41,433 nucleotides of DNA from Clostridia bacterium (lineage in GTDB: Bacteria; Bacillota; Clostridia; Christensenellales; Borkfalkiaceae). Position numbers and translations under genes: made by a program. The notes beneath the pieces are model-generated. The model did not search any database and was not told the DNA's origin. It saw nothing but the letters and a program-made list of their open reading frames with translations. The stretch spans positions 1 to 41,433 of the forward strand of contig JAFQEM010000005.1 in the NCBI GenBank assembly GCA_017399035.1, given 5' to 3'. Each line of letters begins with the position of its first letter. Within the stretch, counting starts at the first letter, position 1. Shown here one piece after another: positions 1 through 41,433 of the stretch.

Positions 1-1115
1 AGATTTTCAAATATAGTACGCATACCCCTTGCGCCAGTTTTTAACTCAATAGCCTTTTTGGCAACCGCTAAAATTGCGCCGTCAGTTATTTCAAGTTGAA
101 CGTCGTCTAAACCTATAAGACGTTTATATTGCTTAACCAAGGCATTTTTTGGCTTTGTCATTATATTTACAAGAGCATTTTCGTCTAGTGGATGCAAACC
201 TACGGTAATAGGAATTCTGCCCACAAATTCAGGAATAAGACCGTACTTAATTAAATCTTGAGGCTGAACGTCGCGAATTAGCGAATCTGCGGTGTTTTCA
301 ACCTTTTGAATACTTCCTATAAATCCAAGAGCGTTAGTCCCCTTTCTTTTGGTTATTATATCTTCTAAACCAACGAAAGCACCACCACATATAAACAATA
401 TATTAGTAGTATCGATTTTTATGCACTCTTGTTGAGGATGTTTTCTGCCACCTTGTGGTGGAACGTTTGCAACCGTTCCTTCGATAATTTTAAGCAATGC
501 TTGTTGAACGCCTTCGCCCGATACGTCACGAGTAATAGAAACGTTTTCGCCCTTTCTTGCTATCTTATCTATTTCGTCAATATAAACTATACCACGTTGA
601 GCCTTTTCTACGTCAAAATCTGCATTTTGAATAAGTTTAAGCAAAATATTTTCAACGTCTTCACCAACGTAACCCGCCTCTGTAAGCGTCGTTGCGTCTG
701 CAACGGCAAAGGGTACGTCAAGAATTTTGGCAAGAGTTCTTGCTAGCAAGGTTTTACCACTACCTGTAGGGCCTAAAACGAGGATATTACTTTTATCAAG
801 TTCAACGTCTTCAGTTTTTTCTGCAACTGCGTTTATCCTTTTATAGTGGTTATAAACAGCGACGGATAACACCTTTTTAGCCTCGTCTTGCCCTATAATA
901 TACTCGTCAAGTTTCGCCTTTATCTCCACAGGCTTTAATAAAGTTACGGGTTCTGTGGTGGTTTGCTTTTGGTCATCTTCTTTCATAACGTCTCGGCAAA
1001 CTTCTATGCACTCGTCACAAATATAAATTCCGTTAGGACCTGCTATTAAACGTTTTGTAAGTTCCTTCGGTTTTCCACAAAAGGAACAAAATAATTGTTC
1101 GTTATTGTCTTTCAT
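1..1115 (-). CDS. clpX: ATP-dependent Clp protease ATP-binding subunit ClpX (C-terminus cut by window edge)
   Basis: AAA+ unfoldase that recognises substrates, unfolds them with ATP and feeds them into ClpP; cytoplasmic. It starts with ATG at 1115, preceded by GGAG five bases upstream. The first ~371 residues are visible and about 50 C-terminal residues lie outside the window. An N-terminal zinc-binding domain has Cys10, Cys13, Cys33 and Cys36 (CSFCGK...CDEC). Walker A is GPTGSGKT near residue 115, Walker B is the [10 protein letters not shown] segment, and the sensor-2 region GARGMRTIF sits at the window edge. It lies 15 bases after clpP and is probably cotranscribed with tig and clpP. ClpX is the usual degrader of tmRNA-tagged proteins, and ssrA and smpB are also in this window. 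There was no complete ORF only because the stop codon is outside. Confidence 0.97.
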
Positions 1116-1130
1116 AAATCTCCGCTTATT

Positions 1131-1730
1131 TTACGGGCGCTTATATATTACTTCGTCGATTAGCCCGTATTCTTTAGCATCTTGAGCCGATAGATAATTA
1201 TCTCTATCAGTATCTTTTTCAACTTGTTCGTATGGCTTGCCACTATTTTGAGCAAGTATACTATTCAAACGATGTTTTGTTTTAATGATGTGGTCGGCTT
1301 GAATTTTTATATCGCTTGCTTGACCTTGAGCCCCACCCAAAGGTTGGTGAATCATTATTTCACTATTAGGAAGAGCAAATCTTTTACCTTTAGTTCCACT
1401 AGACAAAAGGAATGCGCCCATACTTGCAGCCAAGCCTATACAAATGGTACTAACGTCACACTTAATATAATTCATTGTGTCGTAAATAGCCATACCAGCA
1501 GTTACGCTACCACCTGGGCTATTGATATAAATACAAATATCCTTGTTTGGGTCTTTACTTTCAAGATAAATAAGTTGAGCAACAACTGCATCTGCAACTG
1601 CGTCATTTATTTCACCAGTGAGAAAAACGACCCTATCTTCTAAAAGCCTAGAATAAATGTCGTAACTTCTTTCGCCCTTACCCGTATTATCTATAACGTA
1701 AGGCACTACGGTGTTTTTAATTTCCATCAT
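1131..1730 (-). CDS. clpP: ATP-dependent Clp protease proteolytic subunit ClpP
   Basis: Serine peptidase that forms the barrel-shaped tetradecamer used by ClpX and other Clp ATPases. The 199-residue length is typical. The catalytic triad is visible: Ser103 in GLAASMGAF, His128 in MIHQPLGG and Asp177 in DRDNYLS. The substrate-groove motif [10 protein letters not shown] is at about 70-79. Two ATG codons stand in tandem at 1730 and 1727; a GGAG lies just upstream (GGAGACAAAA then ATG), so either could be used. It is the second gene of a tig-clpP-clpX cluster, read leftward, with a hairpin in the 113-base gap from tig. Confidence 0.98.
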
Positions 1731-1760
1731 TTTTGTCTCCGTGAAATTTATTTATGGTTT

Positions 1761-1799
1761 GCAAAACCGCAGATGGCTTTTTTCCGCCTGCGGTATTGC
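1761..1799. other. Stem-loop in the tig-clpP intergenic gap
   Basis: A 12-base arm (1761-1772) pairs with 1788-1799 with one mismatch, leaving a 15-base loop. The run of six T follows the hairpin on the plus strand (1800-1805). On the minus strand, where tig and clpP are read, only a short TTTT inside the descending arm could serve as a U-tract. It could be a weak attenuator that lowers clpPX expression relative to tig, an RNA processing site, or a plus-strand terminator with no obvious gene to serve. Confidence 0.5.
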
Positions 1800-1843
1800 T
1801 TTTTTAATATATTTTATTAGATTTTATCGAAAAATTATTTTTC

Positions 1844-3169
1844 TTAAGCCTTTTTAGTAGCCTCTTTCTTTCCTTCTTTCTTAACAACTATTTCGTTTGC
1901 GCTCTTTAAGAAGTCAAAGAACTTTTTAATAACGATTTCATTCTTGATGTAATCAAGTTGACGCGCTTGCATATTCTTTTTAACGTCAGGAACGGGTTTA
2001 TCTTGGGCTTTTGCCATTTCTGCAACGCGAGCTTCAACGTCTTCTTCAGTTGCAGTTATTTCTTCACGCTCGATAATACCTTCGATAACGAGTTGTTGTT
2101 TAACAATTTCAGTAGCTTGTTCTTGATAGCCCTTTCTAAATTCTTCCATCGATTTACCCATATACTTAAGGTAATCTGCAAGTTTTAAACCTTGATAAGA
2201 AAGTCTATATTCCATTTCTTGAACCATACGGTCAATTTGGTTTTCGATAAGAGCGTCTGGAATTTCAACGTCTGAAGTTTCAGCAACCTTTTTAACGATT
2301 TCGTCTTCAAGTTCACGTTCTGCTCTATCTGCATTTTGTTTTTCAAGACGAGCCAAAGTTTCTGCCTTGTAAGCCTCTACACTTTCACTACCAGTTGCTT
2401 CCTTAATAAATTCGTCGTTAATTTCAGGAAGTTCTTTCTTCTTGATTTCGTGAAGTTTAATTGCAAACACAGCGTCTTTACCCTTAAGATTTTCTGCGTG
2501 ATACTCTTCAGGGAACTTAACGTTAATGTCTTTTTCTTCACCGATATTCATACCGATAAGTTGCTCTTCAAACCCAGGGATAAAGGTTTTGCTACCGATA
2601 ACTAGAGTTTGCTTTTCTGCCGTGCCACCGTCAAACTTAACGCCGTCAACACTACCTGAATAGTCAATGAGAACGGTATCGCCGTCAACTACTGCTCTAT
2701 CGGTAACTTCTACCATACGTGAATTACGTTCTTGTAAACGAGAAAGTTCGTCTGCAACGTCTTCTTCCTTTACATTATACTCATTCTTTTCAAACTTTAT
2801 ACCTTTATAAGCGCCAAAAACAACTTCTGGCTTAACGGGTACTATAGCGAGCATAGTGATGCCTTTTTCGCTAATCTTTTTAATATCAATTTCAGGTGCA
2901 GCAACTGCAAAGATTGAAGGTTCTTTATCAAGAACTTCAGAATAGTATTTTGGGAAAGCTTGATTTATTGCTTCTTCATAGAATACGCCTTCACCATAAG
3001 CGCTCTCTAAAACTTTTTTAGGTACTTTACCCTTTCTAAAACCAGGAACAGAAAATCTTCCCTTGGTCTTTTCGTAAGCAGCATCTATTGACGCTTGCCA
3101 TTCTTTCGCCGTGAGGTCAATAGTAATTTTAACCGTGCTTTTTTCGGCTTTTTCAAAAGTATACTTCAT
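1844..3169 (-). CDS. tig: Trigger factor (ribosome-associated chaperone, peptidyl-prolyl isomerase)
   Basis: First chaperone to meet nascent chains at the ribosomal exit tunnel. The 441 residues match the family. The N-terminal ribosome-binding domain contains the signature GFRKGKVP at about residues 43-50. An FKBP-type PPIase domain follows (about 155-245; VDGDTVLIDYSGSVDG and FIPGFEEQLIG segments), then a long helical C-terminal chaperone domain rich in E and K. The C-terminus is a short lysine-rich tail. The ATG at 3169 is preceded by GGAG. It leads the tig-clpP-clpX cluster, a gene order shared by many bacteria. I found no convincing consensus promoter in the 90 bases upstream, although a TTAACA and a TATTTA lie 17 bases apart. 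Confidence 0.97.
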   Translation of the reverse strand: MKYTFEKAEKSTVKITIDLTAKEWQASIDAAYEKTKGRFSVPGFRKGKVPKKVLESAYGEGVFYEEAINQAFPKYYSEVLDKEPSIFAVAAPEIDIKKISEKGITMLAIVPVKPEVVFGAYKGIKFEKNEYNVKEEDVADELSRLQERNSRMVEVTDRAVVDGDTVLIDYSGSVDGVKFDGGTAEKQTLVIGSKTFIPGFEEQLIGMNIGEEKDINVKFPEEYHAENLKGKDAVFAIKLHEIKKKELPEINDEFIKEATGSESVEAYKAETLARLEKQNADRAERELEDEIVKKVAETSDVEIPDALIENQIDRMVQEMEYRLSYQGLKLADYLKYMGKSMEEFRKGYQEQATEIVKQQLVIEGIIEREEITATEEDVEARVAEMAKAQDKPVPDVKKNMQARQLDYIKNEIVIKKFFDFLKSANEIVVKKEGKKEATKKA

Positions 3170-3259
3170 AACGTTCTCCTAAACATTAAATATATTTATT
3201 TTACAATCTTGTTAATTTTAACATAAGACGCAATAAAAGGCAAGTTTTTTTCAATGCTT

Positions 3260-4963
3260 TTATTCGGATTTTAAAAATTCGATATGTTTTTGAGGGGTTA
3301 CTGTTATAGAACTAAAATTATCGTAAGTGCAAAAACCTAGTTTTGACTTGGGTGGTTTTTTTACAAACTTTCTTTTAGTGTAAACAATTTCGGTTTTTCC
3401 GCCCTCTCTACCCTTTGAATAATAGGCACATATCTCCGAGGCAACTAAAATAACTTTTTCAGGAATATCTTTATTTTGATACTCAATCATCACGTGCGAC
3501 GAATGATAATCTTTAGCGTGTAGCCAAATATCTTCTGGCGCAGACGTAAAGGTCAATTTATCATTTTCAGCATTATTTCTTCCCGCTCTAACCTTGTAAC
3601 CAAACACGTCGTAAACACGACAAAAAGTTTCCGTTGTCTTTTTCTTTTTTGAAACCTGCTTTTCCACTATAAGCCCAGCCTTTTCAAGTTCAGATTGTAC
3701 TAAAACAAGTTCGTCAAATGTTTCTGCAAGCGATATCTCGTCGGAAACGGCAATATAGTAATCAAGTTCGCTTTGCGCTTGCTCACGCTGTGGTTTTAAT
3801 GCGATTAGCGTGCGCTTTTGCTTATTATATTTTTTATAAAAATTTTCAGCATTTTTAGAAACGGAAAGCCGTTCGTCTAACGTAATTTTTACGATTGAAC
3901 CGTCATAATAATTTTCTAGTTCAACGCATTTTTCTCCATTTTTAATTTTGTAAATATTCGCAAGTAATAGTTCACCTTTTATGCGATTTTCTTCTGCGCT
4001 TTCCGCATCTCTTTCTTTTGCGTTTATTGCAGTTAAACGTTTTTTAACTTTTTTAATTGCAGAATTTATAATAGCGTTTAACCTTTCACGTTTATTTTTG
4101 AACTTTTTATCACTTTCTTTTTGTTCAAAATAAAACTCTTCAGCCTCGTATAGAGTAGAAAAATATTTAACGTTTTTGCAATTTAAATAAGGATAAACAC
4201 ACACGTCTGTTACATTTTTGTCATCAAAAACCACACACGGTTGTGTTTTTGTATTAAAAAGATAATCATTTAAATATCTAAAAAGATTGCTTGCAAATTC
4301 TTGATTTTTTTCTGTTCCAAAACGTTTAACGTATCCGTTTTCAATTTCTTTGGCAGTTGATAGAGCGATACCTTGAACGTTTTCAAAAATAGTTTTTGCT
4401 ATTTCTTCTGAAGTCGTTTCAGAAAATATATTTAATAAATTTTCATCTGTAGGCAACTTTTTATTGCCTACGGGCGGAAACACGTATTCTCTACCAACTA
4501 TTAACGGGCGCACACCGTTATCAAACATATTTATACCGCGGTTACCACCTAAAATTTTGCCGTTTTCTGTAAGAATTATATTACTATAACGCCCCATAAG
4601 TTCAACGTAAACCGTCTTTTTAACAGCGTCAAAAAACTCACCCGACGCCATAAAGTCAATTCTTACTATCCTATCAAAACCAACGAGTTCTATATTTAAC
4701 AAAGTTGCCGAAAGTAAATGCTTGCGCATAAGCATACAAAAATTAGGTGCTGTTAAAGGGCTTTCACGCTCTTGATTTATTACACCTATACGTGGTGCAG
4801 AAGGATTTACGTTGAGCAATAACTTTTCAGTACGCTTACCCGTATAAACGGTAAGAATAAGTTCATCATTAGATGGTTGCACAATTCTATTTATTTTACC
4901 GTTTGCAAACACGTTATTAAGTTCACAGCATAAATATCTTAAAGTAAATGCATCTTGTGGCAT
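3260..4963 (-). CDS. rqcH: Ribosome quality control protein RqcH (NFACT family; older name fibronectin-binding protein)
   Basis: Bacterial Rqc2/NEMF homologue. In Bacillus subtilis RqcH binds obstructed 50S subunits carrying peptidyl-tRNA and adds C-terminal alanine tails that target the chain for ClpXP. Its 567 residues cover NFACT-N (about 1-170), helical coiled-coil arms (about 280-420, rich in K, E and R) and NFACT-R (about 445-550). The DR pair needed for tailing in B. subtilis RqcH is present in GFDRIVRIDF near residue 100. NFACT-R shows DIWLHAKDYHSSHV and VYTKRKFVKKPP. It follows an S4-domain RluA synthase by 15 bases and is probably cotranscribed with it. The older adhesin annotation for this family is not supported by any signal peptide or anchor. 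Confidence 0.93.
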   Translation of the reverse strand: MPQDAFTLRYLCCELNNVFANGKINRIVQPSNDELILTVYTGKRTEKLLLNVNPSAPRIGVINQERESPLTAPNFCMLMRKHLLSATLLNIELVGFDRIVRIDFMASGEFFDAVKKTVYVELMGRYSNIILTENGKILGGNRGINMFDNGVRPLIVGREYVFPPVGNKKLPTDENLLNIFSETTSEEIAKTIFENVQGIALSTAKEIENGYVKRFGTEKNQEFASNLFRYLNDYLFNTKTQPCVVFDDKNVTDVCVYPYLNCKNVKYFSTLYEAEEFYFEQKESDKKFKNKRERLNAIINSAIKKVKKRLTAINAKERDAESAEENRIKGELLLANIYKIKNGEKCVELENYYDGSIVKITLDERLSVSKNAENFYKKYNKQKRTLIALKPQREQAQSELDYYIAVSDEISLAETFDELVLVQSELEKAGLIVEKQVSKKKKTTETFCRVYDVFGYKVRAGRNNAENDKLTFTSAPEDIWLHAKDYHSSHVMIEYQNKDIPEKVILVASEICAYYSKGREGGKTEIVYTKRKFVKKPPKSKLGFCTYDNFSSITVTPQKHIEFLKSE

Positions 4964-4978
4964 AATAACTATCCTTTT

Positions 4979-5794
4979 TTAAGATTTTTTAATAATAAAA
5001 GTCTTTCCGTCAAGATAAGAAAGAAGAGTGTTTTTATCAAATTTTAACGTTAAAGACACTGCAGTTAGCCTTTGCGATTTTTCACCGACTTTTTCATTAA
5101 AAGCAAAATTGCCATACTTTCCGTCCCCCACTATAGGATAACCAAGGTGAGCAAGATGCGCCCTTATTTGATGAGTTTTACCTGTATACAACTCAACTTC
5201 TAAAAGTGAAGTTTGTCCATAATTTTCAATCACTTTATAACCTGTTTTAATATTGACACTGCCTTTAACTTGAGTGTCGAAAATCTTTACAGTAGAGGTT
5301 TTGGCATCTTTTAATAAATACGCGCTTAACACGTCTTGTGTTTTTCTTGGCACACCAACAACCAAGGCGTGATATTTTTTTATAAAAGTTCTCTCTTTGA
5401 AACCGTTTAATAGAAGTTCTTCCGCAGTTTTGTTGAGGGCAAAAATCATAATACCGTCAGTATTACGGTCAAGCCTGTGTATAAATTCAGCAGACGGATA
5501 ATTTTCTTTTATAGTTTCATAAACGCTTTCTGAAGTGTAACCACTCTTTTTATTTATAACTATAACGTTGTCGTCAGAATAAATTAAACTGAATTTATCT
5601 TTCTTTTCTACGGTGTAATAAATTTCCACCTTATCGCCAACGTTTAAGGTAACGTCCTCACTGACACGCTTACCATTGACTTTTACGTCTTTTTTGCGCA
5701 AGGCTTTCATAAACGTAGAAAAAGATAAATCATCAATATTATATAAAGCAAGTTTACTCAACTTACGATTTTTATCTGCAATAAAACTTTTCAT
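4979..5794 (-). CDS. RluA-family pseudouridine synthase with N-terminal S4 domain
   Basis: Isomerises specific uridines to pseudouridine in rRNA or tRNA. In its 271 residues an S4 RNA-binding domain comes first (about 10-60; KLSKLALYN, VKVNGKRVSEDVTLNVGDKV), followed by the synthase core with HRLDRNTDG, where Asp109 is the catalytic aspartate. The TGKTHQIRAHLAHLGYPIVGD motif region confirms the RluA/RluD class. Target sites cannot be assigned. It sits directly upstream of rqcH, so the two are likely one transcript. No good Shine-Dalgarno is seen before the ATG at 5794. A second RluA-family gene without an S4 domain is at 8700-9410. Confidence 0.92.
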   Translation of the reverse strand: MKSFIADKNRKLSKLALYNIDDLSFSTFMKALRKKDVKVNGKRVSEDVTLNVGDKVEIYYTVEKKDKFSLIYSDDNVIVINKKSGYTSESVYETIKENYPSAEFIHRLDRNTDGIMIFALNKTAEELLLNGFKERTFIKKYHALVVGVPRKTQDVLSAYLLKDAKTSTVKIFDTQVKGSVNIKTGYKVIENYGQTSLLEVELYTGKTHQIRAHLAHLGYPIVGDGKYGNFAFNEKVGEKSQRLTAVSLTLKFDKNTLLSYLDGKTFIIKKS

Positions 5795-5810
5795 TATTAA
5801 AACTATTTTA

Positions 5811-5842
5811 TAAAAAAGGGACTTCGGAATTTCCGAAGCCCC
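5811..5842 (-). terminator. Rho-independent terminator of the surface-protein gene
   Basis: GGGGCTTCGGA on the minus strand pairs with TCCGAAGTCCC (one G-U pair), with a very small loop, followed by a run of T on the minus strand. It lies 18 bases beyond the stop of the 5860-7920 gene and before the S4-RluA gene. Confidence 0.9.
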
Positions 5843-5859
5843 AGAATTTCAACTTAAAA

Positions 5860-7920
5860 TTAGTCAGATTCGGTTTCTTCTTTGGGTTTAATGCAAAGCA
5901 AAACGATTATACCGATAAGGCAAAGTGTTCCAACTGAAAGGAAAACTACCGACCAAACGTTATCACGCAACCAGTAGTTGGGTAATTCAACGTAAACCGG
6001 TTTTTCACCTATATACACTTCAGAAGATGCGCTATCAGTTCTTGTTGTATATTCAGAAGTTGCCACACAATCAATCTTATAGTATCCTTTTGCAGTAGGC
6101 GTAAAGGTCAATTCACCATCATATCCGATTGCCTTAACGTCATCATAAGTGTAACCATTTTCATTATAATTTTTGTCAACTTTTGATACTGCAGGAATAA
6201 CTTTCCATTCGTCGCTTTCCGTCTTACGATAAGAAAGTGTATAAGTTGTTGTACAGCCGTCGGCTTGAATTTTAAATTTAGCAGCCTTATATTGAATACC
6301 TATATAACCAACACCTTGAGCGGAAGACGTTTCAATATCGATAGGCGCATTATCTTGAACGTTAAAATCGAAAACGAAATTAGCATACTTGCAATTTTCT
6401 TCAAGTTTATTTGAGTCGTCTTCGTTCACCTTTATAAAGTCGTCTTCTTCCATTGAGTTGCCAGCCTTGTCGGTAAACACAGCATAATAAACGTAATCAC
6501 CCGCAACGGTTACCTTAAATTCAAGTTCTGATGAAGATTGTTTTGAAGCCGTGCGCGTAAAATATTTCAAAGACACGGTTAAATCTTCATACGGCGTGTA
6601 TTCGTCAAAAACCAAATCACGCATTGAGGGAAGTTCAACTTCTGTTCCTAATGACACGCTAACGGTTTTAGTTTGGTTGTCAACGGTTACTTCTTTATAA
6701 ACTGCTTTTTCAAGGGCTGATTTATAGCCACCTATTATTGCGTCATAATAATTTTCAGTATCTTTGATATATTGAGGAGCAGTTGTATCCGTTAAAGTTG
6801 TTGTTTTATCGCCATTTATAACTTTTACGCTATAAGTTTCAAACGTTTCTACTTTATCGTCAACCTTTGCCACTACGTTAAAATCAAAGTCCCCAGTAGC
6901 AGTAAACGCAATCTTTTTAGGTTTCTCTACCCCGTTAGGCGTCCATGCATTTGGATTTTCTTCTGTATTATCTGTATTACCGTCTTTTGCGCTGTATAAC
7001 CAAACGTTGCTTGACGTATAATCACCAAGAACGGAATAAACGTTCAAAGTGTAACTTTCTTGTACGTTTTGAGCCATAACGAGTTTTTTATAATCGCCGT
7101 TAGCATCTTTAATAAACGCATCATCATTAAGAGTTACTCTTGGATAAGCAGATTTTTTAAATGAACTATCGTTATCGCTAAGTTCAAAAGTTTGATAATA
7201 ATCTTTATTAACGTCGCTTGCTTTTTGGCTAATGCTAGCAACTTTAAGGTCTACACTATCAGTTCCGTCTATAACTTCGTCAATAACAACTGAAACTTTT
7301 GCAGTAGTTTTATCAACAGTTTCTACCAAATAAGAATTATTATCTACTTTTGCAGTTAGAATTGCACTTTCTTCATTTTGAACGTAAACTTTTGCGCTTA
7401 CGTTTCTATCAACAACGGAAGAATTGAAAAGAATCGTTCTATCGCCATCTGGTAAATTAACCGCAGTTTCCGTTGCAGGCGTATCGTTACTATTCACAGA
7501 AAACTTGTAGCCAGTTTCCGTAAATTCTACGGTATATACGGTTTCTATTTCATTTTTATAAGTTAAATCTTCCCCACTGCCAACAGGGTTACCATTGATA
7601 AGATAAGAATCGGTAACGAGTTTTATTGATAACTTTTTAACTTGTTTAGGAACTTTAAGTTCAATTCCAAAATCATCAATAACTAATTCGTTCTTAACTT
7701 TGAATTCATCACCGTTCTTAAGAGTTGCAACTAGATGAGTTCCGTCAAAGTCAATTTTGCTAGTTTCAACAACGTCGTTAATTAAAAAAGATTTTTTTGC
7801 ATCTGCTATTGTCGTATCTGCTTTAACAGTGCCAACTTGCATTGAGCAAAAACCTGCAACTATTGAAAGCAAAAACGCAATGATTAAAATTGAAATTTTA
7901 TAGGATTTAGCCGATTTCAT
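5860..7920 (-). CDS. Large secreted, membrane-anchored surface protein of unknown function
   Basis: 686 residues. An N-terminal signal peptide (about 1-35, hydrophobic core ISILIIAFLLSIVAGF, likely cleavage after VKA) is followed by a long threonine-, valine- and aspartate-rich beta-type ectodomain. One hydrophobic segment lies near the C-terminus (about 657-678, VVFLSVGTLCLIGIIVLLCI) with a short charged tail ending in EETESD. The expected topology is outside with a single C-terminal anchor. There is no LPXTG. Segments such as YVYYAVFTDKAGNSMEEDD resemble bacterial Ig-like repeats, but I cannot assign a family. It has its own consensus promoter and a strong terminator, so it is monocistronic and probably well expressed. 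The Shine-Dalgarno AAGGAG is 12 bases from the ATG, farther than usual. Confidence 0.85.
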   Translation of the reverse strand: MKSAKSYKISILIIAFLLSIVAGFCSMQVGTVKADTTIADAKKSFLINDVVETSKIDFDGTHLVATLKNGDEFKVKNELVIDDFGIELKVPKQVKKLSIKLVTDSYLINGNPVGSGEDLTYKNEIETVYTVEFTETGYKFSVNSNDTPATETAVNLPDGDRTILFNSSVVDRNVSAKVYVQNEESAILTAKVDNNSYLVETVDKTTAKVSVVIDEVIDGTDSVDLKVASISQKASDVNKDYYQTFELSDNDSSFKKSAYPRVTLNDDAFIKDANGDYKKLVMAQNVQESYTLNVYSVLGDYTSSNVWLYSAKDGNTDNTEENPNAWTPNGVEKPKKIAFTATGDFDFNVVAKVDDKVETFETYSVKVINGDKTTTLTDTTAPQYIKDTENYYDAIIGGYKSALEKAVYKEVTVDNQTKTVSVSLGTEVELPSMRDLVFDEYTPYEDLTVSLKYFTRTASKQSSSELEFKVTVAGDYVYYAVFTDKAGNSMEEDDFIKVNEDDSNKLEENCKYANFVFDFNVQDNAPIDIETSSAQGVGYIGIQYKAAKFKIQADGCTTTYTLSYRKTESDEWKVIPAVSKVDKNYNENGYTYDDVKAIGYDGELTFTPTAKGYYKIDCVATSEYTTRTDSASSEVYIGEKPVYVELPNYWLRDNVWSVVFLSVGTLCLIGIIVLLCIKPKEETESD

Positions 7921-7959
7921 AAAAGCCTAATACTCCTTGTCATACACTATATCTATCAT

Positions 7960-7988
7960 ATTTTACACAAAAAAATAAAGTTTGTCAA
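7960..7988 (-). promoter_or_regulatory. Sigma-A promoter of the surface-protein gene
   Basis: On the minus strand, TTGACA (7988-7983), 17 bases, then TAAAAT (7965-7960). It lies 40 bases upstream of the ATG at 7920. The match to the vegetative consensus is 11 of 12 bases. Confidence 0.85.
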
Positions 7989-8135
7989 TCCACTTTTGAT
8001 TATTTTTTAAAATAATAAAATATTTATTGTAAAATATTGATTTTTTATAAATTTTATCAGCAAAATATTCAAAGTGTAACGTTTTTTAACTTAAAAACGT
8101 ATGATAATTTAGATAGATTTACGGCGGATAAAATT

Positions 8136-8663
8136 ATGGTTTACTTTCTTTTGATTACTGCGCTGACCGTGAGCATTGATTCTTTTGTGTGCGGGTTTTC
8201 GTTATCACTTTGCAACAGCAAAAAACTACCTATCATTTTAGGCATTGCTTTAACGGTTTTTCTAATGTGCTTATGCGTTAATTATGCCACGGTGTTTTTT
8301 GCAGACAAAATTACAGAAAAAACTGCTTGCCTTGGCGGTATTCTTCTTATTTTAGTTGGCGTTTATAATCTATTAAAGAAAAGCAAAACAGAAATGCCTA
8401 ACGGCAACTCTTTAAAGTTATCAATATTAACGGGTTTAGCAGTTGGGCTTGATGGTGCGGTTGCAAATCTTTCACTATCGCTTATGGGTATGAACGCATT
8501 TTACGTTCCGCTAACTATTGCAATTATGCACGCCGTTATGATTGCTCTTGGTGTTATTTTAAGTCAGACACCACTAATTAAAAAATTTGCAAAAATCGAG
8601 TTTTTGCCACCCGTTATTTTAATTGTTTTAGGGGGCTATAAATTACTCGGTTTATTTATATAA
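8136..8663 (+). CDS. mntP: MntP-family putative manganese efflux pump
   Basis: About 175 residues from the ATG at 8136, with six predicted hydrophobic segments. Paired motifs at the start of each half, SIDSFVCGFSL and GLDGAVANLSL, carry the membrane-embedded acidic residues typical of the MntP (DUF204) family. In E. coli MntP exports Mn2+. An open frame extends to 8037, but its extra N-terminal residues are polar and not family-like. GGCGGA eight bases before 8136 could serve as the ribosome site. The 5' region holds a small A+T hairpin (ACGTTTTT...AAAAACGT, about 8080-8101). I see no yybP-ykoY manganese riboswitch core. It is one of only two protein genes on the plus strand and has a shared terminator with the rluA gene. 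Confidence 0.8.
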   Translation: MVYFLLITALTVSIDSFVCGFSLSLCNSKKLPIILGIALTVFLMCLCVNYATVFFADKITEKTACLGGILLILVGVYNLLKKSKTEMPNGNSLKLSILTGLAVGLDGAVANLSLSLMGMNAFYVPLTIAIMHAVMIALGVILSQTPLIKKFAKIEFLPPVILIVLGGYKLLGLFI

Positions 8664-8694
8664 AAAGCGGTAGGAAAATCCTACCGCTTTAACT
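8662..8694. terminator. Bidirectional terminator between mntP and rluA
   Basis: A perfect 12-bp stem (8664-8675 with 879-8690 i.e. 8679-8690) encloses a 3-base loop, with A/T runs on both sides. It sits between converging genes ending at 8663 (+) and 8700 (-). Confidence 0.92.
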
Positions 8695-8699
8695 TTTAT

Positions 8700-9410
8700 T
8701 TAATAACTTGGCTTTATAATTTTAACAGCCCTTTCCGTATCAAAATTATTCCACGGATTATTGTCTTTTGGTGGTTGAACACGAAAAACCATACGTTCTT
8801 TGCTTACAGGATGAGTGAAAGATAAATAATAAGCCCAAAGCGCAAGATAACCTTTTTTAGCCTTTTCGCCACCGTATCTCATATCGCCGTATACTGGCGT
8901 TCCGATTGCATTCATTTGCACGCGAATTTGATGACTTCTTCCCGTATGAAGTCTAATATCTACAAGTGAAAGCCCTGCTTTTTTATCAACAACTTCATAT
9001 TCAAGTTGTGCAAATTTTGCGCCTGCCACAGACGGTGGGCAAACGTAAACCATATTATTTACTGCGTTCTTTTTCATATAATGAGTAAGAGTTGCCTTAT
9101 CTTCTTTAGGTTCGCCAACCAAAACAGCCATATAACGTTTTTCAAAATCGCCGTCGCGTAACTGTTCTGAAAGTCTTGACGCAGCCTTACTACTTTTTGC
9201 AAACACCATTATTCCACCGGTAGGTCTATCTAAACGGTGAACTAAACCTAAATAAACGTTACCTTGCTTGTTGTAAGTTACTTTAATATACTCTTTAATA
9301 ATCGAGAGCATATTTTCGTCTTTACTTTCATCTTCACAAGATGGTACGTTTTGGGGTTTCAAAACGACTATTATATGATTGTCTTCGTGTAATATAATCA
9401 AATCTTCCAT
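8700..9410 (-). CDS. RluA-family pseudouridine synthase (no S4 domain)
   Basis: 236 residues. The catalytic motif is GLVHRLDRPTGG with Asp61. The LHTGRSHQIRVQMNAIGTPVYGD segment is the conserved RluA-type C-terminal motif. It lacks the S4 domain that precedes the core in the other copy (4979-5794), so it resembles the short RluA/TruC-like synthases. The start at 9410 is three bases past the stop of the upstream methyltransferase, so the two are likely translationally coupled in the ileS transcript. The exact uridine target is not predictable. Confidence 0.92.
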   Translation of the reverse strand: MEDLIILHEDNHIIVVLKPQNVPSCEDESKDENMLSIIKEYIKVTYNKQGNVYLGLVHRLDRPTGGIMVFAKSSKAASRLSEQLRDGDFEKRYMAVLVGEPKEDKATLTHYMKKNAVNNMVYVCPPSVAGAKFAQLEYEVVDKKAGLSLVDIRLHTGRSHQIRVQMNAIGTPVYGDMRYGGEKAKKGYLALWAYYLSFTHPVSKERMVFRVQPPKDNNPWNNFDTERAVKIIKPSY

Positions 9411-9413
9411 AAT

Positions 9414-10280
9414 CTATTTTCCGTTAATCCAAATTCCACTGTTGCCACAAGGTAAAATCACGCCGTCTTGCTCGGTCTTTAGCCCCACTTCGTAAGCGTC
9501 AATTTTACCGCCCCTGCCTTTTGCCACGGTTAATGCCAGTATGTTTTTTAACACTTGAGGTTGCAAACCAGTTGTATAACTATTTATAAGCACGAAAAGC
9601 GGATTATCACTTAAAACACCACAACAGAGTTCAACGAACGAATAAAGTTCGTTTTCAAGTTTCCACATTTCGCCGTTTGGTCCTCTACCGTAACTAGGTG
9701 GGTCCATAATTATAGCGTCGTACTTTCTGCCACGACGAATTTCTCGTTCAACAAATTTCTTGCAGTCGTCGATAATGTATCTAACCTTACCCTCGCCGAC
9801 GTTAGACAGTCTAACGTTTTCACCTGCACGCTCTACCATACCTTTTGCAGCGTCAACGTGGCATACTTTTGCCCCCGCTGTTGCACAGGCAACGGTTGCG
9901 CCACCAGTATAAGCAAACAAGTTGAGAACGTTTATTTCTCTACCTGCATTTTTAATAAGTTCGGTCATTAAATCCCAGTTGACTGCCTGTTCGGGAAAAA
10001 GCCCAGTATGTTTAAAGCCCATAGGTTTAATTTTGAACTTTAAATCTTTATAAGTAACCGTCCACTGCTCGGGCATCTTGCCTTTAATAAGCCATCTGCC
10101 CCCACCAGTTTCACTACGAATATATTTTGCGGCAAGCCCTTTGTAACCGTTCATATCTATACTTGATTTCCAAATAACTTGCGGGTCAGGACGAAGTAAA
10201 ACGACGTCTGCCCAACGCTCTAATTTATATCCGTCGCCCGTGGCGATTACCGAATAATCTTTCCATTCAGCCGATTTCAT
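9414..10280 (-). CDS. Class I SAM-dependent methyltransferase, RlmI/RlmK-like
   Basis: 288 residues with a Rossmann-like methyltransferase core. Motif I is NLFAYTGGATVACATAGAKVCHVDAA split across two strands, with the acidic D that binds the SAM ribose in HVDAAKGMV. The catalytic or target-base motif is DPPSYGRGPNGE. The N-terminal part (about 1-100) resembles the RlmI central domain but no PUA domain is evident. The family methylates 23S rRNA cytosines, but this copy's substrate is inferred. Its ATG overlaps the ileS stop by one base (TAATG), a sign of translational coupling. Confidence 0.88.
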   Translation of the reverse strand: MKSAEWKDYSVIATGDGYKLERWADVVLLRPDPQVIWKSSIDMNGYKGLAAKYIRSETGGGRWLIKGKMPEQWTVTYKDLKFKIKPMGFKHTGLFPEQAVNWDLMTELIKNAGREINVLNLFAYTGGATVACATAGAKVCHVDAAKGMVERAGENVRLSNVGEGKVRYIIDDCKKFVEREIRRGRKYDAIIMDPPSYGRGPNGEMWKLENELYSFVELCCGVLSDNPLFVLINSYTTGLQPQVLKNILALTVAKGRGGKIDAYEVGLKTEQDGVILPCGNSGIWINGK

Positions 10281-13200
10281 TATTTTGCGACCTTATTTAT
10301 AATAACCGTGCAAATTGCTCCGTTTACGTCAAGGTCTTTCTTAAAGCCTTGAGCATCTCCCTCAACGATTGCATCCGCAAGAACCACGTTTTTAATTTCT
10401 TCAGCGCTTTCAAATGCAGACTTAATACCTAAATCTTCAGTTACGTAATTTACAATAATTCTGTCAACAACTTCAAATCCAGCGTCTTTTCTCATTGATT
10501 GAATTTTTGAAATAAGTTCTCTTGCAACGCCTTCCGCTTTAAGTTCTTCGGTTACGTTAGTGTCCATAACTACCGTAATACCTTTATCGCTCGCAGCAAT
10601 AAACCCTTCAACACTATTAGTTGAAATTAAAAGGTCGTCAAGAGCAAAGTCAAACGTATCACCGTCAAAGTCTACGGAATAAATCTTTCCGCTCTTTACG
10701 GTTGCAACAACTTCGCTAGCATCACAAGTTTCAAGGAACTTTCTTACCTTGCCGAGTTTTGCGCCGTATTTAGGTCCAAGCGTTTTAAGTTGAGGTTTAA
10801 TGTTATATGAAACAAAACGACCAGCATCACGCAAATATTCAACTTCTTTAACGTTGAGTTCGTCTTTTGCAATAGTTAAAAGGCCTTCTGAAAGTTCAGT
10901 TTTTCTTTCTGAACATACGAATATTTTTTGCAACGGTTGACGGTTTTTAATATTTGCAGTATTTCTGCAAGACCTACCGAGAACAACTATATCAAGTACG
11001 TTTTGCATTCCTTCTTCAAGTTCAACGTCAATAGCACTTTCATCAACTTGAGGATATGAGCAAAGGTGAACTGATTTAGGTGCATCTTTATAAAAGTTTG
11101 GCACTAAATTTTGATAAATTGATTCTGCCATAAAGGGTGTAAACGGTGCTGATAATTTTGCCATAGTTACAAGCACAGTGTAAAGCGTGGTGTATGCAGC
11201 AATTTTATCGTCGTCCATATCGTGTCCCCAGTATCTTTCTCTACCACGGCGAACGTACCAGTTAGAAAGGTCGTCGGTAAACGCTTGCAACGCCCTTGCG
11301 CTGTCGAAGATATTATAAGACGCAAGCCCTTTATCTACGGTTTTTATAAGCGAATTGAGTTTTGAAAGAACCCACTTATCCATAAGGGTAAGTTTACAAT
11401 TCTTCAAATCGTAATCAGCAGGATTATACTTATCAATCTGCGCGTAAAGAACGAAGAAAGCGTAAGTATTCCAAAGCGTTCCCATAAACTTTCTTTGAGC
11501 CTCTGAAACAGCCTCTTCATAGAATCTTGAAGGTAGCCATGGAGCAGAACCAGTATAGAAATACCATCTAACAGCGTCAGCGCCCTGTTTATCAAGTATG
11601 GTCCACGGGTCTACAACGTTACCTTTATGTTTGCTCATTTTAATGCCGTTCTTATCGTTAACGTGGCCTAAAACTATGCAGTTTTTGAAAGGCGCTTTAT
11701 CAAAGAGCAAGGTAGAAATAGCAAGCAAGGTATAGAACCAACCACGAGTTTGGTCGATTGCCTCACTTATAAAGTCTGCAGGGAAATGACTTTCAAAAAG
11801 TTCTTTATTTTCAAAAGGATAGTGATATTGAGCAAAAGGCATTGAACCAGAGTCAAACCAACAGTCAATAACTTCTTTTTCTCTAACGAAAGTTCCACCG
11901 CAATCACAAGCAAAAGTACAGTCGTCAATATAAGGACGGTGAAGTTCAATATCCCCTTCTATACCGCACTTTTCTTTGAGTTCTTGTTTACTACCGATAA
12001 CGTGGATTTTACCACACTTATTACATACCCAAACGGGAAGTGGCGTACCCCAGTAACGTTCACGTGAAAGACCCCAGTCGATAACGTTTTCAAGGAAGTT
12101 ACCCATACGTCCATTTTTGATAGTTTCGGGCATCCAGTTTATAGAATTGTTTGCGGCAAGCAATCTATCTTTAACCGCAGTCATTTTGATAAACCAACTT
12201 GACCTTGCGTAATATAACAAGGGTGTATCACAACGCCAACAGAAGGGATAACTGTGTTCAAAAGGAAGTTCCTTAAACAACAATCCGTTCTCTTTGAGCA
12301 TTTTAATTATAATTTTGTCTGCATCTTTAACGAATTTTCCCGCAAGAATACCCGTGCAGTCAAGCATATTACCCCTATCGTCTACAAGTTTAACGAAAGG
12401 TAAGTTATATTTTCTACCAACGTTTGCGTCGTCTTCACCGAACGCAGGGGCAATGTGAACTATACCACTACCGTCAGTAAGCGTAACGTAACCGTCGCAC
12501 ACAACGTAATACGCTTTTTCTTTAAATGAACCTAAAGCATAATCAAACAAAGGTTCATATTCTGCGTATTCATATTCAATACCTTTTTTAACGCTTACTT
12601 TTTGATAATTTTCAAACAGTGAAGAAACTAAAGCGTCTGCAAGAATATAAGTTGCACCGTCTTCTGCAACGATTTCTGCATAATCTTCCTTGGGATTCAT
12701 ACAAAGCGCAACGTTTGAGGGAAGAGTCCAAGGTGTAGTTGTCCACGCAAGAAAATATGCGTTTTCTCTACCCTTAATCTTAAAGCGTACAAAAACTGAA
12801 ACGTCTTTTACGTCTTTATAGCCTTGGGCAACTTCGTGTGAAGAAAGCGCTGTTCCACAACGTGGGCAATAAGGAACAATTTTATGACCTTTATATAAAA
12901 GACCTTTTTCGGCAATAGTTTTAATAGCCCACCAAACCGATTCAATGTAATTATCGTCGTAAGTAACGTAAGGATTTTCCATATCAGCCCAGTAGCCAAC
13001 ACGGTCACTCATCTTTTCCCACTCGCCCTTATATTTCCAAACGCTCTCTTTACACTTTTTAATAAAGGGTTCTATACCGTATTTTTCAATCTCTTGCTTT
13101 CCGTCAATTCCCAAAAGTTTTTCAACTTCAAGTTCAACGGGTAGCCCGTGGGTATCCCAACCTGCTTTTCTCAAACAGTGGTCCCCTTTCATAACGTGAT

Positions 13201-13411
13201 AGCGCGGAATAATGTCTTTGATTACGCGCGTTAAAATATGCCCTATGTGAGGTTTGCCGTTTGCCGTTGGTGGTCCGTCATAAAAAGTAAACTCTCGGTT
13301 ACCTTCGTTTGCGCTTACGTTTTGTTCAAAAATCTTGTTTTCTTTCCAAAAAGCAAGAACTTCTTTTTCCCTATCAAGAAAGTTTAGAGTTGTGTCAACC
13401 TTTTTGTACAT
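10280..13411 (-). CDS. ileS: Isoleucine--tRNA ligase (eukaryotic-like type 2)
   Basis: Class Ia synthetase charging tRNA-Ile, with CP1 editing. About 1043 residues. The HIGH-type motif is PHIGH within GPPTANGKPHIGHILTR near residue 54. The KMSKS loop reads KMSKH (in GIKMSKHKGNVVDPW, about residue 600). Both motif variants, and the 'GPPTANG' context rather than 'GPPYANG', fit the type-2 (IleS2) clade. Two CxxC pairs (CPRCG and CNKCG/CDCGG) lie in the insert region. I chose ATG 13411 because GGAG lies nine bases upstream; an in-frame ATG at 13426 overlaps that GGAG and has no ribosome site of its own. It leads ileS-methyltransferase-rluA. There is no room for a T-box leader. Confidence 0.95.
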   Translation of the reverse strand: MYKKVDTTLNFLDREKEVLAFWKENKIFEQNVSANEGNREFTFYDGPPTANGKPHIGHILTRVIKDIIPRYHVMKGDHCLRKAGWDTHGLPVELEVEKLLGIDGKQEIEKYGIEPFIKKCKESVWKYKGEWEKMSDRVGYWADMENPYVTYDDNYIESVWWAIKTIAEKGLLYKGHKIVPYCPRCGTALSSHEVAQGYKDVKDVSVFVRFKIKGRENAYFLAWTTTPWTLPSNVALCMNPKEDYAEIVAEDGATYILADALVSSLFENYQKVSVKKGIEYEYAEYEPLFDYALGSFKEKAYYVVCDGYVTLTDGSGIVHIAPAFGEDDANVGRKYNLPFVKLVDDRGNMLDCTGILAGKFVKDADKIIIKMLKENGLLFKELPFEHSYPFCWRCDTPLLYYARSSWFIKMTAVKDRLLAANNSINWMPETIKNGRMGNFLENVIDWGLSRERYWGTPLPVWVCNKCGKIHVIGSKQELKEKCGIEGDIELHRPYIDDCTFACDCGGTFVREKEVIDCWFDSGSMPFAQYHYPFENKELFESHFPADFISEAIDQTRGWFYTLLAISTLLFDKAPFKNCIVLGHVNDKNGIKMSKHKGNVVDPWTILDKQGADAVRWYFYTGSAPWLPSRFYEEAVSEAQRKFMGTLWNTYAFFVLYAQIDKYNPADYDLKNCKLTLMDKWVLSKLNSLIKTVDKGLASYNIFDSARALQAFTDDLSNWYVRRGRERYWGHDMDDDKIAAYTTLYTVLVTMAKLSAPFTPFMAESIYQNLVPNFYKDAPKSVHLCSYPQVDESAIDVELEEGMQNVLDIVVLGRSCRNTANIKNRQPLQKIFVCSERKTELSEGLLTIAKDELNVKEVEYLRDAGRFVSYNIKPQLKTLGPKYGAKLGKVRKFLETCDASEVVATVKSGKIYSVDFDGDTFDFALDDLLISTNSVEGFIAASDKGITVVMDTNVTEELKAEGVARELISKIQSMRKDAGFEVVDRIIVNYVTEDLGIKSAFESAEEIKNVVLADAIVEGDAQGFKKDLDVNGAICTVIINKVAK

Positions 13412-13467
13412 AACTTTAGTCTCCATAAAAAAGCGAAAATTGTTTTATTTTAAAATATATCTTATAA

Positions 13468-13496
13468 ATTATAACTTTAATTGCGCAATTTGTAAA
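13468..13496 (-). promoter_or_regulatory. Sigma-A promoter of ileS
   Basis: On the minus strand, TTTACA (13496-13491), 17 bases, then TATAAT (13473-13468). The spacer contains a palindrome, AATTGCGCAATT, that could bind a regulator. The predicted leader is only about 50 bases. Confidence 0.8.
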
Positions 13497-13536
13497 GTTA
13501 ATTTTATGTAATTTGAAAATTTTAGTTAAATTTTGC

Positions 13537-13565
13537 TTGCTAAAATATCTTTTTTAGGGTAGAAT
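13537..13565 (+). promoter_or_regulatory. Promoter of the SRP RNA gene
   Basis: TTGCTA (13537-13542), 17 bases, TAGAAT (13560-13565). The RNA's expected first base (13572) is seven bases downstream of the -10, exactly where a start would be expected. Confidence 0.82.
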
Positions 13566-13571
13566 AATATA

Positions 13572-13843
13572 GCCGTGCTATGCGGGGAGTTAGCGATGCC
13601 CTGTAATCCGCAATTCGCTTTAGCGGAGCAGAACGCTGTTTGAGGCTTTTATTGTGGAAGGTTGCGTGTGGCAAGGGGCGTTGATATTAAGGTCTTATGC
13701 AACGCGCCCCCGCGAACCGTGTCAGAGTAGGAATACAGCAGCACTAAACGGTTAGGCGCGTGTGATATAAGGTTGCTTTGAAGGAGTTACCTACCACACT
13801 ACCACTTCGGCAATAACTGTCGATTGCAGTGCACGGCTTTTTT
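13572..13843 (+). ncRNA. ffs: Signal recognition particle RNA, large Gram-positive type
   Basis: RNA scaffold of the SRP, which with Ffh targets membrane proteins to the Sec translocon. It is about 266 nt plus a T-run, like the Bacillus scRNA and unlike the short 4.5S form. The 5' Alu domain is recognisable (GCCGTGCTATGCGGGGAG, then ATGCCCTGTAATCCGC). The Ffh-binding helix 8 has a GGAA tetraloop closed by GTA/TAC, in the stretch near 13719-13745 (GTCAGAGTAGGAATACAGCA). The 5' GCCGTGC pairs with the 3' GCACGGC. It is divergent from ileS and has its own promoter. A T-run at 13838-13843 follows the terminal helix. Confidence 0.96.
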
Positions 13844-13849
13844 GAACTT

Positions 13850-13880
13850 AAAACGGTTCGGAATTTTCCGAACCGTTTTT
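13850..13880. terminator. Bidirectional terminator between SRP RNA and the GRAM-like fragment
   Basis: A perfect 14-bp stem (13850-13863 with 13866-13879) has a 2-base apparent loop and T-runs on both strands. It can end the SRP transcript on plus and the acyltransferase transcript on minus. Confidence 0.9.
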
Positions 13881-13910
13881 GCTTTTTTATTAAATTTTAT
13901 CTAGTTAAAA

Positions 13911-14414
13911 TTATTTTTTATTGTCAATACCTAATTCTAAACCTTCGTATAGGTGTTCGTTCCATTTGAAGTTCTTATAAAAATTAACGTGATAACGGTG
14001 CATTTCTTCAACCAACAAATAAAACTTCCAAACGGTTTGGTGCGCAGGGAAAATATCAAAATATTCACCGCCCAAATAGAAGTTAAAATAACTCATATCA
14101 ACTTCAGTGATTAAGGTATATAGTTGTTTATAATCTGCGTGGAATTCATACGGCTCACCATTTCTAGTACCTTTATAGTGCATACCTTGATGGTCTATCC
14201 AAATTTTGCCCTCACCAACGATAAAACTTGTCTTATTTTTTCCAACTAACTTATATTCGTTCAAATTGCCTATTTTGCAATCGTCTTCAAAACGATAATT
14301 AGGATTTTCACGAATTTCTTTTATAATATCAAGGCGTTCTTGCTCCGACCAAACTAGTGGGGATTCTGGAATTACCGCATTTTCAAAGGGGTGGAACTGA
14401 TAATAATCATCCAT
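13911..14414 (-). pseudogene. C-terminal fragment of a frameshifted acyltransferase (beta-rich, PH/GRAM-like region)
   Basis: 167 residues from the ATG at 14414, with no recognised catalytic motif; the strand-rich middle (KTSFIVGEGKIWIDHQGMHY) and aromatic C-terminal half suggest a PH/GRAM-like domain, but that is a guess. The frame remains open upstream of the ATG and reads TCSNCGNGAT immediately before it. That would complete a zinc ribbon begun by CPKCG at the end of the upstream ORF. No Shine-Dalgarno precedes the ATG. I therefore read this as the 3' part of one longer gene with 14444-15226, separated by a one-base loss. An independently translated second subunit is possible. Confidence 0.7.
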
Positions 14415-14443
14415 AGTTGCGCCGTTTCCACAATTAGAGCAAG

Positions 14444-15226
14444 TTATTTATCCCCTTCACCTTTCATTGTAAATTCACTTCCGCATTTAGGACATTTATA
14501 ACACAAATCTTCTAATCGGTGGCAAATTCTTCCGTTTGTTTGCCATTTTATCTTTTTTTCTTTATTCCAAGCATATTCATCGCGACGGAATTTCTCGTTG
14601 ATTATATCGTCCATTTCTTGAACGGAAAGGCGTTCAACGTCTTCTTTTGTAAATAAAATAGACATAGTTGCGTGAGTTTCGCCATAGCGTTCATCAAGGC
14701 AAACTTTGGTATTTTGCAAATATTGACCCTCAAGGTAACATAAGTATACTGGCACTTTAAAATGCTTAAACATTTTGCTAGTGCCTGGAACGATTGGTTT
14801 GTTTCCACCAAAATCACTTGCCAGCCCCTCTGGTGCAAACGTAACGCAACCACCTTGTTTTATTATTTTACTTACCGCGCGAATAGGCAACGTATCCGCC
14901 GTGTATTGCTTTTTGGGTATAACTTTATTCAACCCAAAAATAAACGAAAACTTTGTTCTATAAAATTCGTTACAACCTGCTAACATATTAGTTACTCTTG
15001 GATAGGTTGCGCCCATGATATAGGCGTGGTCAATCCTTGACAAGTGATTAAAAATTACAAAACAAGGTCCATCACAATCGTTTACGTCGTCAATAATGTG
15101 AAAGTTTGGCTTGTATTTTTTTGCAACCATATCAAGCATTATCGTTTTATAAATTGTGTAAATAAAGCGACTGGGTTTTTTATATTTTCTTTTTGCTAAT
15201 TTTTCTGATATAGACTTTTTGCTCAT
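14444..15226 (-). CDS. PlsC-type 1-acyl-glycerol-3-phosphate acyltransferase family protein (frameshifted; continues in 13911-14414)
   Basis: 260 residues. Transfers acyl chains to a lysophospholipid-like acceptor at the membrane. The HX4D catalytic motif is NHLSRID (His61, Asp66). The acceptor-binding EG motif is FAPEG (Glu133, Gly134), and a further conserved block is GATYPRVTNMLAGCNEF. The last ~20 residues start a zinc ribbon (CYKCPKCGSEF), and the frame then stops at TAA. A -1 shift at the GATAAATAA site would continue the ribbon with ITCSNCG and join the downstream frame into a protein of about 440 residues. All catalytic motifs are upstream of the break, so this part could still be active. 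Confidence 0.85.
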   Translation of the reverse strand: MSKKSISEKLAKRKYKKPSRFIYTIYKTIMLDMVAKKYKPNFHIIDDVNDCDGPCFVIFNHLSRIDHAYIMGATYPRVTNMLAGCNEFYRTKFSFIFGLNKVIPKKQYTADTLPIRAVSKIIKQGGCVTFAPEGLASDFGGNKPIVPGTSKMFKHFKVPVYLCYLEGQYLQNTKVCLDERYGETHATMSILFTKEDVERLSVQEMDDIINEKFRRDEYAWNKEKKIKWQTNGRICHRLEDLCYKCPKCGSEFTMKGEGDK

Positions 15227-15353
15227 AACTTTTCCCTTTGTTTTTTTACATAATAACTCATTATATTAAATTTTATATATCAATATAAACTGTATATTAA
15301 ATATTTGATAAATTAAAGAAAAAAGACCGTTTTTTCTTCAAAAACCGCCTTTT

Positions 15354-15794
15354 TTAGAGTGCTTTAATAAAAAGTTTTAATCTATTTCCCTTTGAATTTA
15401 TAAAATCTTGAACATATTCAAAGCCTAAAGCCTCGTTCAACTTTATACTCGCAATATTATCTTCTCTTATGCCAGCGTAAGCAACTTTAAAACCTTTCTC
15501 TTTTAAGTTGCAGAAAATTTGTTCTAGCGCAGTTTTTGCAATGCCTTGTTTTCTGTAATCTTGCTTAATTTCAGGGGCTACGCTAACAACGTTTTGAGAA
15601 TGCGCAACTACGTTAGCCACGCCCACTATTTTATTTTCAAATTCAATTAAGAAAAATTCAAAATATTTTCCGTTATGATTGCGCATTATTGAGTGTGATA
15701 TCATTTGTTCTCTGCTATCCTTTGGCATACTACCGTAAGAAAAGTCATCTAAAACGTTGATATCTTCTTTTGTTATGCTTTTTAACGTTATCAT
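15354..15794 (-). CDS. GNAT-family N-acetyltransferase
   Basis: 146 residues from ATG 15794. Transfers an acetyl group from acetyl-CoA to an amine; substrate unknown. Motif A, the acetyl-CoA pyrophosphate-binding loop, is QDYRKQGIAKTAL (Q/RxxGxA). The C-terminal strand-helix with NEALGFEYV is the usual GNAT end. The start is set by GAGGG six bases before the ATG; the open frame extends to 15875, but that extension is translated from the small-RNA repeat next door. It is the first protein gene after the ssrA array and may share read-through transcription. The 3' side holds only a weak A/T hairpin before the acyltransferase gene. Confidence 0.88.
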   Translation of the reverse strand: MITLKSITKEDINVLDDFSYGSMPKDSREQMISHSIMRNHNGKYFEFFLIEFENKIVGVANVVAHSQNVVSVAPEIKQDYRKQGIAKTALEQIFCNLKEKGFKVAYAGIREDNIASIKLNEALGFEYVQDFINSKGNRLKLFIKAL

Positions 15795-15832
15795 TTTACC
15801 CTCTTTTGAAGATTTTGAGAAGATTTTTGGAA

Positions 15833-15933
15833 TAAAGAAAGGGCAGGCTAATAGGTCAAGCCGTTGCAGTAGCAACGGTGGACAAAATAGCCTTTGCTTG
15901 ACATTATGGACTTGAGCGTGTCAAATATGCCCC
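15833..15933 (-). ncRNA. Putative small RNA, unit A3
   Basis: Predicted ~100-nt transcript from a G at 15933 to the T-run after the 3' stem. I see a closing stem GGGCA/TGCCC, a hairpin TTGACA/TGTCAA with a 15-base loop, and a second hairpin AGGCTA/TAGCCT capped by CCGTTGC-TACT-GCAACGG. Together these make a three-way junction. The 3' end TGCCCTTTCTTT has terminator shape. It has a promoter with TTTACA and TATAAT. It encodes no sensible peptide. I do not recognise a family. Confidence 0.65.
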
Positions 15934-15940
15934 AAACATT

Positions 15941-15968
15941 ATTATAACTCACGAAAAGATTTTGTAAA
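15941..15968 (-). promoter_or_regulatory. Promoter of unit A3
   Basis: On the minus strand, TTTACA (15968-15963), 16 bases, then TATAAT (15946-15941). The predicted start G at 15933 is eight bases downstream. The -35 box is at the centre of a dyad. Confidence 0.7.
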
Positions 15969-15983
15969 CAAAAGATTTTCGTG
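15950..15983. promoter_or_regulatory. Dyad-symmetric element, CACG type, over the A3 -35 box
   Basis: 34-base inverted repeat with arms CACGAAAA and TTTTCGTG, centred on GTAAAC. 13 of 15 positions pair. Placement over the -35 suggests an operator for a dimeric regulator, or a small A/T-rich RNA hairpin at the end of upstream transcripts. Confidence 0.6.
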
Positions 15984-15984
15984 A

Positions 15985-16056
15985 AAAAGGAGAAGCCCGC
16001 TATCTGTCTTACAGTTTGTCGATACAAACTGTTGACGTAAGGCGGTGATTACAAGC
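15985..16056 (-). ncRNA. Putative small RNA, unit B
   Basis: About 72 nt, unrelated in sequence to unit A but flanked by the same dyads. The core hairpin is CAGTTTGT-ATCG-ACAAACTG, extended by CTTA/TAAG and then CCGC/GCGG plus AGC/GCT across a bulge. The 3' end is GCGGGCTTCTCCTTTTT, terminator-like and complementary to an AGGAG ribosome site. The promoter (TTTACA at 16088-16083, 17 bases, TAAATA at 16065-16060) is weaker than those of A2 and A3. Confidence 0.55.
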
Positions 16057-16068
16057 TATTATTTAATC

Positions 16069-16105
16069 TTCCAAAAATATTTTGTAAAACAAAAGATTTT
16101 TGGAA
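16069..16105. promoter_or_regulatory. Dyad-symmetric element, TTCC type, over the unit B -35 box
   Basis: 37-base inverted repeat with 16-base arms that differ at one position. Outer arms are TTCC/GGAA instead of CACG/CGTG, while the inner AAAATCTTTTG core is shared with the CACG-type elements. The differing arms stay self-complementary. Confidence 0.62.
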
Positions 16106-16206
16106 TAAAGGAAGGGCAGGCTAATAGGTCAAGCCGTTGCAGTAGCAACGGTGGACAAAATAGCCTTTGCTTGACATTATGGACTTGAGTGTGTCAAATA
16201 TGCCCC
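16106..16206 (-). ncRNA. Putative small RNA, unit A2
   Basis: Same architecture as A3: a G at 16206 as predicted first base, GGGCA/TGCCC closing stem, two inner hairpins, and a 3' TGCCCTTCCTTT terminator end. Promoter TTTACA (16241-16236), 16 bases, TATAAT (16219-16214). The two differences from A3 inside the transcribed part fall in the first hairpin loop and in the terminal pyrimidine tract, so all the proposed pairs are retained. Confidence 0.65.
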
Positions 16207-16213
16207 AAAGATT

Positions 16214-16241
16214 ATTATAACTCACGAAAAGATTTTGTAAA
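16214..16241 (-). promoter_or_regulatory. Promoter of unit A2
   Basis: TTTACA, 16 bases, TATAAT on the minus strand. Identical to the A3 promoter. Confidence 0.7.
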
Positions 16242-16256
16242 CAAAAGATTTTCGTG
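16223..16256. promoter_or_regulatory. Dyad-symmetric element, CACG type, over the A2 -35 box
   Basis: 34-base inverted repeat identical to that at 15950-15983, located right after the T-run of the tmRNA-linked A1 stem. Confidence 0.6.
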
Positions 16257-16257
16257 A

Positions 16258-16320
16258 AAAAGGAAGGGCAGGCTAATAGGTCAAGCCGTTGCAGTAGCAA
16301 CGGTGGACAAAATAGCCTTG
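16258..16320 (-). terminator. Unit A1: tmRNA-linked stem-loop, probable ssrA terminator
   Basis: Starts 11 bases after the CCA end of tmRNA. GGGCAAGGCTA pairs with TAGCCTGCCC with one bulged A, enclosing the same CCGTTGC/GCAACGG hairpin as units A2 and A3. It ends in CCTTCCTTTTT on the minus strand. Compared with A2/A3 it lacks the promoter, the 5' strand of the closing stem and the first hairpin, but has gained GGGCA next to AGGCTA so that the full stem can still form. Confidence 0.75.
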
Positions 16321-16331
16321 CCCTGACGTGG

Positions 16332-16683
16332 TGGTGGAGATGCGGAGACTTGCACTCCGGTCTTAAACGACAGCAAAAAACCTTCTACATACTTATCCGA
16401 CGGTTGATTTTAGTGATAGACTTGGTCGTCGGCGACCAAAAGAATATCCTTTGATTTCAAAAGCCACAACCAAAGCGAAATCAAACCTTGATTGCCGTAC
16501 CCCGTCTAGTTGACGCCTTTACCCTTTCCAACGGGAGAGAAAGAGCAAGACGTACGCAATTACGCTGCGTATGCTAATTGATTATTGTTAGCATTTAAAT
16601 TTAATTTTCCGTTTTAACGAAGCCGAACCTTCGATATGCTTTCGTCCTTTACAAGTTCGCCTAATCGAATCTATGACATCCCC
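16332..16683 (-). ncRNA. ssrA: Transfer-messenger RNA (tmRNA)
   Basis: 352 nt, with SmpB rescues stalled ribosomes and tags the nascent chain. The 5' GGGGATG pairs with 3' CATCTCC followed by ACCA (encoded CCA). The third pair is G-U, the identity element for alanyl-tRNA synthetase. The 5' GATTCGA box is present. The reading frame starts at GCT (16592-16590) and reads ANNNQLAYAA then TAA (16562-16560), so the full tag would be A plus ANNNQLAYAA, ending in the AA expected for ClpXP. The stop codon lies in the hairpin ATACGC...GCGTA. The T-loop reads TGCAAGT, with G where T55 is usual. It lies 40 bases after metA. I see no clear promoter of its own; it may be processed from a longer transcript. 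Confidence 0.96.
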
Positions 16684-16689
16684 GTAAAT

Positions 16690-16711
16690 TTTGCCCGAAA
16701 ATTCAGGCAAA
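16690..16711 (-). terminator. Stem-loop between metA and ssrA
   Basis: TTTGCCTGAA pairs with TTCGGGCAAA (one T-G pair), with a 2-base apparent loop, followed by ATTTAC. There is little U-tract, so it may be a weak terminator or a 5' processing signal for tmRNA, whose mature end is only a few bases downstream. Confidence 0.55.
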
Positions 16712-16722
16712 TTATTTAATTG

Positions 16723-17634
16723 TCAAATTTCATCAATTTGGTAAGGCGTCAACTGATATACGTAGTGGTTAAGCCAGTTCATATATATTAGATTAGCAGT
16801 TGAAACCCAACACATTTTAATTTCGCCTTTATTGCCGTCTACGTAATAATTTTCAGGCGGGTCTATATTAAGCCCTTTATCTAAATCTCTTAAATACTCT
16901 TTTTCTAAAGTATCTCTATCGTATTCAGCGTGCCCCGTTATAAATATAAATTTATTATCTTTTGAACGGATTATAGCCGCGCCAGCCTGCTTTGAAGAGG
17001 CTAACACAACTAAATCTTTACACGCCTTAATGTCTTCTTCATAAACGGTTGTATGGCGAGAGTGTGGCATAAAAAATCTGTCGTCAGTACCCTTTAATAA
17101 TCTATCGTACTTAACAAGTTTTTTATGCTTATAAACCCCAAAAAGTTTTTTAGGTAGAATATGCTTTTCTATACCGTAATAGTAGTGAAGCGCTGCCTGC
17201 GCACCCCAACATATGAATAAAGTGCTTGTAACGTTATGCTTTGCAAACTCTAATATATCTTCAAGTTCTTTCCAGTATTTAACTTCTGAAAACTCAATTT
17301 CTTCTACAGGCGCACCCGTAATAATCATACCGTCAAACTTTCTGTTTTTTATTTCTGAAAATGATTTATAAAATCTATCTAAATGTTCTAACGAAGTATT
17401 TTTACCAACGTAAGTTTCGGTACTTATTAAAGTTATATTTACTTGCAATGGCGAATTTGACAAAAGACGCATAAGTTGCGTTTCGGTAACAATCTTCGTG
17501 GGCATAAGATTGACAATAGCAATCTCTAGCGGACGAATATCTTGTTGCATTGCGCGTTTATCGTTCATTACAAATATATTTTCAGATTGCAAAATTTTTG
17601 CAGCAGGTATATCTTTAGGTACTATTATAGGCAT
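16723..17634 (-). CDS. metA: Homoserine O-acyltransferase, probably O-acetyltransferase (MetA fold)
   Basis: 303 residues. First committed step of methionine synthesis, activating homoserine. The class-I glutamine-amidotransferase-like fold has Cys142 in FICWGAQAAL and His235 with Glu237 in FITGHAEYD. Residue 111 is Glu (GAPVEEIEF). In characterised MetA enzymes Glu at this position favours acetyl-CoA and Gly favours succinyl-CoA, so O-acetylhomoserine is the likely product; this is inference. It follows metY by 21 bases, and MetY would use that product directly. The pair sits between smpB and ssrA. Confidence 0.93.
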   Translation of the reverse strand: MPIIVPKDIPAAKILQSENIFVMNDKRAMQQDIRPLEIAIVNLMPTKIVTETQLMRLLSNSPLQVNITLISTETYVGKNTSLEHLDRFYKSFSEIKNRKFDGMIITGAPVEEIEFSEVKYWKELEDILEFAKHNVTSTLFICWGAQAALHYYYGIEKHILPKKLFGVYKHKKLVKYDRLLKGTDDRFFMPHSRHTTVYEEDIKACKDLVVLASSKQAGAAIIRSKDNKFIFITGHAEYDRDTLEKEYLRDLDKGLNIDPPENYYVDGNKGEIKMCWVSTANLIYMNWLNHYVYQLTPYQIDEI

Positions 17635-17655
17635 ATTGCCACCACCTTTGGTAAA

Positions 17656-18942
17656 CTAAATTTTTTCAAGTGCTTGTGCTATATCTTCAATCAAGTCTTC
17701 GGCGTTTTCTATTCCGCAAGAATATCTAATAAGTGTTGGGGGTATTCCCGCAGCCTCTAACTGTTCGTCAGTCATTTGACGGTGTGTTGCATTTGCAGGA
17801 TGTAAACAGCAAGTTCTTGCGTCTGCAACGTGTGTTTCAATAGCAGCAACTTTAAGATTTTTCATAAAGGTTTCTGCTTGTTTTCTTCCGCCTTTAACAG
17901 AAAAACTTACTACACCGCAAGAACCGTTAGGCAAATATTTTTGACCGAGTTCATAATATTTATCGCCCTTTAAGCCACAATATCTAACCCACTCTATTTT
18001 ATCACTTTGTTGTAAAAACTCTGCTACACGTTGTCCGTTTTCGCAATGACGTTTCATTCTTACGTGCAAACTTTCCAAACCTAAATTGATATAGAAAGCG
18101 TGTTGTGGCGATTGAATAGAGCCAAAATCTCTCATAAGTTGAGCAGTACATTTTGTTATAAACGCACCCTCTTTGCCAAATTTTTCGGCATACACGATTC
18201 CGTGATAACTGTCGTCAGGGGTAGTGAGCCCTGGGAACTTATCTGCGTGAGCAAGCCAGTCGAATTTACCTGCGTCAATTATTGCGCCACCAACTGAAAC
18301 GCCGTGACCGTCAATATACTTTGTAGTTGAGTGTGTAACGATATCTGCACCCCACTCTATAGGTCTACAATTTATAGGCGTTGCAAAAGTGTTATCAATA
18401 ATGAACGGCACGCCGTGTTCGTGAGCAACTCTAGCAAACATTTCAATATCTAAAACAGAAAGTGCTGGGTTTGCTATTGTTTCACCAAAAACCGCCTTTG
18501 TGTTAGGTCTAAATTCTTTATGCAATTCTTCTTCGGTTATGTCAGGCGAAACGAAAGTAAAGTCTATGCCCATCTTTTTCATTGTTACTGCAAAAAGGTT
18601 AAACGTTCCGCCATAAATTGCAGAACTTGATATTACGTGGTCACCACAATTTGCAACGTTAAAAATTGAGTAAAAGTTTGCGGCTTGCCCTGACGAAGTG
18701 AGCATTGCTGCACAACCGCCCTCTAGTTGACAAAGTTTGTTGGCAACCAAGTCGTTCGTTGGATTTTGAAGTCTTGTATAAAAATATCCACTAGCCTCCA
18801 AATCAAAAAGTTTACCCATATCTTCACTTGTATCATACTTAAAAGTTGTGCTTTGATATATAGGTATTTGTCTAGGTTCACCGTTTTTAGGGGTGTAACC
18901 ACCTTGCACGCAAACAGTTTCTATTCTCTTATCTTTTGCCAT
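17656..18942 (-). CDS. metY: O-acetylhomoserine aminocarboxypropyltransferase (O-acetylhomoserine sulfhydrylase)
   Basis: 428 residues, PLP-dependent Cys/Met metabolism family. Makes homocysteine from O-acetylhomoserine and sulfide. Family signatures are YTRLQNPTND near residue 55, the SSGQAANF loop, IDNTFATP, and the PLP lysine Lys208 in THSTTKYIDGHG. Length and the IPIYQSTTF start match MetY rather than the shorter MetB/MetC. The Shine-Dalgarno AAGGAG is at good spacing from ATG 18942. The 24-base gap from smpB leaves no space for a SAM riboswitch. Confidence 0.95.
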   Translation of the reverse strand: MAKDKRIETVCVQGGYTPKNGEPRQIPIYQSTTFKYDTSEDMGKLFDLEASGYFYTRLQNPTNDLVANKLCQLEGGCAAMLTSSGQAANFYSIFNVANCGDHVISSSAIYGGTFNLFAVTMKKMGIDFTFVSPDITEEELHKEFRPNTKAVFGETIANPALSVLDIEMFARVAHEHGVPFIIDNTFATPINCRPIEWGADIVTHSTTKYIDGHGVSVGGAIIDAGKFDWLAHADKFPGLTTPDDSYHGIVYAEKFGKEGAFITKCTAQLMRDFGSIQSPQHAFYINLGLESLHVRMKRHCENGQRVAEFLQQSDKIEWVRYCGLKGDKYYELGQKYLPNGSCGVVSFSVKGGRKQAETFMKNLKVAAIETHVADARTCCLHPANATHRQMTDEQLEAAGIPPTLIRYSCGIENAEDLIEDIAQALEKI

Positions 18943-18966
18943 AATTTTCTCCTTATAAAAATAAGA

Positions 18967-19422
18967 CTATCTATAATTTTTTATTTCACGTTCTTTTTCA
19001 CGTTTTATATCTTTTTCCATCAACGATTTCTTTTTATCGTAAGTGTGTTTACCTTGACACAGCCCTAATTCCATTTTCAAAAGGGCTTGTTTAAAATAAA
19101 TTTTTAACGGCACTAAAGTTAAACCTTTTTGCGCTATTTTTGCGCCAAGTTTAACAATTTCTTGTTTGTGCAACAAAAGTTTTCTATCTCTGCGAGAATC
19201 TTTTGTATTAAACGCACCCGACTTATCGTAAAGGGCTACGTGCATATTTTTTATAAATAACTCGCCGTTATGTATAACGCAAAAACTGTCTTTTAAATTG
19301 ACGTTACCCGCCCTTAAAGACTTAACTTCACCGCCCTCTAAAACAATGCCTGCCTCTATGCGGTCAAGTATAAAATATTCGTGGCTTGCAGCCCTGTTTG
19401 TACATATCGTTTTATCTTGCAT
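18967..19422 (-). CDS. smpB: SsrA-binding protein SmpB
   Basis: 151 residues. Binds the tRNA-like domain of tmRNA and takes the place of the codon-anticodon helix in the decoding site. OB-fold core with SHEYFILDRIEAGIVLEGGEVKSLRAGN, and GLTLVPLKIYF in the middle. The basic tail (KKSLMEKDIKREKEREIKNYR region, shown in part) enters the mRNA channel. Its partner ssrA is about 2.3 kb downstream with metY and metA between. It follows rnr by 52 bases. Confidence 0.96.
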   Translation of the reverse strand: MQDKTICTNRAASHEYFILDRIEAGIVLEGGEVKSLRAGNVNLKDSFCVIHNGELFIKNMHVALYDKSGAFNTKDSRRDRKLLLHKQEIVKLGAKIAQKGLTLVPLKIYFKQALLKMELGLCQGKHTYDKKKSLMEKDIKREKEREIKNYR

Positions 19423-19474
19423 AATTTTGCCCTTAAGTTATATTTTACTACTTTTTGACGAGTTTTGCAACGAT

Positions 19475-21385
19475 TTAAACATTTTCTAAAATAAATTCCG
19501 CTCTACGTTCGCCAAAATTTACACCAACTACTTTTATTCTTACTTTTTGACCTAATCTAAACGTATTTTTGCCGTCTGAAAGCGTGTACGTTTTTTGGTC
19601 GCATATAAACTTTTTGCGACCTTTTATAGTTTCAATTTTTACTAACCCTTCAACACCACATTCTAATTCAACGAAAATTCCAAAATTAGTTACGCCACTA
19701 ATAACGCCGTCAAAATCGTATCCAACGTAATCACTTATATATAAAATCTTGTAATAATCGTCAACTGCGCGCTCTGCCTCGGTGGCATTTTTCTCTTTAT
19801 CAGAAGACTGCGTTGACGCAGTAAAAACATATTCGCCATATTTTTGTTCAAGATTTACTTTACCTGCAAAAAAATCCTTTATTATTCTGTGAATTAAAAG
19901 GTCGGGATATCTTCTTATCGGCGAGGTAAAATGACAATAATGTCTTTCGGAAAGTCCAAAATGCCCAACGTCAACTGGTGAATATTTGGCTTTTTGCATA
20001 GACCTCAACATTACCCTATTTATAAGCGTATATGCCGTTGTATTTTCTGCGTTTTTCAATATAGTTTGAAAATCTTTAGGGAAAACCTCGTCTTTTTTTC
20101 TTTTATATCTTACGCCAAGACCATCTAAAAAGGCATAAAAATGTTCTAAACGCTCTTCCGTGGGACTTTCGTGCACGCGATAAACGAAAGGTTTTTCTAA
20201 ATAATACATATATTCAGCGACGGTTACGTTTGCCAAAATCATAAATTCTTCAATTATTCTGTGTGCCTTATCCCTAGGCGCGGGCTTAACAACTATATCG
20301 CCTTGATTGTCAACGTAAATTGCGCTTTCTTTTACGTCAAGGTCAATACTGCCGTTTTCTTCTCTTTTTTGAATAAGAATATCCGCAAGTTCATCCATTA
20401 ACAGTATGCTTTTAATAAGCGGTTTATGTTCTTTAATTAAACGCTCGTCGCCGTCAAGTATTTTTTGAACTTTGGTATAAGTCATTCGGGCATTACTTCT
20501 TATAACGGACGGGGATATTTCATAATCACAAACCTTGCCCAACCCGTTTATTTTCATTACGCAAGAAAGGGTTAATCTATCCTCACCCTCTCTTAACGAA
20601 CACAGGTCGTTGCAAAGTTTTTCAGGTAGCATAGGTATAACCTTTTCAGGAAAATATACGCTTGTAGCGCGTTCAAACGCCTCTTTGTCTATAACTGAAT
20701 TTTGCTTAACGTAGTGGCTAACGTCGGCAATATAAACACCCAACTCGTATTTGCCGTTTCTCAATTTTTTTATAGATATAGCGTCGTCAAAATCTTTAGC
20801 GTCTTCACCGTCTATGGTCATTGTTAAAAGATTGCGATAATCTTTTCTACCTTGAAAATCTTTTTCAGTCGGCGCAGATAAACTTTGCGCACTATCCCAC
20901 ACTTCTTTAGGAAAACCTTCAGGTAATTTATAGTTAAACAATATAGACTTTAGTTCTGCATCTTTATTAAATTGCCTACCTAAAACTTTAGTTATTATCC
21001 CTTCGGGATTTTGCTTTTTGGGATACGCTAAAATTTTGCAAACGACTTTATCGCCCGCCTTTGCTCTAACGCTTTTGCCAAAAGGTATAAAAATATCGTT
21101 GTAATATTTTCTTTCATCAGGGCTAACGAATCCACCACTTTTACAAGTAAAATAAGTGCCTACTAATTCGTTTATTCCACGCTCTAATACTTTAAGCACT
21201 CTTGCAGTAGTGCGTTCCCCTTGCCCGTCAGTAGTTTCCGCAAGAACTACATCACCGTGCATTGCGCCCTTTAAATCAGAGTGTGGAATAAAGTAATCTT
21301 GCCCACGCCCGTCGTTAGGTATTAAAAATGCGTATCCACGTTCGTTTCCTTGTATTCTACCTTCAATAATTTCTCTTCTTGTCAT
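19475..21385 (-). CDS. rnr: Ribonuclease R (VacB/RNB family), short form
   Basis: 3'-5' exoribonuclease that degrades structured RNA, including mRNA released from tmRNA-rescued ribosomes. 636 residues, shorter than E. coli (813) and B. subtilis (779) forms. The protein begins directly at the first cold-shock domain (about 1-70). The RNB catalytic core has DGEDAKDFDDAISI near residue 190-205 with its metal-binding aspartates, and a C-terminal S1 domain (about 555-632, DFDGVISGVTNFGIFVELE) follows. Both the N-terminal helix-turn-helix and a lysine-rich C-terminal tail are missing. ATG 21385 has AAGGA upstream and a terminator lies 19 bases before it, which argues against a longer N-terminus. 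Confidence 0.94.
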   Translation of the reverse strand: MTRREIIEGRIQGNERGYAFLIPNDGRGQDYFIPHSDLKGAMHGDVVLAETTDGQGERTTARVLKVLERGINELVGTYFTCKSGGFVSPDERKYYNDIFIPFGKSVRAKAGDKVVCKILAYPKKQNPEGIITKVLGRQFNKDAELKSILFNYKLPEGFPKEVWDSAQSLSAPTEKDFQGRKDYRNLLTMTIDGEDAKDFDDAISIKKLRNGKYELGVYIADVSHYVKQNSVIDKEAFERATSVYFPEKVIPMLPEKLCNDLCSLREGEDRLTLSCVMKINGLGKVCDYEISPSVIRSNARMTYTKVQKILDGDERLIKEHKPLIKSILLMDELADILIQKREENGSIDLDVKESAIYVDNQGDIVVKPAPRDKAHRIIEEFMILANVTVAEYMYYLEKPFVYRVHESPTEERLEHFYAFLDGLGVRYKRKKDEVFPKDFQTILKNAENTTAYTLINRVMLRSMQKAKYSPVDVGHFGLSERHYCHFTSPIRRYPDLLIHRIIKDFFAGKVNLEQKYGEYVFTASTQSSDKEKNATEAERAVDDYYKILYISDYVGYDFDGVISGVTNFGIFVELECGVEGLVKIETIKGRKKFICDQKTYTLSDGKNTFRLGQKVRIKVVGVNFGERRAEFILENV

Positions 21386-21403
21386 ACTTTCCTTTTATTG
21401 CAT

Positions 21404-21434
21404 AAAAAAACGGTTCTACCCGAAAGCAGAACCG
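21404..21434 (-). terminator. Terminator between secG and rnr
   Basis: CGGTTCT pairs with AGAACCG around a 10-base loop, followed by seven T on the minus strand. Some read-through would be needed to express rnr unless it has a promoter that overlaps this hairpin; none is evident. Confidence 0.88.
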
Positions 21435-21451
21435 CTGATTATAACTTTTTT

Positions 21452-21757
21452 CTATTTCGTAGCAAAGAATGCAACGATTGCAAAAGCAATACACAAAACA
21501 ACGAAAATTACACTACTAACGATAGTGAGAACTCTCATTCTGTGTTCAAAAGTTTTGCTCTTGTTTTTACCTAAAAAAGTTTCAGTCTGCCCACCGAGCG
21601 CGCTTACGCCTGAAGAATTGCCTGGTTGGAATAAAACAACCAAAATAATAAATAACGCACATATTGCCATTATTACCAACGCTATTATTTTCAAAACCGG
21701 CCAAACGTTCCAAAAGCCACCGCTTGCCATAAGCATATTTAACATATCAGTTTTCAT
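21452..21757 (-). CDS. secG: Preprotein translocase subunit SecG
   Basis: 101 residues with two hydrophobic segments (about 22-44 and 78-98) joined by the conserved loop VVLFQPGNSSGVSALGG. SecG helps SecYEG protein export. About 20 extra N-terminal residues (MKTDMLNMLMASGGFWNVW) precede the usual SecG start; a later in-frame start is possible, but AAGGAG stands correctly before ATG 21757. It has its own promoter and terminator, so it is separate from the glycolytic genes even though the gpmI-secG-rnr-smpB order is conserved in Firmicutes. Confidence 0.92.
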   Translation of the reverse strand: MKTDMLNMLMASGGFWNVWPVLKIIALVIMAICALFIILVVLFQPGNSSGVSALGGQTETFLGKNKSKTFEHRMRVLTIVSSVIFVVLCIAFAIVAFFATK

Positions 21758-21801
21758 AAATTATCTCCTTAAACGCCCTTTTTCAAACGTTCACGCACAA
21801 C

Positions 21802-21830
21802 ATTATAACATACTAAAGTGTTTTTTACAA
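21802..21830 (-). promoter_or_regulatory. Sigma-A promoter of secG
   Basis: On the minus strand, TTGTAA (21830-21825), 17 bases, TATAAT (21807-21802), about 45 bases upstream of the secG ATG. Confidence 0.82.
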
Positions 21831-21857
21831 CTGTTTTTTAATACTTTTTAACTGTTT

Positions 21858-23399
21858 TTATTCTACTATTAAAGTTTTACCCGTCATTTCTTGTGGAACG
21901 GGAACGTCCATCATATCAAGTAGAGTGGGCGCAACGTCTGCCAAAATTCCGCCATCACGAAGTTTCTTGCCCTTAAAATCTTTGCCAGCAACTATAAACG
22001 GTACGAGATTTGTGGTATGAGCCGTAAAGGGCGAACCGTCTTCTGCAATCATTTTATCTGCATTGCCGTGGTCAGCAGTGATAATTGCAGCGCCACCCAT
22101 TGAAAGAATTTTATCAACCACTTTTCCAACGCAAGTATCAACGGTATTAACCGCAGTAACTGCGGCGTCGAATACACCCGTATGTCCAACCATATCACAG
22201 TTAGCAAAATTCAAAATTACAACGTCGTAAACGTTTGAATCAAGTTTTTCAAGCACCTTTTCAGTAACTTCAAAGGCGCTCATTTCAGGCTGTAAGTCGT
22301 AAGTTGCTACCTTTGGTGAAGGTATAAGTTCTCTATCTTCATTTGCGTTTGGTTTTTCTACACCGCCGTTAAAGAAGAAAGTAACGTGAGCGTATTTTTC
22401 CGTCTCTGCAATACGAAGTTGTTTCAAACCTAAAGATGCAATATATTCACCTAAAGTATTAGTGAGAACTTGTGGTTTAAACGCTATACGAACGTTTGAA
22501 AAACTTGCGTCGTATCTAGTAAAGCAAACGTAAACGGGGTTAAGAAAACCACTTTTTCTTTCAAAACCGTCAAATTCTTTTTCGCTCATTGCACGAGTTA
22601 TTTGGCGCGCACGGTCGGGACGGAAATTAAAGAATATTATGCTATCCCCTTGTTCAATAAGTCCTACGGGTTTGCCGTCTTTAACAACGTGAGCAGGGAT
22701 AACAAATTCGTCCGTTACACCATTTTCGTAGGAATCTCTAACGTATTTTTCGGGGTCAACTGTCGTTTCGCCAGAATTTACCGTCATCATATCGTAAGCC
22801 TTTTCTACTCTATCCCAACGGTTATCTCTATCCATAACGTAATATCTACCGCCAACGGATGCGATTGACCCGAAAGAAAGTTCGTTCATCTTTTCTTTCA
22901 ACGCTGAAATGTAATCTGCGCCACTTGTGGGTGAAACGTCTCTTCCGTCAAGGAAACAATGCACGAAAACGTCTTCTAGCCCTTCTTTTTTTGCAAGTTC
23001 AATAAGTGCGTAAAGATGAGTTATATGGCTATGAACCCCACCGTCAGATAAAAGTCCGTAAAGATGAAGTTTCTTTCCGTTCTTTTTTGCGTTTTCAATC
23101 GCCACCAAAAACTCTTCGTTTTCATAAAAATCACCGTCTTTAATAGATTTTGTGATACGAGTGAGTTCTTGATAAACAATTCTACCTGCGCCCATATTTA
23201 AATGTCCAACTTCACTGTTCCCCATCTGTCCTTCAGGAAGACCAACGTCCATACCACTTGCGCCGATAAGGGTTGAAGGGAACTCGTTCATAAGGCGATT
23301 AACTTGCACGCTGTTTGCGCAAGCGATTGCATTGCCTTCTTTTTTGCAATTCAAGCCGTAGCCGTCCATAATAATTATACAATTCGGTCTTTGTTTCAT
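21858..23399 (-). CDS. gpmI: 2,3-bisphosphoglycerate-independent phosphoglycerate mutase
   Basis: 513 residues, the standard length. Interconverts 3- and 2-phosphoglycerate using two Mn2+ ions and a phosphoserine. The catalytic Ser62 is in GNSEVGH. Metal ligands are seen in DGYGLN at the N-terminus, and in FANCDMVGHTG and TADHGNADKM near the C-terminus. Last gene of the pgk-tpiA-gpmI operon. Enolase, which often joins this cluster, is absent. Confidence 0.97.
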   Translation of the reverse strand: MKQRPNCIIIMDGYGLNCKKEGNAIACANSVQVNRLMNEFPSTLIGASGMDVGLPEGQMGNSEVGHLNMGAGRIVYQELTRITKSIKDGDFYENEEFLVAIENAKKNGKKLHLYGLLSDGGVHSHITHLYALIELAKKEGLEDVFVHCFLDGRDVSPTSGADYISALKEKMNELSFGSIASVGGRYYVMDRDNRWDRVEKAYDMMTVNSGETTVDPEKYVRDSYENGVTDEFVIPAHVVKDGKPVGLIEQGDSIIFFNFRPDRARQITRAMSEKEFDGFERKSGFLNPVYVCFTRYDASFSNVRIAFKPQVLTNTLGEYIASLGLKQLRIAETEKYAHVTFFFNGGVEKPNANEDRELIPSPKVATYDLQPEMSAFEVTEKVLEKLDSNVYDVVILNFANCDMVGHTGVFDAAVTAVNTVDTCVGKVVDKILSMGGAAIITADHGNADKMIAEDGSPFTAHTTNLVPFIVAGKDFKGKKLRDGGILADVAPTLLDMMDVPVPQEMTGKTLIVE

Positions 23400-23413
23400 T
23401 TTTACACCTATAC

Positions 23414-23440
23414 AAAAGGCACAATCTGTGTTGTGCCTTT
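23414..23440. terminator. Stem-loop between tpiA and gpmI
   Basis: A perfect 10-bp stem (23415-23424 with 23431-23440) has a 6-base loop. The minus-strand U-tract is only TTTTGT-like, so it is likely to attenuate rather than fully stop transcription into gpmI. Confidence 0.6.
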
Positions 23441-23482
23441 AAATTTTATTTTTTAACCGCGTTTATATTCGGTTATCTCGTC

Positions 23483-24229
23483 TTAACCTTTATAGTTTAC
23501 GATTGCAGCAAAATCTTGTGCTTTAAGCGCTGCACCGCCGATAAGACCACCGTCAATATTTCTCATAGCCATAAGTTCTTTAGCGTTTGAGGGTTTCATA
23601 CTGCCACCGTATTGAATACGAAGTTCTTTTGCAACTTCTGCGCCCCAAGTCTTTTTAACTAAACTTCTAATATAGCCGATAGTTTTATTTGCGTCTTCAG
23701 CAGTAGCAGTTTTACCAGTGCCGATAGCCCAAACAGGTTCGTAAGCGATAACGATATTTGAAAAATCAGTTACGCCCTTAAATCCCTCAAGAACTTGCTT
23801 TTTCAAAACTTTTTTAGTTTTATTCTTTTCTCTTTCAGTAAGAGTTTCACCAACACAAACGATAGGTTTTAAACCCTTATTTAACGCTTGTTTTAAGCGC
23901 ATATTAACGGTTTCGTCAGTTTCGCCAAAATATTGACGACGTTCGCTGTGTCCGATAATAACGTATTCAACGCCGATTTCCTTAAGCATATCTGCTGAAA
24001 TTTCACCAGTGAAAGCACCGCTATCAGCCCAAGCAACGTTTTCTGCGCCAAGTTTAATTTTGCTACCCTCAATAGCTTGCTTTGCTACCCACAAATAAGT
24101 ATAAGGTACGCAAATTACAACTTCGGGTTTAGATTTTGCAACCAACGGTTTAAGTTCATTGATAAGAGCCTGCGCTTCAGCGGCAGTCTTATTCATCTTC
24201 CAGTTTCCTGCAATAATAGGTCTTCTCAT
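23483..24229 (-). CDS. tpiA: Triosephosphate isomerase
   Basis: 248 residues, TIM barrel. Interconverts dihydroxyacetone phosphate and glyceraldehyde 3-phosphate. Lys in NWKMN near residue 13, the catalytic His in IIGHSERRQ, the catalytic Glu in AYEPVWAIGTGKTA, and the phosphate-binding YGGSMKP and GGLIGGAAL loops are all present. It lies 41 bases after pgk in the same operon. Confidence 0.98.
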   Translation of the reverse strand: MRRPIIAGNWKMNKTAAEAQALINELKPLVAKSKPEVVICVPYTYLWVAKQAIEGSKIKLGAENVAWADSGAFTGEISADMLKEIGVEYVIIGHSERRQYFGETDETVNMRLKQALNKGLKPIVCVGETLTEREKNKTKKVLKKQVLEGFKGVTDFSNIVIAYEPVWAIGTGKTATAEDANKTIGYIRSLVKKTWGAEVAKELRIQYGGSMKPSNAKELMAMRNIDGGLIGGAALKAQDFAAIVNYKG

Positions 24230-24270
24230 ATTAGTCTCCTTAAGTGAAATGAATTTATTTAATTTTTTGA

Positions 24271-25584
24271 TTATTTATTGTTAAGGCATTCAATGCCAGG
24301 AAGTTTTTTGCCTTCAAAAAGTTCAAGTGATGCTCCGCCACCAGTAGAAATATGGCTCATCTTGTCAGCATAACCAAGTTGAGTTACTGCAGCGGCAGAA
24401 TCGCCACCACCGATAATAGTAGTTGCCTCAGTATCAGCAAGAGCCTTTGCTACAGCAATAGTACCCTTTGCAAATATCGGATTTTCAAACACGCCCATAG
24501 GTCCGTTCCAAATAACCGTTTTTGCGCTTTTAACTTCATTTGCATAAAGTTCTGCAGTTTTAGGTCCGATATCAAGACCCATTTTGTCGGCAGGAATTGC
24601 ATCTACGCCGTAAACTTGACATTCAACTTCTGCATCAATAGGATTTGGGAAATCTTTAGTAATATTTGCGTCAACGGGAAGAAGAAGTTTTTTGCCAAGT
24701 TCTTCTGCCTTATTCATCATATCTTTACAATAGCCTATTTGTTCGTCGTCAACTAGTGAAGTTCCAACTTCATATCCTTTAGCCTTTAAGAACGTATACG
24801 CCATACCGCCACCGATAATGAGAGTATCGCATTTTTCTAAAAGGTTAGAAATAACTTTAAGTTTATCTGCAACTTTAGCACCACCCAAAATAGCAACGAA
24901 AGGTCTTACGGGATTTTCTAAAGCGTCTGCCATTACTGAAAGTTCTTTTTCAATAAGGAAACCGCAAACTGCAGTATCAACAAAACCGTATTCTGCAATA
25001 GCAGCGGTGGTTGCGTGTGAACGGTGAGCAGTTCCAAATGCGTCGTTCACGTAAATATCGCAATAACTTGCAAGTTTTTTGCAAAGAGCCTCATCTCTCT
25101 TTTCTTCACCCTTTTCAAAACGGGTGTTTTCAAGAAGAACAACTTCACCGTCTTTAAGAGCAGAAACTGCAGCGTCTGCGCAAGGACCTACAACGTCTTC
25201 TGCAAATACTACGGGTTGACCGAGTTTTTCAGAAAGTTTTTCAGCAACGGGACGGAGAGAAAATTTCTTTCTATCTTTAAGCGCTGCCTCAAGATATTTG
25301 CAAGTTGCTTCTTGTTGTTCTGAAAGGGTTGCCATTGCTTCAACTGCTTTCTTTTCTTTCTTTGTTAAGCCAAAGCCAGGGGTAAGAACGTTATGGGGCT
25401 TACCCATATGTGAGCAAAGAATAACTTTTGCACCGTTTTCTATAAGATATTTAATGGTAGGAAGCGCGCCGTTGATACGCGTTTCGTCAGTGATTTTACC
25501 ATCTTTCATAGGTACGTTAAAATCTACCCTAACAAGACATCTTTTACCTTTTACGTCTACGTCTCTTATGGATTTTTTATTCAT
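24271..25584 (-). CDS. pgk: Phosphoglycerate kinase with an extra ~38-residue insertion
   Basis: 437 residues; most bacterial enzymes have about 395. Makes ATP from 1,3-bisphosphoglycerate. [15 protein letters not shown], the WNGPMGVFE segment and GGGDSAAAV are all present. After SHMGKP (about 59-63) there is an additional charged, helical stretch (about 64-106, with [17 protein letters not shown]) before [10 protein letters not shown], where most family members have only a few residues. I chose ATG 25584, since GAGGAG precedes it; an in-frame ATG at 25623 has no ribosome site. First gene of the pgk-tpiA-gpmI operon. Confidence 0.96.
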
Positions 25585-25651
25585 AATATTTCTCCTCGCG
25601 GTGCTTAAGGTCTTACACCCCAAACTACCCTATTTTATTTTTTTCTAATTT

Positions 25652-25680
25652 ATTATATAAATAAATCCGCCGTTTGTCAA
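25652..25680 (-). promoter_or_regulatory. Consensus sigma-A promoter of the pgk operon
   Basis: On the minus strand, TTGACA (25680-25675), exactly 17 bases, TATAAT (25657-25652): a 12 of 12 match. The -35 box is in the loop of the upstream gene's terminator hairpin. Confidence 0.93.
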
Positions 25681-25694
25681 TCATTTAACGGCGG
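25667..25694 (-). terminator. Terminator-like hairpin of the Na/Pi transporter gene, overlapping the pgk promoter
   Basis: A perfect 8-bp GC-rich stem (25667-25674 with 25687-25694) encloses a 12-base loop. The minus-strand downstream sequence is ATTTATTTA, a poor U-tract. Confidence 0.7.
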
Positions 25695-25705
25695 ATATCT
25701 TTAGT

Positions 25706-27391
25706 TTATGCTTTATTCTGTGATACGTGAGAGTGGCGATAACGCCTAATAGATAGCGCAAGGTTGGTAATGTGGTCGCCAACACGCTCAAGGTTAGAAA
25801 CTGCTTGCAAATATACAGAACCAAGTTGAGCGTTGCAAGCCCCTGCCTTAACCCTATCAATATGACAGTTTTCAAGACTTTGAGAAAGCACGTCTATTTC
25901 TTCTTCAATTTCTTCAACCTTGCCTAAAAGTTCAACGTTTCTATCGTCAAACGCGGTGATTGCATACTCGTATAGAGTGTTGATTTTGTCAGTAAGTTCT
26001 TTAAGTTCACCCTTTGCCTCTTCAGAGAACACAACTTCTTCTTCACGCAAACGAAGCGCATATTCTAACACGTTTTCTGCATAGTCGCCAACGCGCTCTA
26101 CGTCTGATACAACGTGATAATAAGAACCTATTTTCTTGTCGTCTTCATCACTTAAATCTTTACCCATAAGTTTAGTAAGATATGCGGTTATTGCTTTATT
26201 TAAATGATTTAACACTTCTTCGTTACTTCTAATAACTGATTCGTGGTCAACGCTAGAATTGAGCAACATATCCGTTGAAAGGTTGATGTTATCTCTAGCA
26301 AACTCACTCATTCTAATAATTTCTTTTTTAATGTTACCCGCTGCAATAGGTGGTGTTGATAAAAGCCTGTCGTCAATAAACTTAAACTTAAAGCGTTCGT
26401 CTATTTCAACTTTGCCGTCTGGAATTATAATGCAAGCAAGTTTAACCACAAATTGAGACAACGGCAACATCACTAAAGTTGTTAACACGTTAAAAAGCGT
26501 ATGGAATATTGCTATTTGTTGACCTACGTCGTTAGACATTTTTGCAAATATTGTTGCAATTTCATCTTTCCAAATCCAAAGAGGCGCAATGAACAACAAG
26601 CAACCGAAGGTGTTGAAAAGCAAGTGCACTATTGCAGTTCTTTTTGCGTTTACGTGCGTTCCTGCAGAAGATAATATTGACGTTATACAAGTACCGATAT
26701 TTGAGCCGAGCGCTAGGAAAAGGGCGTTTTCAAAAGGTAAAACTTTTATTGACGCAAGAACTACCATAAGCGAGGTTATCGTTGACGAACTGTGAACGAG
26801 AGCGGTTAGAATAATACCTATTAAGATAAGCAACAACGGGAAGTGGTCGCCTTGAAATATTGTAGTAACCCAACCGTAAGGGGTTTCACTATCAATAAAC
26901 ATTATTTTCTTCGCATACGTAGAAATAAACTCTAACCCTACGAAAATCAAGCCCAAGCCCGCTAAAATGTTGCCAACGTTTTGAACTTTTTCATTTTTAA
27001 TAAGCATTGCCATCAAAATTCCCACGCAACCTATCATAGCGGCGATTGCGCCGATATCTATTGCGCCTATACCTGACAATGAAACGATATGCGCCGTTAC
27101 GGTTGTACCTATGTTAGCGCCCATAATAACGTTTGTTGCCTGAACTAGCGACATAAGACCGATATTAACAAAGCCGACAAGCATAACCGTTGTAGCAGTT
27201 GAACTTTGAATAATACTTGTTACCGCAATACCAACACCAACGCCAGCAAACCTGTTAGAGGTAACCTTGCCCAACATTTTTTTCATACCGCCACCTGCAA
27301 CTTGCTCTAGTGAATTACCCATAGTTTTCATACCGAGCATCATTGCGGCTACGCCACCAAACATAAAAAATATGTTCCAAAGCATTTCCAT
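25706..27391 (-). CDS. Na/Pi-cotransporter II-related protein with C-terminal PhoU domain
   Basis: 561 residues. Two inverted NaPi repeats form the membrane part (about 1-310). The diagnostic QSSTATT is near residue 61 and its counterpart HSSSTITS near 200; each is followed by a GANIGTT or GSNIGTC motif. The C-terminal ~200 residues are helical and resemble PhoU, with metal-site-like motifs VERVGDYAENV and LERVGDHITNLA. Family members import phosphate with sodium, and the PhoU part may regulate this. It is monocistronic, with a promoter and flanking terminators. Confidence 0.92.
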   Translation of the reverse strand: MEMLWNIFFMFGGVAAMMLGMKTMGNSLEQVAGGGMKKMLGKVTSNRFAGVGVGIAVTSIIQSSTATTVMLVGFVNIGLMSLVQATNVIMGANIGTTVTAHIVSLSGIGAIDIGAIAAMIGCVGILMAMLIKNEKVQNVGNILAGLGLIFVGLEFISTYAKKIMFIDSETPYGWVTTIFQGDHFPLLLILIGIILTALVHSSSTITSLMVVLASIKVLPFENALFLALGSNIGTCITSILSSAGTHVNAKRTAIVHLLFNTFGCLLFIAPLWIWKDEIATIFAKMSNDVGQQIAIFHTLFNVLTTLVMLPLSQFVVKLACIIIPDGKVEIDERFKFKFIDDRLLSTPPIAAGNIKKEIIRMSEFARDNINLSTDMLLNSSVDHESVIRSNEEVLNHLNKAITAYLTKLMGKDLSDEDDKKIGSYYHVVSDVERVGDYAENVLEYALRLREEEVVFSEEAKGELKELTDKINTLYEYAITAFDDRNVELLGKVEEIEEEIDVLSQSLENCHIDRVKAGACNAQLGSVYLQAVSNLERVGDHITNLALSIRRYRHSHVSQNKA

Positions 27392-27457
27392 TTTTTATTT
27401 AACCATCCTACAAATGTATTTCTTAAGTTTTTTATAATCCCAACTTCACCCATTATA

Positions 27458-27487
27458 ATTTTAAACAATTTTGTTTAGTTGTGTCAA
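27458..27487 (-). promoter_or_regulatory. Probable promoter of the Na/Pi transporter gene
   Basis: TTGACA (27487-27482), 18 bases, TAAAAT (27463-27458) on the minus strand. A second TATAAT-like box lies a few bases further downstream, at non-standard spacing. Confidence 0.6.
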
Positions 27488-27507
27488 GCAAAAATTATAC
27501 GTGAAAA

Positions 27508-27549
27508 TAAAAAAACGGAATAGCCACAAAATATTTTTGACTTTCCGTT
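27508..27549 (-). terminator. Terminator after trmL
   Basis: ACGGAA plus AGTC pairs with GGCT and TTCCGT across one bulge, followed by seven or more T on the minus strand. Confidence 0.75.
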
Positions 27550-27567
27550 ATTTTGAATTTAATCGTT

Positions 27568-28059
27568 TTATCTATTAGGTATTTGCCCTTCCGTTTTAAA
27601 ATTAGGATATCCCAACTGTCTTAGCCCTTCGTAAACGCCTACGCAAACAGAGTTTGATAAGTTTAGCGAACGCACTTCTCCAAGCATAGGCAACCTAACG
27701 CACTCGTCGTAATGTTTTTCAAGTAAAGGTTCAGGTAGCCCTTTAGTTTCTTTACCAAAAACTAAAAAATCGCCGTCTTTATAACTTACGTCAGAGTGAA
27801 CGTTTTTTGCCTTGGTTGAAAAAAACCAAAAATTTTTACCGTTATAAAACTTGTCCATAACTTCTTCTATACTGTCATAATAATATATTTCAAGCAAGTT
27901 CCAGTAATCCAGCCCCGCCCTTTTTAAATGTTTGTCCGTTACTTCAAATCCTAGTGGACGAACTAAATGTAATTTACTACCCGTAACCGCGCAAGTTCTT
28001 GCAATATTACCCGCATTTTGAGGAATTTCTGGTTCTACCAGTACTACGTTAAACGCCAT
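27568..28059 (-). CDS. trmL: tRNA (cytidine(34)-2'-O)-methyltransferase TrmL
   Basis: 163 residues, SPOUT class with a C-terminal trefoil knot. Methylates the 2'-OH of the wobble base of tRNA-Leu isoacceptors. Typical opening is VVLVEPEIPQNAGNIART. The knot region is FGKETKGLPEPLL, LPMLGEVRSLNLSNSV and YEGLRQ. GGAG precedes the ATG. It follows the nitrilase-like gene by 15 bases and has a terminator downstream. Confidence 0.95.
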   Translation of the reverse strand: MAFNVVLVEPEIPQNAGNIARTCAVTGSKLHLVRPLGFEVTDKHLKRAGLDYWNLLEIYYYDSIEEVMDKFYNGKNFWFFSTKAKNVHSDVSYKDGDFLVFGKETKGLPEPLLEKHYDECVRLPMLGEVRSLNLSNSVCVGVYEGLRQLGYPNFKTEGQIPNR

Positions 28060-28074
28060 TATATTTCTCCTTTG

Positions 28075-28755
28075 TCAATAACCTGAATTAAATTCACGAT
28101 AAAGCCCACGTCTACGTGAACTTATCAAGTGATAATCTTTTTCAATTTTTACTTTAGTGCTAAAAATTTCCGCACCGCCTGCAACAGTAATATTACCACG
28201 AATATCCGATACGCACGCGTAATTTTGCGCACATAACGCCATTGCAACACCGTTTGAAAACGAACCTGCCCTTAACATAATTTGAGGCATAAAATCCTCA
28301 AGTTTTTTAAAAAGGCATATTATTATATCTGCATCACATAAAGTTAAAACCCTTGCGGATTCTGGAAAGAATAAATCTTCGGCAACAATTAAACCTATTT
28401 TACCTGCGCCCGTATCGTAAACTCTAAACGAACCGCTTGCAACAAATTCGCTTTCGTCTATTGCGTGAGCCATATCGGTTACACCTAAAATCTTGCCCCT
28501 ATCTGCAATAACAACCGAGTGTCTAAACACCCCGTAAGCGTCAGTATCACAACCGCAAATTACAACTGAAGATAACTGTTTAGATAACTTTGCTATATCG
28601 TGAAAATATTCGGTTTCACCACTCAATTCTTTTTTATAACTAACTAACCCCATTCCGTTAAAGCCGAACACAACTAAATCGTGCTTGCCAAGTTTTGAAA
28701 GTTTTTCTTGCCACGCAGTATTGAGTGAATCTTTAGTCACAAAACAGATATCCAT
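28075..28755 (-). CDS. Nitrilase-superfamily protein lacking the catalytic triad
   Basis: 226 residues from ATG 28755, chosen because GGGGG lies five bases before it (a GTG six bases upstream is possible). The alpha-beta-beta-alpha nitrilase fold is indicated by DLVVF, SVVIADRGKILG, KIGLIVAEDLFFPESARVL and MALCAQNYA. The Glu, Lys and Cys needed for catalysis are all replaced: VVFPE reads VVFGF, the Lys position reads Met95 in TDMAHAI, and the nucleophile in GLxxCxDxxFPE is Ala125. It is probably not an amidase and may bind a ligand or have a structural role. It lies between dusB and trmL in a tRNA-modification run. Confidence 0.8.
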   Translation of the reverse strand: MDICFVTKDSLNTAWQEKLSKLGKHDLVVFGFNGMGLVSYKKELSGETEYFHDIAKLSKQLSSVVICGCDTDAYGVFRHSVVIADRGKILGVTDMAHAIDESEFVASGSFRVYDTGAGKIGLIVAEDLFFPESARVLTLCDADIIICLFKKLEDFMPQIMLRAGSFSNGVAMALCAQNYACVSDIRGNITVAGGAEIFSTKVKIEKDYHLISSRRRGLYREFNSGY

Positions 28756-28808
28756 AAGCACCCCCGAAACGCCTTATATATCATTTTATTTCTTGGGTGT
28801 TGGATTTG

Positions 28809-29747
28809 TTAAAGATAATTAGATATTAAAAATTTAATTTGCCCTACGCTTTCTGCCGTTTGCAATGCCGTTTTTAACTCTTTTACTCCTACTTTACCTT
28901 TAAAATAATATGAAGTAAACTTTCTAAATTCTAAAGATGCGCGTCTGTCGCCATATCGTTCTGCCATTAAAGTAATATGGTTTAACATATATTCCTTAAG
29001 GGTAACGCTAGTTTCTTTATCAAGCAAATCTACTATCAAAAATGGATTAGCGATTGCGCCTCGGGCAATCATAATTCCGTCGGCACCCGTTCTATTTATC
29101 ATATTTTCGGCATCTTGTTTATTAAATATTCCGCCGTTAGCAATAACGGGAATTTTAACAGCGTTTTTAGCACGTTCTATGGCGTTATAATCAGGTTCAC
29201 CAGAATAATAATCTTCACGAACCCTGCCGTGAATAGTTATTAAACTTGCACCCGAATTTTCCGCCATCTTTGCAAATTCGGTAGCAATATCGTCTCCCCG
29301 CTTTTGCCCTGTGCGTATTTTTACGGTAATATTCTTGCCACTTTTAACGCACTCTTTAATTATATTTTCCGCTTTTTTTATATCGGTTAAAAGGGCGCTT
29401 CCCTCTCCGTTTTTAAAAACTTTAGGCACGGGGCAACCCATATTTATATCAACAATAGAAAAAGGCTGTAAATATTCACTTTCACACGCCGAACGCATAA
29501 AGTATGCATCAGCGCCAAATATTTGAGCAGAAGTTTTATTTATATCTTGCCCACTAAAAAGCAATTCTGCAGAGTTTTCTCCACCATACATCAAACCTTT
29601 TGCGCTCACTAATTCAGTAAATGCCAAACCAACGCCCAAAGAAATTTGCAATTTTCTATAAGCGTAATCAGTGTAGCCTGCCATGGGTGCTAAAAATATA
29701 TTGTTTTCAACTTGCGTATTGCCTACGGTAAGTGCGTGGACTTGCAT
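28809..29747 (-). CDS. dusB: tRNA-dihydrouridine synthase (DusB family)
   Basis: 312 residues, FMN-dependent TIM barrel that reduces uridines in tRNA. FLAPMAGYTDYAYRK at the N-terminus, the catalytic Cys105 in INMGCPVPKVFKNGEGS, KIRTG, THGRVREDYYSG and ANGGI are all visible. ATG 29747 has AAGGTG four bases upstream and lies inside the 3' end of the flippase gene, overlapping it by 41 bases, which suggests coupled translation. Confidence 0.95.
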   Translation of the reverse strand: MQVHALTVGNTQVENNIFLAPMAGYTDYAYRKLQISLGVGLAFTELVSAKGLMYGGENSAELLFSGQDINKTSAQIFGADAYFMRSACESEYLQPFSIVDINMGCPVPKVFKNGEGSALLTDIKKAENIIKECVKSGKNITVKIRTGQKRGDDIATEFAKMAENSGASLITIHGRVREDYYSGEPDYNAIERAKNAVKIPVIANGGIFNKQDAENMINRTGADGIMIARGAIANPFLIVDLLDKETSVTLKEYMLNHITLMAERYGDRRASLEFRKFTSYYFKGKVGVKELKTALQTAESVGQIKFLISNYL

Positions 29748-31071
29748 TTTTCACCTTAAACTTAAATATTATTATAAAGTTTATCAAACAAGCGAAAAAA
29801 TAGCAAGCGATTAACGCTATTCCACCACCGTAAATATTAAAACGAGGGATTTTCATTAAGATTAAATTGAGTGCGGTTTTTATCACTACGCCCACGCTTA
29901 AACTTATAACAGGTACGTAAAGTTTACCCTTGCCTATTAGAACGGCGTTTAACGTTTGCAAGATTGAAAGTAATAAGACGCAAGGTGAAAGCAAACGTAT
30001 TAAATTTATTGCAATATTTTTTTCTATTTGCGGTAACGCTCTATATAATAAATTTACAATAAAAGGCGCAAATATAAGACAAAACATAGCGCACGGCAAC
30101 GACAATATTACGGTTATAAATAGAACTTTTTTTGCACGCTCGTCTTGCTTTATGTTAGTACTTTCACCCGAAACTGAAGGGATTGTAACGGTTGCTACGC
30201 TATGACAAATTGATACTGGTAAATTTATTATAGTAAGCGCCACTCCACCTAACAGCCCATATAATGTGGTTGCGTCTGTTCGATAAGAGCCTATTATATT
30301 TACCGTTAAAAAACTATCAATAACTTGTGATAAAGGCAACGCTATGCCAACAATAGTTATAGGCAGAGAAGTGCGCAAAATTTCAATATAATTCTTTTTA
30401 TTTTCCTCTCTGTTTGGCTTGATAAACCCGACAAAATTTTTAGTTCTTTTTTTATATAGCACAATCAAGAATAATAGCGTTATAAATTCAGAGATAGTAA
30501 TTGCAAAAGTTGCGCCTGCAACGGCTTTTTCTAAATTAGAAGATAACAACTTTACAAAAAGTATACCCGTAGTTAGTTTTATAACTTGTTCTATTATTTG
30601 TGATATTGCCGTTGGGGACATATCCATTAGCCCTTGAAAATAACCACGAAAGCAAGATATTAACGCAACTAAAAATACCGACGGCGATAAACAAAGGTAC
30701 GCAAAGGTTACTTCTGGCGCGCCTTGTAACCTAGCAATAGGTTTTGCAAAAATAAACATAGATAAAGAAAATATCAAGCCTAAAATTGAAAGAAGTTTTA
30801 AACTTGAATATAAATATTGTCTAGCGCGATTATTTTTTTCAAAACTGCTTTGAGCGATAATCTTTGAAATTGCGCTCGGCACGGCACAGCCCGAAAAATC
30901 AAGAAGTAACGCATAAATAGGAAACACCGTTTGATAAAAACCTATACCCTTACCACCCAAAAAATTAGTTAGCGGAATACGATATATCGCGCCGAGCAAT
31001 TTACTGACGAACGCCCCCACGCCTAAAGTGGTTGCGCCTTTTAATAATAGATTATCTTTATACTTTTTCAT
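29707..31071 (-). CDS. MOP-superfamily polysaccharide/lipid flippase (SpoVB/YabM-like)
   Basis: 454 residues with about 12-14 membrane segments. N-terminal KGATTLGVGAFVSKLLGAIYRIPL, and FQTVFPIYAL-like GFYQTVFPIYALLL, are typical of the SpoVB/MurJ-like branch of the MOP exporters. It probably flips a lipid-linked cell-wall or spore-cortex precursor. It is the gene after spoVT, the same order as spoVT-yabM in Bacillus subtilis. The 3' end encodes a short basic tail (SPRTYRRQYAS) and overlaps dusB. No clear ribosome site precedes the ATG. Confidence 0.88.
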   Translation of the reverse strand: MKKYKDNLLLKGATTLGVGAFVSKLLGAIYRIPLTNFLGGKGIGFYQTVFPIYALLLDFSGCAVPSAISKIIAQSSFEKNNRARQYLYSSLKLLSILGLIFSLSMFIFAKPIARLQGAPEVTFAYLCLSPSVFLVALISCFRGYFQGLMDMSPTAISQIIEQVIKLTTGILFVKLLSSNLEKAVAGATFAITISEFITLLFLIVLYKKRTKNFVGFIKPNREENKKNYIEILRTSLPITIVGIALPLSQVIDSFLTVNIIGSYRTDATTLYGLLGGVALTIINLPVSICHSVATVTIPSVSGESTNIKQDERAKKVLFITVILSLPCAMFCLIFAPFIVNLLYRALPQIEKNIAINLIRLLSPCVLLLSILQTLNAVLIGKGKLYVPVISLSVGVVIKTALNLILMKIPRFNIYGGGIALIACYFFACLINFIIIFKFKVKNASPRTYRRQYAS

Positions 31072-31077
31072 ATATGT

Positions 31078-31106
31078 AAAACCGCGAGAATATCTCGCGG
31101 TTTTTT
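31078..31106. terminator. Terminator between spoVT and the flippase
   Basis: A perfect 12-bp stem (31078-31089 with 31093-31104) and three-base loop. On the minus strand it ends GCGGTTTTAC, a modest U-tract; the plus strand has six T. Confidence 0.82.
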
Positions 31107-31116
31107 GACGAAAAAA

Positions 31117-31662
31117 TCACTCAAGTTGAGTAGACAAAAATGACGAACCTAATTGCACGAGTTTAACGTCGCCCGACGAAAACCTTGCAGTTTTATCTTT
31201 ATCAAATAAAATTACTGAACCATAACAATCGCCACTGGCAACCATAGGCACTATTATTTGATTTTCTGCCTGCATATCTTCGCCCGATATTACTGGAACT
31301 ATTTTTCCACCGTCTGAACGTGATAACACTACGCTCTTTCTGTCTTTCAAAATTTTTTCTATCTCTTCGGAAACAGTCTTGCCTAAAATATCTTTATTTT
31401 TTCCGCCAGATACGTATATAATCGTATCACAATCGGTTATAACGCAAGTTTTTTCCGTAAGATTTTCTATACCGTCAGCAACTGCTTTCGATATACTTTT
31501 AAGCGACGACACGGGCGAATATTTTTTTAACACAAGTTCGTCTTTACTTGCATAAATTTCAAGCGGGTCTCCCTCTCTTATTCGTAACGTTTTGCGAAGT
31601 TCTTTAGGAATAACCAAACGCCCTAATTCGTCTATTCTTCTAACTATGCCTTGTTCTTGCAT
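31117..31662 (-). CDS. spoVT: Stage V sporulation protein T (AbrB-type regulator)
   Basis: 181 residues. In Bacillus SpoVT is a forespore transcription factor that tunes sigma-G genes. The N-terminal swapped-hairpin AbrB domain (GIVRRIDELGRLVIPKELR, TLRIREGDPLEIY) is near-canonical, and the C-terminal GAF domain runs about 55-181. I chose ATG 31662 because GGAGG lies six bases upstream and the protein then begins MQEQGIVRRID like known SpoVT. An upstream ATG at 31677 precedes the GGAGG and is unlikely. A forespore-type promoter is seen upstream. Its presence supports a spore-former. Confidence 0.95.
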   Translation of the reverse strand: MQEQGIVRRIDELGRLVIPKELRKTLRIREGDPLEIYASKDELVLKKYSPVSSLKSISKAVADGIENLTEKTCVITDCDTIIYVSGGKNKDILGKTVSEEIEKILKDRKSVVLSRSDGGKIVPVISGEDMQAENQIIVPMVASGDCYGSVILFDKDKTARFSSGDVKLVQLGSSFLSTQLE

Positions 31663-31681
31663 ACTGACCTCCGTCATTTGG

Positions 31682-31711
31682 TAGTATGCAACTTGTTTGC
31701 TTTTTTATACA
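31682..31711 (-). promoter_or_regulatory. Sigma-G/sigma-F-like promoter of spoVT
   Basis: On the minus strand, TGTATA (31711-31706), 17 bases, CATACTA (31688-31682). The -10 matches the forespore consensus CATACTA and the -35 resembles TGAATA. Known Bacillus spoVT is sigma-G dependent. Confidence 0.72.
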
Positions 31712-31725
31712 ACTATTTGAAAATA

Positions 31726-33033
31726 TTAAGATGCGGATAGCCAAGCGGTGGGTGTCGTTCTATAATTTTTGAACCAGTCGGTATCTTTTAGCAAAGTGTT
31801 GTTATTTGAACACTCTACGTATACTTCTTGCGTTGCCTTTGATATAACTACTATATTACCGTTCAACATCATTATCTCGCCCGAATTAGAATAATCGTCG
31901 TCAGACGTATCGTTTGGCGTTTGTGCGCCCTCCGTTTGAACGATATTTATAGTGATAGGCACGTAAAATTTATCCGTATACGGTGCAATTCTGTCTATAA
32001 CCGCTTGTGACGGGAAGGTATTTAATAAATTATCAGTATACTGAACGCTACCAGCGCAACAACACGCAACGCATATTTTAGGCTTAATTTCTTTCAACAA
32101 ACATTCGTTAGACGAAGTTGGTGAGCCGTGATGACCTGCCTTAAATAATTCTACCTGCGAAAAATCATATTGTTCTGCAAGTTTTTCTTCGCCTTCTACT
32201 TCTAAATCGCCAGTAAATAAGAATTGCCTAGAACCGTGATGGAACATCACGCAAACCGAATAGTTATTTTCATCACCGTGCCTATTTTCGTAATAATAAT
32301 TATAAAGAATTTCCATCTTTATATTTCCGTCGGCAGTAAGATTATATATTCTTTGAGCGCCCTCTTTACTTTGATTATAGCACTCTAACGCCGTAAAATG
32401 TTTTGCGCCTAATTCAACTTCGGCACTTCTTTCAGAAACGTATCTTTGATATACTTGTGAAGTTTTATCGGTGAGCGGAAAATCTATAATAGTTTCGCAC
32501 TCGTATAAATCAAACAAACTATCCCCACCTTTAGTTCCACCAAAACAGGCTATATGGTCTTCGTCTGCGTGGGTAACTATAACGTATTCAAGTTTACCGT
32601 CAAGGCAATAATTGTCAACGTATCCTTTAATATCGTCTATACTATCATAATAACTGCCACCGTCTATTAAAATGTCGTTCTCGCCTGCCTTTACGTAAAT
32701 ACTGTCCCCAGACCTATAATTACCAAGCATAATAAAGTGAAATTCAAGTTCGCCTTTTGGCAAAATTTTTACACGCCCACACACCGAACAAGACAGTTCG
32801 CCTTCCGTGCCGGCGTCAACGTAATCGTGAGAACCGATTTGCTTTTTTTGCCCACAAGATATACATTCTATCCAGTGGCTAGTTGCATCGTCTTTCCAAA
32901 TTTCTTCACAAACGTGTCCGCTTGGATATATTTGATTTAATACTTCTTCTAATATTTCGCAACCTGAGAACCCAAACGACATTATTACGACCAAAAATAA
33001 TGCTATTAACTTTGAAAAGAAACCTCTTTTCAT
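31726..33033 (-). CDS. Metallo-beta-lactamase-fold lipoprotein (ComEC C-domain-like)
   Basis: 435 residues. A lipoprotein signal (1-24, lipobox FSGC with Cys25) anchors it outside the membrane. Residues 42-87 carry two CxxC-type pairs with His and Trp (CEEIWKDD, HWIECISCG, SCSVCG), probably a small metal-binding module. The MBL domain begins near 98 with LIDGG, and HADEDH is at 155-160, LFTGDLE near 272 and KAGHHGS near 297. This set resembles the ComEC/Rec2 extracellular nuclease-like domain. Substrate is unknown. It lies 20 bases after ddh. Confidence 0.85.
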   Translation of the reverse strand: MKRGFFSKLIALFLVVIMSFGFSGCEILEEVLNQIYPSGHVCEEIWKDDATSHWIECISCGQKKQIGSHDYVDAGTEGELSCSVCGRVKILPKGELEFHFIMLGNYRSGDSIYVKAGENDILIDGGSYYDSIDDIKGYVDNYCLDGKLEYVIVTHADEDHIACFGGTKGGDSLFDLYECETIIDFPLTDKTSQVYQRYVSERSAEVELGAKHFTALECYNQSKEGAQRIYNLTADGNIKMEILYNYYYENRHGDENNYSVCVMFHHGSRQFLFTGDLEVEGEEKLAEQYDFSQVELFKAGHHGSPTSSNECLLKEIKPKICVACCCAGSVQYTDNLLNTFPSQAVIDRIAPYTDKFYVPITINIVQTEGAQTPNDTSDDDYSNSGEIMMLNGNIVVISKATQEVYVECSNNNTLLKDTDWFKNYRTTPTAWLSAS

Positions 33034-33053
33034 CTAAAATCCCCCTTTAACTT

Positions 33054-34028
33054 TTATAACAACTTTGCTCTTAATTGCTCGTTTGTCATAGGTGAAAGAT
33101 ATTTTAACGGCACGTCGTAAACGGTTACGCACCCCGTTACACCCTCTTTTGCTAGCCTTGCAACTGCTCTACCGTAAGCCGTGAGCACGCTACCTGTAAA
33201 TTCAGGGTTGCTATCTAGTTTTAATGAAAGTTCAAGTAAATGCGCATTTTCTTCCGTAGTGTTACCAGAGCGGAAAACAAATCCGCCGTGTGAAAGTTTT
33301 TTCTGCATATCTTTAACTTCTTGTTCGCTAACAAAGTTAACTATAGTGTCGTAATCTGCAAAATAGTTGGGCATTTCTTTTATGGTTTTTTCTATAGAAA
33401 GTTTGTCTGCGCCCTCTTCAACCGCAACAAAACACTCTCTTAAATGTTTTTGTCTTGTAGTTAAACTTGGGTTCAAGCCGTTTCTTACAGATTCTAATGC
33501 CTCTTGTTTAGGTATAGTATATTGAATTGCGTTTTTAACTCCGTCAATTCGTCTTATAGCGTCGCTATGCCCTTGCGAAACGCCCTTACCCCAGAACGTA
33601 TAATCACAACCGTTAGGCAATACCGCACCAAACAACATACGCGCGATTGAAAAAACACCAGGGTCCCAACCTATGCTTATTGCAGACAGCGTGCCGTTTT
33701 CTTTTGCAACTTTATCAAGTTTTTCAAAATATTCGGGAATTTTTGCGTGAGTATCAAACGAATCGACGGTATTGAAGTCTTTTAGTAATTTAGCAGTGTT
33801 TTGAGGTAAGTCGGTTGCGCTTCCGCCACACAATAACAAAACGTCAATTTGACCTTTGAATTTTTGCAATTCGTCAACAGAATACACGGGAAAATCTACA
33901 ACTGGTTTTAACTCTGAAGGGTTTCTACGGGTAAAAATACCTACGCATTGCATATCTTCTGCATTATTTACAGCGAGCGTTACCCCTCTGCCCAAATTAC
34001 CATATCCAACAATTCCTACTTTAATCAT
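33054..34028 (-). CDS. ddh: meso-diaminopimelate D-dehydrogenase
   Basis: 324 residues. NADP-dependent one-step route from tetrahydrodipicolinate to meso-diaminopimelate, feeding lysine and peptidoglycan. The Rossmann GYGNLGRG motif is at 8-15. Diagnostic segments are FTRRNPSEL, CGGSATDLPQ, VDSFDTHAKIP, SIGWDPGVFS and FWGKGVSQGHSDAIRRI. The Shine-Dalgarno AAAGGTGG precedes the ATG. It is divergent from spoIIE. Confidence 0.96.
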   Translation of the reverse strand: MIKVGIVGYGNLGRGVTLAVNNAEDMQCVGIFTRRNPSELKPVVDFPVYSVDELQKFKGQIDVLLLCGGSATDLPQNTAKLLKDFNTVDSFDTHAKIPEYFEKLDKVAKENGTLSAISIGWDPGVFSIARMLFGAVLPNGCDYTFWGKGVSQGHSDAIRRIDGVKNAIQYTIPKQEALESVRNGLNPSLTTRQKHLRECFVAVEEGADKLSIEKTIKEMPNYFADYDTIVNFVSEQEVKDMQKKLSHGGFVFRSGNTTEENAHLLELSLKLDSNPEFTGSVLTAYGRAVARLAKEGVTGCVTVYDVPLKYLSPMTNEQLRAKLL

Positions 34029-34256
34029 AATGCCACCTTTACTATAAAAATTATTTAAGAATATTTTACTATTTAACGCAAATTTTTAGCAAACAATTTT
34101 ACAAAAGTATTTATTATAACTTTTATTAGATTTTTTAAACCATAACGTTTTATAAATTGCTTTTACGATATAATGCGCCAAAAAATTTCAAAATATTTTT
34201 ACCGTATATATTATATAATGGAAAACGCTATTAAGTCAACGGTAAGGAGAAAAATT

Positions 34257-36539
34257 TTGAAAACAATTTTTAAATCATTAGATTATTTTTGCGTGTTAAA
34301 ATATGCGTTTTTATTATTTTCGTTTGCGGTTTTTGCTAATCTTGAAAAAACGGTTTTACCATATTCGGCAAGTATTTACGTTTGCGCAATTTCTTGCGGT
34401 TGTTCCATTATACCAACAACTTTAATTTATCTTGCAAGTTTTTTAATTTTAGGCGCGCCCGGTCTTTTAGGTTCGCAAGCGATATTGTGCGCGTTAAGTT
34501 CAATAATCGTTTTAATATACAGAAAAAATTGTAAAAAAGTTAAAATAGAAATGACCGCTTGCACAATAGTCGGTATGCTTGGTTTTGTTTTTTTGGGGGA
34601 CACTGCGACGGCGTTTAGTTTAGAAAAAAGAGTGCTTACGTCAATACTAACGGTTATTCTAACTTTTTTTTGTTTATTTGCAGGTCGTGCAATTTGTGAA
34701 AAGGGATTAAAATTTAAACTAGCATTTGAAGATTACACGTCTATTGCTGTTTTTACCGTTCTTTTTGGAACGGGAACTTGCAACCTTGTTTCGCCGTATC
34801 TTTGGAGATGCGTTGCAGTTTTTATAATTTTATGTATATGTTATCTTTATCGAACTGGAACTGCGACTTTAACTGCATCTTTTTTAGGCGTTAGTTTTGC
34901 TTTATTTTATGGGAATTTGATATACGTTTCAGTTTTTTTATGTCTTGCGCTTGCTTGCGAAAGTCTTTTTCATCTTTCACGATATGCCGGTGGACTTGCA
35001 ATTATTATGGCAGACTATTTAATTCAACTAATATTTAACGTTTACGGTGGTTACGCCCTTATTGATTTTTTATCGTTACTTACAGGGGTTGTTGTGTTTT
35101 TTATAATACCAAACAAACCGTTAAAAAATTTTAAAGACAAACTTTATTCTTTTAGAGAACGCCAACTTGTAAGACAGTCTATAAACAGAAATAGACTTAT
35201 GCTTTCAGGTAAACTATACGACCTTTCTGGCGCATTTTCAGAAATGGCTTACGCTTTTACGGCGTTTGAAAAGAGCGCAATTACTGAAGACAAGGCAAAA
35301 AGCATTATTCAAAAACAAATTTTAAGTAGCATTTGTGGAGAGTGTGAAAACAAAGCAAAGTGCAAAAAACAAGAAAAAAACGTTTGCGACGGCTTAACGA
35401 AAATAATAGATATAGGGTTTGCAAAGGGCAAACTTTCACTTATAGACTTACCCAAAGAACTTGGCGACGTTTGTATGCGACCAAATAATATTTTATACGG
35501 ATTAAACAAATTATTAGCCGATTTTCGCGCGTACGCTCTTGAAAATGCAAACTTAAAAAGTGGGCGCGATATAATTGCATCACAAGCAATGGGCGTTTGT
35601 GAAGTTTTGCGTTCACTTGCGATTGAAACAGGCGCTCAACTTAAATATCAAAGTCGATTAGAGCGCACACTTGCAGAAAATCTTTTCAAAAACGGTTTTA
35701 GCGTTAGTGAACTTTTAATTTACGGTGAAGAAGAGAGATTGAGCGTAAGTTTAATTGTTACTATGGAAGAATTTTCTTTAGATAACTTGCAATCTATAAT
35801 TTCTAAAACGGTTGGGCTTGATATGGCTTTTGAGCAAAAAAATGAGATTGCAGACGGAAAATGCTACCTTACGTTTAGGCGAGCCACCGAATACGACGCA
35901 GTTTACGGTTTATCTAGAGCAATTAAAGACGGTTCGGAAAAAAGTGGCGACACTTATTCCGTTATGCGCATTTCTGGTGATAGATTGATGTTTGCGCTAT
36001 CCGACGGTATGGGTAGCGGAAGTGTTGCAGAAAACGTTTCTTCAACTTCTCTTTCACTTATAGAAAGTTTTTACAAGGCAGGGCTTTCTTCCCCACTTAT
36101 TTTAGGAACGGTAAACAAACTTTTATCAATAAATACCGAAGATAGTTTTACCGCTTTAGATTTATCCGTAATCGACTTAAAAAACTTAAATGCAGACTTC
36201 ATTAAATACGGCTCACCTTACGGCTTTATAGTTGGCGACGAAGGCGTTAGAATTGTAGAGGGAAACTCTCTGCCACTTGGAATAATAGAAGAACTTAAAC
36301 CTTCCGTTTGTTCCGCAACGCTTAACGACGGCGACTTGATTTTGCTTTTAACTGACGGAATATCCGACGCTTTTGGCTCACCTAGTGGAATTATTGATTT
36401 TTTAAGAACGCAAACGGCTAAAAATCCTCAATCTTTAACTGATGAAATTTTATCTCAAGCAATAAGTTTAAACGGTGGAAAGAAAAACGACGATATGACT
36501 GCCCTTGCGGTAAGAGTTTTTAAACGAAAACCAGCGTAA
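34257..36539 (+). CDS. spoIIE: Stage II sporulation protein E (membrane PP2C phosphatase)
   Basis: 760 residues from TTG 34257. SpoIIE dephosphorylates SpoIIAA, releasing sigma-F in the forespore, and acts at the polar septum. The N-terminal half has about ten membrane segments (to about residue 300), then a cytoplasmic oligomerisation region with a CGECENKAKCKKQ cysteine cluster and a C-terminal PP2C domain. PP2C motifs are LSDGMGSGSVAE, LLTDGISDAF and KNDDMTALAV, with metal-binding aspartates. I chose the TTG because AAGGAGA lies six bases upstream. In-frame ATGs at 34173 and 34218 have no ribosome site. A TATAAT at 34214-34219 could be a -10, but I see no good -35 or Spo0A box. Confidence 0.9.
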   Translation: MKTIFKSLDYFCVLKYAFLLFSFAVFANLEKTVLPYSASIYVCAISCGCSIIPTTLIYLASFLILGAPGLLGSQAILCALSSIIVLIYRKNCKKVKIEMTACTIVGMLGFVFLGDTATAFSLEKRVLTSILTVILTFFCLFAGRAICEKGLKFKLAFEDYTSIAVFTVLFGTGTCNLVSPYLWRCVAVFIILCICYLYRTGTATLTASFLGVSFALFYGNLIYVSVFLCLALACESLFHLSRYAGGLAIIMADYLIQLIFNVYGGYALIDFLSLLTGVVVFFIIPNKPLKNFKDKLYSFRERQLVRQSINRNRLMLSGKLYDLSGAFSEMAYAFTAFEKSAITEDKAKSIIQKQILSSICGECENKAKCKKQEKNVCDGLTKIIDIGFAKGKLSLIDLPKELGDVCMRPNNILYGLNKLLADFRAYALENANLKSGRDIIASQAMGVCEVLRSLAIETGAQLKYQSRLERTLAENLFKNGFSVSELLIYGEEERLSVSLIVTMEEFSLDNLQSIISKTVGLDMAFEQKNEIADGKCYLTFRRATEYDAVYGLSRAIKDGSEKSGDTYSVMRISGDRLMFALSDGMGSGSVAENVSSTSLSLIESFYKAGLSSPLILGTVNKLLSINTEDSFTALDLSVIDLKNLNADFIKYGSPYGFIVGDEGVRIVEGNSLPLGIIEELKPSVCSATLNDGDLILLLTDGISDAFGSPSGIIDFLRTQTAKNPQSLTDEILSQAISLNGGKKNDDMTALAVRVFKRKPA

Positions 36540-36555
36540 ATATTTTTCTAATAAT

Positions 36556-36589
36556 AAAAACAGTCTCTTTTCGTTAAGAGACTGTTTTT
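36556..36589. terminator. Bidirectional terminator between spoIIE and the small membrane protein
   Basis: A perfect 14-bp stem (36556-36569 with 36576-36589), a six-base loop, and A/T runs at both ends. Confidence 0.92.
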
Positions 36590-36605
36590 ATGCTTTATAT
36601 AGTAA

Positions 36606-36788
36606 TTATTTTAATTTACTTTTACGTCTAGTTATTAAACCTATAATAATAAAAATAAGAGCAACAACCATTAAAATTATATAAATTACGTCTGGAATAG
36701 GTATAATAAATCTATCAACGCAACTTAAAATAAAATAGAGTAAAAAACCTACGACAAAACCTAACGCACCCAACAAATCTTTTTTCAT
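36606..36788 (-). CDS. Small two-helix membrane protein of unknown function
   Basis: 60 residues from ATG 36788, starting MKKDLLGALG. Two hydrophobic stretches (about 6-25 and 31-53) separated by RFIIPIPD, then a basic RRKSKLK tail placed in the cytoplasm by the positive-inside rule. No family recognised. It is the last gene of the parE-parC run, about 50 bases downstream of parC, and has a terminator beyond it. Coding is likely but not certain. Confidence 0.6.
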   Translation of the reverse strand: MKKDLLGALGFVVGFLLYFILSCVDRFIIPIPDVIYIILMVVALIFIIIGLITRRKSKLK

Positions 36789-36836
36789 AAACACCAACCA
36801 CTTTCTTTAACCTTGTTTTGCGAAAAGTTATTTTAG

Positions 36837-39257
36837 TTAGAATAATTTAAATACTTTTTCGGGGTGGCGCTTTTTATTTTCGTTCTTTAACGTTTTTCCC
36901 TTTGTTGTGCGGTTTTCAATGCCTAAATCTTCGGTGTTTACAGTAAAGGCTACGCTTAAAGTGTCAATTACAGCAAAGTCAAAAGGCTCTTTTACACAAT
37001 CTGCATATACGACCTTACTATCTTTGCCAAGTTCAACAATCTTTATGCCCTTTCTATACCTTGCCATAGGCTCTATTTCAACGGTAATAACCCGTTTATA
37101 AAAACCTGCATCGGTAACGATTACAAATTCGCCCTCTTCATCTATTTGAGAAACGAACACTATTTTATCGCCTTTATTGAGGTTGATACCCTTTACCCCA
37201 CCGGCAACTCTGCCTTGAACGGGTATATCCTCTTTTAATGCGTTTAGCGCAAGACCACCTTCGGTTATATACGCTATGGTCGTATCTATAACGTCTTGTT
37301 CTACGCTTATAAGTTCGTCGCCGTCCTTAAGTTTAATTGCTTGATAATAAGGTTTAAGCAAGTTGTATTCTGCCCACTCCGTCTTTTTTATTAAACCGTC
37401 TTTAGTGAAGAACAACAAATGCCCGTCGGGAAGATTGTCTTCGTTTACGGCAAAGAACGCAACTGGATATTCGTTTCTTTGAGCATCTTTACATACGGCG
37501 TTAAATTTGCTACCTTTATCACGGAATCTGCACTCGGGCGCAATTTCCATATCAATTTTACAACAGTTACCTAGGTTTGTAAACGCAAGTAACGTTTGGT
37601 CACTACGTGCTTTTACCTTAAACTTAATAAACTCTTCTGCAATCGAATTATCTTTGACCGATTTATCACTTGCCTTAAAGTTTTTTTCGGTCATCTTCTT
37701 AAACATTTTACCTTCGGTAAACGCTACGATAAAATCGTCTATTTGTTTAAGTTCTTTTTCTACGCTTTGAATATCCATTTCTTTACCGCCAACAATTAAG
37801 TTGGAACGGCGGTCATCACCATATTTTTTCTTAATTGCGGTGAGTTCACTTTTAACAACTTCCATTTGTTTTTGCTTACTGCCGATTATAATAGTAAGTG
37901 ATTCGATAAGTTTTTTAAGTGATGCTAATTCTTCTTCTAGTTTATATACTTCTAGTTTTGTAAGCCTTGCAAGTCTTAAATCTAGAATTGCGTTTGCTTG
38001 AACTTCAGTAAGATTAAATCTTGCGCGTAGTTTTGCTCGTGCGTCGTTGGTGTTTTCTGCGCTCTTAATGATTTTAATTACTTCGTCTATGTTCTTTACC
38101 GCTACGATAAGCCCTTCTAAAATATGTGCTCTTTCTTTTGCGCGCTCTAAATCAAACTTACTACGGCGTAAAATAACTTCTCTTTGATAATTTACGTAAT
38201 AACTTATGATATCTAAAAGCCCTAATTGACAGGGTTTTCCGTTGGCAATAGCAACCATATTTATACCGAAAGATGTTTCTAGGTCGGTATTTTTATAAAG
38301 ATATGAAAGTATTGCTTTTGCGTCTGCGTCTTTTTTGAGTTTGATAACTGCGCGCATACCGTTTCTATCCGACTCGTCTACAACTTCGCCGATACCGCCA
38401 AGAAGGTCTTTTTTCTCTTCTTTTAAGTCGTATATCTTTTTAAGAAGATTTGCCTTATTCACTTGATAAGGAAGTTCAGATATTACTAAATTCTGCTTTT
38501 CACCCGTATCTTTTTCAATATTTACCCTTGCGCGTATTTTAATTTTTCCTTTACCCGTCTTATACGCCTCTTCAAGTTCGTCGCTTACAATGATATAACC
38601 GCCCGTAGGAAAATCTGGGGCTTTAATATGTTTCATCATTTCTTTTAGCGAAATTCTTGGGTTGTCAATATAAGCAATAGTTCCATTTATTACTTCAACG
38701 AGATTATGCGGTGGAATGTTTGTTGCAAGCCCAACTGCTATACCCGTTGCGCCGTTTACCAAAAGGTTAGGATATCTACCCGGTAGCGTTTCAGGTTCTT
38801 CTTGAGTATCGTCAAAGTTAAGGTTAAATTCAACGGTATTTTTCTCAATATCGCGAACAAGTTCAAGCGCAAGCGCCTCAAGGCGTGATTCTGTATAACG
38901 ATAAGCCGCCGCCGAATCACCGTCGACAGTACCAAAGTTACCTTGACCATCAATAAGTGGCATACGCATATTAAAATCTTGCGCAAGGTGAACTAATGCG
39001 CCGTAAACCGAACTATCGCCGTGTGGGTGATATTTACCTAAAACTTCACCGACTATTTTTGCGCACTTTTTATGGGGTTTATCCGGCGTTAAACCCATTT
39101 CGTACATTGCATAAATAATTCTTCTTTGAACGGGTTTAAGCCCGTCTTCTACACGTGGCAGAGCCCTATCTAAAATAACGTTTTCTGCATACGGTATCAT
39201 TGAATTTTTCAGAACCTCGTCAAGCGAGGAAAATATTATACCCTTTTCGTTTTGCAT
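36837..39257 (-). CDS. parC: Type IIA topoisomerase subunit A, probably topoisomerase IV ParC
   Basis: 806 residues. DNA cleavage and rejoining subunit. The active-site Tyr121 is in [11 protein letters not shown]. The N-terminal domain has [20 protein letters not shown], and the C-terminal beta-pinwheel begins near 500. A canonical GyrA box (QRRGGKG) is not seen; the corresponding stretch reads [10 protein letters not shown], which favours ParC over Gyr[11 protein letters not shown] is another pinwheel motif. At the quinolone region [13 protein letters not shown], Ser82 is kept and the usual acidic residue is Gly86. GGAG precedes the ATG; 11 bases after parE. Confidence 0.88.
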
Positions 39258-39268
39258 ATTCTCTCTCC

Positions 39269-41221
39269 TTAACTACGTTTCATTTTAGCAAACTTATCTT
39301 CTTTATTAAAGTTTGCGTGTTCAAAAATGTATTTCTTTCTTTCGACCACTTCGTCGCCCATTAAAACGGTTATAAGTCTATCTGCCTCTGCGGCGTCTTC
39401 AATGGTAACTTGCATAAGAGAACGAGTTTGCGGATTCATTGTAGTTTCCCAAAGTTGAGATGGATTCATTTCGCCCAAACCTTTATACCTTTGAATAGAC
39501 GCCCCTCTACCCACCTTGATTTTTTTAGCCTCTAACTCGTTATCGTCGTATGCATATTCTTCTACGTTGCCTTTATGAACCTTGTATAAAGGTGGCATAC
39601 CTATATAAACGTGACCAGCGTTGACAAGTTCTCTCATATACCTAAAGAAGAACGTAAGAAGTATTGCTCTAATATGCGCGCCGTCTTGGTCGGCATCTGA
39701 TAAAATTATTACTTTATGGAATTTTAAACTATCTAAATCAAATTCTGAACCGATACCAGTACCTAATGCAGATATGATAGTGCGAATTTCTTCATTTTGC
39801 AAAATTTGGTCAAGTTTTTTCTTCTCTACGTTAAGAGGTTTACCACGCAAGGGTAAAATTGCTTGATATTGCCTTACTCTTGCCTGTTTTGCGCTTCCAC
39901 CTGCTGAATCACCCTCAACTATAAACAATTCGTTAAGTTCAGGTTTTCTACCCGAACAAGCGGCAAGTTTGCCAACTAAATTTTGAGCCTCAATACTTTT
40001 TGACGCTCTTGCAATTTCTTTTGCTTTTTTTGCAGCAAGTCTTACTTTTGCAGCGTTCATTGCCTTTGCAATAACAGAGTCGAACACTTTTTGCAACTTT
40101 TTATTTTTCATAAGCGTTTCAAGTTCGTTTACCGTAACGCTTTCAACTGCAGGACGGGCTTCGGGGTTACCGAGTTTATTTTTTGTTTGCCCTTCAAACT
40201 GAACGTTTTGCATCTTTATTGATATAATTGCAGTTAACCCTTCCTTGAAGTCGTCACCCAAAAAGTTATCGTCTTTTTCTTTTAAGAAGTTTCTTTCTCT
40301 TGCATAATCGTTTAGCGAACGAGTAAGCCCCGACCTAAAACCCGTTTCGTGCGTTCCGCCCTCGCTTGTGGGAATATTATTAACGTAAGAATATACGCTA
40401 TCAACGTAAGCGTCGGTATGCTGAACAGCAAACTCAACGTGAATATTATCTTTAGTTGCGCAAGCGTAAATAGGTTGTTGATATAACGAAGACTTACCTT
40501 CGTTAAGGTATTTAACAAAATCAACTATACCGCCGTCAAACTTATAAGTTCTGCCGTAATCAGTGTTTTCGTCGTAAAACTTTATCTCTAAACCTTTGTT
40601 CAAAAAGGCAAGTTCGCGAAGTCTTTTAAGTATGGTTTCAGGCGAAAAAACAACCGTTTCAAAAACTTTAGCGTCTGGTTTAAAACGCACGAAAGTTCCC
40701 TTCTTTTTGGTTTTTACCTTTGTGTTTTTAAGTGGTGCTTTTGGAATGCCCGATTTCATTTTTCCACTTGCTTTGTCTAAATAACTGTGGAATTCCATAG
40801 AATATATCGTATCTTTATAAATCTCTACGTTAAGCCATTCTGAAAGCGCGTTGGTAACTGACGCGCCTACGCCGTGCAAACCACCAGAATAGTTATAATT
40901 ATCCGCGCTAAACTTACCGCCAGCGTGCAGTTGAGTAAATACAACTTCTACACCTGAAACGCCTGCTTTTGAGTGTATGTCCGTTGGTATTCCACGGCCA
41001 TTATCTTCAACGGACGCACTGCCGTCTTTATAGAGTTTTATTTCTATTTTATCAGCAAAGCCGTTAGCCGCTTCGTCAACTGCGTTATCAACAATTTCCC
41101 ACAAAATATGGTGTAGACCCTTAACCCCAGTTGTGCCTATATACATACCTGGGCGCATTCTAACAGCGTCAAGCCCCTCAAGTATCTTTATATCTTCTGC
41201 CTTGTATGATGTTTTTGCCAT
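39269..41221 (-). CDS. parE: Type IIA topoisomerase subunit B, probably topoisomerase IV ParE
   Basis: 650 residues from ATG 41221, set by GGAG six bases upstream (the open frame extends to 41308 without a ribosome site). GHKL ATPase: [34 protein letters not shown]. Transducer K in the QTKNKLG segment. [21 protein letters not shown] and [10 protein letters not shown]. The SEWL segment and the ParC-like partner favour ParE over GyrB, although the two are hard to tell apart from sequence alone. It has a good promoter and forms a two-gene operon with parC. Confidence 0.88.
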
Positions 41222-41266
41222 ACTTTTCTCCAAAAAATATCCCATTTTGTACTTTAAATTTATAAC

Positions 41267-41295
41267 AGTATACCATATATTGTGTTTTTTTTCAA
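41267..41295 (-). promoter_or_regulatory. Sigma-A promoter of parE-parC
   Basis: On the minus strand, TTGAAA (41295-41290), 17 bases, TATACT (41272-41267), 46 bases upstream of the parE ATG. Confidence 0.82.
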
Positions 41296-41335
41296 CTTTT
41301 AAACACAAATTTTTAATGTTTTTATTGTAATGAGC

Positions 41336-41369
41336 AAAAAAATCCGCAAGTTGTTCTTGCGGATTTTTC
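41336..41369. terminator. Terminator upstream of parE
   Basis: A perfect 13-bp stem (41338-41350 with 41356-41368) and a five-base loop, with A/T runs on both sides. It ends the gene entering from the right edge. Confidence 0.92.
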
Positions 41370-41373
41370 TATT

Positions 41374-41433
41374 TTATTTCCTTTTAGGCTGACTGTTTCT
41401 TTCCCAAATCACTCCGTCAACGTAGCCTTGAAT
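41374..41433 (-). CDS. C-terminal tail of an unidentified gene (cut by the window edge)
   Basis: The last 19 codons and TAA of a minus-strand frame, ending YVDGVIWERNSQPKRK. The position right before a terminator supports it as a real gene end. The fragment is too short for a family call. Confidence 0.55.
   Translation of the reverse strand: MQGYVDGVIWERNSQPKRK

Follow-up and report, generated by a model that had tools for sequence, protein, structure and literature searches.

The four structured units downstream of the tmRNA gene ssrA in the DNA analysed here (the window, a stretch of 41,433 nucleotides from a Clostridia bacterium) are, with a probability that we put at roughly 0.6, copies of a non-autonomous, REP-like DNA repeat which is mobile or was so formerly. 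The family seems to have spread by insertion and is best described as a REP/MITE-like repeat with an unusual preference for RNA-gene boundaries, and its members are probably not a dedicated set of small-RNA genes. The initial annotation had taken them for a gene family expanded beside ssrA, a reading that finds no support, the units being dispersed through the genome and the class, often by tRNA genes and in both orientations, with empty as well as occupied sites and with duplicated flanks; a small-RNA family local to ssrA was rejected on the ground of this dispersal.

The array beside ssrA and the unit family

The units were scored with R1, a covariance model built on 25 units, and the following features were recognised in the window.

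16332-16683, minus strand: tmRNA gene ssrA (Rfam RF00023, 129.2 bits), with 3' end CCACCA, read as the insertion host
16328-16219, minus strand: unit A1 (R1 97.7 bits), with CGTC tag, A-type hairpin 1, TCCT, hairpin 2 and 8/8 basal pairs
16177-16218, minus strand: linker, with part of a TATAAT box and a degenerate third hairpin (end CAAGTCCATAA)
16176-16066, minus strand: unit A2 (R1 83.9 bits), with an A1-like hairpin 1 interior, a TGTC tag, a broken outer basal stem and its own hairpin 2
16055-15946, minus strand: unit B (R1 73.9 bits), with a B-type hairpin 1, the tag lost and an A1-like hairpin 2
15904-15945, minus strand: second copy of the linker sequence
15903-15810, minus strand: unit A3 (R1 35.1 bits, the weakest of the four), A2-like, with TTCT replacing TCCT and hairpin 2 truncated
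15354-15797, minus strand: GNAT acetyltransferase gene (Pfam PF00583, E 2e-9), the neighbour 3' of the array and outside it
13573-13836, plus strand: large bacterial SRP RNA (Rfam match in the window)

That four structured units follow the tmRNA on one strand, as had been claimed, is borne out by the covariance model, which places them on the minus strand at 16328-15810. A1 starts immediately 3' of the CCACCA of the tmRNA and one additional CCA, and the 3' part of A3 runs into the leader of the GNAT gene. Among the four, the tag and all eight basal pairs are intact only in A1; A2 and A3 have TGTC at the 5' end and three of the five outer pairs broken, while in unit B the tag is absent, as are the outer pairs in the same register. 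The linker at 16177-16218 is the counterpart of a segment with the end CAAGTCCACCA in relatives. The repeat at an offset of 273 bases is present, but the 173 bases with three mismatches given for it are measured as 172 with three, or as 183 with eight. The array was not reported by Tandem Repeats Finder, and the tmRNA of the window was missed by ARAGORN and found by the Rfam model.

Promoters had been proposed ahead of A2 and A3, and the two best promoter-like sites of the region (TTTACA-16-TATAAT, 11/12) do lie there; in all, the array region holds eight such sites on both strands versus 1.9 expected. The terminators proposed for the same two units did not find the same support, the site scan having given no terminator-like site on the minus strand of the array. 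Searched against Rfam, as had been suggested, the window gave the tmRNA and the SRP RNA only and no family at gathering score for the units, whose matches at E values up to 10 stayed far under the gathering scores; 20 loci of relatives gave tmRNA, SRP RNA and tRNA only, with no family for the units.

From 5' to 3', a unit consists of an unpaired CGTC, hairpin 1, TCCT, a T-rich tract, an AT-rich hairpin 2 and a linker. Hairpin 1 measures about 65-70 nt and comprises five basal pairs, a bulged base (A in 88/119 units), three further pairs, an internal loop and a variable apical stem. Hairpin 2, AAAATCTTTTG…CAAAATCTTTT, is imperfect: it holds a mismatch that is conserved, while its outer stem covaries. 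The linker after it is often GAGCCCTAATAAT. Several tmRNA-linked copies carry a third hairpin with a CCACCA end and then an ordinary terminator-like hairpin (genomes G003 and G006).

The 498-base array has matches at dispersed places in its own genome and in relatives, and the covariance-model search of related genomes that had been recommended, carried out with the model from 25 copies, found the units to be widespread. There are 12 R1 matches in the window's own genome at E 0.01, and at the same threshold 38 of the 44 genomes of the genus have members, up to 18 per genome. Members were found in at least 102/396 genomes and at least 39/142 genera of the order at E 0.001, and in at least 67/391 genomes and at least 44/222 genera of the class at E 0.0001, both sets of counts being lower bounds since nine candidates were scored per genome. 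A pattern scan for the hairpin-2 core matched, among the matches listed, Candidatus Coproplasma, Candidatus Borkfalkia and uncultured Clostridia, which we take to belong to the order Christensenellales, many of these records having hairpin 2 only and no whole unit; unrelated phyla were also among the matches listed. Neighbouring units at most 400 nt apart are arranged head-to-tail in 14 cases, head-to-head in five and tail-to-tail in one (162 units, repeated loci kept). Carriage by viruses, phages or plasmids was considered and rejected: the compared stretches of two viral contigs matched the AT-rich core only and no unit, and a blastn comparison of the window array with phages and plasmids gave no match.

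Placement at tRNA and tmRNA boundaries

Among the 154 distinct units with sufficient left flank, 42 lie exactly 3' of the CCA end of a tRNA or tmRNA, with zero gap, and 20 lie exactly at the 5' end of an antisense RNA, with one extra base, pointing away from the RNA. With tRNAs located by ARAGORN, the distance was 0 for 21 of 22 downstream units and 1 for 12 of 16 divergent ones. The left flank ends in tRNA or tmRNA sequence in 103/154 units versus 27/147 nearby control points, a share that is partly circular since the tRNAs used for reference were taken from these very loci; it is the exactness of the boundary, and not the overall flank share, that constitutes the finding. Some units are located inside tRNAs, in sense or antisense, and in four genomes a unit stands antisense at the end of rpsI (loci L036, L100, L104 and L107), the gene with the interrupted end in L036 being Ribosomal_S9. 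The boundary rule is strong in the genus of the window and weaker outside it: a tRNA or CCA (ARAGORN plus literal CCA) adjoins 57/113 units of the genus, 10/41 at order level and 9/31 at class level, and the 31/41 order-level and 22/31 class-level junctions with neither are a point against the mobile-repeat reading. The class-level boundary cases include tRNA-Met, tRNA-Ala and tRNA-Leu ends in other families. That units recur exactly at the boundaries of RNA genes, whichever way they face, speaks for a so far unknown insertion machinery.

At tmRNA loci, a unit stands immediately after CCA in 9 of 34. A terminator-like hairpin lies within 25 nt in 18 of the 25 other loci, which include one with an A-type hairpin after CCA and a changed tag (G059) and two with a unit farther downstream (G043 and G049). 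On the tmRNA tree the occupancy state needs at least 6-7 changes, and its patchiness is no greater than with shuffled labels (120/500 as low), which counts against a mobile repeat. The state changes are not fewer than in the shuffles: occupancy is patchy, and gain and loss are not separable. In G018 the tmRNA is followed by two tandem units, one A-type and one B-type, each directly 3' of CCACCA, and in G003, G005 and G006 a B-type unit occupies the tmRNA CCA site. Since A- and B-type units are found behind tmRNA in different genomes, the site takes different types. Units in this position would add sequence to the ssrA precursor.

It is conceivable, if unlikely, that the units serve tRNA and tmRNA genes as 3' terminators or as hairpins for maturation and have spread by gene conversion, in which case hairpin 1 followed by UUCCUUUUU would end the transcript after CCA. 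Their position immediately 3' of CCA and the T-rich tract after hairpin 1 would suit such a role; a simple scan detected a terminator-like hairpin within 25 nt in four of the eight occupied tmRNA loci examined (the flank in G005 being too short for the scan), and the A-type hairpin of G059 is followed directly by TTTTT. However, the T tract is interrupted by the conserved TCC, the minus strand of the window array is devoid of terminator-like sites in the scan mentioned above, and the units of G003 and G006 are succeeded, farther on, by an ordinary hairpin that carries a T run. Copies at tRNA 5' ends, which point away from the RNA, and antisense copies inside rpsI and tRNAs would also go unexplained by terminators.

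Other repeats were observed near these sites. A second small repeat (…GGAGAAAATT…GGACTAAACAGTCC…GACTGTTTATCGGG…CGCACAGG…) lies between antisense and sense copies of a tRNA or tmRNA 3' end in L010 (1380-1495), L026, L060 and L089, and a third one (GGCAAGGCTCGACTGCGCAAAAAGATGA…TTTTTTGCGCAAGGCAG) is located near units in L036 (1250-1330) and L038. Upstream of position 1620 in L107, an apparent remnant of an earlier insertion (target end, then antisense stretch) is found at the rpsI end beside the present unit.

Base pairing in the units

Rows entered the 25-unit alignment on the strength of the hairpin-2 core, a start resembling the tag and either a TCC-like motif or CCTTTT. Because hairpin 1 played no part in this choice, its covariation is independent of it, while the constancy of the tag (GTC in 25/25 rows, the first C in 24/25) and of the TCCT tail (25/25) is partly dependent on the choice of rows by a tag-like start and a TCC-like motif. 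Independent copies from the model search have a 5' CGTC as a rule. In the basal stem, changes on both sides occur at 8/8 pairs; across the whole structure there are 92 compensated cells versus 25.8 in shuffles, pairing exceeds all 500 shuffles by four of five measures, and the signal is lost when partners are slid. These comparisons show that hairpin 1 has been selected for base pairing, and the conserved fold described earlier is upheld by the compensatory changes within the family.

G-T pairs account for 17 of 952 stem pairs in the units versus 42 of 714 in tRNA acceptor stems from the same loci (p 1e-5; 24/143 units under the stem score and 1/103 tRNAs left out), and this scarcity suggests pairing as DNA rather than as RNA. 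Among stem mispairs, G-T outnumbers A-C (17 vs 7, p 0.06), which leaves room for an RNA role. A family of small regulatory RNAs, each with its own promoter, is nonetheless improbable in our judgement. The compensatory changes, the pair of strong promoter-like sites that precede A2 and A3 and the bias towards G-T among mispairs would be in keeping with it, but units face either way with respect to the gene beside them, three of the four window units no longer have an unbroken tag and basal stem, and G-T pairing is less frequent than in the stems of tRNAs. Any RNA arising from the window units is probably a by-product of read-through from ssrA or of promoter-like sites.

In three class-level loci (L329, L331 and L335), the 5' arm of hairpin 1 can form an alternative 9-bp hairpin with a 4-nt loop, perfect or near-perfect (judged by eye in L329), which comes near the dimensions of the CGTC REPs in the literature.

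Flanking duplications, proposed insertion and related elements

Direct duplications which end 0-2 nt before the tag and recur 3' of hairpin 2 flank 31/113 units, versus 1/113 mismatched pairings. Five doubtful rows were dropped, namely L058, L078 and L063 because of a second tRNA gene nearby, and L041 and L116 for their distances (1.4 kb and 337 nt), which leaves 26; the strict count is 23 because, of those kept, L001 and L002 are tandem family units and L128 is a poor match. An un-anchored first run at score 11 had given 30/111 real versus 5/111 mismatched pairings, two of the latter near 50. The duplications vary in length from 10 to about 150 bp, and in all 26 rows kept the right-hand copy begins no more than 177 nt away from hairpin 2, which speaks against an autonomous larger element. 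In G006 (L030) about 150 bp is repeated, with an intact tRNA-Pro on the right and a left copy that ends, by eye, in the anticodon region. No recognisable duplication accompanies 82/113 copies, which counts against a mobile repeat, and we know of no target duplications produced by HUH-type REP/IS200 movement.

In 11 of 23 duplication units (L058, L078, L063 and L128 left out), a short stretch that begins between -2 and 12 nt from the end of hairpin 2 runs antisense to target sequence on both sides of the insertion point. The antisense score is at least 20 in 12/23, of which one does not span the site; in 480 other pairings the mean was 12.85, the 95th percentile 18, the 99th 22 and the maximum 64. 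The antisense cases share targets (rpsI three times, with a partly palindromic target, one tRNA-Arg twice and one tRNA-Pro twice), and the 11 amount to about seven different targets. A guide as a general rule was rejected, as the left flanks of the 113 units gave 9.7% at p<0.05 and a mean own score of 13.05 versus 12.34; the signal is confined to units with duplications. The antisense stretch might guide targeting, might result from template switching, or might in part be due to chance. That the family is a class-wide selfish DNA hairpin which picks mature tRNA and tmRNA ends, is targeted by complementarity and spares the RNA gene by duplication is improbable.

If the units are a mobile or formerly mobile repeat, as we prefer, the hairpin would act as single-stranded DNA, in line with the rarity of G-T pairs in its stem, and would be recognised by a nuclease or transposase. 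The tag end would then be joined to a break at or near an RNA-gene boundary, and the insertion would duplicate flanking target DNA and so leave one RNA gene whole; essential genes would in this unusual way be occupied with no lethal effect on the host. For the window array this would mean that a copy of the A type first joined the CCA end of ssrA and that a segment of about 273 bp was then, recently, duplicated in tandem, its second period containing a hairpin of the B type; A2, B and A3 would be copies in decay.

A retroelement joined to tRNA ends by reverse transcription, which would leave an extra base at copied 5' ends and long duplications, is very unlikely: the single additional base where units abut antisense tRNA 5' ends (those 12 of 16 by ARAGORN, 19 tRNA cases by flank comparison), the tRNA-end preference and the variable-length duplications agree with it, but insertion points lie inside tRNAs in sense and antisense, and reverse transcriptase (RVT_1) was detected in 5/44 genomes of the genus and in 0/9 with at least eight units, many genomes being incomplete.

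As to an enzyme that could move the repeat as DNA, Y1 transposase (PF01797) is present in 6/44 genomes of the genus, many of them incomplete. It is a candidate mobiliser, since it occurs in 3/9 unit-rich genomes (at least eight units) versus 3/35 others (p 0.09). Four Y1 genes whose flanks were inspected are ordinary IS200-type genes with no adjoining units, and of seven Y1 loci L315 alone gave notable unit matches, one of 22 bits (E 8e-4) and one of 17 bits immediately next to the Y1 remnant. There (genome G023, L315 1395-1635), what is left of a broken Y1 gene adjoins a partial hairpin of the D type, which in turn comes after a tRNA-like end; an IS200-type element may have inserted into a unit. 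No larger version with genes of its own was seen. In L326, near-identical inverted units (1502-1606 and 5044-5148) bound a 3.4-kb stretch inside longer intergenic inverted repeats; as an autonomous larger element this pair was rejected, since it encloses genes for a GH130 glycoside phosphorylase, an AraC-type regulator and a cupin.

The initial annotation had itself named an element such as a miniature transposon as the case opposed to its proposal, and this comes near to our best reading, a REP/MITE-like repeat, but no description of the unit family was recognised in the openly accessible literature searched, and the accessible parts of PMC8040213 and PMC12306157 hold nothing on it. CGTC-tagged REPs, as presented in the accessible part of Di Nocera et al. 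2013 (PMC3733652), have an 8-9 bp stem, a 4-5 nt loop and mostly a CCA tail; they occur in five phyla, Firmicutes not among them, mostly as head-to-head dimers with clusters rare, and are reported to lack a dedicated transposase. The units share with them the unpaired CGTC at one end of the palindrome (with TGTC variants too), a conserved unpaired tail at the other end, a dispersed distribution and the lack of a reported dedicated transposase. In contrast to these REPs with their short stem and loop, the units have the long, bulged hairpin 1 with internal loops, the TCCT tail, a second hairpin and mostly head-to-tail pairs, together with tRNA/tmRNA boundaries and flanking duplications, neither of which was found in the part of PMC3733652 consulted. 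As these REPs are reported to lack a dedicated transposase, the present copies with empty sites and duplications are material in which to seek one.

REPs carry a tetranucleotide at the foot of the hairpin, according to the accessible part of PMC6006769. The units resemble GTAG REPs and REPINs with RAYT (TnpAREP) in having such a tetranucleotide directly 5' of the hairpin foot, a bulge and probable recognition as single-stranded DNA, but the tag is different, and a Y1 gene flanked by repeats was not encountered, a unit-like stretch lying beside one remnant only. Like MITEs and intergenic repeat units, they are short, non-coding and dispersed, with some copies flanked by duplications; unlike MITEs, they have no terminal inverted repeats that we could see, and their duplications are variable rather than of one fixed short length. 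Integron attC sites carry the end motif RYYYAAC/GTTRRRY. The units are similar to these sites in their imperfect single-strand hairpins, bulge, central loop and modular arrays, but no such ends were seen on reading the unit sequences.

A hairpin-2-like palindrome without hairpin 1 (TTCACGAAAAATCTTTTGC…GCAAAATCTTTTTCCGTGAG) is found, sometimes in tandem, directly after apparent gene ends in other uncultured Clostridia (L201, L223, L231 and L264).
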